Source: Anaerolineae bacterium
GTDB taxonomy: Bacteria; Chloroflexota; Anaerolineae; Aggregatilineales; Phototrophicaceae
DNA length: 64,000 bases
Direction of reading: 5' to 3'
Assembly (NCBI GenBank): GCA_023382675.1
Contig: JAHDWN010000015.1
Span: 62,001 to 126,000, forward strand
Below are positions 1-64,000 of this stretch, one piece after another (position 1 is the first letter of the stretch; every line of letters begins with the position of its first letter). The notes below the pieces were generated by a model. That model saw only the letters and a list, made by a program, of their open reading frames with translations. It made no database searches and was not told the DNA's origin. Made by a program: the position numbers and the translations under genes.

Positions 1-252
1 GATCGTTCGCAGTTGTTCGAAGTAGTTGCCTGTCCAATCGCTCTCGTCTTCGCCGTGGGGCACGGGCGAGGCGCTGCCGCGGACAGTGATGACCTGCCCG
101 GCGAGATGCCGGTGCGGAAATAGTGGTTTGATCCCCAGGTCGAGGCACTGATGCGGGTAGCCCATTTTGTCGAGCGTGTCGTAGACGTTGGCGACGCGGA
201 TCTTATCCCAGCGGGCCTGCAATTCGACGACAGATGGTGTTTGTTCAGACAT
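1..252 (-). CDS. RraA-like / HMG aldolase-family protein (partial, C-terminus off the window)
   Basis: Reading down from an ATG at 252 there are 84 open codons that run off the left edge. The visible N-terminus (MSEQTPSVVELQARWDKIRV, then ANVYDTLDKMGYP) matches the start of RraA-like proteins, which include 4-hydroxy-4-methyl-2-oxoglutarate aldolases and related class II pyruvate aldolases. A GAGGAG ribosome binding site lies 7 bases before the ATG. The catalytic GxGxRD-like region would be outside the window, so enzyme versus RNase E regulator cannot be judged. It is the last gene of a minus-strand group after a sugar-acid dehydratase, so a role in cleaving a keto-deoxy acid is plausible but inferred. 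Confidence 0.6.
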   Translation of the reverse strand, partial: MSEQTPSVVELQARWDKIRVANVYDTLDKMGYPHQCLDLGIKPLFPHRHLAGQVITVRGSASPVPHGEDESDWTGNYFEQLRTI

Positions 253-311
253 CGGGTGCTCCTCGGTTAGTGATGCGTAATGAGTAACGGGTGATGAGAC
301 ATCTCGCTCAA

Positions 312-1475
312 TTAGTCAAAGTAAGTGTCGCCGTCCCAGACGAGGGTTTTGGCGAAATCATCGTTCAGTTCGACGCCGATGCCGGGCCGTTCGGACACGG
401 CCATGAAACCATCCTGGATGTAGGGTTTGTCGCTGTCGCACAGATCGCTCCACCAAGGGATGTCCATGGCGTGGAATTCGAGGAGCAGGAAATTCGGCAC
501 CGAGGCCATGACGTGACACGCCGCCATCATCCCGTGCGGTGACGACACATTGTGCGGCGCAATCGGGATATAGTAGGCGTCGGCGATGTCAGCGATGCGT
601 TTGCCCTCGGCAATGCCGCCGGCTTTCGCCAGATCCGGCATGATGACATCACAGGCTTTGGCATTGAACAGTTCGAGGAACTCGAAGCGCGTGTACTGGT
701 TCTCGCCGGTGCAGATGACAGTGCTGCTCGACGCGCGCACCTGCGCCAGCGCGTCGATGTTCTCGGCGGGCACAGGTTCTTCGAGCCAGAGCAGGCGCAG
801 GGGCTCGACGGCCTTTGCCAGAGTGATCGCCGACGGCAGATCGAATTGGCCATGGCAGTCAATCGCCAGGTCGATCTCGTAGCCGACTGCATTGCGGATG
901 CCTTCGATCAAGTTGATGACGTGCGTCATCTCTTTCGCGCCGACCGTCCAGTTGTACGAATCGAGCTTGTACTCACCCGTGTTGTCTACGTCGAATTTCA
1001 CGGCGCTGAAGCCATTGCCGATGACCTCCATGGCTTTGTCGCCGTAGGCTTTCGGATCGTTGCTTTCACCGGCGTGGCAATCGGCGTAGAGGCGGATCTT
1101 GTCGCGGAATTTGCCGCCGAGCAGTTTGTAGACCGGCACACCCAACGCCTTGCCGACGATGTCATAGAGCGCGTTATCGATGCCGGTGAGCGCGAAGACC
1201 AACGGCGCGTTGAGCGAACCGCCATAACGGCCACTGCGCCGCACCTTCTCGTAGAGGCGATTGATGTTGAACGGATCTTCGCCGATCAGCCACTGCTTCA
1301 TGTTGAGGATGGCTGCTTTGGTGGCGAAACCGGAGTAGCCGGGGCCGCCGGAGTTGCATTCGCCCGTGCCGACGATGCCCTCATCGGTGTAGATGCGCAC
1401 AAACGTCCAGACACTGCCGCCGCTGTGCTCCTCCTGCCGTCCGATGACGCAGGCCTGTACATCCGTAATCTTCAT
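312..1475 (-). CDS. Mandelate racemase/muconate lactonizing family dehydratase (sugar-acid dehydratase)
   Basis: A 387-residue enolase-superfamily protein: an N-terminal capping domain (about 1-125), then a TIM barrel. Barrel-strand motifs are in order: AVKFD (about 158), AIDCHGQFD (DxH, about 204), LWLEEP, ICTGEN and APHNVSSPHG. Acidic residues at the ends of three strands bind magnesium and the His-containing late strand is the usual acid/base. The DxH pattern is typical of acid-sugar dehydratases of the galactonate/mannonate type, which turn aldonates into 2-keto-3-deoxy acids; the exact substrate cannot be read from sequence. It lies 59 bases before the RraA-like gene and 298 bases after the YjhG-type dehydratase, on the same strand. 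Confidence 0.85.
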   Translation of the reverse strand: MKITDVQACVIGRQEEHSGGSVWTFVRIYTDEGIVGTGECNSGGPGYSGFATKAAILNMKQWLIGEDPFNINRLYEKVRRSGRYGGSLNAPLVFALTGIDNALYDIVGKALGVPVYKLLGGKFRDKIRLYADCHAGESNDPKAYGDKAMEVIGNGFSAVKFDVDNTGEYKLDSYNWTVGAKEMTHVINLIEGIRNAVGYEIDLAIDCHGQFDLPSAITLAKAVEPLRLLWLEEPVPAENIDALAQVRASSSTVICTGENQYTRFEFLELFNAKACDVIMPDLAKAGGIAEGKRIADIADAYYIPIAPHNVSSPHGMMAACHVMASVPNFLLLEFHAMDIPWWSDLCDSDKPYIQDGFMAVSERPGIGVELNDDFAKTLVWDGDTYFD

Positions 1476-1658
1476 GCCGCCATCTCCTTGGAAAGTAATT
1501 CTGAGTATTCGGTGTCCAATTCACAATTTGGAAAGCGGATACGCCGCGTTCAATGCTCGGTCATGCAATTCTGATATTAGCTCCTGTAGGGGGTGGCAGC
1601 CGCGCTGCCGGTTCGGGTCAGGTTTCAAGAATGAACAGAGTGTTTTTCTATTGGACAC

Positions 1659-1675
1659 GTAATGTGTCACGTTAC
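1659..1675. promoter_or_regulatory. 17-bp near-perfect palindrome, operator candidate
   Basis: The sequence GTAATGTGTCACGTTAC has 8-base arms around a central T with one mismatched pair (GTAAtGTG against CACgTTAC). It lies in the otherwise empty 1476-1773 stretch, 184 bases upstream of the minus-strand dehydratase start and downstream of the YjhG-type gene. This is the size of a dimeric repressor site, for example GntR family, but no regulator gene is adjacent, so the protein is unknown. Nothing else clear is seen in this intergenic stretch. Confidence 0.35.
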
Positions 1676-1773
1676 TTAACGAGGCGGGATCGTAGCTTGA
1701 CGCAGTCGCGTTGTCAACGAAACTGCCGAAGTCCGGAGATGCGCGCTACCGTGCCGGAATTGGCAGTGCGTGA

Positions 1774-3765
1774 CTACTCGCCGGGCGCAGCGCTGCCCGC
1801 CTGAAGCGCGGCAAGGATGCGCTCTGGGTCGTAGACGCAGCCGCTCCATGCGCCGCCGCTGACCTGCTGGAGGGCGGCCCAGAGGCGCGTATCATCCGGC
1901 AGATCGGGGTGTGGGCGCACGTCCGGGTGCGTCTCGCGGGAGGCGAGCAGGCGCGCGGCTTCGTCCGGCGTGAGAATGCGCTCGGCGGTGCCGACGAAAT
2001 TGACCTCGCCGTGCAGATTGGCGCGGTCGATGCGGATCTCGATCTGGTCGCCGTCGCGCAGCCTGCCGACGGGGCCGCCCGCCAGTGCTTCCGGGCCGAT
2101 GTGACCGATGCACGCGCCGGTCGAGACGCCCGAAAAGCGTCCGTCGGTGATGATGGGCACGCTCTTGCCCCAGGGGATGAACTTGAGCGCCGACGTGATC
2201 TGGTAGGTTTCTTCCATGCCTGTCCCGGCGGGGCCAACGCCGATCAGGACGATCACGTCGCCGGGCTTGACCGGGTTGTCGCTCTGGCCTTTGATCGCCT
2301 GGATGGCGGCGCGCTCCGAGGTGAAGACGCGCGCCGGGCCGCGATGCTGATAGACCTGATCGGCATCGATGACTGCCGGGTCGATGGCGGTGGCTTTGAC
2401 GACCGACCCCTGCGGCGCGATGTTGCCGACCGGGAAGACGACAGTGCTCGTCAGCCCGGCCTGGCGCGCCTGATCGGGCGACATGATGACGACGTCCGGA
2501 TCGACGCCATCGGACGCGCGGAGATGATCGCGCACTTTGTGACGGCGGGCGCTCGCCTGCCACCAATCGAGCGCAGTCGAAAGCTTCTCGCCGGTGACGG
2601 TCAGCACGTCGAGATTGAGCAGGCCCATCGCGCGCAGCTGGAGCATGACTTCGGGTACGCCGCCGGCCATGAAGGCTTGGACGGTCGGGTGATTGCGCGG
2701 GCCGTTCGGCAGCGTATCGACCAGGCGCGGCGTACTGCGATTGATCCGCTCCCAATCCTGCACGGTCGGGTGAGTCAGCCCGGCGGTATGCGCGATTGCT
2801 GGGATATGAAGCAGTAGATTGGTCGAGCCGCCGAACGCGGCATGGATGAGCATGGCGTTTTCGAGCGCGCCTTGCGTCAGGATCGTGCCTAGGGGGAGGT
2901 TGAGTGCGTGCAGGCGCAGCAACGCCAGCGCCGAGCGATGGGCGAGATCGTACCAGACTGGCTCGCCGGACGGCGCGAGGGCGCTGTGCGGCAGTGCCAT
3001 GCCGAAGGCCTCGGCAACGACCTGCGAAGTCGCCGCCGTGCCCAGGAACTGGCAGCCGCCGCCGGCTGATCCGCAGGCGCTGCAGCCCATCTCTGCGGCG
3101 TAGTCGAGGCTGATCATGCCGTGGGCGAAGCGTGCGCCGATGGTCTGAACTTTGCCTGCATCCTCAGCATCGTCTGCCGGTAGCGTGACTCCGCCGGGGA
3201 CAATAATACCCGGCCTGTCCGTGCTGCCCGCCAGCGCCATCATCATCGCCGGCAGACCCTTGTCGCAGGTGGCGACGCCCATCACGCCGTCACGGGTCGG
3301 CAGCGAGCGGATCAGGCGGCGCATGACCTGCGCGGCATCGTTGCGGTAGGGCAGGCTGTCCATCATGCCGCTCGTGCCCTGCGTGCGACCGTCACACGGA
3401 TCGGTGCAGTAGGCGGCGAAGGGGATGACGTTCTGCGCGCGCAGCGTTTCCGCAGCGGTTTTCACCAGCAAGTGAACTTCCCAATGCCCGGTGTGATAGC
3501 CAAGCGCGAGCGGCTGGCCGTCGTCGGCGCGCAGGCCGCCATGCGTGCTGAGGATCAGAAACTGCTTGCGGTTGACTTCCTCGGGATGCCAGCCCATGCC
3601 CACATTCTGCGTCATGGCGAACAGGTTGCCGCTCGGCTCGGTGAGGAGCATAGCCTCGGTGAGCGGCAGCGCGCCCTTGGTGCCCGCCGCATGGGTTCGA
3701 GTCGCGTCAATGCCGTCAGCGGACGGCAAGATAGTCTCGAACGAGAGCGAATCGTTATCTGGCAT
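1774..3765 (-). CDS. yjhG: YjhG/YagF-type D-xylonate (aldonate) dehydratase, IlvD/Edd family
   Basis: A 663-residue member of the dihydroxy-acid dehydratase (IlvD/Edd) family. The length and whole-protein layout fit the YjhG/YagF subgroup (about 655 residues) rather than IlvD (about 560-615). Seen motifs: [20 protein letters not shown] near the N-terminus, [20 protein letters not shown], and [15 protein letters not shown], which supply the cysteines for an iron-sulfur cluster; near the C-terminus are [20 protein letters not shown] and [11 protein letters not shown]. YjhG-type enzymes dehydrate D-xylonate and similar aldonates to 2-keto-3-deoxy acids. The start at 3765 has an AAAGG site. The gene is divergent from the ABC transporter operon, so both probably respond to the same sugar acid. 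The matching aldolase (YjhH type) is not in this window. Confidence 0.9.
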
Positions 3766-3913
3766 CAGGCTACCTTTATGGGGTTACGCTGCAGGTTAGG
3801 ATGCAATGGTTTACCACACGGCGCGTGAATTTGCGATAACGAACGCACGTGGAATCGTATGCCCAGCGCCGTTAAATACACAGCCTGACGATAGCTATCA
3901 AATTACTTACTAA

Positions 3914-3934
3914 GAAATATGTCAGGTATATTTC
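3914..3934. promoter_or_regulatory. 21-bp inverted repeat in the divergent promoter region
   Basis: GAAATAT, a 7-base spacer and ATATTTC form a perfect inverted repeat in the 278-base region between the divergent yjhG-type gene and the ABC transporter operon. The AT-rich setting and central position between two divergent starts fit a repressor operator controlling both directions. A possible plus-strand minus-10 hexamer (TATTCT) follows at about 3963. No regulator gene is next to it. The rest of the intergenic region shows no further structure that I can support. Confidence 0.35.
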
Positions 3935-4043
3935 GTTATTTGCGGGATTGTGACAAAGGGTGCTATTCTCTGCCACGATTGGGGAGCGGCTCAACCCCAT
4001 ATCATTTTCACCGTGTTCAATTCGATTCTCAGGAGGATGGTGC

Positions 4044-5153
4044 ATGAAAGGGCGTATGTTAGTACTTTTGTTAATTGGTGTTGTCGTTTCGTTGTTCACT
4101 GTACCCGTCATTGCCCAAGATACCAGCGAAGTCGAATACGATCCGGAAGCATGTTTTGCGCCTGCTCCGAATAATGATGGCACTGTCCAGTACGATGCCA
4201 AAGAAGGCCCGTTCACGTTGGCGATTAGCAACTCGTTTATCGGCAACGCGTGGCGCACGCAGATGATACAGATGGCACAGGCGTTCTCCGAGACCGAGGC
4301 CGTTGCTCCAATGATCGACGAGTTGATCATCGTCAGCACCGGTCAGGATGTCGAGGCGCAGATCGCGGCGATGGATAACATGATTGCGCTGGGTGTGGAT
4401 GCGATCATTCTCAATGCAGCGACGCCGACCGGCTTTGATGCAGTCGTTCGCCGCGCGGCAGACGCCGGAATCGTGGTTGTGTCATTCGACAATATCGTGA
4501 CTGCGCCAGAGGCCGTCCTGGTCAATGAGGATCAGGTCGAGTTTGGTGCAGCGATGGCGCGCGATCTGGTGGAGCGCATGGGTGGCGAAGGCAACGTCGT
4601 CATGGTGAACGGCGTGCCCGGCACCAGCGTTGATTCGGATCGCAATACGGGTGCGAAGTCCGTCTTCGAAGAATATCCCGACATCACTGTTCTGGCCGAA
4701 CTTGAAGGCCGTTGGGACAGTGGTACGTCACAGACGGTGATGGCGGACTTCCTGGCGACTCAGCCTCAGGTTGACGGTGTCTGGGTGCAGGGCGGCGGCC
4801 CTGGTGTGATCCAGGCTTTCCGCGATGCCGGTTACGAAGATTTGCCGCCAATGGCTGGTGAGGCCGAGAACGGCTTCCGTATGGCGATGGGCAATGGCGA
4901 ATTCGAAGGCATCTCCATCGGTCAGACGCCGGGTATGGTCGCCGTGTCGATGCAGGCGGCTTTGGAACTGCTGCAAGGCCGCGAGCTGCCGCGTATCATC
5001 TCGATGCCGCTGCCAACCGTGACCAGCGATGAAATCGAAGAAGGCGTCCACTACTTCGAAGGATTGCCGGATGACTTCTTCACGCCGATCAAGATTCCGG
5101 TTTGCGGTGTTGATCTGGATCCTGAAGCTATCCTGGCTGTCGAAGTCCAATAA
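4044..5153 (+). CDS. Sugar ABC transporter substrate-binding protein (RbsB-like)
   Basis: A 369-residue exported protein. The start at 4044 is chosen over an upstream in-frame codon because AGGAGG lies just before it and a signal peptide (MKGRMLVLLLIGVVVSLFTV, cleaved after VIA) then begins the protein. The mature part has the periplasmic binding protein type 1 (LacI-like) fold: FTLAISNSFIGNAWRTQM, a VDAIILNAATPTGFDAVV segment, VSFDNIV, and later GTSVDSDRNTGAKSVFEEYP and DGVWVQGGGPGVIQAFRDAG. It delivers a sugar or sugar acid to the ATPase and permeases encoded next. A strong terminator follows, which would make this protein more abundant than the membrane parts. Confidence 0.9.
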   Translation: MKGRMLVLLLIGVVVSLFTVPVIAQDTSEVEYDPEACFAPAPNNDGTVQYDAKEGPFTLAISNSFIGNAWRTQMIQMAQAFSETEAVAPMIDELIIVSTGQDVEAQIAAMDNMIALGVDAIILNAATPTGFDAVVRRAADAGIVVVSFDNIVTAPEAVLVNEDQVEFGAAMARDLVERMGGEGNVVMVNGVPGTSVDSDRNTGAKSVFEEYPDITVLAELEGRWDSGTSQTVMADFLATQPQVDGVWVQGGGPGVIQAFRDAGYEDLPPMAGEAENGFRMAMGNGEFEGISIGQTPGMVAVSMQAALELLQGRELPRIISMPLPTVTSDEIEEGVHYFEGLPDDFFTPIKIPVCGVDLDPEAILAVEVQ

Positions 5154-5177
5154 TCCGCTGCAATAGTCTGGTGTGTG

Positions 5178-5217
5178 GAGCCGAGTCAGACTGCTCTGGC
5201 TCGGCTCTTTTCTTTTT
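5178..5217 (+). terminator. Rho-independent terminator/attenuator inside the ABC operon
   Basis: Arms at 5178-5190 and 5195-5207 pair over 13 bases with one G-U pair and a 4-base loop (CTGC), followed at once by TTTTCTTTTT. It lies 24 bases after the stop codon of the binding-protein gene and ends 16 bases before the ATPase start. Because the ATPase and permeases have no obvious promoter of their own, this is best read as a partial terminator that lowers transcription of the downstream genes. Confidence 0.85.
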
Positions 5218-5233
5218 GCTCTTGGGGGAAGTT

Positions 5234-6775
5234 ATGGCGCAACAGGGGGCCGAGCGCGTGCCGATTCTGGAGGCGCGGCTTGTCAGTAAACGCTTTGGTA
5301 ACACTATCGCCCTGAACGAAGCGACGCTGATCTGCCAACCGGGAAGCATCCATGCTTTGGTCGGTGAGAACGGCGCTGGCAAGAGTACGTTGATCAAGAT
5401 CGTCGCCGGTGTCGTCACACCGGATTCGGGCACGATCAAAATTGAAGGACGAGAATCGACCATTCATTCACCGGCGGACGCCGCCCGCCAGGGCATCGTG
5501 CCTGTATTTCAAGAATTATCGCTGTTTCCCGATTTGACGGTGGCGGAAAATATCGCGATCTCAAATCCGCCACGTAACCGCCTCGGCCTCGTCAGTCGCA
5601 GCGAACTAAGACGGCAGACCGAGAAAATCTGCGCAGAACTCGGCTTTGAGCACCTCGACCCCAACGCCCTGATCAGCGAAATTCCGCTGGCACAGCGCCA
5701 GCTCGTAGAGATTGCCAAGGCGCTCGCGCACAATCCCAGATTGCTGATCCTGGACGAGGGCACGTCGGCGCTGTCGGTGCAGGATGTGGATCTGGTGTTC
5801 CAGGTCATCCGCCGGATGCGCGATCAAGGCCGGTCGGTTATTTTCATCTCGCACCGCATGAGCGAAGTCAAGGAGATTGCCGACACGTTGACGATCTTCC
5901 GCGACGGACAGGACGTGGGATCGTTTCCCATGGGGGCGGTCAGCAACGAGGAAATGGTACAGTTGATGATTGGCCGCAAGCTGGAGCAGGTCTTTCCGCC
6001 CAAGCCTGCGGTGGCCGAACCGCGCACACCGATGCTGGAAGTTGATAATCTGTCGTGGGAACCGGCGCTGCACAATATCAGCCTGCGCGTCGGCAAAGGC
6101 GAAATCGTCGGTCTGGGTGGCCTGGATGGGCAGGGGCAGGGGGAGCTGCTGTTCGCGTTGTTTGGCGTGCTGCGCGGCGTGCAGGGCAATGTCCGCGTTG
6201 ACGGGCGCGACGTGCGCATCCTCAGCCCGGCGGTCGCCACCAGTGACAGCATTCGCATGGCGTTTATCCCTGAAGACCGCAAAACCGAAGGTCTGATCTT
6301 GCCGATGTCAGTCGGCGACAATGCAGTGCTGGCGGTTATTGATCGCCTGTTGAATCAGTTCGGTCTGGTTGACCGACAAAAAGAGCGTGACGCAGTACAG
6401 AAGATGGTCGAGCAGATGCAGGTGAAGCTGTCTTCGGAACGCGCGCCTGTGCGTAGCCTGAGCGGTGGCAACCAGCAGAAGGTTGTCATGGGCAAGTGGC
6501 TGCTCACCGACGCGAAAATCTATTTGCTGCACGATCCGACGCGCGGGATCGACGTGGGCACCAAGCAGGAAATCTATCAGCTCATGCGCCAACTGGCGGA
6601 TAACGGGGCAGCGATTCTGTTCTTTTCGACAGAATTGAGCGAACTGGTAGGCATGTGTGACCGCGTGCTGGTGCTGTATGAGGGGCGGATTTTCCGTGAA
6701 CTGTCGGGTGAAACGATCAACGAAGAAGATATTGTGTCTGCCGCGTTGGGTCTGAACGCCGCCGTGCAGCATTAG
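5234..6775 (+). CDS. Sugar ABC transporter ATP-binding protein with two ABC domains (RbsA-like)
   Basis: A 513-residue tandem ATPase. The first domain has Walker A GENGAGKST and a Walker B LLILDEGTSAL with SHRMSEV after it; its signature region (EIPLAQRQLVEIAKAL) is the degenerate form seen in RbsA/MglA first halves. The second has a degenerate Walker A (GLGGLDGQGQGE), the RbsA-typical AFIPEDRKTEGLILPMSV, signature LSGGNQQKVVMGKWL and Walker B LLHDPTRGIDVG. This is the expected asymmetric pattern of the CUT2 family. The start at 5234 follows GGGGGAA; an earlier in-frame start at 5171 is rejected because the terminator hairpin lies within that stretch. It energises the two permeases that follow. 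Confidence 0.92.
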   Translation: MAQQGAERVPILEARLVSKRFGNTIALNEATLICQPGSIHALVGENGAGKSTLIKIVAGVVTPDSGTIKIEGRESTIHSPADAARQGIVPVFQELSLFPDLTVAENIAISNPPRNRLGLVSRSELRRQTEKICAELGFEHLDPNALISEIPLAQRQLVEIAKALAHNPRLLILDEGTSALSVQDVDLVFQVIRRMRDQGRSVIFISHRMSEVKEIADTLTIFRDGQDVGSFPMGAVSNEEMVQLMIGRKLEQVFPPKPAVAEPRTPMLEVDNLSWEPALHNISLRVGKGEIVGLGGLDGQGQGELLFALFGVLRGVQGNVRVDGRDVRILSPAVATSDSIRMAFIPEDRKTEGLILPMSVGDNAVLAVIDRLLNQFGLVDRQKERDAVQKMVEQMQVKLSSERAPVRSLSGGNQQKVVMGKWLLTDAKIYLLHDPTRGIDVGTKQEIYQLMRQLADNGAAILFFSTELSELVGMCDRVLVLYEGRIFRELSGETINEEDIVSAALGLNAAVQH

Positions 6776-6795
6776 GCGGCAGGAGAACGAGATTT

Positions 6796-7872
6796 ATGTC
6801 TGCCATAGAAACCCGTGAGACGGCAGCGCCATTTCGTCGTTTCATCTTACGCAATTTCCGGCTTGGGATTGCATTTGTCATTACCTTCGTCTTGCTAGGC
6901 ATCACCGCCTCGCTCAATGAACGCTTCTTCACGCCGCCGGTGATCACCTCGACCGCGAATCAGAGCATGACGCTCGTTTTCGCGGGTATGGCACAAACCT
7001 CGGTCGTCATCACCGGCGGGATCGATCTCTCGGTCGGCCCGATCATCAGCATGAGCAATTCGCTGGCCTCGGCGACCTTCCTGGAAGGTGACGATGGCCT
7101 GAATATCATTCTCGTGGTGGTGCTGGTGCTGGCCGTGGGCGCGCTGGCCGGGTTGATCAACGGCCTGATCGTCGTCTATGGGCGATTACAGCCAATCATC
7201 GTCACGCTGGCAACCTCGTCGGTCTACAGTGGGATTGCGCTGTTCTTGCGCCCGCGTCCGGGGGGATACGTACCGCGTATCTATGGCGATTTGCTGACGC
7301 GGCGTGTCGGGCAGCTCTTGCCGAGTGATTTCTTCGGCGCAGAGCCGAGCGGGATCATGGCGTTCTTGAACAATTTCTTTGATTACATCCCGGCTTCGCT
7401 GATATTCCTGATTATCGTGCTGGTGGTCGTCTGGATACCTTTCCGGCGGTCACGCCTGGGCATGTGGGTTTACGCTGTGGGCAGCAACGAGGGCGCAGCC
7501 TACATGAGCGGCGTCAACGTCCGGCTGGCGAAGGTGGCGGCCTACGTCATGGGCGGGTTATTCGCTGCCATCGGTGGGTTATTCCTGACGGCGCAGACGC
7601 TGTCCGGCGATGCCACCACCGGGGCGGTGTTCACACTGCAATCAATTGCGATCGTGGTGCTCGGCGGCACGTCGCTCTTTGGCGGTTCGGGCGGCGTGGC
7701 GGGGACGATTGCCGGGGCGGTGGCCTTGCGCCTGATCCCGACGATCTTGTTCTTCGCGCGCGTCAATCCGCTGCAACAGCCGCTCTGGGAAGGGGCGGTC
7801 ATTCTGCTGGCTGTGACCGCCGGCGCGAGTCGTATTTTCACCGTTCGCAGTCGTCTTGATACGATGCGTTAG
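6796..7872 (+). CDS. Sugar ABC transporter permease 1 (RbsC-like)
   Basis: A 358-residue membrane protein of the ribose/galactose-type permease family (BPD_transp_2). Visible signs are about ten hydrophobic segments, the QTSVVITGGIDLSVG motif after the second or third of them, NGLIVVYGRLQPIIVTLAT, and GGTSLFGGSGGVAGTIAGA near the end. AGGAG lies ten bases before the ATG. It starts 20 bases after the ATPase stop and its 3' end lies only 16 bases before the second permease start. With that protein it probably forms a heterodimeric pore for the substrate captured by the 4044 gene product. Confidence 0.9.
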   Translation: MSAIETRETAAPFRRFILRNFRLGIAFVITFVLLGITASLNERFFTPPVITSTANQSMTLVFAGMAQTSVVITGGIDLSVGPIISMSNSLASATFLEGDDGLNIILVVVLVLAVGALAGLINGLIVVYGRLQPIIVTLATSSVYSGIALFLRPRPGGYVPRIYGDLLTRRVGQLLPSDFFGAEPSGIMAFLNNFFDYIPASLIFLIIVLVVVWIPFRRSRLGMWVYAVGSNEGAAYMSGVNVRLAKVAAYVMGGLFAAIGGLFLTAQTLSGDATTGAVFTLQSIAIVVLGGTSLFGGSGGVAGTIAGAVALRLIPTILFFARVNPLQQPLWEGAVILLAVTAGASRIFTVRSRLDTMR

Positions 7873-7888
7873 CGAAGGCGAATACACC

Positions 7889-8890
7889 ATGGCATCCAAC
7901 ATGGAAACAACCAGGGGTTTTTCGCTCCGGCGCTGGTTCAACGGCCTGGAGCGGCAGGATCGCAGTGTGTTGATCTCTTACACCATGATCATCCTGCTGA
8001 TCATTTTTGGAACGATCTTCATCACGCCCAACTTCGCTTCGCCGACATTCCTGACGCAGCAACTGCGGTTGGCATCCTTCCTGGGGATCATTGCCGCCGG
8101 GCAGATGGCGGTCATCTTGACGGGTAACATCGACCTGTCCATCCCCTGGACGCTTAATCTCTCCGCAGTCATCGCGACTTCGATTGCCGCGGGGGAGAAT
8201 GAGCGGTTGCTCCTGGGCGTCGCGGCGGGGCTGGGCATCGGGCTGATCGTCGGCCTGGTGAACGGCATCGGTGTTGCCTATCTGCGCATCCCGTCGATGG
8301 TGCTGACGCTGGGCGTGAATGCGGTGCTGAAAGGTATCACCGTCGTCTATACGGGATCTGCGCCGCAGTTCCAGCAAACGCCTGACGTGCTGAGCCGGGC
8401 TGCCACGGATGTGCTGTTCGGGTTCGTCTCGGTGGCTGTGCTCATCTGGGGTCTGGTGTCGCTGGTGCATTATCTGGTCTTGAGTCGCAGCGGACTGGGG
8501 CGCAAAACCTACGCCGTCGGCAACAACGAGATCGCGTCGTATCTCTCCGGCGTGAAGACGCCGCGGGTGCTGATCATGGTCTTCGTCATGAGCGGCGTCT
8601 TGAATGCCCTGGCCGGGCTGCTGCTGGCTGGGAATGCCGGACGCAGCTTCAACGAGATGGGCGAACCATTCCTGCTGCCAGCAATTGCGGCGGTCGTGGT
8701 CGGCGGCACGTCGATCCTGGGCGGGTCGGGCAAATATCTGGGCACAATTGCGGGCGTGATCATCATCCGCCTGCTGGATGGCGCGCTCAACATCGTGCAG
8801 GTTGCGCCTGCGGCCAAGGATGTCACCTTCGGACTGGTGATTCTGGCGATGCTGTTCCTGTATGGACGTGGCGAGCGTGTGCGTGAGTGA
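7889..8890 (+). CDS. Sugar ABC transporter permease 2 (RbsC-like)
   Basis: A 333-residue permease of the same family as its upstream neighbour. It carries QMAVILTGNIDLSIPWTLNL, NGIGVAYLRIPSMVLTLGVN, TYAVGNNEIASYLSGV and GGTSILGGSGKYLGTIAG. The start at 7889 has GAAGG about nine bases upstream; a TTG codon at 7856 would overlap the preceding gene by 17 bases and has no comparable site. Having two different RbsC-like permeases with one double ATPase is common in sugar-acid and rhamnose-type importers. Its stop is 10 bases before the cyclase-family gene, so it belongs to the same transcript. Confidence 0.9.
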   Translation: MASNMETTRGFSLRRWFNGLERQDRSVLISYTMIILLIIFGTIFITPNFASPTFLTQQLRLASFLGIIAAGQMAVILTGNIDLSIPWTLNLSAVIATSIAAGENERLLLGVAAGLGIGLIVGLVNGIGVAYLRIPSMVLTLGVNAVLKGITVVYTGSAPQFQQTPDVLSRAATDVLFGFVSVAVLIWGLVSLVHYLVLSRSGLGRKTYAVGNNEIASYLSGVKTPRVLIMVFVMSGVLNALAGLLLAGNAGRSFNEMGEPFLLPAIAAVVVGGTSILGGSGKYLGTIAGVIIIRLLDGALNIVQVAPAAKDVTFGLVILAMLFLYGRGERVRE

Positions 8891-8900
8891 GGAGGGCGCT

Positions 8901-9803
8901 ATGCCGGAGCGCGAACCCAATCTACAACCGGGCAAGATGACGCCGTATGGCGCGCTACCTGTGCCGACGGTGACACCAGAGATGCTGGCGCTGGTCAAGA
9001 CAGGCCGCGTGTACAGCCTCGCCGTCGTCCATTACGAAGGCATTCCCGTGCCCGGCCCGATGGTGCCGTATACGCTGTCGCCGCGCTTGCGCCATGGCGA
9101 CCTGGACGACATCGCTCCGGCTTCCGCGGCGGCGGAAGTCGTGACTATGTCGGCGCATACCGGGACTCACATCGACGCGCTGTGTCACATCGGTGAGCAT
9201 CAGGATAGCGATGGCAAACCCGATCCGTCTGGAAAGGTGCGCCTGTTCAACGGTAGAGACCAGACGGTCGCCGCTGATGAGTCCGTCAACTATCAGGGGC
9301 AGACGCATCTGAGCATCGCCGAGATGCCGCCGATTGTGACGCGGGCTGTCTTGCTTGATGTGGCGGGCTACAAGGGTGTGGATGTGCTTCCAGACGCCTA
9401 CATGATCACGCCGCAGGATATCGCCGGGACGCTCGCGAAACAGGGCACGGAGGTGCGGGCTGGGACGGCGGTTTTGATCCGCACCGGGTTCTACCAGCAT
9501 CTGCGCGATGGCAAGCCCGCTTACAAGGACGCGATTGCCGGCCCCGGCCTTGAAGCGGCCAGAATGCTCTATGAGCAGGGCATGGTGTTGATCGGCGCGG
9601 ATAATATGACCGTCGAAGCCTTCCCGCCTTACAATCATGCCGTGCATCGCTTCTTGCTGGTGCATAACGGCGTGACCCATCTGGAGAATCTGTATCTGGA
9701 GGCACTGGCCGAGGAGCAGGTGTACGAATTCATGCTGATTGTTACGCCGCTGCGTCTCCAGGGCGCGACCGGGTCGTGGGTGCATCCGATCGCGCTTGCG
9801 TGA
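8901..9803 (+). CDS. Cyclase-family (kynurenine formamidase-like) metal hydrolase
   Basis: A 300-residue protein with the hallmark metal-binding motif of the Cyclase family (PF04199), here SAHTGTHIDALCHIGE at roughly residues 84-99, where the two histidines and the aspartate bind zinc or manganese. It ends with VYEFMLIVTPLRLQGATGSW, also typical. Members open amides, lactones or cyclic esters; in a sugar-acid operon a lactone or ester hydrolase role is the natural inference, but formamidase activity cannot be excluded. The start at 8901 follows GAGGAGGGCGCT. Its 5' neighbour is the second permease and the next gene is an SDR dehydrogenase. Confidence 0.8.
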   Translation: MPEREPNLQPGKMTPYGALPVPTVTPEMLALVKTGRVYSLAVVHYEGIPVPGPMVPYTLSPRLRHGDLDDIAPASAAAEVVTMSAHTGTHIDALCHIGEHQDSDGKPDPSGKVRLFNGRDQTVAADESVNYQGQTHLSIAEMPPIVTRAVLLDVAGYKGVDVLPDAYMITPQDIAGTLAKQGTEVRAGTAVLIRTGFYQHLRDGKPAYKDAIAGPGLEAARMLYEQGMVLIGADNMTVEAFPPYNHAVHRFLLVHNGVTHLENLYLEALAEEQVYEFMLIVTPLRLQGATGSWVHPIALA

Positions 9804-9944
9804 AGGATGATTGAACCCCGGAGGGCAAAGCGCCGGGTGGACTGATTTTCGGTTGACGCGATCGGATTCGGACGGAGCTTTTCGCCCGTGCAAGAATCCT
9901 GGGCTTGGGCACCAGTCTTCATCGCATACACGAGGAAAAGCATC

Positions 9945-10709
9945 ATGGATATTCGATTTGACGGCCAGATAGCGATGGTGACGGGTTCAAGCACCGGCAT
10001 TGGCGCGGCGATTGCACAGGCGTTCGCGGCATCCGGGGCGAAAGTGGCCGTGCATTACAACCGCAGCGAGGCTGAGGCGAACAGCGTGGCGGCGGCGATT
10101 GAAGCTGCCGGTGGCGATGTCTTTCTGGTGCAGGCGGACGTGACCATCCCCGAACAAGTCAAGCGCCTGGTCGATCAGACAATGAATCGTTTTGGGCGCA
10201 TCGACGTGCTCATCAACAATGCTGGTGCGCTGGTGGAGCGGCGGGCCGTTCACGAGGTCGATGACGATCTCTACAACTACATCATGGACGTGAACATCAC
10301 GCAGACGTTTCAGGTTTGCCGCCTCGTCATCCCGATCATGCAAAAACAGGGTCACGGAAATATCATCAACCTGACCTCGATTGCAGCGCGCAACGGCGGT
10401 GGCGGCGGTTCGGTGCTCTATGCGTCGGCCAAGGCGGCAGTGAGCACGTTCACGCGCGGGCTGGCGAAAGAACTTGCGCAGCAGAATATCCGGGTCAACG
10501 CGATTTCGCCGGGGTTGATCCAGACGCCGTTTCATGACCGCTTTACCTCACCGGAACGGATGAAAGTCCTGGTCGGGACGATCCCGATGGGGCGTGTCGG
10601 CAAGGCCGAGGAGTGCGCGGGGACGGCACTGTTCCTGGCATCTGACGCGATGAGCAGCTACATCACCGGCCAGATCATCGAAGTTAACGGCGGCCAGTAC
10701 ACGCCGTAG
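9945..10709 (+). CDS. SDR-family oxidoreductase
   Basis: A 254-residue classical short-chain dehydrogenase. The NAD(P) binding motif TGSSTGIG is at about 14-21, NNAG near residue 90, the catalytic Ser in LTSIAA and the Tyr-Lys pair in YASAKAAV at about 157-161, and the C-terminal YITGQIIEVNGG. The start at 9945 follows CGAGGAAAAG and leaves no extra residues ahead of the Rossmann fold. In this operon it probably oxidises or reduces a sugar-acid carbonyl (aldose, uronate or keto-deoxy acid); the substrate is not readable. It lies 141 bases after the cyclase gene and 12 bases before the UxaA-like gene. The 141-base gap shows no clear promoter or terminator. Confidence 0.88.
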   Translation: MDIRFDGQIAMVTGSSTGIGAAIAQAFAASGAKVAVHYNRSEAEANSVAAAIEAAGGDVFLVQADVTIPEQVKRLVDQTMNRFGRIDVLINNAGALVERRAVHEVDDDLYNYIMDVNITQTFQVCRLVIPIMQKQGHGNIINLTSIAARNGGGGGSVLYASAKAAVSTFTRGLAKELAQQNIRVNAISPGLIQTPFHDRFTSPERMKVLVGTIPMGRVGKAEECAGTALFLASDAMSSYITGQIIEVNGGQYTP

Positions 10710-10721
10710 GAGTACGCGTAT

Positions 10722-12305
10722 ATGCCAGACGGCAATCTCCAGCTATTCGATTCGTCGCCACAGGGCGTTGTGCCCTTGGCGCAGGTGGCGATTCGGCTGC
10801 ACCCCGCCGACGATGTCGCTATCGCCAAGACCGCGCTCCAGGTGGGCACGCAGCTTGATCCCGGCGGCGGCAGCGCGCCGGTGGCTGTCCGGCAGTTCAT
10901 CATCGGTGGGCACAAAGTCGCGTTGCGTGCCCTGGGTGTAGGCGATCCGATCCATCGCTATGGGCAGATCATCGCTTTTGCCACGCAGCCGATCCAGCCT
11001 GGCGACCACGTCCACACGCACAACGCGGCGGTGCGCGATTTCGCCCGCGACTACGCTTTCGGCACGGCGGCGAAACCGGTGACGTATCTGCCTGAGAGCG
11101 AGCGCCGCACCTTCCAGGGATACTTGCGTGAAAACGGGCGCGTCGGCACGCGCAACTACGTGGCCGTGATCTCGACCGTGAACTGTTCGGCGCATACCAG
11201 CCGCCAGATCGCCCACCATTTCACGCGCGAACGACTGGCAGCCTATCCAAGTGTCGATGGCGTGATCGCCCTAACGCATCTCGCTGGGTGTTCGAATCGC
11301 ATCAACGGCGCGGACTACGTGCTCTTGCAGCGGACGCTGGCGGGCATGGCGCGGCATCCCAACATTGCCGCCTATATCATCGTCGGTTTGGGCTGCGAGA
11401 CGAACCAGATCGCGGATCTGATCGCGAACTATGGCCTGAATGGCAGTCACACGCCGCCGAGCCTGACGATTCAGGACGAGGGCGGCATCCGCAAGACGGT
11501 CGCGGCGGGGATCGCGGCGGTCGAGACGCTGCTGCCGGTCGCGAATCAGGCTGTGCGCACAGAGCAGCCGGTCTCCGAGCTGATGCTGGCGCTGCAATGC
11601 GGCGGCAGTGATGGCTGGTCAGGTGTGACGGCGAACCCGGCCCTGGGGCTGCTCTCGGACGAGATCGTGCGCCAGGGCGGGACGGTCGTGCTGGCGGAGA
11701 CGCCGGAGATCTACGGGGCAGAGCATTTGCTGACACGGCGCGCGATCAGCCGCGAGGTCGGCGAGAAGCTGATCGAAAAAGTGCGCTGGTGGGAAGCTCA
11801 CGCGGCTCGGTTGGGGATCGAGATCGACAACAATCCGAGCGTCGGCAACAAGGCCGGTGGGCTGACGACGATCTACGAGAAGTCGTTAGGCGCGGTCGCC
11901 AAGGGCGGCAGCACAGCGCTGACGGGCGTCTATGACTACGCCGAGCCGGTGACGGCGCGCGGCTTCACCTTTATGGATTCGCCGGGCTACGATCCGGTTT
12001 CGGTGACGGGACAGGTGGCCGGGGGCTGCAATCTGGTGCTGTTCACGACCGGGCGCGGGTCGGTGTTCGGCTTCAAACCTGCGCCGAGCATCAAGATCAG
12101 CACCAACACTGCCGTTTACGAGCGCATGACCGACGACATCGACCTCAATGCTGGCGTGATCGTCGAAGATGGCTCAATGCCAGCTGTCGCCGACGAGATG
12201 CTCGATCTGGCGATCCGTGTGGCATCGGGCGAGCCGTCCAAGAGTGAGGCGCAGGGCGTTGGCGAAGATGAGTTCAATCCCTGGAGTCTGGGAGGGACGC
12301 TGTAA
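10722..12305 (+). CDS. Altronate/galactarate dehydratase-family protein (UxaA-like, SAF domain fused)
   Basis: A 527-residue protein of the UxaA/GarD family. Residues about 18-115 form the N-terminal SAF domain (HPADDVAIAKTAL to DHVHTHNAAV), followed by the large dehydratase part with GRVGTRNYVAVI, LTHLAGCS, IIVGLGCETNQIADLI, LQCGGSDGWSGVTANPALG, NPSVGNKAGGLTTIYEKSLG, GCNLVLFTTGRGSVFG and IKISTNTAVYE. UxaA removes water from D-altronate to give 2-keto-3-deoxygluconate; GarD acts on galactarate. The C-terminus ends in FNPWSLGGTL, the position where UxaA ends in SGVTL. The site GTAGGAGT precedes the ATG. Two bases separate its stop from the next start. The family is firm; altronate as the substrate is inferred and supported by uxaC/uxaE at the right edge. 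Confidence 0.85.
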   Translation: MPDGNLQLFDSSPQGVVPLAQVAIRLHPADDVAIAKTALQVGTQLDPGGGSAPVAVRQFIIGGHKVALRALGVGDPIHRYGQIIAFATQPIQPGDHVHTHNAAVRDFARDYAFGTAAKPVTYLPESERRTFQGYLRENGRVGTRNYVAVISTVNCSAHTSRQIAHHFTRERLAAYPSVDGVIALTHLAGCSNRINGADYVLLQRTLAGMARHPNIAAYIIVGLGCETNQIADLIANYGLNGSHTPPSLTIQDEGGIRKTVAAGIAAVETLLPVANQAVRTEQPVSELMLALQCGGSDGWSGVTANPALGLLSDEIVRQGGTVVLAETPEIYGAEHLLTRRAISREVGEKLIEKVRWWEAHAARLGIEIDNNPSVGNKAGGLTTIYEKSLGAVAKGGSTALTGVYDYAEPVTARGFTFMDSPGYDPVSVTGQVAGGCNLVLFTTGRGSVFGFKPAPSIKISTNTAVYERMTDDIDLNAGVIVEDGSMPAVADEMLDLAIRVASGEPSKSEAQGVGEDEFNPWSLGGTL

Positions 12306-12307
12306 CC

Positions 12308-13456
12308 ATGAAAATTACCGCTGTTACGCCGATGGTGTTAGGGACACCCTGGCGCAATCTCACATTCGTCAAAGTCGAGACGGACGCCGGTATCTACGGC
12401 CTGGGCGAAGTGCGTCTCAATAACAGGACGCGGGCGCTGCTCGGCTATCTGCAAGAGGCGATTCCGCGCTACGTCATCGGTCACGATCCGTTTGACACGG
12501 AAGCCCTGGTCACGCGCATGACCATCGGCGATTTTGGCCGCGTCGGTGAGGTGACGATCTCCGCGATCTCGATCCTCGAAATCGCCTGCTGGGACATCAT
12601 TGGCAAGGCGCTCGGCCAGCCAGTGTACAAGCTCCTCGGCGGCGCTGTGCGGAACAGCATCAAGGCCTATGCCAACGGCTGGTATACCGTCGAGCGCGAG
12701 CCGGAGGCGTTTCATGCCGCGGCGAAAAAAGTCGTCGAACGCGGTTATCTTGCGCTCAAAATCGATCCTTTCGGTGCGGGTTACTATGAACTCAACCGCG
12801 ACGAGCAGGCGCGTTCGGTGGCGCTGCTGGAAGCGGTGCGCGACGCCGTCGGCCCGGAAGTCGAGATCATGGTCGAAATGCATGGGCGTTTCAATCCGGC
12901 CACCGCGATCCTGATGGCGAACAAACTGGAGCACATCCGTCCGGCCTGGATCGAAGAGCCAGTCCCTCCGGAAAATCTGCCGGAACTGAAGCGAGTCGCG
13001 GAACGGGTCAATATCCCGATTGCGACCGGCGAGCGCCTGCATTCGATGAACGAGTTTCGCGCCCTGTTCGATTTGAACGCCGTTGACATTATCCAGCCGG
13101 ACATCACGCATTTGGGCGGGCTGGCGAAGACGCGGCATCTGGCAGCCTGGGCAGATGCCTGCAACGTGCTGATGGCGCCGCACAATGTCGGTGGCCCGGT
13201 GAGCACGGCGGCGGCGCTGCATCTGGCGGCGACCATGCCGAACTTCATGGTACAGGAACACTTCAACGACTTTGCAGATTCGTGGGTCAAGGCAGCCGCG
13301 CCCGGTGTGCCTGAAGTTGAGCATGGGGTCTTCGCGCTGCCGAACGGGCCAGGTCTCGGTGTCGAACTTGACGAAGCGATTTTCGCGGAGCATCCGCTGC
13401 AGGACGGCTATTTCAACCTGTATGCCGACGATTGGCATCGCCGGGACGGACGGTAA
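12308..13456 (+). CDS. Second mandelate racemase/enolase-superfamily protein (acid-sugar dehydratase-like)
   Basis: A 382-residue enolase-superfamily protein. Motifs in order: ALKIDPFG (K-x-D, about 146), IMVEMHGRFN (ExH where its paralogue at 312-1475 has DxH), AWIEEPVPPE, IPIATGERL, DIIQPDITHLGG, and APHNVGGPVS. These give the three acidic metal ligands and the late-strand histidine. Two members of the same family with different metal-ligand residues in one locus suggest two different acid-sugar substrates. The ATG follows the upstream stop by two bases, so translation is probably coupled. Family assignment is firm; activity is inferred. Confidence 0.83.
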   Translation: MKITAVTPMVLGTPWRNLTFVKVETDAGIYGLGEVRLNNRTRALLGYLQEAIPRYVIGHDPFDTEALVTRMTIGDFGRVGEVTISAISILEIACWDIIGKALGQPVYKLLGGAVRNSIKAYANGWYTVEREPEAFHAAAKKVVERGYLALKIDPFGAGYYELNRDEQARSVALLEAVRDAVGPEVEIMVEMHGRFNPATAILMANKLEHIRPAWIEEPVPPENLPELKRVAERVNIPIATGERLHSMNEFRALFDLNAVDIIQPDITHLGGLAKTRHLAAWADACNVLMAPHNVGGPVSTAAALHLAATMPNFMVQEHFNDFADSWVKAAAPGVPEVEHGVFALPNGPGLGVELDEAIFAEHPLQDGYFNLYADDWHRRDGR

Positions 13457-13467
13457 GGATATACGCC

Positions 13468-14400
13468 ATGGAACGTGCAAAAGCATTCTTCGAATCGTTG
13501 GGCTTGCCAGTGGGGGATCGCCACGATCTGCCGTCGTCGGACAAACGCTTCCCCGATGGCGCACACTATCGCATCGAGATTCCGAGTGTTGAAGGGGTAG
13601 ACACGCTGGCAGCGGTACTCGCCGAGGCGAAGACACTGGGCGTGCCTGTGCTGCGCATCTCGCAGGGCAGCGGCATGATGCTGCTGACCGAGAGCGAACT
13701 GCGCGGGTATGCCGCCATCTCACACGAGCATCAGATCGAGGCGTGTCTGTTCGTTGGCCCGCGCGCAGCCTGGGAAGGCTCGGCGCAATCGCTGACGCCG
13801 GACGGCAAGATCTTCGGTTGGCGACATATGGGCATGGATCAACTGCTCTATGCCTTCGAGGATGTGCTGCGCGGTGTCGATTGCGGCATTCGCAGCATCC
13901 TGGTTGCCGATGAAGGACTCACCTGGTTGGTGGGCGAGGCGCGCAAGCAAGGCGTCATCCCGGAGACGCTGATCATGAAAGCTTCGGCGTTGATGGGGCT
14001 GTCAAACCCTGTGGGGATCAAACTGATGGTCGAGGCAGGTATCGACACGATCAACGTCGCCTCGAACATTACCCTACCGCAGCTGGCTGCCGTCCGCCAG
14101 GTGACAGACAAGCCTATCGATCTGTACGTCGAAGGGCCGGATGGCCTGGGCGGTTTCACGCGCTATTACGAACTGCCGGAGATCGTCCGCATCGGCGCGC
14201 CGATCTACCTGAAGTTCGGCTTGAGGAATGCGCCGGGCATCTATCCGAGTGGGCATCATCTCGAAGCGGCGGCGCTCAACCAGGGGCGTGAGCGCGTGCG
14301 CCGCGCGGCGATTGGCCTGGAGATTCTGGCGCGGCTGACCGGCAGCACGTATCAAACGTCGCAGCCCGGCGCGCCGGGACTTGGCATCGGTGCTGTGTAG
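13468..14400 (+). CDS. Conserved TIM-barrel-like protein, possibly U32-peptidase related
   Basis: A 310-residue protein that begins at 13468 after an AAGGAT site, 11 bases after the previous gene. No catalytic signature is clear. The central part (GIRSILVADEGLTWLVGEAR, KASALMGLSNPVGIKLMVEA, DTINVASNITLPQLAAVRQV) reads as alternating strands and helices, with periodic motifs like those of U32-type and related barrel proteins. The final part has RNAPGIYPSGHHLEAAAL, which looks like an effector or metal site. As the last gene of the sugar-acid operon it is likely to be catabolic rather than proteolytic. It stops 15 bases before a convergent gene. Confidence 0.55.
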   Translation: MERAKAFFESLGLPVGDRHDLPSSDKRFPDGAHYRIEIPSVEGVDTLAAVLAEAKTLGVPVLRISQGSGMMLLTESELRGYAAISHEHQIEACLFVGPRAAWEGSAQSLTPDGKIFGWRHMGMDQLLYAFEDVLRGVDCGIRSILVADEGLTWLVGEARKQGVIPETLIMKASALMGLSNPVGIKLMVEAGIDTINVASNITLPQLAAVRQVTDKPIDLYVEGPDGLGGFTRYYELPEIVRIGAPIYLKFGLRNAPGIYPSGHHLEAAALNQGRERVRRAAIGLEILARLTGSTYQTSQPGAPGLGIGAV

Positions 14401-14415
14401 GCTGTGGCAATCGGT

Positions 14416-16203
14416 TCAGCTTGCTGATGCTACGGCAATCATGGGCATGTACCAGTGGATCTGCTCGATCAGCGCCAGGCCGACAGTCTGTGCGTCCAGG
14501 ATCAGCCATACGGCTTCTCCAGCATATGGCAGCAAGTCCACTGTGATCGACAGTGGGTTGACATCGCCGATGGCGTAGAGGCCTTCGTACACAGTCTCCG
14601 TGTCGCCGTTCCTGTGCAGGATCAGGACGCGCAGCGCCACATCGCCATATGTGCCATCTGCCAGGGCTGTCGTCGTGAAACGTGCGTCACGGGTGGTGGC
14701 AGGCAGCATCACACGCTGAACCAACCGTCCCGGCACTGCCTGGTCGAGCTGCGTTCGCTCGTCGTCGACGAACACGCGCAGCCCCTGCGACAGAGCTGTG
14801 CTGACACCCTGATCAAGCGTATTGCGAGTCAGGTGGATCTGCTGTGTCGGCGCGGCAAATGGGCCGAATCGCTGTGCCGCATATTGTTCGACACGTCCCG
14901 GCACATAATCGAACATGGGCGGATATACCCACCAGAAACAGCTGGTGTCTCCATGCAGATAGAGATACCCGTACACACAGTCGGTGGCAGCACGCGGCGG
15001 AAACGGTTCTTCGTCGGCCATGCGCAGGGCAGTGTAGATGAACATGACGCTCAAGACCATGCCGACGAGTACGTTCGTGGCCAGCAGCAACCGGCCGTAA
15101 TAGCGTGCTCGCTCACTGAATTCCTGCCGTGGCGTGTTCAGGGCTGCTAACGCCACCAACGCGATCCACAGCATGACCGAATGGATGTAATAGCGCTCGC
15201 TTAAAGGCTGGGCGGAGCTTTCTCCAAGAAACAGCGGCAGCCGTCCGATGGCGGTAATTCCCGCCAGCGCCAGCGCATACACCGCTAGACCCAACCAGGC
15301 GGAACCGGCCGGTGATCGCTGGCGGGTCAGCCACAGGTACAGCCCGTTGAGCGCGAACAGCACCAGCCCGATTGCGCCAATCGCCAATGCGGGTGGTAGG
15401 GCCCCGGGTTCGTACACAACGAACGGCGCGCCTAGAAAGCCCAAAACATAGCGCACGACGGCCATCGGGTTTTGAAGCGCCAGGTGCAGGCTGGATTGGC
15501 CGCCTGTCGAATCAAAGCCGATGAAATACAACACGAGGGTGACGGCGGCCACAGCTCCCCAGATAGCGTAGTAGCTCCAGCGTCGATAACCGCGCAGCCA
15601 GAGGGATACCCCGAGTGCAGGCCAGATCATCATGCCGGAGCCAAGCGCGAAAGTATTGCACACGGCCAGTACGAGCGCGCCTATGAGTGCCCGCCAGCCA
15701 ACTCTCCATCGGTAAAGCACATAGATGGCCGCAATCGCGAACACGACCGAGAACAGGAAAACGTTGTAGAAACTCTGCAAGTAAGTTGCGCGACCACGCA
15801 CGCCAAAGATGAGCGCCGTGACCGGCGCGAGGATTACCCACGCTGCTTTCGGATTCGCGCGATACTCCAGCGCGACGACCAGAATCACAATCAGTACGGC
15901 CACAACGATGCTGGTTGCTCGCTCGAAGGTCATCGACCAGTTGTCCAGCCACGTCGCTGCGGCGGTCGTCAGATTTGTCCAGATGATCCGGTGCTCGACA
16001 TGCTGGCGGAATAGCAGCGCCGGCGTAAGTTGTCCGGCTTGTGTTGCCTGAGCGATGTCCAGACTCGTATCCCACTGGTCATAGAATGGGAAGTCAATCG
16101 CATAGCGTGCGAGTTGCTGAACCATCCAGCCGACCGCCAACGTTGCGACGATGATAGCGATCATCCGAGGCAGGAACGTGAGGGAGATACGTCCGTTTTT
16201 CAA
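14416..16203 (-). CDS. Multi-spanning membrane protein of unknown function (GT-C-like layout)
   Basis: A 595-residue protein that I do not recognise. It has about eleven hydrophobic segments between residues 10 and 400, beginning with MIAIIVATLAVGWMVQQL, then a loop with FPFYDQWDTSLD that carries an acidic pair after the first membrane span. The remaining 190 residues are soluble and lack membrane segments (from about ADEEPFPPRAATDCVYGYLY onward). A first extracytoplasmic loop with acidic residues followed by many spans and a C-terminal soluble domain is the layout of GT-C glycosyltransferases, but no diagnostic motif is present. It is transcribed alone, convergent to the sugar-acid operon and divergent from the GH13 gene. 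Confidence 0.7.
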   Translation of the reverse strand: MKNGRISLTFLPRMIAIIVATLAVGWMVQQLARYAIDFPFYDQWDTSLDIAQATQAGQLTPALLFRQHVEHRIIWTNLTTAAATWLDNWSMTFERATSIVVAVLIVILVVALEYRANPKAAWVILAPVTALIFGVRGRATYLQSFYNVFLFSVVFAIAAIYVLYRWRVGWRALIGALVLAVCNTFALGSGMMIWPALGVSLWLRGYRRWSYYAIWGAVAAVTLVLYFIGFDSTGGQSSLHLALQNPMAVVRYVLGFLGAPFVVYEPGALPPALAIGAIGLVLFALNGLYLWLTRQRSPAGSAWLGLAVYALALAGITAIGRLPLFLGESSAQPLSERYYIHSVMLWIALVALAALNTPRQEFSERARYYGRLLLATNVLVGMVLSVMFIYTALRMADEEPFPPRAATDCVYGYLYLHGDTSCFWWVYPPMFDYVPGRVEQYAAQRFGPFAAPTQQIHLTRNTLDQGVSTALSQGLRVFVDDERTQLDQAVPGRLVQRVMLPATTRDARFTTTALADGTYGDVALRVLILHRNGDTETVYEGLYAIGDVNPLSITVDLLPYAGEAVWLILDAQTVGLALIEQIHWYMPMIAVASAS

Positions 16204-16383
16204 AGGCTATTCTCGTTTGCTGTAATGCCTACCGTTCGATCATATAGTCACATCTGCGAAACGGCGCATGAGGTCGATCTCGCTGGAAAGGGTTGGCGTA
16301 TCATGGCGAGGCGGCATTCGGCTTATGCGGCGAAGTACGGTATGATTAATTATGATCCGTATTGCGAATGAGATTTCTGTGTC

Positions 16384-18093
16384 ATGTCTATTCAGTTCAG
16401 TGACCGCATATCTGCAAAGCTGCGTACGTTATATGGCGATGAGCGCGGTGCGGCTGCATTTGCGCAACTCCAGGCGATCGTCGATTTCACGCGGCCCGCG
16501 GCGACACGCACATTTCCGCTCACGGAGCGCGATGTCATCCTGATCACTTACGGTGATATGGTGCGCCGCGCGAGCGAGCCGCCGTTGGCGACCCTGCGCC
16601 AACTGCTCAAACAGACGATCCAGAGCGGGATCAACAGCGTCCACATTCTGCCGTTCTATCCGTATTCGTCGGACGATGGCTTTTCGGTTATCGACTTCTA
16701 TGCCGTTAACCCGGAACTGGGCGATTGGGCGGATGTCCAGGCACTCGGCCATGACTTCCGCTTGATGTTCGACGCGGTGTTCAACCACATCTCGGCCAAG
16801 AGTGCCTGGTTCCAGGCCTACCTCCGCCAGGAGCCGCCGTATGACGAGTACTTTATTAACGTCGATCCCAAGACGGATCTGTCGCAGGTGCGTCGCCCGC
16901 GTGCGCTTCCCTTGCTGACGCGCGTCGAGACGGCAAAGGGCGAGCGCTACGTGTGGACGACCTTCAGCGATGACCAGATCGATCTGAACGTCGCCAACCC
17001 GGATGTGCTGCTCGATCTAATTCGGGTGCTGCTATTCTACGTCGAGCAGGGTGCGGACATGATCCGGCTGGACGCGATTGCCTTCCTGTGGAAAGAGATC
17101 GGCACAAGCTGCGTCCATCTGCCGCAGACCCACCTGGTCATCCAGCTGATGCGCGACATCCTGGACGTGGTCGCGCCGGATGTCGTGCTCATCACCGAAA
17201 CCAATGTGCCCCACGACGAGAACATCTCCTACTTCGGCGACGGTGAGAACGAGGCGCAGATGGTCTACCAGTTTTCGCTGCCGCCGCTGACCGTCCACAC
17301 CTTTCGCACGGGGGACGCGGGGCATCTCAGCCATTGGGCGGCTTCTTTACGCCGAGCAAGCGACCTGACCAGCTTTTTCAACTTCACGGCGTCGCACGAT
17401 GGCATCGGTATTACGCCGGCGCGCGGGATTCTGAGCGATGCGGACATCGACGCGCTGGTCAAACTGGCAGAAGATCATGGCGGCTTTGTGTCGTACAAGG
17501 CTAACAGCGATGGCAGCCGCAGCCCCTATGAACTCAACATCAGCTATTTCGATGCGATCACCGATCCACAGATCACGGCGCAAGATCCAGAGTCGGCCTG
17601 CAAGCGATTTCTTTGCTCGCAAGCAATCATGTTGTCGCTCATGGGTGTGCCCGGCATCTACTTTCACAGCCTGTTTGGCTCGCGCAGCGATCATGACGGT
17701 GTGAAGGCGACCGCACGCTACCGCAGCATCAACCGAAAGAAGCTCGACGCTGATGCGCTGCTAGGGGAGTTGAACGACTATCGCTCGATTCGCCACCGGG
17801 TGTTCGAAGGCTACCGGCGCTTGCTGCACGGCCGCACCGGCGAGCCTGCGTTTCATCCGCTCGGCAGCCAGCAGATCCACGACTTCCACCCCGCCGTGTT
17901 TGCCATCGAGCGTGCGTCGCCGGATGGAACCCAACGCCTGCTGGCGTTGCACAACGTGCGCGGCGAGACGATTCACATCGATCTGCCTGCGGGCTTCCGG
18001 CGCTGGCGTAACCTGATCGATGGAGTAGAGGATACTTCCACCTCGATCACTTTGTGGCCCTATCAAGTCGCCTGGCTCAAAGCACGCGACTGA
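16384..18093 (+). CDS. GH13 subfamily 18 phosphorylase (sucrose/glucosylglycerate phosphorylase type)
   Basis: A 569-residue alpha-amylase-clan enzyme. The four conserved regions are visible: DAVFNH at 130-135, RLDAIAF with nucleophile D230, ITETNVPH with acid/base E272, and TASHDGIG with transition-state D339. The short length, the HILPFYPYSSDDGFSVIDF stretch and the HDGIGITPARGIL loop fit GH13_18, whose members reversibly phosphorolyse sucrose, sucrose 6-phosphate or glucosylglycerate and release glucose 1-phosphate. The nearby LacI, ABC importer and GH63-like hydrolase recall glucosylglycerate loci such as ycj in E. coli, so that substrate is favoured but not shown. The 180-base divergent region upstream has no clear operator. 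The gene ends 133 bases before lacI. Confidence 0.85.
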   Translation: MSIQFSDRISAKLRTLYGDERGAAAFAQLQAIVDFTRPAATRTFPLTERDVILITYGDMVRRASEPPLATLRQLLKQTIQSGINSVHILPFYPYSSDDGFSVIDFYAVNPELGDWADVQALGHDFRLMFDAVFNHISAKSAWFQAYLRQEPPYDEYFINVDPKTDLSQVRRPRALPLLTRVETAKGERYVWTTFSDDQIDLNVANPDVLLDLIRVLLFYVEQGADMIRLDAIAFLWKEIGTSCVHLPQTHLVIQLMRDILDVVAPDVVLITETNVPHDENISYFGDGENEAQMVYQFSLPPLTVHTFRTGDAGHLSHWAASLRRASDLTSFFNFTASHDGIGITPARGILSDADIDALVKLAEDHGGFVSYKANSDGSRSPYELNISYFDAITDPQITAQDPESACKRFLCSQAIMLSLMGVPGIYFHSLFGSRSDHDGVKATARYRSINRKKLDADALLGELNDYRSIRHRVFEGYRRLLHGRTGEPAFHPLGSQQIHDFHPAVFAIERASPDGTQRLLALHNVRGETIHIDLPAGFRRWRNLIDGVEDTSTSITLWPYQVAWLKARD

Positions 18094-18142
18094 TTCGCGG
18101 CAGCGCACCAAGTTCTTTAATTTGGGCGAAAAGTACAATAAT

Positions 18143-18171
18143 TTGACACCCGAAACGTTTTGAACTAGTCT
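18143..18171 (+). promoter_or_regulatory. Sigma-70-type promoter of the LacI/ABC operon
   Basis: A consensus minus-35 TTGACA at 18143-18148 is followed after exactly 17 bases by TAGTCT at 18166-18171 (four of six consensus bases). It lies 55 bases before the lacI start. The spacer contains the first operator copy, so repressor binding would directly block RNA polymerase. Confidence 0.7.
18150..18163. promoter_or_regulatory. LacI-family operator O1 (imperfect)
   Basis: CCGAAACGTTTTGA contains the GAAACGTTT core of LacI-family operators with one outer mismatch. It occupies the spacer between the minus-35 and minus-10 elements. Its centre is 32 bases (three helical turns) from that of the second copy. 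Confidence 0.75.
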
Positions 18172-18179
18172 CTAGGGAC

Positions 18180-18197
18180 ATCCGAAACGTTTCGGAT
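18180..18197. promoter_or_regulatory. LacI-family operator O2 (perfect palindrome)
   Basis: ATCCGAAACGTTTCGGAT is a perfect 18-base palindrome with the central CG typical of LacI-family operators. It begins 9 bases after the minus-10 element and therefore overlaps the transcription start. The adjacent lacI gene is the obvious source of the binding protein. Confidence 0.85.
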
Positions 18198-18226
18198 TGC
18201 CGAGAATATTGTAATAATGACTTTCT

Positions 18227-19315
18227 ATGGCGAAAGCGACCCTTAAGACAATTGCTCGTGCGACGGGCTACTCCATAACGACAGTCTCGCGTGCGCTTGG
18301 CGGTTTCGACGACGTGAACGAGGAAACGCGCCGCGCGATCCTCGACGAAGCATATCGCCAGGGCTACGAACCAAATCTACAGGCGCGGGCACTTCAGAAG
18401 CGGCGTTCGCAAACAATTGGCCTGGTGCTGCCGACGGGCGGGCCTTCGTTTCCCGATCCGTTCTTTGCCGAATTCCTCGCGGGGATCGGCAGTGAGACGG
18501 CACGCTCCGGGTTTGACCTGCTCGTGAGCACACCCTCCGCCGAAATCTCCGAGATCGATGTCTATCGCCGCTTCGTCGCTGGTGGCCGCGTCGATGGCGT
18601 GATCCTGATGCGCAGCCGTGTGGATGACGTGCGCATTCGCTTTCTGCTCGAACGGCATTTCCCCTTTGCCGTCTTTGGCCGCACGGACCTGAACGAGTCG
18701 TATGCCTACATCGATGTTGACGGGCGTGCCGGGCAAGCGGCGATGACTCTGCACCTGATCGAATTGGGACACCGGCGCATCGCCTACATGACGCCGCCAT
18801 CAACACTCATGTTCGCCAGATTTCGACTGCAAGGCTTCTATGAGGCCATGGCGCAGAAGGGCGTACCGGTCGATGAGCGGCTGGTCGTGGAGTGCGACCT
18901 TTCCGAAAACGCCGGAAAGCACCGGGCGCTGCAACTCCTCAAGCTGGATAACCCGCCGACGGCGATCATGACCGGTAATGATTTGATGGCGATTGGTGTC
19001 ATGAACGCCGTGCGCGAGATGGGAATGCGTGTTGGCCGGGACATCGCGGTGGGCGGCTTCGACGACATCCCGGCAGCCGAACATTTGAATCCCGGCCTGA
19101 CGACCGTCCGCCAGCCGATCTTTCACATCGGCCAGCAGCTCACCCTGAGACTGCTTCAAGTTATCGAAGGCGAGATTTCCGGCGAGCAGTCAACGCTGCT
19201 CGCACCGGAATTGATCTTGCGTGGCTCCAGCAATCACCGGCAGCATGACCGGCCAGAACAGGAGGTGGGGACGCATTTAGAGACATCCACAGACATTCGA
19301 AAGGCAAACAAGTAA
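18227..19315 (+). CDS. LacI-family transcriptional regulator
   Basis: A 362-residue repressor. Residues 1-55 form the helix-turn-helix and hinge (LKTIARATGYSITTVSRALG, then YEPNLQARALQKRRSQTIGL), the rest is the periplasmic-binding-like sensor domain with AFIELGHRR-type sequence (HLIELGHRRIAYM), AIMTGNDLMAIGVM and AVGGFDDIPAAEHLNPGLTT. It probably binds a sugar and releases the two operators just upstream, controlling itself and the ABC/GH63 genes behind it. The start has only a weak ribosome binding site, which would keep the level low. The C-terminus has about 25 polar residues beyond the usual family end. The transporter gene begins 13 bases after its stop. Confidence 0.93.
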   Translation: MAKATLKTIARATGYSITTVSRALGGFDDVNEETRRAILDEAYRQGYEPNLQARALQKRRSQTIGLVLPTGGPSFPDPFFAEFLAGIGSETARSGFDLLVSTPSAEISEIDVYRRFVAGGRVDGVILMRSRVDDVRIRFLLERHFPFAVFGRTDLNESYAYIDVDGRAGQAAMTLHLIELGHRRIAYMTPPSTLMFARFRLQGFYEAMAQKGVPVDERLVVECDLSENAGKHRALQLLKLDNPPTAIMTGNDLMAIGVMNAVREMGMRVGRDIAVGGFDDIPAAEHLNPGLTTVRQPIFHIGQQLTLRLLQVIEGEISGEQSTLLAPELILRGSSNHRQHDRPEQEVGTHLETSTDIRKANK

Positions 19316-19328
19316 AAGGACTATGGAG

Positions 19329-20702
19329 ATGAGAAAACGTCTATTGTTAATCGTGCTGGTTATCACCACGCTCATGAGCCTGACGGGTTTTGCGGCTGCG
19401 CAAGACAATGTATCGCTCATTTTTTGGAGCACCGAAGAGCAGCCAGAACGCGCGGCTGCAACTCAGCGTATTATCGAACGATTCACCGAAGCCACCGGCA
19501 TCAGCGTCAATCTGGTGCTCACCAATGAAGACATCCTCGACAGTTTGATGGCCGCGAATCTGGCAGCCGGGACGCTGCCGGATGTGGTCTTCCACCCGGT
19601 CGATTATGCTGCCGCATGGTACGCCGACGGTATTCTCAGCAGTGAGGCGGCGACCGCCGTCATCAACGACCTGGGCGCGGAACAATTCAGCGCGCTGAAT
19701 CTAGTCGGTGATAGTATGGGCGGATACATTTCTGTGCCAACGGATGGCTGGGGGCAGCTCTTGATCTACCGTCAAGACATTTTTGATGCAAATGGCCTTG
19801 AAGCGCCCACCGACTTCGACAAGATCATGGCAGCAGCTCAAGCACTGAGTGACCCGGACAACAACTTCTACGGCATCGTCGCCGCTACCGACCCGTCCGC
19901 GGTCTTCACACAGCAAACGTTCGAGCACTTCGCGCTGGCGAACGGCGTGCAGTTAACTGACGGCGAAGGCAACGTCACACTCGACACACCGCAGATGGTC
20001 GAGGCACTCGGCTTCTATACCGATCTTGTGACGCAGTACGGGCCGCCCGGCGTGATCGACGTAGTCAGTTCGCGTGCGACCTATTTCGCTGGACAGGCCG
20101 CGATGCTGGTTTGGTCGCCGTTCGTCCTGGACGAGATGGCGGGCTTGCGCGATGCCGCGCTGCCGAACTGTCCGGAATGCGCCGATGATCCGGCGTTCCT
20201 GGCGCGAAACAGTGGTTTCGTCCCGGCATTCGTCGGCCCGAGTGGCAGCGAGCCGGTGCAGTACGGCCAGGTCAGTTTGATGGGTATCAGCACCAGCGCG
20301 CCGGCGGAAGCCCAGGATTTTGTCAAGTTCTGGCTGTCCGAAGGTTATCTGGATTGGCTGGCCGTCGCGCCGGAGGGCAAGTTCCCGATGCGCCGTGGCA
20401 CGCCCGACAATCCGACTGAATACGTCGAAGGCTGGAGTACGCTGCCCGCAGGCGTCGACCGCAAAGCACCACTTGGCGACTTCTATAGCCAGGAAGTGAT
20501 CAACACGATTGCCGAAGGCGCGACCGGCTTTGCACGCTGGGGTCTGGCGCAGGGCCAGGGCCAGCTCGTCGGTGGTGTCTACCAGGAACTCGTCGTGCCG
20601 ATTGCGATCGCGGATATTATCAGTGGTGGCCTCTCACCTGAAGACGCCGCGGCAGACATTCAGGCGCAGGTGGTGGACATCCAAGCAGCGCAGATGGAAT
20701 AG
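19329..20702 (+). CDS. Sugar ABC transporter substrate-binding protein (family 1)
   Basis: A 457-residue exported binding protein of the maltose/oligosaccharide type. The signal peptide is MRKRLLLIVLVITTLMSLTG followed by FAAAQD. Mature-protein marks are SLIFWSTEEQPERAAATQRI, a GTLPDVVFHPVDYAAAWYADG segment, SVPTDGWGQLLIYRQDIFD and FKFWLSEGY-like sequence near the ligand cleft. I prefer the ATG at 19329 because AAAGGA lies 8 bases before it; the ATG two codons earlier would leave only three bases. It works with the two permeases downstream. No ATPase is encoded here, so a shared MsmK/MalK-type ATPase from elsewhere is expected. Confidence 0.9.
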   Translation: MRKRLLLIVLVITTLMSLTGFAAAQDNVSLIFWSTEEQPERAAATQRIIERFTEATGISVNLVLTNEDILDSLMAANLAAGTLPDVVFHPVDYAAAWYADGILSSEAATAVINDLGAEQFSALNLVGDSMGGYISVPTDGWGQLLIYRQDIFDANGLEAPTDFDKIMAAAQALSDPDNNFYGIVAATDPSAVFTQQTFEHFALANGVQLTDGEGNVTLDTPQMVEALGFYTDLVTQYGPPGVIDVVSSRATYFAGQAAMLVWSPFVLDEMAGLRDAALPNCPECADDPAFLARNSGFVPAFVGPSGSEPVQYGQVSLMGISTSAPAEAQDFVKFWLSEGYLDWLAVAPEGKFPMRRGTPDNPTEYVEGWSTLPAGVDRKAPLGDFYSQEVINTIAEGATGFARWGLAQGQGQLVGGVYQELVVPIAIADIISGGLSPEDAAADIQAQVVDIQAAQME

Positions 20703-20723
20703 GCTTTGAGCCTCATTCAGTGA

Positions 20724-20763
20724 GGACGCCGGGCCGAAGCCGCTGTAAGCTCACCCGGCGTCC
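20724..20763 (+). terminator. Hairpin after the binding-protein gene, no U-tract
   Basis: Perfect 10-base arms GGACGCCGGG (20724-20733) and CCCGGCGTCC (20754-20763) enclose a 20-base loop, 22 bases after the binding-protein stop and before the first permease. No run of U follows, so it is more likely an RNA-stabilising or processing stem-loop than a full terminator. It sits at the same operon position as the attenuator at 5178. Confidence 0.55.
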
Positions 20764-20841
20764 CGTCCGACAAAAATATGTGCATCCGGGCGTAGCTGGT
20801 CGATGCGGACTGGCTATGCCCGGTGCCAAAAGGACGCCGTT

Positions 20842-22017
20842 ATGCTGCAACAATTGTCTATTGTCGAACTCGCTATTTATGCGCTCGTCTGGGCGCTCGC
20901 CGGTGGTATTGCTGGTTTTTATCTGTATTACAGCCTCAATCGCAATCCACGCAGCGGCGCACGAGGCGGCGTGCTTGTCGGAGTCGCCATCGGTATTCTC
21001 GGCGCACTGGTAGGCCTTCTTGATAGCGCCGAGTCTCTGATCAATGCTATGTTGATCCTCTGGACGGCTGTCTTGGTCGCCGCCATCGTTTTGCCGCAGG
21101 CTAAAATTGGTGTGGGTAGTCACGACCGAACTGTAACGATGCGCCAGCGCATCGCCGACCTGGCCTATGGGCTGCTGCTGCCGACGTTCGTCATCGTGAT
21201 GGTGATCGTGATTTTCCCGATGCTGTGGAACGTCGTGCTGGCCTTCCGTCCGATCCGCCTGCGCGACCTGCCAGATCTGCGTTTGTTTTCGCTCGAAGAC
21301 TTCACGCTCGATAATTTCAACCGTGTGATCAATTCGCGCGGCTTTGTCGATACGCTTGTGCGCACGTTCGTCTACACGATTTCGGGCACCGTGCTCGCCA
21401 TCTTGCTCGGCCTAATCGCGGCGCTTGTGGTTAAAGACAAGTTTCCGGGGCGCAATCTGGTGCGCGGCTTTTTGCTGTTTCCGTATATCGCGCCGATCAT
21501 CTCGGTCGTTTTGATCTGGAAGCTGCTGTTCAACGCTCAGTACGGCCTGATGAACGAGTTGGTTGACGCGCTGGGTGGGCGGCGGATCGATTACCTGAGC
21601 ACACCCGCCACAGCCTTCACGATGGTCATTCTGTTCCAGGCGTGGCGCTATTTCCCGTTTGCGTTTCTGTTCATCCTGGCGCGCATCCAGGCGATCCCCG
21701 ATGATCTCTACGAGGCGGCCAAAGTCGATGGCGCTGCGCCGTCGCAGCGCTTGCTGCACATCACCTTGCCGCAGCTTCGCGCTGTCTTTGGCACGCTGTT
21801 CTTGCTGCGCTTCATCTGGACGTTCAACAAGTTCGACGACGTGTTCCTGCTGACAGGCGGCGCGGCCAATACGCAGCTTATCACCATCGAAATCTACGAT
21901 CAACTTTTCAGCGCGCGTAATGTCGGTGCGGCGGCGGCAGTCGCGTTGATTCTGGCTGCATTCTTATTCGTCGTTGTCGGCGTCTATTTCCGCTGGTTCC
22001 TGGTGGAGGAGCGCTAG
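20842..22017 (+). CDS. Sugar ABC transporter permease (MalF-like)
   Basis: A 391-residue membrane protein. The first about 100 residues form three extra hydrophobic segments not found in short MalF-type permeases (YALVWALAGGIAGFYLYYSL and onward). The core then starts at LLLPTFVIVMVIVIFPMLWN and carries the EAA loop EAAKVDGAAPSQRLLHITLP, which contacts the ATPase. The start at 20842 has AAGGA 8 bases upstream; earlier in-frame codons have no site. It pairs with the next gene, four bases away. Substrate probably an oligosaccharide or glycoside, from the context. Confidence 0.9.
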   Translation: MLQQLSIVELAIYALVWALAGGIAGFYLYYSLNRNPRSGARGGVLVGVAIGILGALVGLLDSAESLINAMLILWTAVLVAAIVLPQAKIGVGSHDRTVTMRQRIADLAYGLLLPTFVIVMVIVIFPMLWNVVLAFRPIRLRDLPDLRLFSLEDFTLDNFNRVINSRGFVDTLVRTFVYTISGTVLAILLGLIAALVVKDKFPGRNLVRGFLLFPYIAPIISVVLIWKLLFNAQYGLMNELVDALGGRRIDYLSTPATAFTMVILFQAWRYFPFAFLFILARIQAIPDDLYEAAKVDGAAPSQRLLHITLPQLRAVFGTLFLLRFIWTFNKFDDVFLLTGGAANTQLITIEIYDQLFSARNVGAAAAVALILAAFLFVVVGVYFRWFLVEER

Positions 22018-22020
22018 ATT

Positions 22021-22932
22021 ATGACTACGCAGACCAAAAACCAAACACGCGGACGCACAGCAGCACAGGAGTCGCGGCTCAGCCGCGAAGACGTTGAATT
22101 GCGCGTGGGGCGGATACTCAAGTGGGTGTTCATCATCTTCTTTGTCATCTCGACGGCGTTTCCGTTCTACTGGATGCTCAACCTATCGATCCGTCCTATT
22201 GGTGACGTGCTTCAGAATCCGACGCGGCTGATCCCGACCGGGCAGCAGTTGGCGAACTTCTGGGAGTCGTACCGGGCAGTGCTGGTCGATTTCCACTTTG
22301 CGACCTACATTGGCAACAGCCTGGTCGTGTCTTTGATCACCGTCTCGCTGACGCTGCTGCTGGCGATCCCCGGCGCGTATGCGGTGACACGGCTGGATTT
22401 CCGGCACAAGTCGCTGATGAGTTGGGGCATTCTGCTCGTCTACATGTTCCCGGCCATCGTCATCGGCATTCCGCTGTTCGTGATCTACAGCCAATTGGGG
22501 ATTCGTGGCAGTCTGCCGGGGATCATCATCGTCTATATGTCGGGCACGCTGCCGGTTGCGCTATACATGCTGCGCAGCTATTTCCAGACGCTGCCTGCCG
22601 AACTTGAGGAGGCGGCACTGATCGACGGTTGCAGCCGCCTGAGCACGATCTGGCGCGTGGTGCTGCCGCTGTCGGTGCCCGCCGTGGCGTCGGTTGCGCT
22701 TTATACGTTCATGATCGCCTGGAATGAGATCCTGTTCGCGATCCTGTTCCTGACGGAGACGCCGACAAGCTGGACACTGCCGCTCGGTCTGCGCCAGTTG
22801 GATACGCAGGAAGTGCCGCGCACCTATCTGATGGCGGGGTCGGTTATCATCACGATCCCGGTGATCGTGCTCTTCTTCTTCTTCGAGCGCTTCTTGACGC
22901 GCGGTCTGACCGCCGGAGCGGTGAAAGGCTAG
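22021..22932 (+). CDS. Sugar ABC transporter permease (MalG-like)
   Basis: A 303-residue permease with about six membrane segments. The first follows a 35-residue polar cytoplasmic tail (FIIFFVISTAFPFYWMLNLS). The EAA motif is EEAALIDGCSRLSTIWRVVL, and the end FFFERFLTRGLTAGAVKG is the usual MalG-type C-terminus. A GAGGAG site precedes the ATG within the end of the preceding gene. It forms the heterodimeric channel with the MalF-like protein. The 110-base gap to the GH63-like gene contains a TTGACA but no convincing minus-10 element, so continued operon transcription is the simplest reading. Confidence 0.92.
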   Translation: MTTQTKNQTRGRTAAQESRLSREDVELRVGRILKWVFIIFFVISTAFPFYWMLNLSIRPIGDVLQNPTRLIPTGQQLANFWESYRAVLVDFHFATYIGNSLVVSLITVSLTLLLAIPGAYAVTRLDFRHKSLMSWGILLVYMFPAIVIGIPLFVIYSQLGIRGSLPGIIIVYMSGTLPVALYMLRSYFQTLPAELEEAALIDGCSRLSTIWRVVLPLSVPAVASVALYTFMIAWNEILFAILFLTETPTSWTLPLGLRQLDTQEVPRTYLMAGSVIITIPVIVLFFFFERFLTRGLTAGAVKG

Positions 22933-23042
22933 AGTATTGGCACATATTCCAGTTATCCGATTGACAGTGAGTCGACGAACCTTTAGCGGGCTGGATCATA
23001 GAAATGTTCATCAGCAACCGGCGCTGAAAAGAAATAGCCATC

Positions 23043-24818
23043 ATGTCTGCAATCGACAATCTCCATAACCGTATCGACCTCGTGCGCATTCCGTTCACCG
23101 ACCGAGGCTCACGTATTTTGTTGTTCCGGCGCGCCGATGAACTCTACGTCCGGCTGGCGGAGCGCTGGACGAAGTGGGAGGACGAATTTGGGCACTATCG
23201 TCAGCGTGTGCCGGTTCTCGACAGTTTCGCTTTCATCGATGTAGGCGGTACGTCACTGCCATTGGAAGTGGATAGTTATCCACACGTGATCCACCTCAAC
23301 ACCAGCCCGGGGCGGTTTGACTGGGCGTTCATCGATCCTGAGACTTTGCTCGTGCGGCTGCCGGCGGGGCGCTATGGCTTTCGCTTTATCGCGCAGGCAG
23401 AGCGTGGTCAGGCGGATCGGCGCGGCGGCACGTTGCACGGCAAACGCAACATCGCCTACACGACCAATGCGACGATCCTCGATAACGAGCTTGAAGTGAC
23501 CCAGGATAAACGAGCGCGCGTCGTGGTTCGGCTGGAAGCGCAGGATGGCGATTGCCTGCTGCTGAATATTACGCCGCGCCTGGGGTACAACCGCTCACTG
23601 CCGGACCCGGATGCGGCCATTGCCGAGGCGCGCGAACGTTGGCAGACGTGGTTCGACGCAGCGCCGCCGGTACTCGACGAGTATCGCGATCAGTACAATT
23701 ATGCCTGGTGGGTGATGCGCGCCGGGCTGCTCAACACGCGCTACTACTTCACGCGTGAGGCGATGACGCCCTCGAAGATTCACTACGTCGGGGTCTGGCA
23801 ATGGGATCAGTTCTTCCATGCTATCGCTTATCGCCATGTGGACACGCGGCTGGCCGAAGATCAGATCCGGATCGTGCTCGATCACCAGCGCGACGACGGA
23901 ATGCTGCCGGATGCGATCTATGATGAAGGGCTGATCACGCGACTCAAACAGCCTGACCGGGTGGGGGTTGCCAATCCGCCTATCGAGGAGGATGTAACCA
24001 AGCCGCCGCTCGTGACCTGGACGGTGTTGAAGTTGTATGACAAGTCCGGTCATCAGGATTTTCTTGAAGAGGTCTACGAACCCCTGTGCCGCTGGCACAG
24101 ATGGTGGAAGGAACGCAGTGTCAACGGCAACGGGTTGTGCGAGTATCGCCATCCATTTTCGTCCGGGTTGGATGATAGCCCACTCTGGGATGCAGGGATG
24201 CCCGTCGTCGCCCCGGATTTGAACACCTATCTATGCATCCAGGAGGAAGGCCTGGCGCGGATTGCCGATCTGATCGGGTTGTCGGATGACGCCGCTACCT
24301 ACCGGGAAATGGCGGATGAGACAGCCAGGCGCATGATGCAAAAGCTCTGGTCGGACGAGGCTGGCCTCTTCATGGCGCTGCGTGGCAGCAGCCCGGTTGG
24401 GGTGTTGACGATCTTCAACCTGCTGCCGTTGTGGATCGGGCGGCTGTCTGAGTCCGTGGTCGAGCGTCTGCTCAAACGGTTGACCGACCCGGAGACATTC
24501 TGGACGGAGTGGCCGTTGCCGACGGTCGCTGCGAACGATCCCAAGTTCGATCCGATGCAGATGTGGCGCGGGCCAACCTGGGTCAACGTCAACTATATGT
24601 TCGTCGAGGCGCTCGAACGCGTCGGCAAGCCGGAATTGGCGCGCGCGTTACGGCGCAAGACGCTCGACTTGATCAAGCTCCATGCCGATATTTACGAGTA
24701 CTACAACCCGCTCACCGGCGAGCGTCCGCCCAAGGCTGCCCCGATCTTCGGCTGGACATCGGCTGTCTACATCGATCTTGCGATTCAGGAAACGGCGCTG
24801 GTGAACGCGGGCGGCTGA
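23043..24818 (+). CDS. GH63-like alpha-glucosidase (glucosyl/mannosylglycerate hydrolase or trehalase-like)
   Basis: A 591-residue (alpha/alpha)6-barrel hydrolase with an N-terminal beta-rich domain (about 1-190). The barrel has GVWQWDQFFHAIAYRH with the likely general acid D255, HQRDDGMLPDAIYDE, GLDDSPLWD, and MWRGPTWVNVNYMFVEAL at 507-524, which is the GH63 pattern. Relatives remove glucose or mannose from glycosides such as glucosylglycerate and mannosylglycerate, or trim alpha-glucans. There is no signal peptide, so it acts inside the cell on imported substrate. Together with the GH13_18 phosphorylase it gives two ways, hydrolysis and phosphorolysis, to release glucose. Length exceeds the roughly 420-450 residues of known glucosylglycerate hydrolases because of the N-terminal domain. 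Confidence 0.75.
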   Translation: MSAIDNLHNRIDLVRIPFTDRGSRILLFRRADELYVRLAERWTKWEDEFGHYRQRVPVLDSFAFIDVGGTSLPLEVDSYPHVIHLNTSPGRFDWAFIDPETLLVRLPAGRYGFRFIAQAERGQADRRGGTLHGKRNIAYTTNATILDNELEVTQDKRARVVVRLEAQDGDCLLLNITPRLGYNRSLPDPDAAIAEARERWQTWFDAAPPVLDEYRDQYNYAWWVMRAGLLNTRYYFTREAMTPSKIHYVGVWQWDQFFHAIAYRHVDTRLAEDQIRIVLDHQRDDGMLPDAIYDEGLITRLKQPDRVGVANPPIEEDVTKPPLVTWTVLKLYDKSGHQDFLEEVYEPLCRWHRWWKERSVNGNGLCEYRHPFSSGLDDSPLWDAGMPVVAPDLNTYLCIQEEGLARIADLIGLSDDAATYREMADETARRMMQKLWSDEAGLFMALRGSSPVGVLTIFNLLPLWIGRLSESVVERLLKRLTDPETFWTEWPLPTVAANDPKFDPMQMWRGPTWVNVNYMFVEALERVGKPELARALRRKTLDLIKLHADIYEYYNPLTGERPPKAAPIFGWTSAVYIDLAIQETALVNAGG

Positions 24819-24821
24819 GAC

Positions 24822-24852
24822 GAGCGCCGGGCACATAGGCGGCCCGGCACTC
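24822..24852. terminator. Convergent hairpin between GH63-like gene and secreted-protein gene
   Basis: GAGCGCCGGG (24822-24831) pairs with CCCGGCACTC (24843-24852) with one mismatch and an 11-base loop. It lies in the 57-base gap between two convergent genes, so it could end transcription from both sides. No U-tract follows on either strand. Confidence 0.5.
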
Positions 24853-24875
24853 AAAGATCGGAGAACGTCAGGCAA

Positions 24876-26303
24876 TCACGTGCCGATTGCCTGATGGATT
24901 TCGGCTGGACATTCCCCGTTGCCGCTGGTTTCGTCGTAAATCATGTCTACCAGACACGAGGTTAGTTCGAATTGGAAAACGTGGACGCAGCCGCGCGGCG
25001 CGAAGTTGTCGCGGATGTGGCCGATAAGTCTTCCCTGTAGATAGAAGGGGGTGATCACGTCCAGCCGCAGCCACTCGAAGACCAGATCGCCCATGGGAGA
25101 TTTGAAGGCTTCGTACCTGGCGTTATCGCTCAGCGTCCCACCGCCAAAGGTAATGCCACTTGTCGATGTGAACGAGTAGTCGATACCGAACAGTGAGAAC
25201 GAGGTCGGATGACCATCTGAGTTGAGATGCACCATCTCATCGAGGGAGATGAATTCGCTCTTGCCGATGAGATCCTGCCACAAGTTAAAGGCACAGTCGC
25301 CCCGGCTTGCCTCGCTGTAGACTTCGAATTTCCAGATACCGTAGGGGATGATCTCGCTGTCGCTCTCGATGATTTCTTCGACCGTACCCGTATCGGCGCG
25401 CGGTGTGGGTGGGCGATTGGCGACTTCTTCTTCGCCGAAGAGTTCTTCCAGCAAGTCCTCGAAAATACCATCTTCCGGCTCTGGCGTCGGGCGCGGCACG
25501 ACCACGACCGTGCCGTCCTCATTACTGACAGACGGCGTGCCCGCCGGGAGATCGACGCCCTGTCCAACCAGCACCACCACCTCGCCATCCTGCCCACCGA
25601 CCGCTGCGTAGTGCTCCAACACTTCGACTGCCGTCGTGCCGTCTGCGTCGGCATTCACCAACACGGTGGAACCGAGGGCGAAGTGCCAGCCGTTGACCCA
25701 GGCCTCGGTCGGCAGATAGCCGCCGTCAGTCGGTGTCAGATTGGGGCTCTGGAGGATAAGACCCTGGGGCAGTTCGCTCCCGCAGGGCTGATCGGCAACG
25801 GATGTGAACGTGAATGCCTGGAGCGGCGACGGCAGGGCGTCTTCGCCCAGTGCCTCATTGACCTGAGCGGTCAGGTCGGCGACTCTCGCGTCGTCGGCTG
25901 GCGCTGCCGGATCGGCTGCCTGCTGTTGAAGACTGACGTTGCCGAGCAGCATCAGTACACTGTTGTAATCCGGCGCGGCGTCCGGCTGATTGAGCTGTAA
26001 GCGCATGACTGTCAGCGCCCAGCCAGCGCCGCCGGTCTGCGTGAGGCTGTCGATAGCCGCCGCGTCGATGCGGTCGCCAGGTTGAGCGAAAGCCGCATCC
26101 GCATAATCGGCGGTCGGGCTCAGGCTGGCGCTGCCACTGGCGAGGCAGGCTTGGTTGCGTTCCAAGCCCGCGCATTTTTCAGCCGCCGCCGCGACCGCTG
26201 CGCGGAAAAGCGCCGGGCAATCGAGCGCCTGAGCGAAGACACCGGCGACGCCGAAGATGCCCACCACCAGGGCAATGAGTACGCTGCGAACGATGGTTTT
26301 CAT
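24876..26303 (-). CDS. Secreted protein of unknown function
   Basis: A 475-residue protein that I do not recognise. The signal peptide is MKTIVRSVLIALVVGIFGVA followed by GVFAQA. A cysteine-containing N-terminal region (LDCPALFRAAVAAAAEKCAG) resembles the start of other Chloroflexota secreted proteins. A middle segment has WHFALGSTVLVNADADGTTA and VEVLEHYAAVGGQDGEVVVL. Then follows an acidic, proline-rich linker (about 270-315, including EDGIFEDLLEELFGEEE) and a C-terminal globular part with four cysteines. GGAGGATAG precedes the ATG. It lies behind the protease gene on the same strand, in a block of secreted proteins. Confidence 0.7.
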   Translation of the reverse strand: MKTIVRSVLIALVVGIFGVAGVFAQALDCPALFRAAVAAAAEKCAGLERNQACLASGSASLSPTADYADAAFAQPGDRIDAAAIDSLTQTGGAGWALTVMRLQLNQPDAAPDYNSVLMLLGNVSLQQQAADPAAPADDARVADLTAQVNEALGEDALPSPLQAFTFTSVADQPCGSELPQGLILQSPNLTPTDGGYLPTEAWVNGWHFALGSTVLVNADADGTTAVEVLEHYAAVGGQDGEVVVLVGQGVDLPAGTPSVSNEDGTVVVVPRPTPEPEDGIFEDLLEELFGEEEVANRPPTPRADTGTVEEIIESDSEIIPYGIWKFEVYSEASRGDCAFNLWQDLIGKSEFISLDEMVHLNSDGHPTSFSLFGIDYSFTSTSGITFGGGTLSDNARYEAFKSPMGDLVFEWLRLDVITPFYLQGRLIGHIRDNFAPRGCVHVFQFELTSCLVDMIYDETSGNGECPAEIHQAIGT

Positions 26304-26363
26304 GATATGTCTATCCTCCGTGCAAAAGGCACGCTAATGAACGTTGTCAGAGATGATTTGCGT

Positions 26364-26392
26364 CTGGGGTGTGGCATTCCGCCGCACCCCAG
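26364..26392 (-). terminator. Hairpin downstream of the M4 protease gene
   Basis: Arms CTGGGGTG (26364-26371) and CACCCCAG (26385-26392) are perfect 8-base complements, with GG/CC pairs extending inward. On the minus strand it begins 10 bases after the stop codon of the protease gene. There is no U-tract after it. Confidence 0.5.
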
Positions 26393-26402
26393 CATGTTTG
26401 CT

Positions 26403-29400
26403 CTACGGTGCGATGACGGGCAGGCTGTCACAACCGCCGCTGGTTGTAGCGGCTGAGCCGACCGCGCTCGTCTGAATCCATGAGTTCCAATAGTCCGTCT
26501 TCCACCAGGAGTTATCGGCCAGCCGCCCGACAGCAGTCATTTGATGACCGGGCTGCACCTGGTCGAAGATGTTGCCAGAGTCGACGACCGGGACTGTGTA
26601 GACGAGCGTTGCGCCCGTTATTGTGATCACGCAAGGGGCGGCTGGCGGCGGCGCATCCGGCGGCGATTCACGATGCTGATACGACGTGTGATAGCAGAGA
26701 CGCGTGTCGCCGGCGAAGGCGTCGATCTGAACGACGAGATTCTGGCTGCCACCGATCATCTCGCGGCTGACGTTGATTTCAGCGTTCGTGTTCGGCGCGG
26801 GGCTATCGCCCATGAAGAGCAGAGAGCCGCCAGCTTGATCAAAGATCGAGATGCGATAATGCGTGGCGGTCACGACAGGATTCCAGTAGAACGTCATCGG
26901 GCCGTTGACCATGCCGCCGCTCGGCGAAGTCAGCATGAAGCCGCTGCACATGTCAGGCGTTGCGGTTGGGGCGGGCGGCGGGGGCAGCGTTGGCTGCACA
27001 GTCGGCGTCGGCATGGGCAAAACCGGTGTCACGGGGATTGCTTCGCCAAGATCGATAGTCGGGCGCGATACGGGCGGGCACAGTGGCACACCGCCGAACT
27101 CCAACCCGATCCGCCCATTGAAGGTGATCGGCTCGTCTGCCGTCATGTCGGGGTGGAACGCCATACCGATCGCGTACTGCTGTCCGCCGAGCGGACGCAC
27201 GCGCATCGTACGCGTTTCTGCAGTGTGGCTGCTGCCGAACGAACGCCCGTCGCTGTCCTGAATCCAGGTTTGCACGTTTTCCGGCAGCCCATCCAGTGTG
27301 ACCGTCATGAACGCACCGCGAGGAAACCAGTCAAGGCCATCGTTGTTCATCTGGATCGGTAGCGTTTCGTAGCCACCGGGCTTTGGGAAGATCGTCACGT
27401 CATAGGGCACGCAATCCGATGTGAACACGCCGCCCGTATCGAAAATGGGGAAACCTTGTAGGTCCGGGCGCGTCACGCCTTCATTGCAGGTGTACGTCTC
27501 TTCGTCGTAATAGATGACGACGTCGCCGGGATCATCGTCGTAGGGATTGATATCGAGCGAGCCTTCCGCCACACCGGTCATATTGTCGCCAGTGGGGCAG
27601 ATATCGCACACATCGCCCAGCGGGTCGTTGTCGCTGTTCATCTGATCCGGGTTGTAGTTGGCAATGCAGTTGTCGTCGTCGTTGCTCCAACCGTCGCCGT
27701 CCTCATCCGGGTCACAGGCATCGCCCAGGTTGTCATTCTGCGGATCGCTGTTGATCTGATCCGGGTTGTAATCCAGGAAGCAGTTGTCCTCAACGTTGGG
27801 TACACCATCATCATCGAAGTCGCCATCTTCGGTGATATCGCAGGCTTTGCCGATACCGTTGAAGTTCTCATCGGTTTGTGACGGGTTGTAGAGTCCGGGG
27901 CAGTTATCCGGCAAGCCGCAGACATCACCGTAGCACGCTTCCGGTACGCCATCGCGATCTGCATCAATACCTTCCAGCGGATCGCAGATGTTGCCGATGC
28001 CGTCACCATCCCAATCATCCTGGATGGGATTCCAATCATTCGGGCAGTTATCAGCCGAACTCCAGACTCCATCTTCATCCGGGTCGTTCACGTTCGGTTC
28101 TTCGATGCCATCACAGTTCATGTCGCCCCGCCCCAACTCGACAGCGGCGAAGGCATTGCGTACCGCGCATACATCCTGCGCCGTGAAGCCGTACAGCGGA
28201 TTACCATTGTTGATAACCTGCGGGGGATTGGCGAACACCAATGCAGTACCAACGGCATAGTGGCGAACCCAGGGCATGTTCGTGCCTTCGGTCGCGTGCC
28301 TCGTCACCTGGTAGAAAAGACCCATCGCCTTGCTTCTGCCGATGCCGGTGACGGTATAGCCATTGAATGTTCCGCCGTCTGTGACCAGGTTCGCAGCCCG
28401 ACCCAATATCATGCTGTTGGCATGTTCGGTGAGCGCCGTGTTGTATTGACTCCAGCGGTCGGGCGCATTGTTCGTGGTCGGGTTCGCCAGATTCCAGCTC
28501 GCGCCGCTGCCATCAACCGTATTTTCGCCAATCGTCCAGTTGCCATCGCTGAAGGCAGCCATGATGTAGGCAAATCCCTCGTTGAGGACACGCGATGTAT
28601 AGGTCGCTTGCAACAAGCCCACATCGCGGTAGGAGATCACCGCATGGGTGTATTCATGCGTCAAGCGATCAAACGCAACCTTGCCGGGACGAAACTCGAT
28701 CAGGTCACAGCCGAAACCAGCCTTCCAGCGTGCATTGACGGTGCTGCTGCCATCTGTCCATTGGGAATAGACGTAGACTTCCAGATCGCCATCACTGTCG
28801 TCGTACGACTCGAGGCCAAAGTTGTCAAAGTAGAAGTTGTACGCGAAGTGCGACGCTTCCCAGGCTGTAGTGATCTCGGTATCATCCTGCCAGTCGTCGT
28901 AAACGCCATCTTCGTCCCCAACTTCCTCATCTGCCGAAGTCCACCAGTAGCAGCCGGTGTCATAATGGCTGGTGCCGTGCGCGTGCTCCAGATCGAGATC
29001 GAAGTCGGTCTCGTCCGCCTCGCGCTCGATCAGACGCGCGATTTCACCCGTGCGCGCATCCAACAGGAGTTCCGTGTTCTGGGTCATGACTTTCCAGACC
29101 AGACGCGGCTGCGACGACGCCTCGGTATCGTTGAGCGCCGGGTCAAAGATACGTAGCTCCGGCGAGAAGGGAATGGCCGCATCCGCGTCGCCAAGCACTT
29201 CTCGCGCACTGCTTCTGGTATCTGTGAACGACAGGCTCGGGCGCACGTCAATGTCGTCATCGGCGATCATGCGGCTGGTGAGGAGATTGCCCGACGCCAT
29301 ATAAACGCTGTCCCCAAGGATGGTGACGGCAAGCTGCGCGCCCTCAACCATGACGCCGCGATAAGTCTGCTCAAAGACGACCGTCTCCTCGCCCGTTTCG

Positions 29401-29756
29401 GTCATACCGATGGTCGTGCGGACATAGAGCGCCAGATCAGAATGATTTTGCAGGAACAGATCGCGATATTCATTCACGAACTCTTCGGCGCGTTCAACCT
29501 GGTTCGCGCCGCTTGTGGGAAACATGCCGAAGATCATGTTTGGGAAACCGCCCACCTGGAATTCGACGGTCGCCGGAATTTGCGACGCCGCCAGCAGGCG
29601 CTCGTAGGGCGCGCGCTGCGGGTCCTGGTAGACGACGGGGTCGCCGGTTTCTTGTGTTTGCGCTCGCGCTTCCCGAATGCCGCCAGTCGTGCTGGTTACG
29701 ATGACCAGTGCGAGCAGCATACAGACGAAACGCAGCGCATGACGAAGGCTGTACAT
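26403..29756 (-). CDS. Secreted M4 (thermolysin-like) metalloprotease with thrombospondin type 3 repeats
   Basis: A 1117-residue exported protein. A signal peptide ends near ARAQTQ; residues about 40-250 form the FTP/PepSY-type propeptide. The catalytic domain has zinc motif HEYTH at 367-371, the downstream glutamate in NEGFAYIMAAFSDGNW, and the M4-typical GIGRSKAMGLFYQVTRH. Residues about 555-725 are calcium-binding thrombospondin type 3 repeats (DxDxDG spaced by DNCP). A jelly-roll-like part, a proline/threonine linker and an ordinary beta-sandwich segment follow. The last about 78 residues (1040-1117) form a domain shared with the next gene upstream. AAGGA precedes the ATG. Expected to work outside the cell in protein digestion. 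All catalytic residues look intact. Confidence 0.88.
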   Translation of the reverse strand: MYSLRHALRFVCMLLALVIVTSTTGGIREARAQTQETGDPVVYQDPQRAPYERLLAASQIPATVEFQVGGFPNMIFGMFPTSGANQVERAEEFVNEYRDLFLQNHSDLALYVRTTIGMTETGEETVVFEQTYRGVMVEGAQLAVTILGDSVYMASGNLLTSRMIADDDIDVRPSLSFTDTRSSAREVLGDADAAIPFSPELRIFDPALNDTEASSQPRLVWKVMTQNTELLLDARTGEIARLIEREADETDFDLDLEHAHGTSHYDTGCYWWTSADEEVGDEDGVYDDWQDDTEITTAWEASHFAYNFYFDNFGLESYDDSDGDLEVYVYSQWTDGSSTVNARWKAGFGCDLIEFRPGKVAFDRLTHEYTHAVISYRDVGLLQATYTSRVLNEGFAYIMAAFSDGNWTIGENTVDGSGASWNLANPTTNNAPDRWSQYNTALTEHANSMILGRAANLVTDGGTFNGYTVTGIGRSKAMGLFYQVTRHATEGTNMPWVRHYAVGTALVFANPPQVINNGNPLYGFTAQDVCAVRNAFAAVELGRGDMNCDGIEEPNVNDPDEDGVWSSADNCPNDWNPIQDDWDGDGIGNICDPLEGIDADRDGVPEACYGDVCGLPDNCPGLYNPSQTDENFNGIGKACDITEDGDFDDDGVPNVEDNCFLDYNPDQINSDPQNDNLGDACDPDEDGDGWSNDDDNCIANYNPDQMNSDNDPLGDVCDICPTGDNMTGVAEGSLDINPYDDDPGDVVIYYDEETYTCNEGVTRPDLQGFPIFDTGGVFTSDCVPYDVTIFPKPGGYETLPIQMNNDGLDWFPRGAFMTVTLDGLPENVQTWIQDSDGRSFGSSHTAETRTMRVRPLGGQQYAIGMAFHPDMTADEPITFNGRIGLEFGGVPLCPPVSRPTIDLGEAIPVTPVLPMPTPTVQPTLPPPPAPTATPDMCSGFMLTSPSGGMVNGPMTFYWNPVVTATHYRISIFDQAGGSLLFMGDSPAPNTNAEINVSREMIGGSQNLVVQIDAFAGDTRLCYHTSYQHRESPPDAPPPAAPCVITITGATLVYTVPVVDSGNIFDQVQPGHQMTAVGRLADNSWWKTDYWNSWIQTSAVGSAATTSGGCDSLPVIAP

Positions 29757-29826
29757 TATGTCTTGTCCTTGGTTGTAGAGTTTCCGTTTGGTGATATGGA
29801 CTGCATCTTTAAGGCAGTGCAGTTTG

Positions 29827-29850
29827 GGGGCGATCTAGTCAGGTCGCCCC
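29827..29850 (-). terminator. Hairpin downstream of the SH3-like secreted protein gene
   Basis: GGGGCGA (29827-29833) and TCGCCCC (29844-29850) pair perfectly around a 10-base loop, extended by flanking TG/CA. It begins 11 bases after the stop codon of the gene at 29862 on the minus strand, the same arrangement as the hairpin behind the protease, and also lacks a U-tract. Confidence 0.45.
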
Positions 29851-29861
29851 ATCTTTCAGAT

Positions 29862-31187
29862 TTAGGGCCAGGCGACCAGTGGCAGGTTGCTGCAATCGCC
29901 GCGAACTTCGCCCGCTGTGCCGAGCGCGTTCAGCCACCAGCCGCCATAGCTGGTCTTCCACCACGATGGGTCAGCATTCCAGCGTGCGGCCGGGATGATC
30001 TCGCCGCCTGCCGACACCTGGTCGTAGATGTAGGCGCTGTCGATCTCCGGGCGGGTGTAGATGCGCTCATCCGCAGTGAAGTAGACATGGCAAGGCCCAA
30101 GCACCTGTGTCGGTGGGGGAGGCGGCTGCGGCGGCGCGGCGGTCGGTGGAACGGGCGTCGGCGCTGGCGGCAGCGGCGGCGGCGCGATCACAGCCAGACT
30201 CCCGCAGCTGGCGCTGGGTGTCACTGCGACGGTTGCGACCCAGCCCGACCAGACTCCGTAGACGACATTGTAGAACGTGCCATCCGGCGAAATCCCGCTG
30301 ACTAGAGCGCTTGCGCCTGCCGGGATCGCGATGATTATGGGCGCGTTGACGCTGGCCGTCTGGCGTAAGTTCGCGCCGCTGGCGGAGTTCGGCGACACTG
30401 TGCAGTCGGCAGTCGTCTCTGACATGACGGTTGCCACTGGTGTGATGGTTGGTTGGGCATCCGTCGCACCTGACTGGCAGTCCTCGACGCTGGCAGCGAC
30501 GAGACAGACCGTGAATGATTCCGCAACGTTTGACCCGCTGTGCGCGATTTCGAGACGATAGGCAACGCTGCTCGCCGGGATATGCAGCCGAGCGCCGAGC
30601 ACATCGACTGCGAGCGTGGCGCTGACGCGCCCGGTGGACGTGTCAAGCAGACGCGCCTCGACCCCCATCGACGGCAGTCCGCTGTCGATGTAGAGATAAG
30701 CCGGTTCTGTGAGCGCGGCAAAGCTGAACAAGGCAACCGGCGCGGCGCTGCTGACTGCACTCGTGACGGCACTACCCGCAGTCAACGCGTTGACGGTGAT
30801 GGGGAGCTCGCTTACGAGCACGATCACAGTCGCTGGCGTGCCGTGCAACGTGCCGATTTCGACCGTGTAAGTTCCAGCAGCGAGCACCTCAGTCACGTTG
30901 ACCACGGTCTGAGCTTCGGCGTTAGGCTGCTCGGTGATGATTTCGCCATCGTGCAGGATGGCGATGGTTGGCTGTGCAGCATCGCTGAGCACTTGCAGCG
31001 TGACGCTGCTCGCCTGTTCCAGTGTGTACTCGTAGCGGACAGCCTCGCCTGCGGCTGTGATCTGGACGATGGCAGGCTGACCGACCATGAGTGTGCCTGT
31101 GGCGCTCTGTGCAGCGGCGGTGCCTGCCAGACACAGGAGAAGCGCAGCCGCCATGAGCAGGGTGATCCAGTGTTTTGTGACGTACAT
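29862..31187 (-). CDS. Secreted protein with PPC-like, SH3-like and shared C-terminal domain
   Basis: A 441-residue exported protein. The signal peptide ends at GTAAAQS. Residues about 25-125 resemble a pre-peptidase C-terminal type beta domain (GEAVRYEYTLEQASSVTLQV to AGTYTVEIG). Residues about 255-325 look like an SH3-type repeat (SGANLRQTASVNAPIIIAIP and WSGWVATVAV). A proline-rich linker of about 30 residues leads to residues 363-441, which align with the C-terminus of the M4 protease (YDQV, SWWKTSYGGWW, C, LP). Probably attaches to cell wall or polymer. No catalytic motif is visible. It lies 105 bases upstream of the protease gene on the same strand. Confidence 0.72.
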   Translation of the reverse strand: MYVTKHWITLLMAAALLLCLAGTAAAQSATGTLMVGQPAIVQITAAGEAVRYEYTLEQASSVTLQVLSDAAQPTIAILHDGEIITEQPNAEAQTVVNVTEVLAAGTYTVEIGTLHGTPATVIVLVSELPITVNALTAGSAVTSAVSSAAPVALFSFAALTEPAYLYIDSGLPSMGVEARLLDTSTGRVSATLAVDVLGARLHIPASSVAYRLEIAHSGSNVAESFTVCLVAASVEDCQSGATDAQPTITPVATVMSETTADCTVSPNSASGANLRQTASVNAPIIIAIPAGASALVSGISPDGTFYNVVYGVWSGWVATVAVTPSASCGSLAVIAPPPLPPAPTPVPPTAAPPQPPPPPTQVLGPCHVYFTADERIYTRPEIDSAYIYDQVSAGGEIIPAARWNADPSWWKTSYGGWWLNALGTAGEVRGDCSNLPLVAWP

Positions 31188-31242
31188 TCAGATGTCCTTC
31201 TGATCAGTTCGTGTTGATATTCAGTGTCGAGTGCGTAAAGTT

Positions 31243-31482
31243 TCAGCTTCTGTCGCCGAGTGTCTGCACCGAGATGATGATGAGGCGCAGATCACGCAGG
31301 CGGCGGAGTATCCCATGCAGTGCAGATTGATCGATCACGTCGCCTGTGAGCCGCGTTTCACCGCTGTCCAGGCGCGCAACTACCCAGCCGTCAAGCCAAT
31401 CCGACCAACTTTCGTCCAGGTGTCCCTTCACACGGATTTCGTAACGCGTTTCACCTGTGTCGTCGTTTGAAAACTGCGTCAT
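31243..31482 (-). CDS. Small conserved cytosolic protein (79 aa)
   Basis: A 79-residue protein from an ATG at 31482 with AAGGA seven bases upstream; an earlier in-frame start has no site. The pattern RYEIRVKGHLDESWSDWLDG, then WVVARLDSGETRLTGDVIDQ and SALHGILRRLRDLRLIIISV, is a small family I have seen in Chloroflexota and actinobacteria, with the core GHLDxxWxxW and DQxALHGxLxxLRDL. No function is known to me. Its promoter region (31528-31602) carries the same GGTTGATY element as the promoter of the next upstream gene, which suggests common control by the MalT-type regulator. Confidence 0.7.
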   Translation of the reverse strand: MTQFSNDDTGETRYEIRVKGHLDESWSDWLDGWVVARLDSGETRLTGDVIDQSALHGILRRLRDLRLIIISVQTLGDRS

Positions 31483-31555
31483 GATGGTGTCCTTGTCATC
31501 AGCCCTCTCCACTCTCTGCGTATGCATTCGATAGCATCATGATATAAGGAGCGGG

Positions 31556-31602
31556 GGTTGATCCGGGCGATCCGAAAGATGTAGATTGCCGGTTGATTCT
31601 TG
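31556..31602 (-). repeat. GGTTGATY element, copy A (promoter of the 79-aa protein gene)
   Basis: GGTTGATCC at 31556 and GGTTGATTC at 31591 (35 bases apart) flank a block containing CGATCCGAAAGATGTAGAT. The whole about 47-base stretch is nearly identical to copy B at 32572-32617. Read on the minus strand it lies just upstream of a TATATC minus-10-like hexamer and about 75 bases before the gene start, as expected for an activator site. Confidence 0.65.
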
Positions 31603-31664
31603 TGCGTTGGGCTGCGAGCAGGCGAAGCGCATCATGGACTGTCGTCTGCTGTGCCTGATATGCC

Positions 31665-32513
31665 TTACTCGATGGTTGCGCTTATGTCCAGCTTGCCGAG
31701 TCCATAATCACCCGCATTTGGCTCCAGCCGGTCAACGAAGAAGACATCCATCACCATGAACAGATATTGCCCATCGCTCATCAGGGGAACAGCTTCGAGC
31801 GTAGCAGCACTGGTGCTGCCGTCCAGCGTCGCGCTCATGGCGATGCGCGTACCATCCGGCGCAAACAGGTGAATGATGGGCGTCAGGCGGGAGCTCTCTG
31901 AACTGGCGTCGAGGCTGACCATTTCGTCTTCTGCGCCTTCGAAGGTGAAATAACCGATTGGCTGTTCGGCGTCCAGCGCGTGCTCAAGATCGTCGCCAGC
32001 TTCGACCGCCGTCGCGACGAGTGGGGCAACGTCAGCATCGCTGTCGAGAATGAGACTGTTACCGGTCAACACCAATTCGTAGGCTTGTGGAGCCGCCAGC
32101 GCGAACTCACTCACCATCATGCCGTCGATGAAATCGTAGCTCGTTGCCAGCACGTAGTAGCGGCCAGCATACGGCAGCGAGAAATCCTGAATGAGCGCTG
32201 CGCCAAAGGCTTCGCCGCTGTCGTCGTCGTAGGTGAGCACTTGTCCACGGTCGCCGAGCAGCACCAGGTATGCGTCCATATCGCCGCGCAAGCCGATGTC
32301 CACGAGGTCGCCTTCGCTGCCGTTGAAAGCATAGAGCCTCGCGGTGGCAGCGCCTTCGAACTGTTCCTGAACTGGGGTACCGGTCTCCAGCATCATCGGC
32401 ATGAAGGGGGGTGTCGTCTCGGTTTGGGCGGCGGCGGTGTTCAGCGCCAGCCACCAGATGAGCACGAAACCGAACGCGCCCAGGAGCGCGCGGCTGTTGA
32501 GAGCGTGATTCAT
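31665..32513 (-). CDS. Secreted PPC-domain protein
   Basis: A 282-residue exported protein from an ATG at 32513 preceded by AGGGA; six more residues upstream lack a site. The signal peptide is MNHALNSRALLGAFGFVLIW followed by WLALNTAAAQ. Two repeats of a beta-sandwich resembling bacterial pre-peptidase C-terminal domains can be seen: one around ATARLYAFNGSEGDLVDIGL and MDAYLVLLGDRGQVLTYDDD, and one around QPIGYFTFEGAEDEMVSLDA and LTPIIHLFAPDGTRIA. No enzyme motif. Role probably structural or ligand binding on the surface. It is the first gene behind the MalT-type regulator and has the GGTTGATY elements in its promoter. Confidence 0.75.
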   Translation of the reverse strand: MNHALNSRALLGAFGFVLIWWLALNTAAAQTETTPPFMPMMLETGTPVQEQFEGAATARLYAFNGSEGDLVDIGLRGDMDAYLVLLGDRGQVLTYDDDSGEAFGAALIQDFSLPYAGRYYVLATSYDFIDGMMVSEFALAAPQAYELVLTGNSLILDSDADVAPLVATAVEAGDDLEHALDAEQPIGYFTFEGAEDEMVSLDASSESSRLTPIIHLFAPDGTRIAMSATLDGSTSAATLEAVPLMSDGQYLFMVMDVFFVDRLEPNAGDYGLGKLDISATIE

Positions 32514-32536
32514 AGCAGTCCCTATCTCCAATTCGC

Positions 32537-32617
32537 GGTTGATTTGATAGGCTTACATTACGCGCAGGCGAGGTTGATCCGTGCGATCCGAAAGGTGTAG
32601 ATCGGGGTTGATTTTTG
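32537..32617 (-). repeat. GGTTGATY elements, copy B (promoter of the PPC-domain gene)
   Basis: Three GGTTGATY copies start at 32537, 32572 and 32606, spaced 35 and 34 bases. The segment 32572-32617 matches 31556-31602 almost base for base (shared CGATCCGAAAG, GTGTAGAT, GGTTGATT). On the minus strand the block lies between the regulator's stop codon and the PPC-domain gene start, with TAATGT as a possible minus-10. Confidence 0.65.
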
Positions 32618-32618
32618 C

Positions 32619-35357
32619 TTAGAGCAGGCCGTAATCGCGCGCGATGGCGAGGGCGTGCGTGCGGCTGTCGGCGCCGAGTTTGATGAAGATGTTGGCGACG
32701 TGCCGTTTGACCGTGCCAATGGAAACGTAGAGCTTCTGCGCGATTTCGGTGTTCGAAAGCCCCTGGTGGATCAAATGCAGCACTTCTAATTCGCGCTCGG
32801 TCAGCGGCTCCAGGTCGCCAGCCGGCGCAGGGCGGGGCGCAGCGGGCGATTCCGCATTCAGTGAGAAAACGGCAAAAGCGGCCAGCACTGAGGCGCTGAA
32901 GGGCGTGCTTTCCCCGCGCTGGTGCAGTCGTTGCAGAAGATTTCGCATCGGGTCGCCGCAGATGCAGAAGGGATAGACGACGCGCTCCGGTTCGGCCAGT
33001 GCGAGCGCTGAGCGCAGCATGTCCAGGCCGCGCTCGACAGCGCCGGTGCTCACATAGATAACCGACAGCATGGCGCGCGCTCTCAATTCCCAGATGGCCG
33101 TCTTGCGCTCAACGGCGTGCCTGAGAATTTCGTTGACCCAGACCAGCACCGCGTCCCAGGTTGAGAGTGGTTGTGGGCTGCACTGCAAGTCCAGCATCAA
33201 GACGTGTGTCCGCAGGATATGCAGCAGCAGCCACGGTCTGTGGTCGAAATTTTGATTGATGGTGTCGGCGTTAGGGCGGAGATCCAGACCGCTCGCCAGC
33301 ATCGACTGCCGCGCCTGCTCATGGTTGCCGATGAGTGCCAGCACAAATGCGTAGGTGCTGAGTTCGACCGGGACATCAAGCTCCGGGTTAGCTGCGATGA
33401 CAACAGCGGCTTTCTCAGTAGAGACGTGCGCTTCTTCTTTCATGCCCAACAGCCACTGCAATTCGGCCAGGTGGAGCCAGGCGGGGGTGGTGAGCGCGGA
33501 AATGCCGAGAGGCTCGGCAATCGCCAGCGTTTGCTCACAGTAGGCATGCGCCAGTTCAAGCTCACCGCGGAGTATGGTGATGCGCGACAGATTGAAGAGC
33601 ACGTTCGCCAGTTCGGCGTGGTGCATCTGTCCCCAGGCTCTGGCTCTGGCGTTTGCCATCTCTAAAACGCGCACCGCCTCGCCGAAACGCCCCTCGTATT
33701 GCAGCACGATTCCCAGGATCTTGTAAGCTTCCATCATGACGTTGAAGCCATGATGCTGCTCGGCCAATGTGATAACTTCACCAGCTGTTACGCGTGCGGC
33801 GTTCGGCTCGCCCTGGAGCATGTGTACCCAGGCTTTTTGCAGGGCAGCGTTCACATACCAGTGATAGTCGTCGGCAATCAGCGGCAGTGCGTGTGCCAGG
33901 AGCATAGCGCTGCGTGCCAGATCGTTCTCCAATTCCTGCGCAAGAATGCTTTCGAGAACATTAATTCTGGCTTGAAGGCGCTGCCCATAGGCATCTGCGC
34001 GGCTGTTCGCGATGGTCTGCACCTGGTTGAGCCACAACCTGACCTCTGGAAGATGCCCGCGCTGGGTCTTGGTGTAAAGGAAAGCTGCCAGGAGCAGCAG
34101 TTCCGGCGCTGCGTGCAGGGCATCAGGCGGGAGGCGGTGAATCCAGCTCAGCGGATGTTCATAGCCTTCTCGCTCGATATAGTCAAAGCCGTGCTCGCCC
34201 AGATAGCGCGCGGCTTCGGCGAAAGCTTTCGCCTCAAACAGGTGATACATCACCGTCTGAAGTTGCTGCTGCTGAGCGTACCAGGCGGCGGCGCGCCTGT
34301 GCAATTCGGCTGTCTGCGCGGCTGCTGCGCGCTGCTGGCGATGTCTGAGAACTGCAGCGAACAGGTGATGGTAGCGAAACCATTGATTTTCGCTATCCAG
34401 CGGGATGATGAACAGATTAAGCTCGGAGATGCGTTCAAGCAGTTGCTGAGCGACCATTTCTGGCTTTTCAGTCACAGCGGCACACAGCGAGCCGGTCATG
34501 GCGCGCAGGATCGACGTTTCCAACAAGAAATGCCGGATGTCTTCGGGCTGTCGCTCGAACACCTCTTCCATCAAATAATCGACGACGTAGCGGTGACTGC
34601 CGGAGAAGGCCCGGATGAACTCGTTCACGTCGGTGCGCCCACGCAGCGCCAGCGCCGCCAGTTTCAGCCCCGCCGCCCAACCTTCGATGCGTTCGTCGAG
34701 GGCAGCCAACTGAGCATCGGTCAGCGCAAGATCGAATTCGCTGCGGATGAAGCGCGCGGTTTCTTCCGGCGTGAAGCGCAGTTCGGCTTCGCGAATCTCG
34801 ACCAGTTGGCCACGCGCACGCAGCCGACCGAGTGGCAGCGGCGGGTCTTCACGCGTGGTGATGACGAGATGCATTCGCGGCGGCATGTGCTCGATCAGGT
34901 AGGTAACCGCCTCGTGTACCTGCGCGTTGTCAATGCGATGATAATCATCCAGGACGAGCAAGAAATCGACCGGTGTCTCGAACAGGTGCTTGATCAACAG
35001 CGCGGCAATCGTTTGCGGTGCGGGCGGGGGCGTCATGTTGAGCAGCGATTGCATCTGCTCCAGGATATCTGGCTTGATGTCGTCGAGGGCGGCAGTGATG
35101 TAGGTGGCAAACTGAGCCGGTTCACTGTCATCTTCGTCAAGGCTGACCCAGGCGAGCGGAATCTCAGTACTGGCCTGTGACTGATGCCAGTTGGTGATGA
35201 CGGTCGATTTGCCAAATCCGGCGGGCGCACAGATGAGCGTGACCGGGTGAGCCAGCGCCTGTTCGCAATACCGGTCGAGTCGAGGGCGTTCGACCACCTG
35301 ATGCCGGGTTATCGGCGGTGATATTTTCGTGCGGAGCAGCAAACCTGAATCGAGCAT
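32619..35357 (-). CDS. MalT-type (LAL) LuxR-family ATP-dependent transcriptional activator
   Basis: A 912-residue regulator. Residues 1-300 form the NTPase with Walker A APAGFGKST at about 44-52 and Walker B FLLVLDDYHRI near 137. Residues about 390-800 are TPR-like helical repeats (for example AVRVLEMANARARAWGQMHH and ALTTPAWLHLAELQWLLGMK). Residues about 848-912 are the LuxR helix-turn-helix LTERELEVLHLIHQGLSNTE, IAQKLYVSIGTVKRHVANI. MalT-type proteins bind ATP plus an inducer and activate neighbouring promoters. The two repeat-bearing promoters downstream (31556, 32572) are the obvious candidate targets. Inducer unknown. The 179-base region upstream of its start shows no such repeats, so it is probably not autoactivated. 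Confidence 0.92.
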   Translation of the reverse strand: MLDSGLLLRTKISPPITRHQVVERPRLDRYCEQALAHPVTLICAPAGFGKSTVITNWHQSQASTEIPLAWVSLDEDDSEPAQFATYITAALDDIKPDILEQMQSLLNMTPPPAPQTIAALLIKHLFETPVDFLLVLDDYHRIDNAQVHEAVTYLIEHMPPRMHLVITTREDPPLPLGRLRARGQLVEIREAELRFTPEETARFIRSEFDLALTDAQLAALDERIEGWAAGLKLAALALRGRTDVNEFIRAFSGSHRYVVDYLMEEVFERQPEDIRHFLLETSILRAMTGSLCAAVTEKPEMVAQQLLERISELNLFIIPLDSENQWFRYHHLFAAVLRHRQQRAAAAQTAELHRRAAAWYAQQQQLQTVMYHLFEAKAFAEAARYLGEHGFDYIEREGYEHPLSWIHRLPPDALHAAPELLLLAAFLYTKTQRGHLPEVRLWLNQVQTIANSRADAYGQRLQARINVLESILAQELENDLARSAMLLAHALPLIADDYHWYVNAALQKAWVHMLQGEPNAARVTAGEVITLAEQHHGFNVMMEAYKILGIVLQYEGRFGEAVRVLEMANARARAWGQMHHAELANVLFNLSRITILRGELELAHAYCEQTLAIAEPLGISALTTPAWLHLAELQWLLGMKEEAHVSTEKAAVVIAANPELDVPVELSTYAFVLALIGNHEQARQSMLASGLDLRPNADTINQNFDHRPWLLLHILRTHVLMLDLQCSPQPLSTWDAVLVWVNEILRHAVERKTAIWELRARAMLSVIYVSTGAVERGLDMLRSALALAEPERVVYPFCICGDPMRNLLQRLHQRGESTPFSASVLAAFAVFSLNAESPAAPRPAPAGDLEPLTERELEVLHLIHQGLSNTEIAQKLYVSIGTVKRHVANIFIKLGADSRTHALAIARDYGLL

Positions 35358-35536
35358 ATGTTGGTCGGATGATGCGTGCAGGATACCCGGCGCAGATCGT
35401 AGCGTTCCGGCTCGTCACTTGTCAATGATTTTGAGGTCGCGCCGGTGCTTTCACCGGGGGGTGTCCTGTCGTCAATCTGCTTTTGACCGGGTAGACTTTT
35501 CTGCCATCAAGTTCAACAGATTTTCGGCAAAGGGCT

Positions 35537-38038
35537 ATGAAACAGGCACGTTTTGTGACCATGCTGGGTATCGGTTGTATCACGATGGCGATCCTGGCGA
35601 CGGAAATCGTCCTCACCCGCATCTTCTCCGTAACCCTCTGGTATCACTTCGCCTTTCTGGTGATCTCGCTGGCGCTCCTGGGCAGTGGGGCGGCAGGTGT
35701 CTGGTTGTATTTGCTGCCGGGGCCATTCGCCGGAGAGCGCGCGCCGATGATGCTGCCCTGGCTCGCGCTCGGCTATGCGTTCGCCAATCTCGCCGCGTAT
35801 CTCGTCTACCAGCAGATCCCACTTCACGTCGATAACCTGCGCGATGGAATCAGTACGGCTGAGGTTGGCTGGCTGGCGTTCATGTACGCTGAATTGACTG
35901 TGCCGTTCATCTTCGCCGGGGCGACGGTCGCGCTGGCGCTCAAACATTATCAGGCGCAGGCCGGACGGTTGTACTTTGCCGATCTGGTCGGCGCGAGCAT
36001 TGGATGCTTGCTGAGCGTGGCTGCGTTGAGCTTGCTCGATGGCCCCGGCGCGCTGGTGCTAACTTCGGCCTTGGGGGCGTTGGCGGCCTTCCTCCTCGCG
36101 CTGGGGAGCGCGCGGCGTGTCACGTTGGCGATCACCGGGGGTACGTTGGCCCTGGCGGTGATCGGCCTGGCTGCGCAGGTCGGCACGCCCTGGCTGAATC
36201 TGCGGCTCCACAGAACGTACAACGATGTCCAGCCGGTATCGGTGGACTGGAACACGTTTTCGCGCATTTCGGTCTACGATGACACCTGGGCGGTTCCGTT
36301 CGGGTGGGGTATCAGCCAGGTCTATTACCGGCAGGAACGCCGCGATCCCGGCCATTTCACGATTCTGATCGACGAAAAGGCCGGGACGCCGATTCAGCGG
36401 CACGTGGTCAGCGATGGGGTGGACGATTGGGATGCGGTAGATTTTCTGGCGTATGACGTGACCGCTTTGCCCTATTATGTGCGCCCGGAGGCCGATGTGT
36501 TCGTAATCGGCCCCGGCGGCGGACGCGACGTGTTGACGGCAATGTTATTTGGCGCGCAGCACGTGACGGGCGTCGAACTCAACCCGATCATTGTCGATCT
36601 GGTTCAGAGGCGCTTTTCTGATTACACGGGCGACATCTACAGCCGCCCGAACGTCGAGATTCACGTTGATGATGCCCGCAGCTATCTAGCAGCCCATGAG
36701 GGGCAGTATGACATCATTCAGGCATCGTTGATCGATACCTTCGCGGCGACCTCCGCCGGAGCCTTCGCGCTGTCTGAAAACGGCATCTATACAGTTGAGG
36801 CGTTCGAGGCGTATTACGACCATTTGACCGACGATGGCATGGTGAACTTCTCCCGCTGGTATTATGCCGATGGCCCAGCAGAGACGCTGCGGCTGGTTTC
36901 AGTCGCGATGCAGGCGTGGGCAGACCGGGGCGTCGAGAACCTATCCGACCACATCATTGTGCTGGCGAACCTGATACCGGATCGCATCCAGAATGAAGGC
37001 CTGGCTGGAATGCTGCTCAAGAAGTCGCCGTTCACGCAGGCAGAAATCGATACTGTGTTAGCTGAAGCAGAACGACTGGAATTCGCGGTTCTATATGCAC
37101 CGGGCATTACAGCGGCTGAAATCGGGCCGGTGGCTTCATTGGTCCTGGCCGAAAATCGGCAGACCTTTATCGATGACTATGCGCTGGACATCAGCCCTGC
37201 GACCGATAACCGCCCATTCTTCTTTAACGTGGTGCGGTTGGGTGACTTGAATAAGCCGGAATTCATGCGCAGCGCCATCTACGGTTTCGGCGCAGAAGCG
37301 ACGCGCACACTGCTGCTTACGCTCGGCATCGCTATCGTGCTCTCGGCGGCGTTGGTCATCCTGCCGCTGGCGCTGGGACGTGGGCGCACTGGTTGGCAGC
37401 ACGGCGGCAGCGCACTGCTTGGTTATTATGCGCTGCTGGGCCTGGGGTTCATCATGGTTGAGATCCCGATGGTGCAAAAGATGAGTCTCTACCTGGGCAA
37501 CCCGACCTATGCTCTGGTAGTGATTTTGTTCGCGCTTCTGTTGTTTAGTGGTGTGGGTAGTTTTCTATCGCAGCGGGTGCCTGTTGAACACCTTCTGTCG
37601 AATTTGCGCATCGGGCTGATCGGATTGATCGGGTTGATTCTCCTGTACGTCGTTGCTTTGCCGGTTGTGTTGAACGCCACGCAAGGGCTGCGCATCGAAC
37701 TGCGCGCGGTCGTCGTGGTGATACTGCTGATGCCAACCGGACTGCTGATGGGGCGGCCTTTCCCGCTCGGATTGCGCTATGTGGATGCTGTTGGGGCAGG
37801 GGGCATGACACCCTGGTTGTGGGCAGCCAACGGCACGCTGTCAGTGGTCGGTTCGGTGCTGGCAACCATTCTGGCGATTCAAGTTGGTTTCGCAGCCGTA
37901 TTCGGCACAGGGGTACTGGCCTATGCGCTGGCGCTTGGCATCAGCCTTCGGTTTGGGACGAGCCGGGTGCGTCATCCAGATTCAGCGTCAATCTTGCCTG
38001 GATATGCAGAGGGCGCTGCCGGTGTACTCTCGACATGA
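35537..38038 (+). CDS. Membrane protein with spermidine-synthase-like methyltransferase-fold domain
   Basis: An 833-residue fusion. The N-terminus has about seven hydrophobic segments (MLGIGCITMAILATEIVLTR onward to about 220). A soluble Rossmann-like domain follows with VFVIGPGGGRDVLTAMLFGA near residue 325, GVELNPIIVDLV, VDDARSYLAAHEGQYDIIQA and SLIDTFAATSAGAFALSENG, the layout of polyamine synthases. The last 230 residues contain about six more membrane segments. Such SpeE-like membrane fusions are known as a family but their reaction is unproven, and the catalytic DSTD-type segment is replaced by LIDTFAAT. The site AAAGGG precedes the ATG closely. The gene stands alone between the regulator and fbaB. 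Confidence 0.75.
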   Translation: MKQARFVTMLGIGCITMAILATEIVLTRIFSVTLWYHFAFLVISLALLGSGAAGVWLYLLPGPFAGERAPMMLPWLALGYAFANLAAYLVYQQIPLHVDNLRDGISTAEVGWLAFMYAELTVPFIFAGATVALALKHYQAQAGRLYFADLVGASIGCLLSVAALSLLDGPGALVLTSALGALAAFLLALGSARRVTLAITGGTLALAVIGLAAQVGTPWLNLRLHRTYNDVQPVSVDWNTFSRISVYDDTWAVPFGWGISQVYYRQERRDPGHFTILIDEKAGTPIQRHVVSDGVDDWDAVDFLAYDVTALPYYVRPEADVFVIGPGGGRDVLTAMLFGAQHVTGVELNPIIVDLVQRRFSDYTGDIYSRPNVEIHVDDARSYLAAHEGQYDIIQASLIDTFAATSAGAFALSENGIYTVEAFEAYYDHLTDDGMVNFSRWYYADGPAETLRLVSVAMQAWADRGVENLSDHIIVLANLIPDRIQNEGLAGMLLKKSPFTQAEIDTVLAEAERLEFAVLYAPGITAAEIGPVASLVLAENRQTFIDDYALDISPATDNRPFFFNVVRLGDLNKPEFMRSAIYGFGAEATRTLLLTLGIAIVLSAALVILPLALGRGRTGWQHGGSALLGYYALLGLGFIMVEIPMVQKMSLYLGNPTYALVVILFALLLFSGVGSFLSQRVPVEHLLSNLRIGLIGLIGLILLYVVALPVVLNATQGLRIELRAVVVVILLMPTGLLMGRPFPLGLRYVDAVGAGGMTPWLWAANGTLSVVGSVLATILAIQVGFAAVFGTGVLAYALALGISLRFGTSRVRHPDSASILPGYAEGAAGVLST

Positions 38039-38111
38039 TTCAGGTTATGGCCGTCATTGGCTGGTGCTGGGCGATCAGATTTCGAAATGCGCCAGGAGCA
38101 CCTTGCCGAGT

Positions 38112-38163
38112 CACACAAAAGAAAAATGGCGCGGCCCAGCACCGAGCTGCAAAGGCCGCGCCA
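38112..38163 (-). terminator. Rho-independent terminator of fbaB
   Basis: Arms TGGCGCGGCC (38127-38136) and GGCCGCGCCA (38154-38163) are perfect 10-base complements with a 17-base loop. Read on the minus strand the hairpin is followed by TTTTTCTTTTGTG. It lies 46 bases beyond the fbaB stop, between convergent genes. Confidence 0.85.
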
Positions 38164-38208
38164 CTTGTCAGGCAAGCGTTTGAGGGTTCTCGTCAGCCTA
38201 CCGCTAAC

Positions 38209-39306
38209 TCAGGCCAGCGTGATGTCCTCGCACAGGTAGACATCCTGGATGGCGTTGAGCAGGGCCACGCCTTCCTTCATTGGACGCTGGAAAGCTTTAC
38301 GCCCGCTGATCAGGCCCATGCCACCTGCGCGTTTATTGATGACAGCGGTCTTCACGGCATCGGCAAAGTCATTCTTGCCACTGGCACCACCGGAGTTGAT
38401 CAGCCCGACACGGCCCATATAGCAGTTCGCGACCTGGTAACGCGTCAGATCAATCGGGCTGTCAGATGTCAGCTCGGTGTACATGCGCTCGTCATATTTG
38501 CCGTAGGAGCCGCTGGCGTTCATCGCCTTGTAGCCGCCATTCGACTCTGGAAGCTTCTGTTTGATGACATCGGCCTGAACAGTCACGCCCAGGTGGTTGG
38601 CCTGGCCGGACAGGTCAGCCGACGTTTCGTAGTTGACGCCGTTGACCTTGAAGCCGGGGTTGCGCAGGTAGCACCAGAGCACAGTCGCCATGCCGAGTTC
38701 GTGCGCATGGGCGAATGCTTCTGCCACTTCGATGATTTGCCGTGAGCTTTCTTCAGAGCCGAAGTAGACGGTTGCTCCAACGGCAACGGCGCCCATGTTC
38801 CAGGCTTCCTTCACTGTGCCGAACATAACCTGATCGTATTTGTTCGGGTAGGTGAGCAGCTCATTGTGGTTGATCTTGACGATGAAGGGTATCTTGTGTG
38901 CATACTTGCGGGCGACAGCCCCCAGAACGCCAAAGGTCGAGGCGACTGCGTTGCACCCACCCTCAATCGCGAGTTCGACGATTTTGGCCGGGTCAAAGTA
39001 GTCGGGGTTCTTGGCGAAAGACGCCCCGCCGGAATGTTCGATGCCCTGGTCAATCGGCAAGATCGAAACGTAACCTGTTCCGGCCAGCCGTCCGTGGCTG
39101 TGGAGTTGTTCAAGGCTCCGCAGCACCTGCGGCGGTCGGTCGGATTGTCCAAAGATGTCGTACACTCGGTTTGGGCCGGCTTGATAGAGCCGCTCCTTGC
39201 TGATGGTTTGGCAAGAATGATTCAAGAGTGCATCAGCATCGCTTCCAAGCAGTTCTCGAATGCCTTCAAGCGTGGATGTTCCCGTTGGAACTGCGGTCAG
39301 AGTCAT
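38209..39306 (-). CDS. fbaB: Class I fructose-bisphosphate aldolase (DhnA/FbaB type)
   Basis: A 365-residue class I aldolase that cleaves fructose 1,6-bisphosphate to two triose phosphates through a lysine Schiff base. Motifs shared with E. coli FbaB over the whole length: [111 protein letters not shown] and [20 protein letters not shown]. The start at 39306 has GAGGA at the right distance; 11 extra in-frame residues lack a site. It is divergent from the phosphofructokinase genes and shares their intergenic region, so the upper part of glycolysis is grouped here. Confidence 0.95.
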
Positions 39307-39343
39307 CGTGTTGTCCTCAATAACAATTGTAGAAACCAAGAAT

Positions 39344-39352
39344 ATTATAGCA
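39344..39352 (-). promoter_or_regulatory. Extended minus-10 promoter of fbaB
   Basis: On the minus strand the sequence TGCTATAAT is a perfect minus-10 hexamer with the TGN extension. It lies 38 bases upstream of the fbaB start codon. No good minus-35 is present at 17 bases, which fits an extended minus-10 promoter. Confidence 0.65.
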
Positions 39353-39448
39353 CTCTAGCGAAACAGCGATTTACCTCTTGCAACCAATCCGTGATATATG
39401 TCATGCCGGGTGTCATGTGTTTCCTCACCAAGTCTTCAATCCGTTGCT

Positions 39449-39476
39449 TGAACGCCCGCATTGGGGGCATAATAGG
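39449..39476 (+). promoter_or_regulatory. Candidate promoter of the phosphofructokinase gene
   Basis: TTGAAC (39449-39454), a 16-base spacer, and TAATAG (39471-39476) lie 41 bases before the ATG at 39518. Each hexamer has four of six consensus bases, so this is a moderate prediction. Confidence 0.4.
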
Positions 39477-39517
39477 AGCGGAAATGACCTTGCTTATAGA
39501 ATTGGGTGAGAAGAATT

Positions 39518-40669
39518 ATGCGTGTAGCAGTGCTTACCGGCGGTGGAGATGTTCCCGGTCTAAACCCCGCAATCAAGGCGATCGTCAACCGGGCTATTGA
39601 CAACGGATATGAGGTCCTCGGTCTCCGTCGCGGCTGGGCGGGATTAGTGCAGATCAACCCGGACAGTGACGACGACATCAAAGACTGGGCCATTCCGTTA
39701 ACGAAAGAAACTGTCCGCCGCATCGACCGTTACGGCGGTACGTTTTTGCACACTTCTCGAACCAATCCATCCAGCGTGAAACCAAAGGACGTGCCGGCGT
39801 TCTTGTCCACCGATGACAAGGCAGATGATAAGCCGCGCGACCTGACGCCGCATGTTCTTAACGTCATTGCCAAGCTCGGCATTGACTGCCTCATCCCTAT
39901 CGGCGGCGATGACACGCTGAGCTACGGCGAGCGTTTGTCTCGTGAGGGGATGCGCGTCATCGGCATTCCGAAGACGATGGACAACGACGTGTACGGTACG
40001 GATTATTGCATCGGCTTCTCGACGGCGGTGACGCGCAGCGTGGAATTCATTCATGCCCTGCGCACCTCTGCCGGCTCGCATGAGCGGATCGCCGTGGTCG
40101 AATTGTTTGGCCGTAACTCCGGCGAGACATCGCTGATCGCTGCCTATCTCGCCGGTGTTGATCGGGCGCTCATTTCGGAAGTTCCGTTTGATACGCATAA
40201 GCTCGCCGAGCTGGTGATGCAAGACAAGCGCAGCAATCCCAGCAACTATGCGATGGTGACTGTATCCGAGGGCGCGCAGCCCAAGGACGGCGAAATCATT
40301 GAGACTGGCCCTGCGGATGCCTATGGACATCGTAAGCTCGGTGGTGTTGGTGAATATGTGGGGGATGCCCTGCAGCAATTGACCGGGCAGCATATCATCA
40401 ATCAGCGGCTTGGTTATCTGATGCGCAGTGGCGCGCCCGACTCGCTCGATCTTATGGTTGCGGCGAACTTCGCTCATATGGCGATGGGGCTGGTCGAGCG
40501 CGGCGAATCCGGACGGCTGGTGTGTTTGCAGCGCGGTGTCTACAGCGACGTGCCGATTTCGACGCTGATGCAGGGCAAGAAGCGCGTCAATGTGCCAGAA
40601 CTCTATGATACCGATGCCTATCGACCGCGAGTTCGCCACGTACTTGGAATGCCCATGTTCCTGACGTGA
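39518..40669 (+). CDS. 6-phosphofructokinase with pyrophosphate-type active-site signature
   Basis: A 383-residue phosphofructokinase starting at 39518, after GGTGAGAAG. The phosphate-donor loop reads GGDDTLSYG with D131-D132, where ATP-dependent enzymes have GGDGS. The active-site segment is PKTMDND with K152 and base D155, where ATP-PFKs have PGTIDND. The pair Asp plus Lys is the recognised signature of PPi-dependent enzymes, so this protein probably uses pyrophosphate reversibly rather than ATP. The substrate loop [10 protein letters not shown] and [13 protein letters not shown] are present. It is followed 106 bases later by a large tandem phosphofructokinase. Overall assignment to the family is firm; donor choice is inferred from the two residues. 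Confidence 0.88.
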
Positions 40670-40775
40670 GCTGGGCGCACACGGCGAGTTCAATGTCCCA
40701 ATGATATACGCAGAGTGATGGTGGTGAGGTGACTCATCTTGCACAAAGCTTCCAGGTCTTAGAGAAAAATCCACT

Positions 40776-43010
40776 ATGACAACCAAGCGTCTCGCCGTGT
40801 TGACCAGTGGGGGCGATGCATCCGGCATGAATGCGGCTATCCGCGCAATTGTGCGGATAGCCCTCAATCAGGGCATCGACGTCTACGCCATTTACGAAGG
40901 CTATCAGGGCATGATCGACGCGGGCGAGTCCATCCGTAAGATGACGTGGGACTCGGTCGGCGGCATCTTGCATCGCGGTGGAACAGTTATCGGTACGGCC
41001 CGCTGTGATGATTTTCGTACCCGTGAAGGCCGACGTACCGCAGCCCACAATCTGCTGATCCATGAGATCGACAATCTGATCGTTATCGGTGGGGATGGCA
41101 GCCTGACGGGCGCGAACATTTTCCGCCAGGAATGGCCGTCGCTATTGGGCGAACTGGTGGAGATGGGCAAGATCACCCAGGAGGTGGCGGACAAACATGC
41201 CAACCTCACGATTGTCGGCCTGGTCGGGTCCATCGATAACGACATGCATGGCACCGATATGACCATCGGCGCTGATACGGCGCTGCACCGCATTACCGAA
41301 GCCGTGGACGCTATCAGCAGTACAGCCGCCAGCCACCAGCGCACCTTTGTCGTCAAGGTCATGGGCAGGAATTGCGGCTATCTGGCGTTGATGTCGGCAC
41401 TCGCGACCGGCGCGGATTGGGTGCTAATCCCGGAGAGTCCACCCAATATCGACAATTGGCAACAGAAAATGGTTGACGATCTCAAGGCAGGGCGAAAAGC
41501 CGGTCGCCGGGATAGCATCGTCATTATTGCTGAAGGCGCGCAGGATCGCGACGGCAACCCGATTGGCAGCACGGAAGTGACGAAAGTGCTGGAAGAGCAG
41601 TTGGGCGAAGAAGTGCGAGTCACCGTCCTGGGGCACGTCCAACGCGGCGGAAATCCCAGTGCTTTCGACCGCAACCTGGGCACGTTGATGGGTAGCGCTG
41701 CTGTGGATGCTGTTCTGGCCGCCACGCCTGAAACCGAACCGCAGTTGATTTGTCTGCGCGGCAATCGGATTGCGCGGCGACCCCTGATGGAGTGTGTGGA
41801 ACGAACAAAAGCTGTGGCCGAAGCGATTTCGGCACACGATTACGAACGCGCGATGGACTTGCGCGGAAGCAGCTTCAAGGCGGCATTCAGGACTCTGCGC
41901 ACATTGCTGCGCTCGCTGCCACACGAAGCGCTTGCCGGACAAAAGCGTCTTCGCCTGGCCGTCATGAACTCTGGCGCGCCTGCTCCCGGCATGAACACGG
42001 CGATCCGCGCGGCTGTACGTATCGGCCTGGACAAAGGTCATGTCATCTTCGGTGTTACCAACGGCTTCCAGGGACTCATCGATGATACCGTGACCGAGAT
42101 GGATTGGATGAGCGTGAATGGCTGGGCATCCATGGGCGGCTCGGAATTGGGTGCCAATCGCGAGATCCCCAGTGGTCGCGACTTCTACGCCATCGCGCGC
42201 AATCTTGAAAAACATGGTATTCAAGGGCTGTTGATTGTGGGCGGCTGGTCTGCCTATCAAGGCGCCTACCAACTGTACCGTGAGCGTGACAATTTCCCGG
42301 CATTCAACATTCCGATCATCTGCCTACCCGCCTCGATCAACAACAATCTGCCCGGCTCTGAACTGAGCATCGGCGCAGACACCGCCCTCAACAATATCGT
42401 GTGGGCTGTGGATCGGATCAAGCAGTCGGCGATTGCGCTGCGCCGTTGTTTCGTTGTCGAAGTCATGGGGCGCCACTGCGGCTATCTGGCGCTGATGGGT
42501 GGATTGGCTACGGGGGCTGAACGGGTCTACTTGCACGAGGAAGGTGTCACGCTGCGCGATCTTCAGGCTGATCTAGACAAGTTGGTGACCGGCTTCGAAC
42601 ATGGCAAGCGCCTCGGCCTGATCATCCGTAACGAAAACGCGAATCCGATCTATACGTCCGACTTCGTGGCTGCGCTGTTTGAGGAAGAAGGTGGTGGCCT
42701 GTTCGACGTGCGCAAGACGATTTTAGGGCACGTTCAGCAGGGTGGCGATCCGACGCCATTTGATCGAATTCAATCCACGACGCTGGCGAGCAAGTGCATC
42801 GAATTTCTCATCGAGAACGCGCAAACCGAGTCGCCGATGAGCGCCTTCATTGGCCTGGAATCCGGGGGCATCCAAATTCACAATATTGAAGAGATGCCCA
42901 AGTTGATTGATGAGGCCAATCAACGGCCCAAGAAGCAGTGGTGGCTGGACTTACGTGCGATTGCCAAAATCCTCGCTCAGCCAGCGCCGCAGTCGCAGTT
43001 GGACACGTAA
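40776..43010 (+). CDS. Eukaryotic-type tandem 6-phosphofructokinase (catalytic N-half, regulatory-like C-half)
   Basis: A 744-residue protein built from two phosphofructokinase domains. The N-half (about 1-375) is fully catalytic: TSGGDASGMNAAIRA, VIGGDGSLTGANIFRQEW with D107-G108 (ATP type), GLVGSIDNDMHGTDMTIGAD with base D154, KVMGRNCGYLALM, and VTVLGHVQRGGNPSAFDR. The order and wording match animal and fungal PFK-1, including the EW insertion and HQRTFVV. The C-half (about 395-744) has NSGAPAPGMNTAIRA, but GGWSAYQG replaces GGDGS and PASINNNLPGS replaces the SIDND base (N522, N524), as in the allosteric half of eukaryotic PFK. Hence phosphorylation of fructose 6-phosphate with ATP by the N-half, and effector binding by the C-half, are inferred. 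Confidence 0.92.
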   Translation: MTTKRLAVLTSGGDASGMNAAIRAIVRIALNQGIDVYAIYEGYQGMIDAGESIRKMTWDSVGGILHRGGTVIGTARCDDFRTREGRRTAAHNLLIHEIDNLIVIGGDGSLTGANIFRQEWPSLLGELVEMGKITQEVADKHANLTIVGLVGSIDNDMHGTDMTIGADTALHRITEAVDAISSTAASHQRTFVVKVMGRNCGYLALMSALATGADWVLIPESPPNIDNWQQKMVDDLKAGRKAGRRDSIVIIAEGAQDRDGNPIGSTEVTKVLEEQLGEEVRVTVLGHVQRGGNPSAFDRNLGTLMGSAAVDAVLAATPETEPQLICLRGNRIARRPLMECVERTKAVAEAISAHDYERAMDLRGSSFKAAFRTLRTLLRSLPHEALAGQKRLRLAVMNSGAPAPGMNTAIRAAVRIGLDKGHVIFGVTNGFQGLIDDTVTEMDWMSVNGWASMGGSELGANREIPSGRDFYAIARNLEKHGIQGLLIVGGWSAYQGAYQLYRERDNFPAFNIPIICLPASINNNLPGSELSIGADTALNNIVWAVDRIKQSAIALRRCFVVEVMGRHCGYLALMGGLATGAERVYLHEEGVTLRDLQADLDKLVTGFEHGKRLGLIIRNENANPIYTSDFVAALFEEEGGGLFDVRKTILGHVQQGGDPTPFDRIQSTTLASKCIEFLIENAQTESPMSAFIGLESGGIQIHNIEEMPKLIDEANQRPKKQWWLDLRAIAKILAQPAPQSQLDT

Positions 43011-43048
43011 TAGATTCTGAAGAACTAGTGCGGGGTTAGAAAACAAAT

Positions 43049-44089
43049 ATGAATCTAAATACAACCTACCTTGGGTTATCTTTGCGTTCACCGCTCGTTG
43101 TCTCATCGCTACCGCTTTCGGAGAGCCTGGACAATATCAAGCGGATGGAAGATGCTGGTGCGGGAGCGGTTGTTCTTTATTCGCTGTTCGAGGAACAGGT
43201 GCGTGTCGAACAGCAGATACTCAGCTATTTCAAAGATCATCCGAGTGCGACACAGGAACATGCCGATGCCTTATTCCCGGCACGTAAGCAGTTTCGCATC
43301 AGCCTTAATGATTACCTGGCGCACATCCAGAAATGCAAGCAAGCTGTAGACATTCCCATCATCGCCAGTCTCAACTGCAAATCCCTGGGCAATTGGACGG
43401 ACTGCGCTCAGGCGATTGAGAGCGCCGGCGCTGATGCCCTGGAATTGAACGTCTATTATGTCCCGACCAATATGGATCGCACCGCGGAGCAGATCGAAGA
43501 CATGTATGTGATCATTGCGCAAGCGGTCAAATCGGCGGTCAATATTCCGGTGGCGTTCAAACTTGTCCCCTATTTTACGAATATGGCGGCCATGGCGCGA
43601 CGTTTGGATCGGGCTAAAGCCGATGGGCTGGTGCTTTTTAACCGGTTCTACCAGCCCGATCTGGACCCGAAGGCTTTGCGGCTGCGGTCGGACATTCCGT
43701 TGGGCCGACCTGAGGATTCGCGGCTGCCGCTGCATTGGATTGCCATTCTCTATGGGCATATCAAAGCGGATCTGGCGGCGACAGGCGGCATTTATACAGC
43801 GGAAGATGTCGTCAGAATGTTGATGGTTGGCGCACGCGTGACGATGCTGGCCTCGGCATTGCTCAAAGAGGGGATTGAGCATATACGCAAAGTCGAGGCA
43901 GATCTGCGGCTCTGGCTGGAACAGAATTACTACGAGTCCGTGGTGAGCACACAGGGCATCTTGAAACAGTTCCACAGCAAAGACGCCGGCGCATTTGAGC
44001 GTTCGGAGTATGTGCGGGCCATCACTTCCCAAGGCGATGACGATGCATCATCAGAACCAGGTGATGATGGGAAACACAATCAAACCTGA
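43049..44089 (+). CDS. Dihydroorotate dehydrogenase-like FMN protein
   Basis: A 346-residue TIM-barrel protein related to class 1 dihydroorotate dehydrogenases. Seen are NTTYLGLSLRSPLVVSSLPL at the start, NIKRMEDAGAGAVVLYSLFE, IPIIASLNCKSLGNWTDCAQ, AIESAGADALELNVYYVPTN, IPVAFKLVPYFTNMAAMARR and ATGGIYTAEDVVRMLMVGA, the last being the FMN phosphate site. The usual catalytic loop (C/S with a KxxxP pattern) is not clearly present, as in the DHOD-like proteins often found near pyruvate oxidoreductase or glycolysis genes. True pyrimidine synthesis is therefore doubtful. It lies 38 bases after the tandem phosphofructokinase gene and may be in the same transcript. The C-terminal 20 residues are acidic and polar. 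Confidence 0.8.
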   Translation: MNLNTTYLGLSLRSPLVVSSLPLSESLDNIKRMEDAGAGAVVLYSLFEEQVRVEQQILSYFKDHPSATQEHADALFPARKQFRISLNDYLAHIQKCKQAVDIPIIASLNCKSLGNWTDCAQAIESAGADALELNVYYVPTNMDRTAEQIEDMYVIIAQAVKSAVNIPVAFKLVPYFTNMAAMARRLDRAKADGLVLFNRFYQPDLDPKALRLRSDIPLGRPEDSRLPLHWIAILYGHIKADLAATGGIYTAEDVVRMLMVGARVTMLASALLKEGIEHIRKVEADLRLWLEQNYYESVVSTQGILKQFHSKDAGAFERSEYVRAITSQGDDDASSEPGDDGKHNQT

Positions 44090-44295
44090 ATGCTGCGATC
44101 CATAGGGACGCTCGGGTTGCGCCGTACTTTGATTCCTCGAACCATCACGCGGAGACGTGAGGCAAGAACGGCTCACATCGATTCTGCTCCTTCCTGGTCA
44201 CATGGTACTCTGCCGCTGGAAAAGCATCCATCAGCAAGGCTGCACTGCTAACTCTATGACTTTCAAAGAGGGGCGGCGCACCAGTTCGTGTCACC

Positions 44296-44333
44296 CACTT
44301 GACCCAGCCTGAGTCACGTCACTCTGCCCATGT
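44296..44333 (+). promoter_or_regulatory. Bipartite promoter element shared with dps (copy 1)
   Basis: CACTTGACCCAG (44296-44307), exactly 18 bases, then GCCCATGT (44326-44333). The same two blocks with the same spacing stand upstream of dps at 58924-58961. It ends 75 bases before the DUF1328 gene start, inside the 319-base gap 44090-44408. The remainder of that gap shows nothing else I can support. Confidence 0.5.
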
Positions 44334-44408
44334 GAGACCAACAACTATTTCGTAGACTGAAACCTGTGTGAGAAAACATCACAAGGCGTGACAAAAGGAG
44401 GTACTCGC

Positions 44409-44573
44409 ATGTTGAGTTGGACGATTTTCTTCCTGCTGGTAGCAATTGTCGCGGCGATCTTTGGTTTTGGCGGTATCGCGGGTGCTGCGGCGGGCATCGC
44501 GCAGTTGCTATTTGTGGTCTTTGTCGTGTTGTTCATCGGCGCGCTAATCCTTGGTCGCCGGCCCAGTCTCTAA
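44409..44573 (+). CDS. DUF1328-family small membrane protein
   Basis: A 54-residue protein with two hydrophobic segments: [20 protein letters not shown] and then [17 protein letters not shown], joined by [12 protein letters not shown]. This is the glycine-rich hairpin pattern of the DUF1328 (YtjA-like) family of short stress-related inner membrane proteins. It is preceded by a near perfect AAAAGGAGGT site 8 bases from the ATG and followed by a strong terminator, so it is a single-gene transcript, expected to be abundant. Function unknown, but the family is common in stress regulons. Confidence 0.8.
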
Positions 44574-44591
44574 TATGGAATCCGAGCAAAG

Positions 44592-44621
44592 GGAGAATAT
44601 CGCGCGGTATTCTCCTTTTTT
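44592..44621 (+). terminator. Rho-independent terminator after the DUF1328 gene
   Basis: GGAGAATA (44592-44599) and TATTCTCC (44608-44615) form a perfect 8-base stem with an 8-base loop and are followed by six T. It lies 18 bases after the stop codon. Confidence 0.88.
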
Positions 44622-44653
44622 GATCGACAGAGTGGCTCATCACGGAGTCAGGT

Positions 44654-45616
44654 ATGACAGCGAAGCGACCACGGATTTGCGTCATCGTTAATCCCGTGTC
44701 AGGGGTTCAACGGACCGCCTTGGACGACATCACCAACTACTTCGCAGCACAACAAACCCATGAGTATGAGATTTGCGTCACCGAACGGGGTGGGGATGCC
44801 CGGCGGTTTGCCCAGCAGGCGGTTGCGCGGCAAGTCGATGTCGTCGCTGCTTATGGCGGGGATGGCACGATGATGGAAGTTGCCGAAGGGCTGCGCGAAA
44901 GTAGCGTGCCGATGGCGTTCTTGCCCGGTGGGACGGCTAACGTCATGGCGATTGAGCTTGGCATCCCTACCGATTTGTCAGCGGCGCTAGACCTCGCCCT
45001 CAATCCAACGCATCAGGTGCGTGTCATTGATATCGGCTGTGTTGATAATCAGTATTTCTTGCTGAGATCAGGGCTCGGCTACGAAGCTGAATTTTCTGCC
45101 GGCGCAGCCCGCGGGGCAAAATCGAAAAGTGGGCGTCTGGCGTATGTCATGAATGCGATCCGCAAGCTGCGCGATATGCGGCCCGTACGATACGTGATCA
45201 CCATCGATGGCGAAATCCACGTTCAACGCGGGATCACCTGTATGATCTGTAACTCGACCAGCATTGGTGTTCCCAACTTGCGGCTCGTGAGCGCCAGCGA
45301 TGTGAGCGATGGCTTGCTGGACGTGATTGTGATCCACAATGTGCGACCTGGAACAATCATCGGTCTTGTGATCGACATCCTGCGCGGCATCTTGCCGGGA
45401 GCGAAGAGCCGCGGGACTCAGAACACACACTGGCAGGGCCGAGAAGTGACCGTCACGATGAATCGACGCCAACTGGTTGCTCGCGATGGAGAACCGTTAA
45501 AGCGCGCGAAACGCATATCGGCACACATTGTGCCACAGGCGCTCAGAGTCATAGTACCTGCGACCACTTTGGAGACCTCTGTTGAGCATCTGGATCGAGA
45601 TCAGGCGGCTGTCTAA
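44654..45616 (+). CDS. YegS/BmrU-type lipid (diacylglycerol) kinase family protein
   Basis: A 320-residue protein of the diacylglycerol kinase catalytic family. Motifs: ICVIVNPVSGVQR at the N-terminus, DVVAAYGGDGTMMEVAEGL with the ATP-binding GGDGT at about 75-79, and AFLPGGTANVMAIELGIP. The C-terminal beta domain includes ITCMICNSTSIGVPNLRLVS and DGLLDVIVI. These enzymes phosphorylate lipid substrates such as diacylglycerol on the inner face of the membrane. The next gene begins 35 bases before this stop, so translation is coupled. Confidence 0.88.
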   Translation: MTAKRPRICVIVNPVSGVQRTALDDITNYFAAQQTHEYEICVTERGGDARRFAQQAVARQVDVVAAYGGDGTMMEVAEGLRESSVPMAFLPGGTANVMAIELGIPTDLSAALDLALNPTHQVRVIDIGCVDNQYFLLRSGLGYEAEFSAGAARGAKSKSGRLAYVMNAIRKLRDMRPVRYVITIDGEIHVQRGITCMICNSTSIGVPNLRLVSASDVSDGLLDVIVIHNVRPGTIIGLVIDILRGILPGAKSRGTQNTHWQGREVTVTMNRRQLVARDGEPLKRAKRISAHIVPQALRVIVPATTLETSVEHLDRDQAAV

Positions 45617-46154
45617 TCAACTGCGCACCCAAGGCTTATATCTCACATTTCTAGCAGCGGCTGATAAATTGTGGCGCTGGTTAACGGGGCAGCCTGTATG
45701 GCGCTTCAGTCGCATTACGCCCTCCATCTTGCTTGGCGGTCAGCCGGCACGCGGTGTTTGGGCGAAACTCTCGCGCGCGGGTGTCACCGGCGTCATCAAC
45801 ATGCGCGACGAGTACGACTATCATGCTGAGCTTGGCAGTTTACCGCTCGACTACCTGTATTTGCCGACCGTTGACAATACCGCCCCAACAATCGAACAAC
45901 TCGTCAGCGGAACGGCGTTTATCGAGCAGCAGGTCGAGCGGGGCGGTCGCGTGTACATCCACTGCTGGGAAGGGTTAGGGCGGGGGCCCTCCATGGTGGC
46001 GGCGTATCTGGTGCAGCAGGGCAAAACACCCGGCGAAGCCTGGGCGACCATCCGTGCCGTGCGCCCGTTCATTCGCCCGAATGAAACGCAAAAGCAGCGG
46101 CTCGACGAATTCGCCGCTTACATCGGCCAACCCCGGGAAGCCACCTTCTTGTGA
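45582..46154 (+). CDS. Dual-specificity protein phosphatase-like protein
   Basis: A 190-residue protein beginning at a TTG codon, since no ATG lies before the catalytic domain; GGAGA stands 6 bases upstream. The cysteine-phosphatase loop is HCWEGLGRGPS (C-x5-R), and the preceding general acid is likely the aspartate in LPTVDNTAPT. The earlier segment ILLGGQPARGVWAKLSRAGV is a typical PTP-fold entry. Such proteins dephosphorylate tyrosine/serine residues or phospholipids. Coupling with a lipid kinase gene points to a phosphatidylglycerophosphate or phosphoinositide-like substrate, but this is inference. It stops four bases before a convergent SDR gene. Confidence 0.85.
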   Translation: MSIWIEIRRLSNQLRTQGLYLTFLAAADKLWRWLTGQPVWRFSRITPSILLGGQPARGVWAKLSRAGVTGVINMRDEYDYHAELGSLPLDYLYLPTVDNTAPTIEQLVSGTAFIEQQVERGGRVYIHCWEGLGRGPSMVAAYLVQQGKTPGEAWATIRAVRPFIRPNETQKQRLDEFAAYIGQPREATFL

Positions 46155-46157
46155 GGA

Positions 46158-46940
46158 TTACCCTTGCAAGAGCGACTGTGCCCCATCGATCCAGATCTCA
46201 GTCCCGGTTATATGACTGGAGAGATCCGAGGCGAGAAAGAGCACCAGGTCGGCGACTTGTTCAGGCGTGCCTGGCCGACCATCTGTGAGGGGGATTTCCC
46301 CCATGGGGAATTCAACCCGTTGTCTCACTCTGTCGAGATTCTTGCGTTCGGTGTTGTCTCTGATTTTTGATTCAATCGCGCCCGGACAAATCACGTTGAC
46401 ACGAATACGAAAACGTGCCAGTTCCAGCGCCGTCATCTTGGCGAAGGCGACCTGGGCGGCTTTCGAACAGGCATACGCCGTCGCGCCGGTGTTGCTGAAC
46501 ATGCGCGTTCCATTGACTGACGACGTCACAATGACTGAGCCTCCCTGAGCTTTCAGATAGGGCACAGCGTATTTCAGCGTGAGAAACGTCCCTTTGAGAT
46601 TGACATTCAATGTCATGTCCCAGTCGTCAGGAGTCAAATCTTCCAGCGGTGCCCACACCCCGTTGATACCCGCGTTCGCGAACACGATGTCCAGCCGTCC
46701 GTAGGCGTCAATGAACTCCTGAATTGCTGCTTGCAGCTCGCCAGGCTTCGAGACATCGGCCAGCAGCGGCAGAGCGCCGCCGCCGCTGTCTGTGATGGTC
46801 TTTGCGGCGGAACGGACTTCATCTTCACTCCGGCCAAGCACGCCCACTTGCGCGCCCTCGTTTGCCAGGCGCTGTGCAGCCGCCAGTCCGATGCCGGAAC
46901 TACCGCCGGTGACGAGCGCAACACGATCCTTGAGCAGCAT
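46158..46940 (-). CDS. SDR-family oxidoreductase
   Basis: A 260-residue classical short-chain dehydrogenase. TGGSSGIG at about 11-18 binds NAD(P), NAG is at about 89-91, and the catalytic triad is S (VTSSVNG), Y and K (YACSKAA). The end (ITGTEIWIDGAQSLLQG) differs mildly from the usual VDGG. Substrate is unknown. It is the last gene of a minus-strand series that begins with the DUF2188 gene, 21 bases behind the CorA-like gene. Confidence 0.88.
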   Translation of the reverse strand: MLLKDRVALVTGGSSGIGLAAAQRLANEGAQVGVLGRSEDEVRSAAKTITDSGGGALPLLADVSKPGELQAAIQEFIDAYGRLDIVFANAGINGVWAPLEDLTPDDWDMTLNVNLKGTFLTLKYAVPYLKAQGGSVIVTSSVNGTRMFSNTGATAYACSKAAQVAFAKMTALELARFRIRVNVICPGAIESKIRDNTERKNLDRVRQRVEFPMGEIPLTDGRPGTPEQVADLVLFLASDLSSHITGTEIWIDGAQSLLQG

Positions 46941-46961
46941 GTCGTCGTTTCCCCTCTGGCG

Positions 46962-47969
46962 CTATAGCCAACCGCGGCGGCGCAGGAACAGATACATGCC
47001 CCCGGCAGAGAGGATCATCATACTCAGCACGAGCATAAACATCGTTCGTCCTGGAAAGGGCAATGCTACCGGTTCCGGCGTCGTAACGAAGTTTAGCTCG
47101 AACAGACCGGAGAAGAAGGTCAGCGGCAGAAAGATCATGGAAAAGACCGTGAGGCGATTGACCGCGTCCCCCATGCGTTTCGATTCCTGGTTCTCCATGA
47201 GGTTGAGTACATCGCCTGCCAGATCACGCTGCGCATCGATCAAGTCATAGACGCGGAGCAGACGCTCGTACAGGTGGCGAAAGAGATCACGGATTTCGTC
47301 TTCGGCCAGGCGGACTTCGCCAAGCACGTTGGAGAGCACTTCGCGCTGCGGTGCGATCATCTGACGCAAGGTGATGAGCTGCTGTTTGAGGCGATAAACA
47401 GGTTGGCGTACCTGTTTACCCTTGAGCGTTCCATACATCAATTGTTCTTCGTACTGGTTGAGCTGATTGCTCATACGATCCAGAAGCGGGTAGTAGGCAT
47501 CGATGGTGTTCTGGCAGGTGAGATACAGGAAATACTCTAGCCCGCGCTTCCAACTCTCCAGATCTTTGGCTGCTCGGTCATAGGCGTGCTCGACTGTTTC
47601 CGAGTCGGATGTGCGCACGGTGAGCAGAAAACGTTCGCCGATAATGCAGTGAATCTCCCTGCCCGCCGCTTTGAGTTGATGAATGTGCGGCTCAAATAGG
47701 GACAGGAATGTATAGGAAGGGTAGACCAGCAGCGATGGCCGCCGGTCTACGCGATAGAGATCTTCCATCACTGATGGACTGAGGTCAAAGAACTGACCAA
47801 GCCACTCCAGTTCGTCTGCAACCGGATCGACGATGTCGATCCACATGACATCACCATCGTTGTATGCCGCTTCAAGTTTGTCCTGCGGCAGGTTGCGCCG
47901 CAATACGAAGTCCTGATCGCCTTCGTCAAAGCAAGTAATGGGCGCAACCAATGAGCGTATCATAGTCAT
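46962..47969 (-). CDS. CorA-like divalent-cation transporter with altered GMN motif
   Basis: A 335-residue protein of the CorA/MIT family: an acidic cytoplasmic N-domain with WIDIVDPVADELEWLGQFFD, a long helical stretch (YDRAAKDLESWKRGLEYFLY through VRLAEDEIRDLFRHLYERLL), and two C-terminal membrane helices (LTVFSMIFLPLTFFSGLFEL and MFMLVLSMMILSAGGMYLF). The signature YGMN that follows the first helix in magnesium channels is here FELN, so the selectivity filter is altered. The final basic tail is kept. It may transport another ion or be a regulatory relative such as ZntB, which has variants at this position. It lies 27 bases downstream of a small membrane protein gene. Confidence 0.82.
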   Translation of the reverse strand: MTMIRSLVAPITCFDEGDQDFVLRRNLPQDKLEAAYNDGDVMWIDIVDPVADELEWLGQFFDLSPSVMEDLYRVDRRPSLLVYPSYTFLSLFEPHIHQLKAAGREIHCIIGERFLLTVRTSDSETVEHAYDRAAKDLESWKRGLEYFLYLTCQNTIDAYYPLLDRMSNQLNQYEEQLMYGTLKGKQVRQPVYRLKQQLITLRQMIAPQREVLSNVLGEVRLAEDEIRDLFRHLYERLLRVYDLIDAQRDLAGDVLNLMENQESKRMGDAVNRLTVFSMIFLPLTFFSGLFELNFVTTPEPVALPFPGRTMFMLVLSMMILSAGGMYLFLRRRGWL

Positions 47970-47996
47970 GAGCTTTTGTCGCTCGATGTCCTTCTG

Positions 47997-48173
47997 TTAT
48001 GTAGTTTCACGGTTGATCTGCGTAGAACCATGTTGTCTATTCAACCATGCCGTTAACAGGAGCGCCAGTGTTACCAGATGCCTCATCCAGCGCACCCACT
48101 TCGAGCGCACCGTAAAGTGGTCGAGGACAAGCCCCAGCAGGATGCCAGCAATCGACACATTAGCTGCGCGCAT
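47997..48173 (-). CDS. Small membrane protein overlapping the YtxH gene
   Basis: A 58-residue product from an ATG at 48173 that overlaps the preceding YtxH-type gene by 14 bases. It has one hydrophobic segment (VSIAGILLGLVLDHF), a basic stretch (VRSKWVRWMRH) and a second hydrophobic run (LVTLALLLTAWL). A weak GGGTG site is upstream. The overlap and spacing to the next gene are what one expects for a coupled small gene. It matches no family I know, and it could be spurious. Confidence 0.42.
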   Translation of the reverse strand: MRAANVSIAGILLGLVLDHFTVRSKWVRWMRHLVTLALLLTAWLNRQHGSTQINRETT

Positions 48174-48414
48174 TTTGCACCCGATCTTCAACATCGCGCC
48201 GTACATTCTCCGCCAGATCGCGCCCTGCCTTATAGGCGTCATCGATCTGTTCGCCCAACACCTTACGCACTTCTTCGCCTGAGCGAGGCGCGAGAAGAAG
48301 GGCGATGACCACCCCGAAGCTCAGGCTGATGGTTGTTGCCGCAAGAGCCAGCAAGAACTGCTGGCGTTGCGCGCGCACTTCTGCCTCTTTGCTGTAGTAC
48401 ATCCGATCTGACAT
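48160..48414 (-). CDS. YtxH-domain membrane-anchored stress protein
   Basis: An 84-residue protein from an ATG at 48414 with AAGGAG six bases upstream. One membrane helix (FLLALAATTISLSFGVVIAL) is followed by LLAPRSGEEVRKVLGEQIDD and RRDVEDRVQNAR, the exact YtxH pattern (GxLxAPxSGxExR). YtxH-type proteins are linked to general stress in Bacillus. It is in a cluster of stress proteins and lies 23 bases after the DUF2383 gene. Confidence 0.85.
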   Translation of the reverse strand: MSDRMYYSKEAEVRAQRQQFLLALAATTISLSFGVVIALLLAPRSGEEVRKVLGEQIDDAYKAGRDLAENVRRDVEDRVQNARS

Positions 48415-48437
48415 GATCAACTCCTTATGATGATAAG

Positions 48438-48914
48438 TTATCTGGACTCGTATTTGGTTTGCTGAGCACCTTTTATGTGGCTTAGTTCATTCCTTAGTTC
48501 ATCATAGTGTGTTTGCAAGATCTGGAAGACGGATGCTGGCAGCTCATGTTGGAGGACGGTCTCATAAACGTGGAGCACCATGTTTTCACCGCGAAGGCAT
48601 TCGGCAAGAATCAGGTTCTCATCTCCGCGGCTGGCTGCATTTGAAATGTCCAACCAGGCGTGACGGAATACCCCGGTTGCAACCCGTTCGCTAGCTGGTT
48701 CACCGCTCAGCGAGATGACGAATTTTTCCAGGTCATTGATGAACATCTGATGCCGACGAGTGAAGTTATTGAACTGTGGATACCAACCACTGTCCGTCAT
48801 GCCTTCTGCTGCACGCATGAAACCCATCACCGCATCTCGATTGATCTCAATGAGAGTATTCAAATTGCTAATCAGGCCGATATTGGTGTTGCTTGTCGTT
48901 AACATCATGCGCAT
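48438..48914 (-). CDS. DUF2383/ferritin-like four-helix bundle protein
   Basis: A 158-residue protein of the DUF2383 family (PA2169-type), seen in the start NIGLISNLNTLIEINRDAVM, GFMRAAEGMTDSGWYPQFNN, and the later RGDENLILAECLRGENMVLH, VYETVLQHELPASVFQILQT and HYDELRNELSHIK. The family is predicted to be a helical bundle related to ferritin and is commonly stress-induced. A TTG start at 48989 would add 25 residues but has no ribosome binding site; ATG at 48914 (or 48908, with GAGG at a better distance) is preferred. Confidence 0.75.
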   Translation of the reverse strand: MRMMLTTSNTNIGLISNLNTLIEINRDAVMGFMRAAEGMTDSGWYPQFNNFTRRHQMFINDLEKFVISLSGEPASERVATGVFRHAWLDISNAASRGDENLILAECLRGENMVLHVYETVLQHELPASVFQILQTHYDELRNELSHIKGAQQTKYESR

Positions 48915-49017
48915 GACCTCATTTGTACTTTGGCCTCGTGAACCAGAATAGCCTGGATTGAAGCTGAGAAAATCGGAGAGCTGGCGCAAATTGATCTAGG
49001 ACAGGTGGATGATCAGA

Positions 49018-49045
49018 ACGAGCGAGGCAGGGGAACCTCGCTCGT
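49018..49045 (-). terminator. Hairpin between the CsbD-like and DUF2383 genes
   Basis: ACGAGCGAGG (49018-49027) pairs with CCTCGCTCGT (49036-49045) over 10 bases with an 8-base loop, and three further pairs can form with one bulged A. It is 32 bases behind the CsbD-like stop on the minus strand. There is no U-tract, so it may only reduce readthrough or protect the upstream mRNA. Confidence 0.55.
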
Positions 49046-49076
49046 CTGAACAGGGGAAGCCTGGAAGATTGCTTGA

Positions 49077-49331
49077 TTACTTGAGGCGGCTCACAAGTTC
49101 ATCGATCTGGTGTTCCGCTTCTTCACGGGCCAGGCCGTAATGCTCCTGGATCTTGCCGACCAACTGCTCAAATCGCCCGCCGATTTCTTCCCATTCATCG
49201 TCGGTGATCTTGCCCCAGGTCGCGCGCAGTTCGCCTTTGAACTGCTTCCACTGCCCGGCGACCTGATCCCAACGTCCGGGATGCTTACGTTCGACCTGTT
49301 CACGATTGCTCATCGGTTTCTGGCTGCTCAT
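49077..49331 (-). CDS. CsbD-like stress protein
   Basis: An 84-residue, highly polar protein with the CsbD core WDQVAGQWKQFKGELRATWG, KITDDEWEEIGGRFEQLVGK and IQEHYGLAREEAEHQIDELV. CsbD belongs to the Bacillus SigB regulon, and the family is widespread in stress responses, but the molecular role is unknown. The start at 49331 has GAGG seven bases upstream and lies within the last 32 bases of the DUF2188 gene, so the two are coupled. Confidence 0.92.
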   Translation of the reverse strand: MSSQKPMSNREQVERKHPGRWDQVAGQWKQFKGELRATWGKITDDEWEEIGGRFEQLVGKIQEHYGLAREEAEHQIDELVSRLK

Positions 49332-49719
49332 CGTATGCCTCTTTCTCTACTTCATCGATCAGGTCGGCATGACTCCCGACCGACCCATCTTCCAAATAGA
49401 AGATGACATTCAAGCCTTCACCGCGCGCCAGCTCCAAGGCACGATTGCGCGCCTCTTCCTGTGTTTCAAAAAGACTGCTTGTTTGTTCAATGCCATCACG
49501 ACGAACAGCCCAGCCCTGGGTATGAGGCATTACATGGTAAGCATCGTTGATATTGCCGCCTTGCGCCCACTTCTTTGCCTGTGAGATGGCTATCATCAGT
49601 GCTGCGCTTTCGGCGTAGCCTTCATCCAGCAGCGCATCGAGAATTGCCATCGCTTTGGTGCGTGTGGGCGCATCCAGGCCACTCATCGCACCAGGATCCA
49701 TTTCCTGGCTCCAAGGCAT
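49300..49719 (-). CDS. DUF2188-domain protein
   Basis: A 139-residue protein whose C-terminal half is the DUF2188 domain: HVMPHTQGWAVRRDGIEQTS and SLFETQEEARNRALELARGE, then LNVIFYLEDGSV. The N-terminal half has a helical segment (TRTKAMAILDALLDEGYAES and AALMIAISQAKKWAQ). I chose the ATG at 49719 because GAGGAGGATCAG precedes it; 28 more in-frame residues upstream lack a site. The role is unknown, and it probably starts the minus-strand stress gene series. Confidence 0.8.
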   Translation of the reverse strand: MPWSQEMDPGAMSGLDAPTRTKAMAILDALLDEGYAESAALMIAISQAKKWAQGGNINDAYHVMPHTQGWAVRRDGIEQTSSLFETQEEARNRALELARGEGLNVIFYLEDGSVGSHADLIDEVEKEAYDEQPETDEQS

Positions 49720-49831
49720 CTGATCCTCCTCAGCTTTTCGCCACATCTTTCTCAGCTTATAGCGATTGCTCGTGCGCCGTATCGACCATTCTGGCGAAAT
49801 CATTATGGGTCAGGCGGGCGATATGGCTGTG

Positions 49832-50542
49832 CTAGCGACGGCGGTTGCTGCGCCCCATGATTGCAAGCACGTAATAGAGAACGCCGGCGATTGCCTGTGC
49901 TGCCCCCGCGACATACGTCCAGGCGGCGGAATTGAGCATAGCTCGCGCAGCTTGTTGTTCCTGTGAGGACGCGACGAAACCGTGCTCAGTCAGCATCTTC
50001 AGCGCGCGATTACTGGCGTCAAGTTCAACGGGCAGGGTGACGAGCGAAAAGATCGCGCTGCCACTAATCATGAGCACCCCGATCCAGGCAAGCGTCGAAC
50101 TCTGGAGGAATAGGCCGCCGCCGAAGATGATATAACCCAGTGTTGAAGCCACGCTGAGCACAGGTACAAGGCCGCTTCTCACCTTCATCCACAGGTAGCC
50201 ATCACGATCCTGCGCGGCATGGCCAATTTCATGAGCAGCGATACTCATGGAGGCGATGCTAGGCTGTTCGGCAACAGCGGGCGAAAGTCGCAGCACATTC
50301 TTCTGTGGGTCATAGTGATCGCTGAGTTGGCCAGGCGTTACTTCAAGCGAGACATCTGCCATACGCTCACTCGGCAGCAAGGCACGTGCTACATCGGCAC
50401 CAGTCAATCCACGTTCGTTCGCGACACGTGACCATTTGTTGTAGGTTGAGCGGATGCGCTGCTGCGCCCACATCGTCAAGAGGAGAGCGGGCAGAACCAA
50501 TATAAAGTACATCGGGTCCAGATACATACCTTGTCCGTACAT
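49832..50542 (-). CDS. YugP-type zinc metallopeptidase, membrane bound
   Basis: A 236-residue membrane protein with zinc motif HEIGHAAQ at about 103-110 and at least four hydrophobic segments (MYFILVLPALLLTMWAQ, SGLVPVLSVASTLGYIIFGG, LAWIGVLMISGSAIFSLVTL, AGAAQAIAGVLYYVLAI). This is the YugP family of neutral zinc peptidases. After the third of these comes LPVELDASNRALKMLTEHG with the likely further zinc ligand Glu. The ATG at 50542 has GGAG seven bases upstream; an in-frame ATG at 50593 lacks a site. Substrates unknown; the active site is expected at or in the membrane. Confidence 0.88.
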   Translation of the reverse strand: MYGQGMYLDPMYFILVLPALLLTMWAQQRIRSTYNKWSRVANERGLTGADVARALLPSERMADVSLEVTPGQLSDHYDPQKNVLRLSPAVAEQPSIASMSIAAHEIGHAAQDRDGYLWMKVRSGLVPVLSVASTLGYIIFGGGLFLQSSTLAWIGVLMISGSAIFSLVTLPVELDASNRALKMLTEHGFVASSQEQQAARAMLNSAAWTYVAGAAQAIAGVLYYVLAIMGRSNRRR

Positions 50543-50887
50543 CAGTGTTCTCCAGTCCAACGGGTCGATGAGAATGTGCACCATTGTGTCCATCAGCGCA
50601 GGTGCTGCAAAAGGTCAGAATGCACTATTCTTGAGCCAGTCAGATGGGGGATATTGACTTGAAATAGGCCAAGTGGGTGATAGATTTTGCCCGAGCGGCG
50701 CATGCCGCTGCAACTGAAAATGCTATATTGATGAGGAATCACCATAGTGCCTGTCGGAATCGATGTGTGAAAGTGTCGTTGACGTTATCAAGGCGCTAGC
50801 GAACAGGCAGGCCTGCAGTGTGCGCGACGGTGAGCCTGTCGTCAGGTTGTGAGGTGGCGGGCGCGCTTCATGGGAAGGAGGGGTTCT
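50543..50887. other. Intergenic region with a candidate extended minus-10
   Basis: This 345-base divergent region contains an extended minus-10 on the plus strand (TGCTATATT at 50721-50729) and just before it a small hairpin, AGCGGC and GCCGCT around GCAT (50694-50709). A TTGACT at 50654 has no good partner. Several TTG/ATG codons near the YugP start make its 5' end uncertain. I see no gene in this stretch. Confidence 0.35.
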
Positions 50888-51661
50888 ATGGGATCGGCTT
50901 ATCGCAATTTCAGCGTTCTGATCATTCTCATATTGCTTATGCTCCTATTCAACTCTCTGGGAAGTGGACATGCACAGAATGTACCCCTGCCAACGCCCTC
51001 GACCCCTTTCGCAGGGGTGGGGGAAGGGGTGAGTGATGCGGTGGATTTGACCGTGCAGGCCGCCGAAGGGACGGTAAGCTTCATCCAGGATTTGCTTATC
51101 CGCCTGAGCCAGCCGCCACGTTCGGATCTGGCACGGGTTTTGCTGCTGATCGGCGGAGTGTTGTTGTTGGTCGCCGGGTGGCGCATCTACGATTTTGTCA
51201 TCATCGTGGCCGGGGCCATCATTGGCGGTCTCGTTGCTACGGCGCTCGTCCCCGGTGACGGCGGTCTGATAGACATTGCCGCTTTCCTGGTCGGTGCCTT
51301 GATCGGTGTAGGGCTGGCGGTGGTCTTCTACTATGGTGCGGTGCTGCTGATCGGTGCCTATGTGGGAATCATGCTGGTTACGGCGTTTGCACTGGCGCTC
51401 GGCGCGGGCGGCGTCTCTGATATTGTTGTGCTGCTCGGCGCATTGGTTGGCGCGGTCATCATGCTCTCGCTCTCGTTTGAGTTCCTGGTACTGCTGTCGG
51501 CGCTGGTCGGTGCGCAGCTCATTGTGCAGGCGCTGGGGCTTGCTCCCATCTGGTTACTCCTGCTCATAATTCTGGGAGCGATCATTCAATTCGCGCTGGT
51601 GCGGGCGTTTCGCTACGAGTTTCGGCGCAGGCGGCGACCACTCTTTAGTCGCGCTGTGTAG
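50888..51661 (+). CDS. Membrane protein with glycine-rich TM198/DUF4203-like bundle
   Basis: A 257-residue protein. A signal-like segment (YRNFSVLIILILLMLLFNSL) is followed by a polar external stretch of about 65 residues (VPLPTPSTPFAGVGEGVSDA). Then about seven short hydrophobic helices occur, each with small residues (VLLLIGGVLLLVAGWRIYDF, VIIVAGAIIGGLVATALV, AAFLVGALIGVGLAVVFYYG and so on), ending in an Arg-rich tail. This is the pattern of the TM198/TM7S3-like DUF4203 fold. The start at 50888 follows AAGGAGGGG. Function unknown; proximity to stress genes may be chance. Confidence 0.65.
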   Translation: MGSAYRNFSVLIILILLMLLFNSLGSGHAQNVPLPTPSTPFAGVGEGVSDAVDLTVQAAEGTVSFIQDLLIRLSQPPRSDLARVLLLIGGVLLLVAGWRIYDFVIIVAGAIIGGLVATALVPGDGGLIDIAAFLVGALIGVGLAVVFYYGAVLLIGAYVGIMLVTAFALALGAGGVSDIVVLLGALVGAVIMLSLSFEFLVLLSALVGAQLIVQALGLAPIWLLLLIILGAIIQFALVRAFRYEFRRRRRPLFSRAV

Positions 51662-51840
51662 TATGGCCTGTGGATAACGCTAGAGGTGCAATCTTGCGCT
51701 CGCGAGTCTTTACAACAGCGGTGCAGAATCCCCCCGATACACCATCTGGTGTCTTTGTCATTGATATCTCATGGTTGCGTGTTATCTGGTGGTAGGTCAC
51801 ATCTAGGCATTATCCGGATTGCAGGAAGAGATTGAACGCC

Positions 51841-54537
51841 ATGTTGAAGGCCACTTTCAAGAGACACGAGGAGTATCCACTCATCTGGCGCTATGTGTTT
51901 GCAGTGGCGTTGGTGCTGCTTTCACTTCTTGTCACTGAGTCACTCTGGTCGACCCTCCACGAGATACCGATGGTGATCTTCTTCGCAGCCATCACATTGT
52001 CAGCCTGGGTTGGAGGGATGGGCCCCGGCTTGCTCGCAACGGTGCTCTCCATCGTATTGTCGGACTACTTTCTATTTCCTCCGCTGGGCGTTCTCCTGGC
52101 TACAACGGCTGACATTATTCAGTTTTTCATCTTTGGCGCTGTCGCCACGATCATCAGTGCGACCAATCACGCGCGTTTGCATGCTCTGGTTGAAGCGCAG
52201 CAGACCCGCGGTGAAATGCATATTCTGATGGACAACGTAGCCGATGCCATCACGGCACAGGACGCAACGGGGAAGGTTGTCTTTGCCAACCAGGCAGCCG
52301 CACGCCTGACCGGGTTTGACTCGGTCGAACAACTGATGTCTGCGACAGTGCGCGATATACAGGCGCGTTATGAGCTGTTGGATGAGGAAGGCGAACCTTT
52401 TCCATACGAGAAGTTGCCGCGTGGGCGTGTTTTTGCGCAGAATGTGACTGCCGAAGCGCGATTTCGGATGAGATTCCTAGCTGACGGTCACGAACGGTGG
52501 ATACATCTGACTAGTGCACCTGTCCCTGGCCGTGATGGAAAAGCGAGATTAGCTGTCAACATCTTCCGCGATGTCACAGAAACCATGCAGCAGCAGGCGC
52601 GTCTCCGACAGCTGCTCGACAATCTGCCAGCCCTGGTCGGCATGACGACCCCGGATGGGATTCTGATTGAGGCGAATCGCGTCGCCCTGGATCTGGCTGG
52701 ACTAGAGCGTGAGGATGTCGTCAACAAGCCCTTCGATCAAACATACTGGTGGGCCTACGACGAGGCGGTGCAGGCACAACTGCGGGACGCGATTGCTCGC
52801 GCCGCAAGAGGCGAGCGGATACGTTACGACGTGAAAGTACGCACGGGGGAGAGCACATTCGCAATCATTGATTTTATCCTCGCGCCAATCTTCGATGAAA
52901 ACGGAAGAGTTAGCGCGCTGCTTCCGTCCGCGGTAGATGTTACCGAGCGTAAACAATATGAGGCAGATCGTGAGCGCCTCACACTGCTGTTGATGCAAGA
53001 ACAGACACGGCTAAAAGGTATCATTGCCAATATGCCGGGCGTGGTTTGGGAAATTATGGCCGATGAGTATGGGAAACCCCAAGTGACCTTCATCAGCGAC
53101 TACGCCGAAGAACTGTTTGGCTACCCAACAGGCCATTGGGTCGAAGACCCCAATTCATTCGTCAACATTATTCATGAAGATGATCGTGAGCGTGCGCTGG
53201 CCGAAATGCAGGGAATCTCGAATCCCCAATTCCAGATGCAATATCGAATCAGAACCAAAGACGGTACCACAAAACATATAGAAAGCCGCACCAGACTTGT
53301 GGAGAATGCCGTGACCAGACAGCCAATGCTGATCGGCATCACTAGCGATGTCACCGCTTACAAAAAAGCGGAGGCACAACTCATATATTTGAATGCGCAG
53401 CTGGACGATGAGCGCAGTCGTCTCGACGCAATCCTGGCAAGTGTGCCGGGTATTGTCTGGGAAGGTGTGGGTAAGCCGGATGGGTATCAACGACTGACTT
53501 ATGTCAGTCCCCAGGTTGAGACTATTCTGGGATACAGCCGGGAGTATTGGCTCGACAATGCCAACCTGTGGCAGGAGATCATCGTCGCAGACGATTTGCC
53601 CAAAGCGTTTGATCAAGCGATGGCACTGTTTGAAAAAGAGAGGCCGGGCAGCGTCGAATTCCGCCTGGTAGCGAAAGATGGCCGTATCGTCCCTGTGGAA
53701 GCACGCATGACCGTCATGCCCCACGACGCGCACGATGGTGAGCGGCATATGTGCGGCGTGATCATGGATATCAGCGAGCGCAAGCGCAGCGAACGGCGCG
53801 TCGCCAACTACGCGGAACGCCTGCGCCGTTCCAATGAAGAACTCAAGCAGTTTGCTTACGTCGCTTCGCATGACTTGCAAGAACCGCTGCGTATGGTTTC
53901 GAGTTACCTTCAGCTTCTCGAAAACCGCTACAGCGATCAACTCGATCAGGATGCTAAAGAGTTCATCGGGTTTGCCGTCGATGGCGCGACACGTATGAAG
54001 CAGTTGATCCAGGATTTGTTGTTATATTCACGGGTGGAAACGCGCAAGGGTGCATTCTCGATGGTGGATATGAACCAGGTGCTGGATGCTGTCAAAAGAG
54101 ACCTGGGAGTCTTGATCCAGGAAACGGGCGCGACGGTGACTTCCGGCGATCTCCCTGTGTTGACCGCAGATCAACTACAAATGACGCAGCTTTTGCAGAA
54201 TCTGATCAACAACGCGATCAAATTCCGCAGCGAGGAACCGCCGTGTGTGGAAATCAGCGCGGAGAAAGTGAGCGACCTGTGGAAGTTCACGGTGCGGGAT
54301 AACGGTATCGGCATCGAGGAGAAATATAAGGATCGGATCTTTGAAATCTTTCAGCGTCTGCATGGCCGGGGCAAGTATCCAGGCACGGGGATCGGCTTGG
54401 CGATCTGCCGCCGTGTGGTTGAGCGCCATGGCGGTCGAATCTGGGTGGAATCGGAGGCTGGTCATGGCTCGAATTTCTATTTTGCGATTTCGAGCACACT
54501 GACACAGGAGCAAGGAGACAGTAATGCCGAAGAGTAG
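51841..54537 (+). CDS. Sensor histidine kinase with DUF4118 membrane domain and multiple PAS domains
   Basis: An 898-residue kinase. Residues about 15-105 contain four hydrophobic segments of the KdpD-like DUF4118 type ([20 protein letters not shown] through [12 protein letters not shown]). Four PAS domains follow (about 115-240, 245-365, 385-505, 525-645), of which the first has [15 protein letters not shown]. The DHp helix has [20 protein letters not shown] near 660 with the phosphorylated His, and the catalytic domain has [30 protein letters not shown] and [24 protein letters not shown] at 51832 is an alternative start. It overlaps the response regulator gene by 14 bases, forming a signalling operon. 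Confidence 0.88.
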
Positions 54538-54982
54538 CGGAAAAAACGCGGTACCGATTGAGATTCTGCTCGTTGAAGACAGTCCGGGGGATGCGCGGCT
54601 CACCCAGGAAGCTCTGAAGGGCAGCAAAATCGTCAACAATCTGTATGTGGTCGAAGACGGCGTCGAAGCGATGCGCTTCTTGCGCCAGAAGGGCGAATAC
54701 GCTGATGCGCCTCACCCGGACATCATTCTGCTCGACCTCAATCTACCGCGTATGGATGGACGCGAAGTTCTGGCCGAGATCAAATCTGACGAAACCCTCA
54801 AGCTCATCCCGGTCGTTGTTCTGACGACATCTGTCGACGAACACGATGTACTCGCCGCCTATGGGCTAAATGCAAACTGTTACATCGCGAAACCGGTCGA
54901 TCTTGACCGGTTCATCACCATCGTCCAGTCGATTCAAAACTTCTGGTTCTCCATTGTCAAACTTCCACAGCATTTGCGCTGA
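54524..54982 (+). CDS. Single-domain response regulator (Rcp1-like)
   Basis: A 152-residue receiver domain without an output domain. The acidic pocket is VEDSPGDAR, the phosphorylated Asp is in [13 protein letters not shown] near residue 68, the Thr-Ser in VVLTTS and the Lys in AKPVDL. The length and the [16 protein letters not shown] wording fit the Rcp1/phytochrome-associated type, usually phosphorylated by a kinase with many PAS domains. The upstream kinase overlaps it by 14 bases and is the obvious donor. It may relay to the next gene, a REC-kinase hybrid. Confidence 0.9.
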
Positions 54983-55012
54983 ACAGTCAGGGAGTCGCAG
55001 GGAGAGAGCAAC

Positions 55013-56932
55013 ATGCGCATTCTCTTAGTCGAGGATAATCCCGGCGATGCCCGGTTGATACAGGAAATGCTGCGTGCAACGCCTGATGTTTCAGTACGCC
55101 AGGTGGACACACTGATGTCGGCGATCGACGCCGCACAGGCAGAGACTTATGATGTCATTCTGCTCGATCTATCGCTGCCGGATAGTACCGGCGTGGACAC
55201 TGTTCTTGAGATGGCGAGCGAAGCACCGGACATGCCGGTCGTCGTTCTCACGGGATTGGATGATGAAGAGCGAGGTATTGAAGCGGTGCAGGCGGGCGCT
55301 CAAGACTACCTGGTCAAGAGCGAGATTGACAGTCGCTTGCTGCTTCGGGCTACGCGTTACGCGCGCGAACGCTATCGGGTAGACGCAGCGCTTCGTCGCA
55401 GTGAACAAGAGTATCGCTCGCTGATTGATGATGTCTTCGATACGTCGATGGTAGCTGTCCTCATTCTTGATCGGGATTTCACGATTGTCTGGCTGAATGA
55501 AGCGACCGAGATTTATTTCGGTGTCGAGCGCGAAGAACTCATCGGTGAAGACAAGCGGGCATTGATCGATTCTAAGCTCAAGTGCATTTTTGCTGACCCC
55601 GATGACTACGCGTCACGGCTGCTGAACGCCTATACGGAAGGCACCTTCACCGACCGATTTGAGTGTCACGTGCTTCCAGAAGATGAGCGCAAGGATCGCT
55701 GGCTGGAACATTGGAGTCAGCCGATCCGTGACGGGATGTTCAAAGGTGGGCGCATCGAGCAGTACACCGACATCACGGATCGTAAAGTTGCGGAAGCTGC
55801 AGAACAGGAGCAGCGGCGATTTGCAGAGGCGTTACGGGTGACGGCGGAAACACTCACCAGCACGCTTGAATTGGACGATGTATTGGATCGGATTCTCGGC
55901 AACATCGAGCAGGTGGTGCCGCACGACGCTGCCAACATCGTGATGATTGAAGATGAGGCAATGCACGTTGAACGCAGCCGCGGTGGTGATGAACTCAAGA
56001 CACAGGAATTGCTGCGAGGGCGCTCGCCTTTGTTGAAAGCGCCTATGCTCAAGCGAATGCAGACCACCAAAGCCCCGGTCATGATCGATGATTTACAGGA
56101 GAGTAATCTGCATGATTCATTGCGCCCTTCGTCGGATATGCATAGTTATGTCGGCGCGCCGATTGTCTTGCAGGACGAAGTGATTGGTTTCATCAATATC
56201 TTTGGCCGAGAGCGAGGCATGTTCGACGCGGAAGCGCCAAAGCGTCTGTCTGCCTTTGCCAGCCAGGCCGCGGTCGCTATTCAGAACGCGCGGCTTTACC
56301 AACGATCACAGGAATTGGCGACCCTTCAGGAGCGCCAGCGTATCGCTCGTGAATTGCATGATGCTGTCAGCCAGACACTGTTTTCCAGTCAGACGATGGC
56401 CGAAGCTGCCTTGCGCCAGTGGTCGAAGAACCCTGAGCGGTCACGTTCGCTGTTCGCGGACGTTCACCGAATGCTGAGCAGCGCTCTCGCCGAAATGCGT
56501 ATTTTGCTGCTGGAGCTGCGTCCGGCTGCCTTGACACAGATTAGTCTGAAACAGCTTTTCGAACAATATTTGCAGGCGACATTGACCAAGCAGAATATTG
56601 AGATTGCCCTGCATATGAGCGATATTCCGCCGTTACCGCCTGCTGTGCAGATCGCGCTTTATCGCATCGTTCAGGAATCGGTTAACAACGTGACGAAACA
56701 TGCGAAGGCAAAGACGATCACAGTCACTGCTTCAACCAACCGGGGAGGGCTTGAACTCGTCGTCCAGGATAATGGAGAGGGTTTTGATCTTAATGACACA
56801 AAAGCCACCAGCCTGGGCCTGGAGATTATGCGTGAACGCGCCGGGCAGATTGGCGCAACTTTGACAATCGATAGTAAACGAGGTCAAGGGACGCGGGTTG
56901 TCGTCAACTGGAATGGGACGCAGACAGAATAA
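55013..56932 (+). CDS. Hybrid REC-PAS-GAF histidine kinase (NarX-type)
   Basis: A 639-residue cytosolic hybrid. Residues 1-120 form a receiver with VEDNPGDARLIQEMLRAT, phosphorylation site in VILLDLSLPDSTG near 51, and VLTGLDD. A PAS domain spans about 135-260, and a GAF domain about 280-425 (NIVMIEDEAMHVERSRGGDE, VGAPIVLQDEVIGFINIFGR). The HisKA_3 dimerisation motif RIARELHDAVSQTLFSSQTM has the phospho-His near 447, and the HATPase has ESVNNVTKHAKAKTITVTAS and DNGEGFDLNDTKATSLGLEI. It therefore receives a signal on REC and passes phosphate to the NarL-type regulator encoded 15 bases later. Confidence 0.9.
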   Translation: MRILLVEDNPGDARLIQEMLRATPDVSVRQVDTLMSAIDAAQAETYDVILLDLSLPDSTGVDTVLEMASEAPDMPVVVLTGLDDEERGIEAVQAGAQDYLVKSEIDSRLLLRATRYARERYRVDAALRRSEQEYRSLIDDVFDTSMVAVLILDRDFTIVWLNEATEIYFGVEREELIGEDKRALIDSKLKCIFADPDDYASRLLNAYTEGTFTDRFECHVLPEDERKDRWLEHWSQPIRDGMFKGGRIEQYTDITDRKVAEAAEQEQRRFAEALRVTAETLTSTLELDDVLDRILGNIEQVVPHDAANIVMIEDEAMHVERSRGGDELKTQELLRGRSPLLKAPMLKRMQTTKAPVMIDDLQESNLHDSLRPSSDMHSYVGAPIVLQDEVIGFINIFGRERGMFDAEAPKRLSAFASQAAVAIQNARLYQRSQELATLQERQRIARELHDAVSQTLFSSQTMAEAALRQWSKNPERSRSLFADVHRMLSSALAEMRILLLELRPAALTQISLKQLFEQYLQATLTKQNIEIALHMSDIPPLPPAVQIALYRIVQESVNNVTKHAKAKTITVTASTNRGGLELVVQDNGEGFDLNDTKATSLGLEIMRERAGQIGATLTIDSKRGQGTRVVVNWNGTQTE

Positions 56933-56947
56933 GAAAGGTTGCCAGAG

Positions 56948-57586
56948 ATGTCCGATGAACGAATTCGCGTTGCACTTGCTGATGATCATGACATGGTGCG
57001 GCAGGGGCTGAAAGTATTGCTTGAGCAATTTGATGATCTCGAGATAGTGGGGGAAGCTCCGGATGGTGAGGCCGCAGTTATACTCTGTCGCCGGCTGCAA
57101 GTCGATGTGCTCTTGCTTGACATGATCATGCCCCATATGGACGGCATCGGGGTTTTGCAGGCGCTAGGCGAGGCTAGCCCCGGCGTTCAAGTGATTGCAC
57201 TCACCAGCTATAGCGATCAGGACACCGTGCAAAATGCTATCAAGGCGGGGGCAGTCGGTTACTTGATGAAAAATGTCTCTGGAGATGAATTGGCAAACGC
57301 GATTCGCAAAGCCTACCATGGACAATCGACACTTTCGCCCGAAGCTGCTCAGGTTCTCATCCGTGCGACCACACAGCCGCCACCAATCGGACATGATTTG
57401 ACGGAGCGCGAACGCGAAGTGCTCGCTTTGATGATCCAGGGCTTGAACAACCGCGAGATTGCGGAGCGCCTGGTGATTAGCAGTTCGACGGTCAAGAATC
57501 ATGTCAGCAGTGTGCTGAGCAAGCTCAATACCGTCAGCCGTACTCAAGCGGTCGCGCTGGCCGTTGAAAACCAGATTCTGGGATAA
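56948..57586 (+). CDS. NarL/LuxR-type response regulator
   Basis: A 212-residue two-domain regulator. The receiver has ADDHDMVRQGLKVLLEQFDD, the phosphorylated Asp in VDVLLLDMIMPHMDG near 55, ALTSYSDQD and LMKNVSGDE. The C-terminal LuxR helix-turn-helix is LTEREREVLALMIQGLNNRE, IAERLVISSSTVKNHVSSVL, with SKLNTVSRTQA. It is the expected output of the preceding hybrid kinase. The ATG at 56948 is used because a TTG three codons earlier has a less suitable site. Targets are unknown. No autogenous operator is evident. Confidence 0.92.
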   Translation: MSDERIRVALADDHDMVRQGLKVLLEQFDDLEIVGEAPDGEAAVILCRRLQVDVLLLDMIMPHMDGIGVLQALGEASPGVQVIALTSYSDQDTVQNAIKAGAVGYLMKNVSGDELANAIRKAYHGQSTLSPEAAQVLIRATTQPPPIGHDLTEREREVLALMIQGLNNREIAERLVISSSTVKNHVSSVLSKLNTVSRTQAVALAVENQILG

Positions 57587-57597
57587 TTCTCGGAATG

Positions 57598-57798
57598 TCA
57601 GTGTGAATTGTGCTTACGGAACATGCGCGCTAGACCGGCGACGACTTCCGCCGAGGTGCGGAAAAGCGCCCGCGATTCTTCGCTATCGGTGTAGCGCGCG
57701 TTCACGCGCAACTGGAAGAGCAGCTGATAAAGCAAACGGCGAGACTGCTTTATAGCTTCTGCATCGTCGTGTTGTGAATAGTTGTCAGTCTCTCTCAT
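57598..57798 (-). CDS. Small polar protein (66 aa), possible
   Basis: A 66-residue polar protein (MRETDNYSQHDDAEAIKQSR, then LLYQLLFQLRVNARYTDSEE and TSAEVVAGLARMFRKHNSH). It lies 20 bases downstream of the YihY-type gene on the same strand and ends 12 bases before the stop of the convergent regulator gene. A purine-rich stretch precedes the ATG but the ribosome binding site is weak. The even composition of charged and aliphatic residues looks like a real small helical protein. No family known to me. Confidence 0.5.
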   Translation of the reverse strand: MRETDNYSQHDDAEAIKQSRRLLYQLLFQLRVNARYTDSEESRALFRTSAEVVAGLARMFRKHNSH

Positions 57799-57818
57799 TT
57801 GCCGTACCCCATCTTTGT

Positions 57819-58742
57819 CTACCAGCGGATGACCTGACGTGTGCTTTGTGCTGCGGGGATTTGCGGTTTGGTCGTGAGATCGCCTGTGGCCTCTTCAGAC
57901 CGCAGCGAACCATACTGACGCGCATACACCTGCGTAAACTCTGCCCCAAACAGGATGATTTGTGCCGAATAGTAAATCCAGAGCAGGATCAAGACGAAGC
58001 TACCGGCAGCGCCATAGGCACTTGCTGTGCTGGTGGTGCCAAGGTACACGCCAAGGGCTGATTTACCGATGGTGAAGAGTAAGGCGGTGATGACCGCGCC
58101 GATCCAGACATCACGCCACTCCAGAGTCAGATCCGGCAAGAAGCGATAAATCAGCGCGAAGAGCACGACGATCAGGCCGTAGGACAACACAAAATTCGCG
58201 ACCCGCAGGATGAGCGCGCTTTCTGGGAAGAGTGACGTTGTGTAGGTGTCGAGGGCACTCAGGGCGGTGCTCAGTACGAGCGATATAAGCAGCAGCAGCC
58301 CAATCATCAGGATCATGCCGAAAGACACCAGCTTGCTCAGAATGAAGCCGCGCGCTCCTGATGGGATTTCGTCTTCCGGCACGTCCCAGACGGTGTTAAG
58401 CGCCCCCTTGAGTTGATCAAACGCATTGATTGCCCCAAAGAGCAGTGCGCCAAGACCAAGCACCGTGGACAGGATGCCTGTGCTGGGTTGGCGCAGGCTG
58501 TCGATCAGACCGCCGATCAATTCCGATGCCGAGGTTCCAACCGTATTCGAGACCAGCGCCAGAACCTCATCACGAACGAACTGTTCACGCAGGACAAAGC
58601 CGGCGAGCGCGATTGTCAGAACGAGCAGGGGAGCGATTGAAAAGGCGATGTAGTAAGCGAGCGCTGCCGCGAGACGTGGCACATTGTCGTCATTCCATTC
58701 CTTGAAGGTTTGTTTTAGAAGTTCAAAAGCTGTCTTCGCCAT
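57819..58742 (-). CDS. YihY/BrkB-family inner membrane protein
   Basis: A 307-residue protein of the family formerly called ribonuclease BN. Family marks are FKEWNDDNVPRLAAALAYYI at the N-terminus followed by AFSIAPLLVLTIALAG, then six hydrophobic segments (including FILSKLVSFGMILMIGLLLL and LSYGLIVVLFALIYRFLPDL), WRDVWIGAVITALLFTIGKS, and YGAAGSFVLILLWIYYSAQI at the end with FGAEFTQVYARQYGS. These are putative transporters of unknown substrate; the ribonuclease label is historic and wrong. The 278-base region upstream also holds the dps promoter. Confidence 0.92.
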   Translation of the reverse strand: MAKTAFELLKQTFKEWNDDNVPRLAAALAYYIAFSIAPLLVLTIALAGFVLREQFVRDEVLALVSNTVGTSASELIGGLIDSLRQPSTGILSTVLGLGALLFGAINAFDQLKGALNTVWDVPEDEIPSGARGFILSKLVSFGMILMIGLLLLISLVLSTALSALDTYTTSLFPESALILRVANFVLSYGLIVVLFALIYRFLPDLTLEWRDVWIGAVITALLFTIGKSALGVYLGTTSTASAYGAAGSFVLILLWIYYSAQIILFGAEFTQVYARQYGSLRSEEATGDLTTKPQIPAAQSTRQVIRW

Positions 58743-58923
58743 CCACTTCCTCCAGATTCGAATTGGTATGTAATAGATTTATCAAATTGCATGACACTGT
58801 ACATGTGCGCGCTCACCCAACCCGATATAGGCCATCTGGCTAACGAACTCCGATAAGGGCGGACTCCAGTGCTTGTGAGCGGGATGACTTGTGAGTTCTT
58901 CGCACACGTTACGTGGTATCCGT

Positions 58924-58961
58924 CACTTGACCCAGGTTGACTTGAGACACCACGCCCATGT
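58924..58961 (+). promoter_or_regulatory. Bipartite promoter element shared with the DUF1328 gene (copy 2)
   Basis: CACTTGACCCAG (58924-58935), exactly 18 bases, and GCCCATGT (58954-58961) repeat the arrangement at 44296-44333. It ends 59 bases before the dps start. The intervening 18 bases differ, so the match is not just a copied stretch. No other feature is visible in 58743-59020. Confidence 0.55.
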
Positions 58962-59020
58962 CGATTGACTCTGGTAAGTCTATATTGAGATCGGTTAATC
59001 GACTGAAGTGAGGTGAATGT

Positions 59021-59545
59021 ATGGCAACGCGCTCTGAAGCGACTAAGAATGGTCTGAAGCCAGATCTGGGTCTGGAAGAAAAGGCACGTGATGGTGTGGT
59101 CAAAACGCTGGCGACAGCACTGGCGGATGCGCACGTGTTGTATATCAAGCTGCGTAAGTATCACTGGAATGTCACTGGTCCTCAGTTCCACTCTCTGCAC
59201 GAACTGTTCGAAGAGCAATACACGAGTCTCGCAACCACCATCGACGAGATCGCAGAGCGGATTGTTCAATACGGCGTCAGCGCGCCCGGCTCAATGGCGC
59301 AATTCGTCGCTATGGCGCGGCTGAAGGAAGACGAGGCCAAGGGCCTGGAAATGGATGCGCACGAGATGGTTGAACAGATCGTGGCTGACCATGAAGCCGT
59401 CGTGCGCAATCTCCGCGAAGACATCGAGAGGGTGGGGGAGACTTACGGCGATGTTGGTGCGGAGGATTTCTTGACCGGACTTCTACAGGATCACCAGAAA
59501 TTCGCCTGGATGGCGCGCGCGATGATCAAGGGCAAGAATCTGTAG
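59021..59545 (+). CDS. dps: Dps-family DNA-protecting ferritin-like protein
   Basis: A 174-residue four-helix protein. The ferroxidase-site residues typical of Dps are visible in HVLYIKLRKYHWNVTGPQFH, SLHELFEEQYTSLATTIDEI and AERIVQYG: the His of KYHW, then His, Asp and Glu. Dps stores iron, detoxifies peroxide and can compact DNA. GAGGTG precedes the ATG. The N-terminal 18 residues (MATRSEATKNGLKPDLGLEE) are polar and may take part in DNA binding. It is probably regulated through the shared bipartite element upstream. Confidence 0.93.
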   Translation: MATRSEATKNGLKPDLGLEEKARDGVVKTLATALADAHVLYIKLRKYHWNVTGPQFHSLHELFEEQYTSLATTIDEIAERIVQYGVSAPGSMAQFVAMARLKEDEAKGLEMDAHEMVEQIVADHEAVVRNLREDIERVGETYGDVGAEDFLTGLLQDHQKFAWMARAMIKGKNL

Positions 59546-59555
59546 GTTGAGCAAT

Positions 59556-59573
59556 CGCTGTGAGGCAACAGCG
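59556..59573 (+). terminator. Small hairpin after dps
   Basis: CGCTGT (59556-59561) and ACAGCG (59568-59573) pair around a 6-base loop, 11 bases after the dps stop, followed by GTTCTTC. The stem is short, so it is a weak terminator at best. Confidence 0.35.
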
Positions 59574-59750
59574 GTTCTTCACGGGGTTGATCCTGAGCCG
59601 TGCAAGCAGTGAGCGGGTATATCAAGCACTGCGGCCCGGATCGTACCAGGACGAACACACTGTGTATCGAACCTGTTACGTGCCCACAATGTGTTTGGCA
59701 CGCGCCGGAGTCATCCTTGAGACTGTACGGAAAGAGAAGGAGCTGCGGAG

Positions 59751-60353
59751 ATGACACATCAAATCGTCACTCAACGTGGAACTGTCGTCGAGGACCCGCC
59801 CGTCGCTCGATTCTTGTTTAGCGATACGCGCATGGCCTGGTTCTGGCTCGTCGTGCGTGCGCTCGTCGGGTGGACATGGCTAGAGGCGGGCATCGAAAAA
59901 TTGGGCAATCCAGCCTGGCTACAGACGGGTGACGCGCTCAAGGGTTTCTGGACAGCCGCAATTCAGGTGCCCGACACTGGCCGGCCTGTCATCGCGTTCG
60001 GCTGGTATCGTAGTTTCATTCAGAGCCTGCTGGATGCTGGTGCCTATACCTGGTTTGCCAAGCTGGTGGTCGCCGGTGAAGTCCTGGTCGGCATTGCGTT
60101 GATCATCGGGGCGTTCGTGGGCATTGCCGCCTTCCTGGGCGGGTTCATGAACTTCAACTACATCATGGCGGGTTCAGCCAGCAGCAATGGCCTGCTGGGG
60201 ATCGCAGCGCTGTTCCTCGTCCTGGCCTGGAAGATCGCGGGCCATTATGGCCTTGATCGCTATCTCCTGCGCTGGTTGGGAACGCCGTGGCGCGAAGAGC
60301 CTGAGCCTGTCCCTGTGACTGCTCAACAGCCTCATCGGCACTCACCGGCATAG
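59751..60353 (+). CDS. DoxX-family membrane protein (TQO small-subunit DoxD-like)
   Basis: A 200-residue protein of the DoxX family. It has about four hydrophobic segments: AWFWLVVRALVGWTWLEAGI, LVVAGEVLVGIALIIGAFVG, IAAFLGGFMNFNYIMAGSAS and LLGIAALFLVLAWKIAGHYG. The GWTWLEAGIEKL and FMNFNY motifs mark the family. DoxX-like proteins occur with quinone/thiosulfate oxidoreductases and thiol stress systems; here no partner subunit is next to it. The AAGGAG site precedes the ATG. It is 205 bases after dps. Confidence 0.85.
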   Translation: MTHQIVTQRGTVVEDPPVARFLFSDTRMAWFWLVVRALVGWTWLEAGIEKLGNPAWLQTGDALKGFWTAAIQVPDTGRPVIAFGWYRSFIQSLLDAGAYTWFAKLVVAGEVLVGIALIIGAFVGIAAFLGGFMNFNYIMAGSASSNGLLGIAALFLVLAWKIAGHYGLDRYLLRWLGTPWREEPEPVPVTAQQPHRHSPA

Positions 60354-60479
60354 CTGTCGGCCGTTTCCAGTGCTTTCTCATGAGCCACATGCTCCGGGCT
60401 ATGGAGTGTGTGGTTTTTTGATTGTAGATGCGCCGCAAGTATCCCTGCGAGCCATGGTAGCGGCGCGCGTCCGCTCATT

Positions 60480-61910
60480 TCATTCCGCAGGATGACTGGC
60501 AAATGCCGCAAGATGTTTATCGAAGTGCTGCTTGATATACGCCTGGTATTGATTTTGATGGCGTTTCAACGTTGCAGCCAGTCGGTCGCCGAACACGTCC
60601 AGAACAGAGCCAAACGTGACGTGAAGCACCTGCCGCGCATCGAATTCAGACAGCAGCTCTGGCAGTTGGCTATCCGTCAGCGCATTCGAGAGCGCGACTT
60701 TCTCAAGCTGCGCAGACACATGATAGGTTTTGCGGTCGGTCTCGTAACGCTCGCGGGCGAAATCGAGAATCTCGCGAAAGAACGCCGGATCTACGGACGC
60801 GATCAGCCGCAGCGCTTCCAGATAGCTCGTCCCTGCCGTCTTGAGGTGAACTCTGCCATTTGTATGGCGCATGGCAATGGGATAGACACCGAACTTGTCC
60901 GACCCCGTGTGCAGACTGAGTTTATAGCGATTGCCAAAGTGCCGCATGATGGCCGCGTGACCGGCGATATTCCGGTCGAGTTCGCCCAGATCGCCGATGT
61001 AATCGACGCCCTTTTCGAAGTGTCCGACAAAACGTGGCGCCAGGCTGACGAACGAGACACCCAAGCGGATGAGTTCCGAAGCGATATAGAAGTGCTCGTG
61101 CAGCGACGTGGTTGTTCCCGTTTCGTCAACGCTCATTTCCATCTCGAATGGGCGATCCCTCATCTGGTCACGCAGGGCGTCGTGCATGTTTACAGTATGC
61201 GCAATGGCACCGCTGTACTTGACGACCGCCTTTAACAGGGTTTGTTCGTCAAAGGTGAGTGTCATGCCATCCAGCGCAAACGAGGACATGAAACGGCGGC
61301 GGGTGTCCTCTAACGAGGACCTGAGCGTCGCCCAATCGAGCGCTTCAGCTTTTGAGCGCAGGTTATCAAGACTGTCCGTCTCCGCCGCGTCGTCGACATG
61401 ATCGCCGGGATCAATCGTGTAGAAGGTGTAGCCCGCGGCTACGAAAGCAGGGATGTCGGCGACCAACTTGAGATGATCTGCATCCGCGCCCCACGATTCA
61501 CGCCAGCCAGTCTCGAAGACGCCCCACATGGCATCATCGACGACCTGTTGGGGTGTGCGGCCTGTGCGCGCATTCTCACGTACCGATTGCTGCGCGAAGA
61601 TCGGGGCGACGCCTGTCCCGCGCACGGCGGCGACGTGTCCAGGTGTGGCGATCCCCAGGCGATCACCGAAACCGGCGGAGGTGCGCAAGCCTAACGTGGC
61701 TGGGTGTAGCCAGTCCAACCGTTCGCGCAGGGTCGCCGCATTTGCCGCCGTGAGCTGGCAAACCAGCCCATTAGCGCTCGCCTCGCCAACGAAACCTTCG
61801 GTATCACCACGCACGACAAGCCGCCGTCCGCCGTCTCCCGTGTCGATCAAAAAGTAGGTGCTGCCGTTGTGTTCGGCGCGCGACGAGTCGATTGTAGACG
61901 GCGCGATCAT
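60480..61910 (-). CDS. uxaE: Tagaturonate epimerase family protein
   Basis: A 476-residue protein of the UxaE family (tagaturonate 3-epimerase, which interconverts D-tagaturonate and D-fructuronate). Supporting text: HPATLGLRTSAGFGDRLGIA, TPGHVAAVRGTGVAPIFAQQ, SVRENARTGRTPQQVVDDAM, WGADADHLKLVADIPAFVAA, GYTFYTIDPGDHVDD, and later EMEMSVDETGTTTSLHEHFY and RYKLSLHTGSDKFGVYPIAM; the His/Glu/Asp set of the barrel is intact. The start overlaps the uxaC stop by four bases (ATGA), so the two are coupled. It links the galacturonate and glucuronate branches and avoids separate mannonate and altronate routes. Confidence 0.85.
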   Translation of the reverse strand: MIAPSTIDSSRAEHNGSTYFLIDTGDGGRRLVVRGDTEGFVGEASANGLVCQLTAANAATLRERLDWLHPATLGLRTSAGFGDRLGIATPGHVAAVRGTGVAPIFAQQSVRENARTGRTPQQVVDDAMWGVFETGWRESWGADADHLKLVADIPAFVAAGYTFYTIDPGDHVDDAAETDSLDNLRSKAEALDWATLRSSLEDTRRRFMSSFALDGMTLTFDEQTLLKAVVKYSGAIAHTVNMHDALRDQMRDRPFEMEMSVDETGTTTSLHEHFYIASELIRLGVSFVSLAPRFVGHFEKGVDYIGDLGELDRNIAGHAAIMRHFGNRYKLSLHTGSDKFGVYPIAMRHTNGRVHLKTAGTSYLEALRLIASVDPAFFREILDFARERYETDRKTYHVSAQLEKVALSNALTDSQLPELLSEFDARQVLHVTFGSVLDVFGDRLAATLKRHQNQYQAYIKQHFDKHLAAFASHPAE

Positions 61911-63358
61911 GCTGAATCTCCCAGGTGATAGGTCTGCTTTGCCAACGTGTAAGCGAGGTCGATGATCATAGCGTCGGCATCCTCTTCATCAATGATACCC
62001 TGCACGATGAGACCAGCCAGCCAGTCGGCGGATACGCGCCGCCACAGATCGTGGCGCGCCGGGATCGAGGGGAAGGCGCGTGTGTCGTCGTTGAATCCGG
62101 CCAGGTTGTAGATGCCCGCTGTTTCGACTACCGAATCGAAATAGCGCCGCATCCCGTTGATGCTGTCGAAGAACCACCACGGCGGCCCCAGCCGGAGCGC
62201 GGGGTAGTGACCTGCCAGCGGCGCAAGCTCCCGGCTGTAGGTGGTCTCGTCGAGGTTGAACAGGACGAGAGTCAGGCGCGGCGTATTGCCAAAGCGGTCG
62301 AGCAAGGGCTTCAGATTGCGCGTGAACTCGGACGTGATCGGGATGTCCGCGCCCATGTCGCGGCCATACAGGCTGAAGATCTCCGGGTTATGATCGCGAT
62401 GGCTGCCGATATGGAGCTGCATGACCAGGCCATCCTCCGTGCTCATCCGGGCCATCTCGATCAGCATGTGGCCGGTGAAGCGCTGCGCGTCATCGCGTGT
62501 GGCCGTGCCGCTCAGGGCGCGGTCAAACAACGCCGCCGCCTCGGTTTCGTCAAGTCGCTCGGTGTAGGCGATCTGCGCGGCATGATCGGTCGCTGTCGCC
62601 CCCTGCGCCTTGAAGAATCCGCGCCGCTGCTCCAATGCCTGGATGAAGCTGGCGTAGTTGCGCACGTAGATATCAGAAACGGCGCTCAAACGGTCGATAT
62701 TGGCACGCCAGCCTTCCGTGTCGATGTTGACGACGGCATCCGGCCTGAACGTGGGAATGACACGCCCGCCCCAGCCGGAAACACGAATCGCCTGGTGGTG
62801 CTCGAGGGTGTCGGTGGCAGCGTCGGTTGTCGCCAGCACCTCGATCTTGAAGCGGTCGAACAGGCGTCGTGGCCGAAAATCCGGGCTGTCGAGTTTTTCT
62901 TGCAGCATGTCGTAAATCGCGTCCGCGGTCGCGCTGCTGATCTTTAGCGCGATGCCGAACACGTCGCGCAGCTCCTCCCGCAGCCAGATTCCGGTCGGCG
63001 TTCCTCGGAAGAGATACCAATGATCGCAAGCAGTACGCCAGATCTTGCGATGATCTGCCTCAATGCCAGCATAGGTTCGGTCGCCACCTCGGCGCGGGAT
63101 GCCGAGCGCTGCGAGCGAGATGCCCTGGGAATAGAGCAGGCGGAAGATGTAGTGATCGGGGATGATGAGCACATCAACCGGCGTTCCCCAGTTGTAGCCC
63201 TCGTCCGCCAGCATGAGCGGGTTGACGTGCCCATGTGGGCAGATAAGCGGGAGGTTGCGCACGCGGGCATACAGCCCACGCGCTATCGCTCGCTGCGCTT
63301 GATCGGGCGAAAACAGGCGATCATCGACTGCATTGATGGAGGTGTCGTTCTGTTGCAT
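61907..63358 (-). CDS. uxaC: Uronate (glucuronate/galacturonate) isomerase
   Basis: A 483-residue member of the amidohydrolase-superfamily UxaC family. It isomerises D-glucuronate to D-fructuronate and D-galacturonate to D-tagaturonate in the cytoplasm. The metal/substrate motif near the start is ICPHGHVNP at about 39-47 (the usual DxHCH is seen as CPHGHVN). Further on are NWGTPVDVLIIPDHYIFRLL, EVLATTDAATDTLEHHQAI, VIPTFRPDAVV, MQLHIGSHRDHNPEIFSLYG, and LGPPWWFFDSINGMRRYFDS, with LAGFNDDTRAFPSIPARHD. With uxaE and the UxaA-like and dehydratase genes at the left edge it completes most of a uronate pathway. The start at 63358 has only a weak site. Confidence 0.9.
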   Translation of the reverse strand: MQQNDTSINAVDDRLFSPDQAQRAIARGLYARVRNLPLICPHGHVNPLMLADEGYNWGTPVDVLIIPDHYIFRLLYSQGISLAALGIPRRGGDRTYAGIEADHRKIWRTACDHWYLFRGTPTGIWLREELRDVFGIALKISSATADAIYDMLQEKLDSPDFRPRRLFDRFKIEVLATTDAATDTLEHHQAIRVSGWGGRVIPTFRPDAVVNIDTEGWRANIDRLSAVSDIYVRNYASFIQALEQRRGFFKAQGATATDHAAQIAYTERLDETEAAALFDRALSGTATRDDAQRFTGHMLIEMARMSTEDGLVMQLHIGSHRDHNPEIFSLYGRDMGADIPITSEFTRNLKPLLDRFGNTPRLTLVLFNLDETTYSRELAPLAGHYPALRLGPPWWFFDSINGMRRYFDSVVETAGIYNLAGFNDDTRAFPSIPARHDLWRRVSADWLAGLIVQGIIDEEDADAMIIDLAYTLAKQTYHLGDSA

Positions 63359-63389
63359 TGTCTGACGTTTCCAGTCTGGTTATTGCCGA

Positions 63390-63797
63390 TCAGGAACGCT
63401 GAGACATGGACGCCGAACCGTGTTCTGGCAGCGGGAAGAGATCGTCGATTGTGATCAATCTACCCTCGGCCATCGATTGGTTGGCCGCGATGCCAACGAT
63501 GACAGATGCCGCGCCATCGATGTGCGACGCCGCTCTATGATAGGGATCAGGCGGCGGGGCAGGGGAGAAGATCTGCTCCAGCATGACAGGATCAGCCCCG
63601 CCATGCCCGCCGTCGCCGGCCGGCACATCCACGTCATAGGCGGCGCCAAACAGGGGATAAACGCGCATCTTCGCACTCTTGAAGGCCGATTTGCTGGCCT
63701 CTGCGCCGTTCGCTTTGCCATCGCCCAACAAGTGAGTGATGTTCTCGGCGATGTCCATACGACCGGAGCGAGCGCAAGATCCACACGGCGAAGCTCA
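63390..63797 (-). pseudogene. Truncated Gfo/Idh/MocA-family oxidoreductase remnant
   Basis: The 123-residue open frame ending at 63390 reads as the C-terminal third of a Gfo/Idh/MocA oxidoreductase: RVYPLFGAAYDVDVPAGDGG, HGGADPVMLEQIF, DPYHRAASHIDGAASVIVGI, and AANQSMAEGRLITIDDL. No Rossmann domain is encoded upstream: an in-frame TGA lies 13 codons before the first ATG (63758), which has no ribosome binding site, and a neighbouring frame (EYELRRVDLAL) resembles the family sequence for about eleven codons. I read it as a gene that lost its N-terminal half or carries a frameshift and deletion. An assembly error is an alternative. Confidence 0.6.
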
Positions 63798-64000
63798 TAC
63801 TCTAAATATTGATACTACCCATATCGGCGATGACTCGCAACGTAAGAGTCGCGCATCCGGTTGGTGGTTTGATTCAGAACGATGAACTTGCCATGCTGCC
63901 AAACCTCAGGATCTACTGTGAGGTCTTTGGATCAGTATTGAACTCGCTCTTTACCCCTTCGGCGCTCTGCGTCGCCAGTGTTATTGGCCTGGGCATGGCA
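63798..64000. other. Right-edge stretch without a recognised gene
   Basis: On the plus strand an open frame from ATG 63830 runs 57 codons off the edge (starting MTRNVRVAHPVGG); its last part (VLNSLFTPSALCVASVIGLG) could be a membrane segment. It matches no family I know and has no clear ribosome binding site. The minus strand has only short open frames here. I see no promoter or repeat worth listing. Confidence 0.3.

Follow-up and report, generated by a model that had tools for sequence, protein, structure and literature searches.

Putative operators of a MalT-type regulator in an Anaerolineae genome, and a related half-site geometry behind regulators of the phylum

In a 64,000-nucleotide stretch of an Anaerolineae bacterium genome (contig JAHDWN010000015.1, positions 62,001 to 126,000; hereafter the window), two blocks of about 45 bp carrying copies of GGTTGATY stand upstream of two genes that follow a large regulator of the MalT type, thereby raising the question of which protein, if any, these blocks serve. 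The comparisons described below suggest that both are very probably operators of the adjacent regulator; that this regulator acts on the two following genes as an activator is less sure.

The regulator locus and its two repeated blocks

On the minus strand the order is regulator, first block, a gene for a PPC-domain protein, second block, and a gene for a 79-residue protein, as set out in the following feature list, in which G002 denotes a second genome of the same genus as that of the window (G000).

32619 to 35357, minus strand: MalT-type LAL (STAND) regulator, 912 aa (Pfam TPR_MalT 8.3e-18, GerE 3.3e-17)
32606 to 32612, minus strand: D1 (ATCAACC) of the putative PPC-gene operator, 6 bases past the regulator stop codon; conserved in G002
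32594 to 32600, minus strand: D2 (CTACACC) of the putative PPC-gene operator, register from the operator alignment
32583 to 32589, plus strand: putative I2' of the PPC-gene operator, inverted, facing D2 and degenerate, placed by the general geometry
32572 to 32578, minus strand: D3 (ATCAACC) of the putative PPC-gene operator, 34 bp from D1
32555 to 32560, minus strand: putative −10 element TAATGT of the PPC gene, starting 17 bp past the D3 T, position taken from the aligned set
32537 to 32543, minus strand: fifth ATCAACC copy, lying 35 bp past D3 and not kept in G002
31665 to 32513, minus strand: first putative target gene, PPC-domain protein (Pfam PPC 1.1e-09 for the ORF 31665–32531; ATG at 32513)
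31591 to 31597, minus strand: D1 (ATCAACC) of the putative small-gene operator, from the sequence
31578 to 31584, minus strand: D2 (CTACATC) of the putative small-gene operator, from the sequence
31567 to 31573, plus strand: putative I2' of the small-gene operator, inverted and degenerate, placed by the general geometry
31556 to 31562, minus strand: D3 (ATCAACC) of the putative small-gene operator, 35 bp from D1
31539 to 31544, minus strand: putative −10 element TATCAT of the small gene, starting 17 bp past the D3 T
31243 to 31482, minus strand: second putative target gene, 79-aa protein of a family found behind LAL regulators across the phylum

The regulator comprises an ATPase region, a MalT-like TPR region and a C-terminal GerE helix-turn-helix (HTH) domain with the recognition helix SIGTVKRHVANIF, and was assigned to the MalT-type LAL/STAND class on the basis of matches to TPR_MalT and GerE above their cut-offs, those to AAA_16 and NACHT lying below theirs. 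The NCBIfam model for MalT (NF003420) aligned over residues 7–478, and its score of 401.2 bits, under the curated cut-off of 537 for this equivalog, led to the rejection of identity with MalT itself. No SARP-type domain was present among the ten Pfam matches to the regulator.

No Pfam or NCBIfam match to the 79-residue protein was recorded at E ≤ 0.001. The fold predicted for it is ferredoxin-like (AlphaFold2 mean pLDDT 84.3), with a best Foldseek E value of 4.4e-3 (to acylphosphatase) and VIA-align Z scores of up to 7.7 (to Lrp/AsnC proteins), the resemblance being to acylphosphatases and Lrp-type effector domains; because these structural scores fall within the range of common arrangements, no function is claimed. 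The small gene was detected at E ≤ 1e-10 in 81 of 400 genomes of the phylum, and among 153 such genes in 146 loci, 80 lay under 700 bp behind a LAL regulator on the same strand, with 30 further behind a LAL, 32 in stretches without one and 11 in other arrangements. These counts mark the small gene as a widespread partner, across the phylum, of MalT-type (LAL/STAND) regulators. The protein family that is linked in this way to LAL regulators has about 65 residues and the pattern YEIRxKGHLDxxW...DQAALHGLLxKxRDLG. Farther downstream in the window, beyond the small gene, positions 26403–29756 of the minus strand encode a thermolysin-type (M4) metallopeptidase with thrombospondin type 3 repeats, the two minus-strand neighbours of which (24876–26303 and 29862–31187) are without a Pfam match.

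The five exact copies of GGTTGATY reported in the initial annotation were confirmed at 31556, 31591, 32537, 32572 and 32606, as was their regular start-to-start spacing of 35 (31556–31591), 35 (32537–32572) and 34 bases (32572–32606), and the near-identity claimed for the two blocks was upheld by agreement at 38 of 45 aligned columns. Both target genes had been placed immediately behind the regulator, a description that applies to the PPC gene but not to the 79-aa gene, which stands behind the PPC gene instead; nor can all five copies be assigned to the shared block, since the fifth (32537) lies outside it and is missing from the orthologous promoter of G002. Situated near the presumed transcript start, this fifth copy may be a fourth direct half-site special to the window genome, or may be due to chance. 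Counting both strands, the window contains 12 matches to GGTTGATY, a number reached by none of 100 dinucleotide shuffles (mean 4.08, sd 1.88). On the minus strand, that of the genes, the block reads ATCAACC...CTACAYCTTTCGGATCG...ATCAACC, and a search of the 6,417,468-base assembly with a degenerate 33-mer (up to three mismatches) located it at exactly two places, 1016 bp apart, the reversed-pattern control giving no match in the same assembly.

A search of relatives, proposed when the repeats were first reported, was duly conducted: the element proved to be conserved beside the orthologous regulator of G002, and the lack of conservation that would count against a binding site was not encountered. 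With a threshold of E ≤ 1e-180, and at most seven candidates scored in each of 121 genomes, the only match to the regulator besides that of the window was the G002 protein (53% identical), followed in the same order by the PPC gene (48%) and the small gene (56%), with the element at both places as in the window genome and the repeat stopping after 47 bases. A consensus pattern with up to three mismatches was positive in two of 154 genomes of the order, with two copies in each, the other 152 being without it, and its reversed control gave no match in the rows listed for these 154 genomes; the exact pattern of the window block had missed G002 in a search of 151 genomes because it was too strict. 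The two G002 copies agreed at 40 of 45 columns and the four between-genome comparisons at 35 to 37; the two copies of one genome thus resemble each other a little more closely, by a small margin, as they should if both track a single protein.

In the loci scanned at that stage for the block beside other copies of the small gene, it was confined to G000 and G002, apart from a single match with five mismatches in another locus (L045). This distribution at first resembled a refutation, until the corresponding gaps were found to contain other words in the same geometry. In a further locus (L162), an exact 16-base core of the window operator, CTACACCTTTCGGATC, was recorded at plus-strand offset 146, at the end of a LAL gene, in the opposite orientation; the helix of that LAL, AKGTVKRHISNLYG, also has G at the key place.

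A shared geometry between regulator and small gene

Removal of near-copies and of gaps under 70 bases reduced the 80 regulator-to-small-gene gaps to 77, and the exclusion of one further locus (L196), in which a run of N fell in a scored place, reduced them to 76 and the accepted operators from 38 of 77 to 37 of 76. Direct 6-mer pairs in these 76 non-redundant gaps were found at spacings of 12 bp in 29 gaps, 13 bp in 19, 22 bp in 14, 23 bp in 19, 34 bp in 11 and 35 bp in 18, compared with averages of 10.3, 4.8, 3.9, 3.9, 3.5 and 3.3, respectively, in control windows of the same length drawn elsewhere in the loci (30 draws). A spacing of 11 bp was raised too (10 gaps versus 4.6), and elevated control values at multiples of three were taken for codon periodicity. 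In the region upstream of the LAL gene, pairs at 12, 23 and 35 bp were present in 7, 5 and 1 of 71 cases.

The spacings sum consistently (12/13 + 22/23 = 34/35), and exact 5-mer triples at 0, 12/13 and 34/35 occurred in 14 of 76 gaps as opposed to an average of 0.10 (largest 2) in 200 shuffles; in a grid of spacings, the four best combinations all fell at 11–13 and 34–36. A scan for this geometry yielded operators that beat all 20 of their own shuffles in 37 of the 76 gaps, as against roughly one gap in 21 by chance; no operator did so in the other 39, though some of these pass the scan developed for the ALxTVKGHN family of helices. The resultant layout consists of three direct half-sites in the order D1-12/13-D2-22/23-D3, together with an inverted half-site facing D2. 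Alignment of the 37 operators brought out a TAxxxT element at +16 to +21 from D3, with 0.5–0.8 bit for T, A and T, and a similar hexamer lies at +17 in both window promoters and in the small-gene promoter of G002, its counterpart in the G002 PPC promoter being poor.

The 34–35-bp spacing first noticed in the window therefore corresponds to the D1–D3 distance of a general operator, and the pair of repeats ascribed to each promoter, real as these repeats are, is better seen as part of an operator of four half-sites. In the window, D1 and D3 are exact and D2 and I2' degenerate, giving several copies in register upstream of each target.

In L095 and L098, too, elements are repeated in the interval from the LAL to the small gene, at distances of 1814 and 2460 bp. 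Another locus (L096), behind a LAL with the helix ALNTVKRHTGSIYS, has a tandem array of a 22-bp unit in at least five copies that is unlike the four-half-site operator.

Half-site words and the recognition helix

Inspection of the aligned rows by eye indicated that SLNTxRTHTK helices pair with TCACCAC, ALDTVKGHN with CAACACC, and ALSTVKGHN and ALVTVKVHN with CAATACC or CTATACC. Within the ALxTVKGHN/KVHN family, 26 operators were accepted from the 33 regulators examined, using a scan motif that was written after the sequences had been seen and that left only the tested base unscored. By majority of the four half-sites, x = D or N went with C in 15 of 15 cases, and T accompanied S, P or V in all 11 of the others; for single half-sites, the corresponding figures were C at 56 of 60 and T at 40 of 44. 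Among the seven rejected rows, two D regulators (L186 and L177) have C at three of four half-sites and a third (L211) shows a AACACTTTGGTGT core; no clear base was apparent in the E row (L192) or the two G rows (L189 and L201), and the last (L054) showed nothing.

On a protein tree built without the HTH, the scored rows imply six changes of the helix residue and as many of the base. Six independent contrasts were available on the best tree, of which the three on supported branches were all concordant (sign test p 0.25), too few for any significance to be claimed for the residue–base rule. In a later set of ten regulators, all three accepted operators fit the predicted base, and six of the seven below threshold carried it at D2, the best place in the remaining one (L253) not being the core; several of these rows share near-identical helices and gaps. 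More generally, half-site likeness followed helix likeness in 37 regulators of all families (Mantel r 0.609), and a partial Mantel value of 0.407, conditioned on the rest of the protein, was equalled in none of 2000 permutations, although some shared ancestry remains in such a test. This set comprised 35 of the 37 aligned regulators plus those of G000 and G002, with L144 and L198 left out on account of short ORFs.

The window helix SIGTVKRHVANIF and the G002 helix SVGTIKRHIANVY both have G at the key place and share the half-site TCAACC. Several observations lie to one side of the rule. The window's G helix goes with A at the tested base, and the helices ALGTVKGHN and VLGTVKGHN of L189 and L201, also with G at the key place, have cores seemingly with G or A, below the scan threshold, so few G cases being insufficient for a rule. 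With VRTHTK helices, a change from SLNT to ALST (L190 and L138) goes with a change from TCACCAC to TCCCCAC, a candidate second residue–base pair represented by two cases. That these ALST helices read TCCCCAC speaks against a general rule, so that the residue rule holds within its own helix context. In the wider pattern, every LAL regulator is paired with a word of its own as landing site, which one helix residue apparently helps to determine.

The operator reading, its competitors and known systems

The interpretation of the blocks as binding sites of the regulator, offered in the initial annotation, is both supported and extended, by conservation with the orthologous regulator and by half-site words that track the helix. 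The latter relationship implicates the regulator itself, since the gap behind other regulators of the type often holds a similarly spaced element whose half-site goes with the recognition helix, and the presence of only two sites in the genome suits a local regulator. If so, the regulator would bind ATP and an inducer and then oligomerise as MalT does, its GerE domains settling cooperatively on the half-site array. The D2/I2' box would then occupy about −50 to −35, and D3, within the −35/−10 spacer, would assist sigma where the promoter is poor; in this way both the PPC gene and the small gene would be activated from promoters without a canonical −35. Were the TAxxxT-like element the −10, D3 would lie at about −28 to −22 and D2/I2' would end near −35. 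No canonical sigma-70 promoter was found in 31450–32700 (0.6 in shuffles), as is expected for an activator-dependent promoter, albeit as a weak argument.

A variant of the operator reading, that the LAL binds and represses, with D3 blocking the −35/−10 spacer, would suit the position of D3 just upstream of the −10-like element. It is nonetheless considered unlikely: as noted, a canonical sigma-70 promoter was not found (a weak point), both MalT and its Actinoplanes counterpart activate from boxes located at the −35 region in the available text of PMC7567727, and in that of PMC10936776 SARPs act as activators through a repeat that is 8 bp away from the −10 element. That the blocks are operators of another regulator encoded elsewhere, the LAL being a coincidental neighbour, is a still slimmer prospect, to which the degenerate state of D2 and I2' in the window lends something; against it, the element begins 6 bases behind the LAL stop codon and is kept with the LAL orthologue in G002, other LALs have the same geometry with words following their recognition helices, and two sites in a whole genome fit a local regulator.

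Placed directly behind the regulator stop codon, the first copy might suggest that the block acts in the mRNA, as an RNA element or a terminator. However, the folding of both blocks was no better than that of shuffles (z 0.01), the single Rfam match in 31000–33000 (20.9 bits, the cut-off being 95) and the only terminator-like site (32475–32492) lie outside them, and the features that they share are half-sites upstream of a −10-like element; with no family match above cut-off and no fold beyond shuffles, this highly improbable reading was rejected. Most improbable of all is a recent local duplication or functionless mobile repeat: the two copies are only 1016 bp apart, but both places are occupied in G002 too, where the regulator is only 53% identical and the repeat ends after 47 bases, and with no third copy at up to three mismatches in the 6.4-Mb assembly a mobile or genome-wide repeat was rejected.

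Operator arrays of MalT-type regulators are already known in kind. The MalT boxes of E. coli and K. pneumoniae, GGGGA(T/G)GAGG, are repeated, overlap the −35 region and serve activation (available text of PMC7567727), and MalT, for which malPp800 has four sites, oligomerises (available text of PMC10427625). The window regulator resembles MalT in its parts (ATPase region, MalT-like TPR and GerE) and in having several sites per promoter, but differs in that its half-site words are regulator-specific (ATCAACC/GGTTGAT in the window), in an arrangement that combines one inverted half-site with three direct ones, spaced at 12/13 and 34/35 bp, and in its putative targets, the next genes rather than mal genes. 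In Actinoplanes, as far as the available text of PMC7567727 extends, MalT has the palindrome TCATCC-N5-GGATGA at 17 promoters of one large region, its 3' end 34.4 ± 1.0 nt from the start site. The inverted D2/I2' pair is comparable (TCACCA-N4-TGGTGA in L068 and others, for example) and would end similarly at about −35, judging by where the −10-like element falls in the alignment; D1 and D3 come on top of the palindrome described there.

Short direct repeats are also a feature of SARP operators (AfsR, PimR): three heptamers form the main PimR operator in the available text of PMC5930380, and in that of PMC10936776 a distance of 8 bp separates the SARP 3' repeat from the −10, with the proteins sitting between −35 DNA and sigma region 4, an arrangement that the presence of D3 in the spacer recalls. 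Nevertheless, SARP periods are 11 or 22 bp, as opposed to 12/13 and 22/23 bp with one inverted half-site here, and the DNA-binding domain there is other than the GerE-type HTH. A SARP operator was accordingly rejected for the window, with D1–D2 at 12/13 and D1–D3 at 34/35, as in the set of gaps, and a regulator that has GerE and is without a SARP-type domain. Inference from residue–base correlations has a precedent in Prot-DNA-Korr, applied to the MerR family in the available text of PMC5045206.

In the literature searched, mostly open-access, there was no description of the four-half-site geometry, of phylum-wide regulator-specific words or of the residue–base rule, nor any target site of LAL regulators for this phylum. 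As a rather doubtful generalisation, LALs might constitute, throughout the phylum, insulated one-regulator, one-operator modules, each with a private half-site word and a code in which one helix residue sets one base; the fixed four-half-site array would template the oligomer, and the small ferredoxin-like protein, switched on by the regulator, would serve as its dedicated feedback or ligand partner. Such large regulators driven by ATP seem to be numerous, since up to 53 candidates for the window regulator were counted at first look in one genome of the genus, among the matches listed. A fixed geometry, combined with a word that follows the helix, would allow their operators and targets to be read from sequence; it also supplies candidate orthogonal switch/operator pairs, and DNA arrays on which the assembly of STAND oligomers may be tested.
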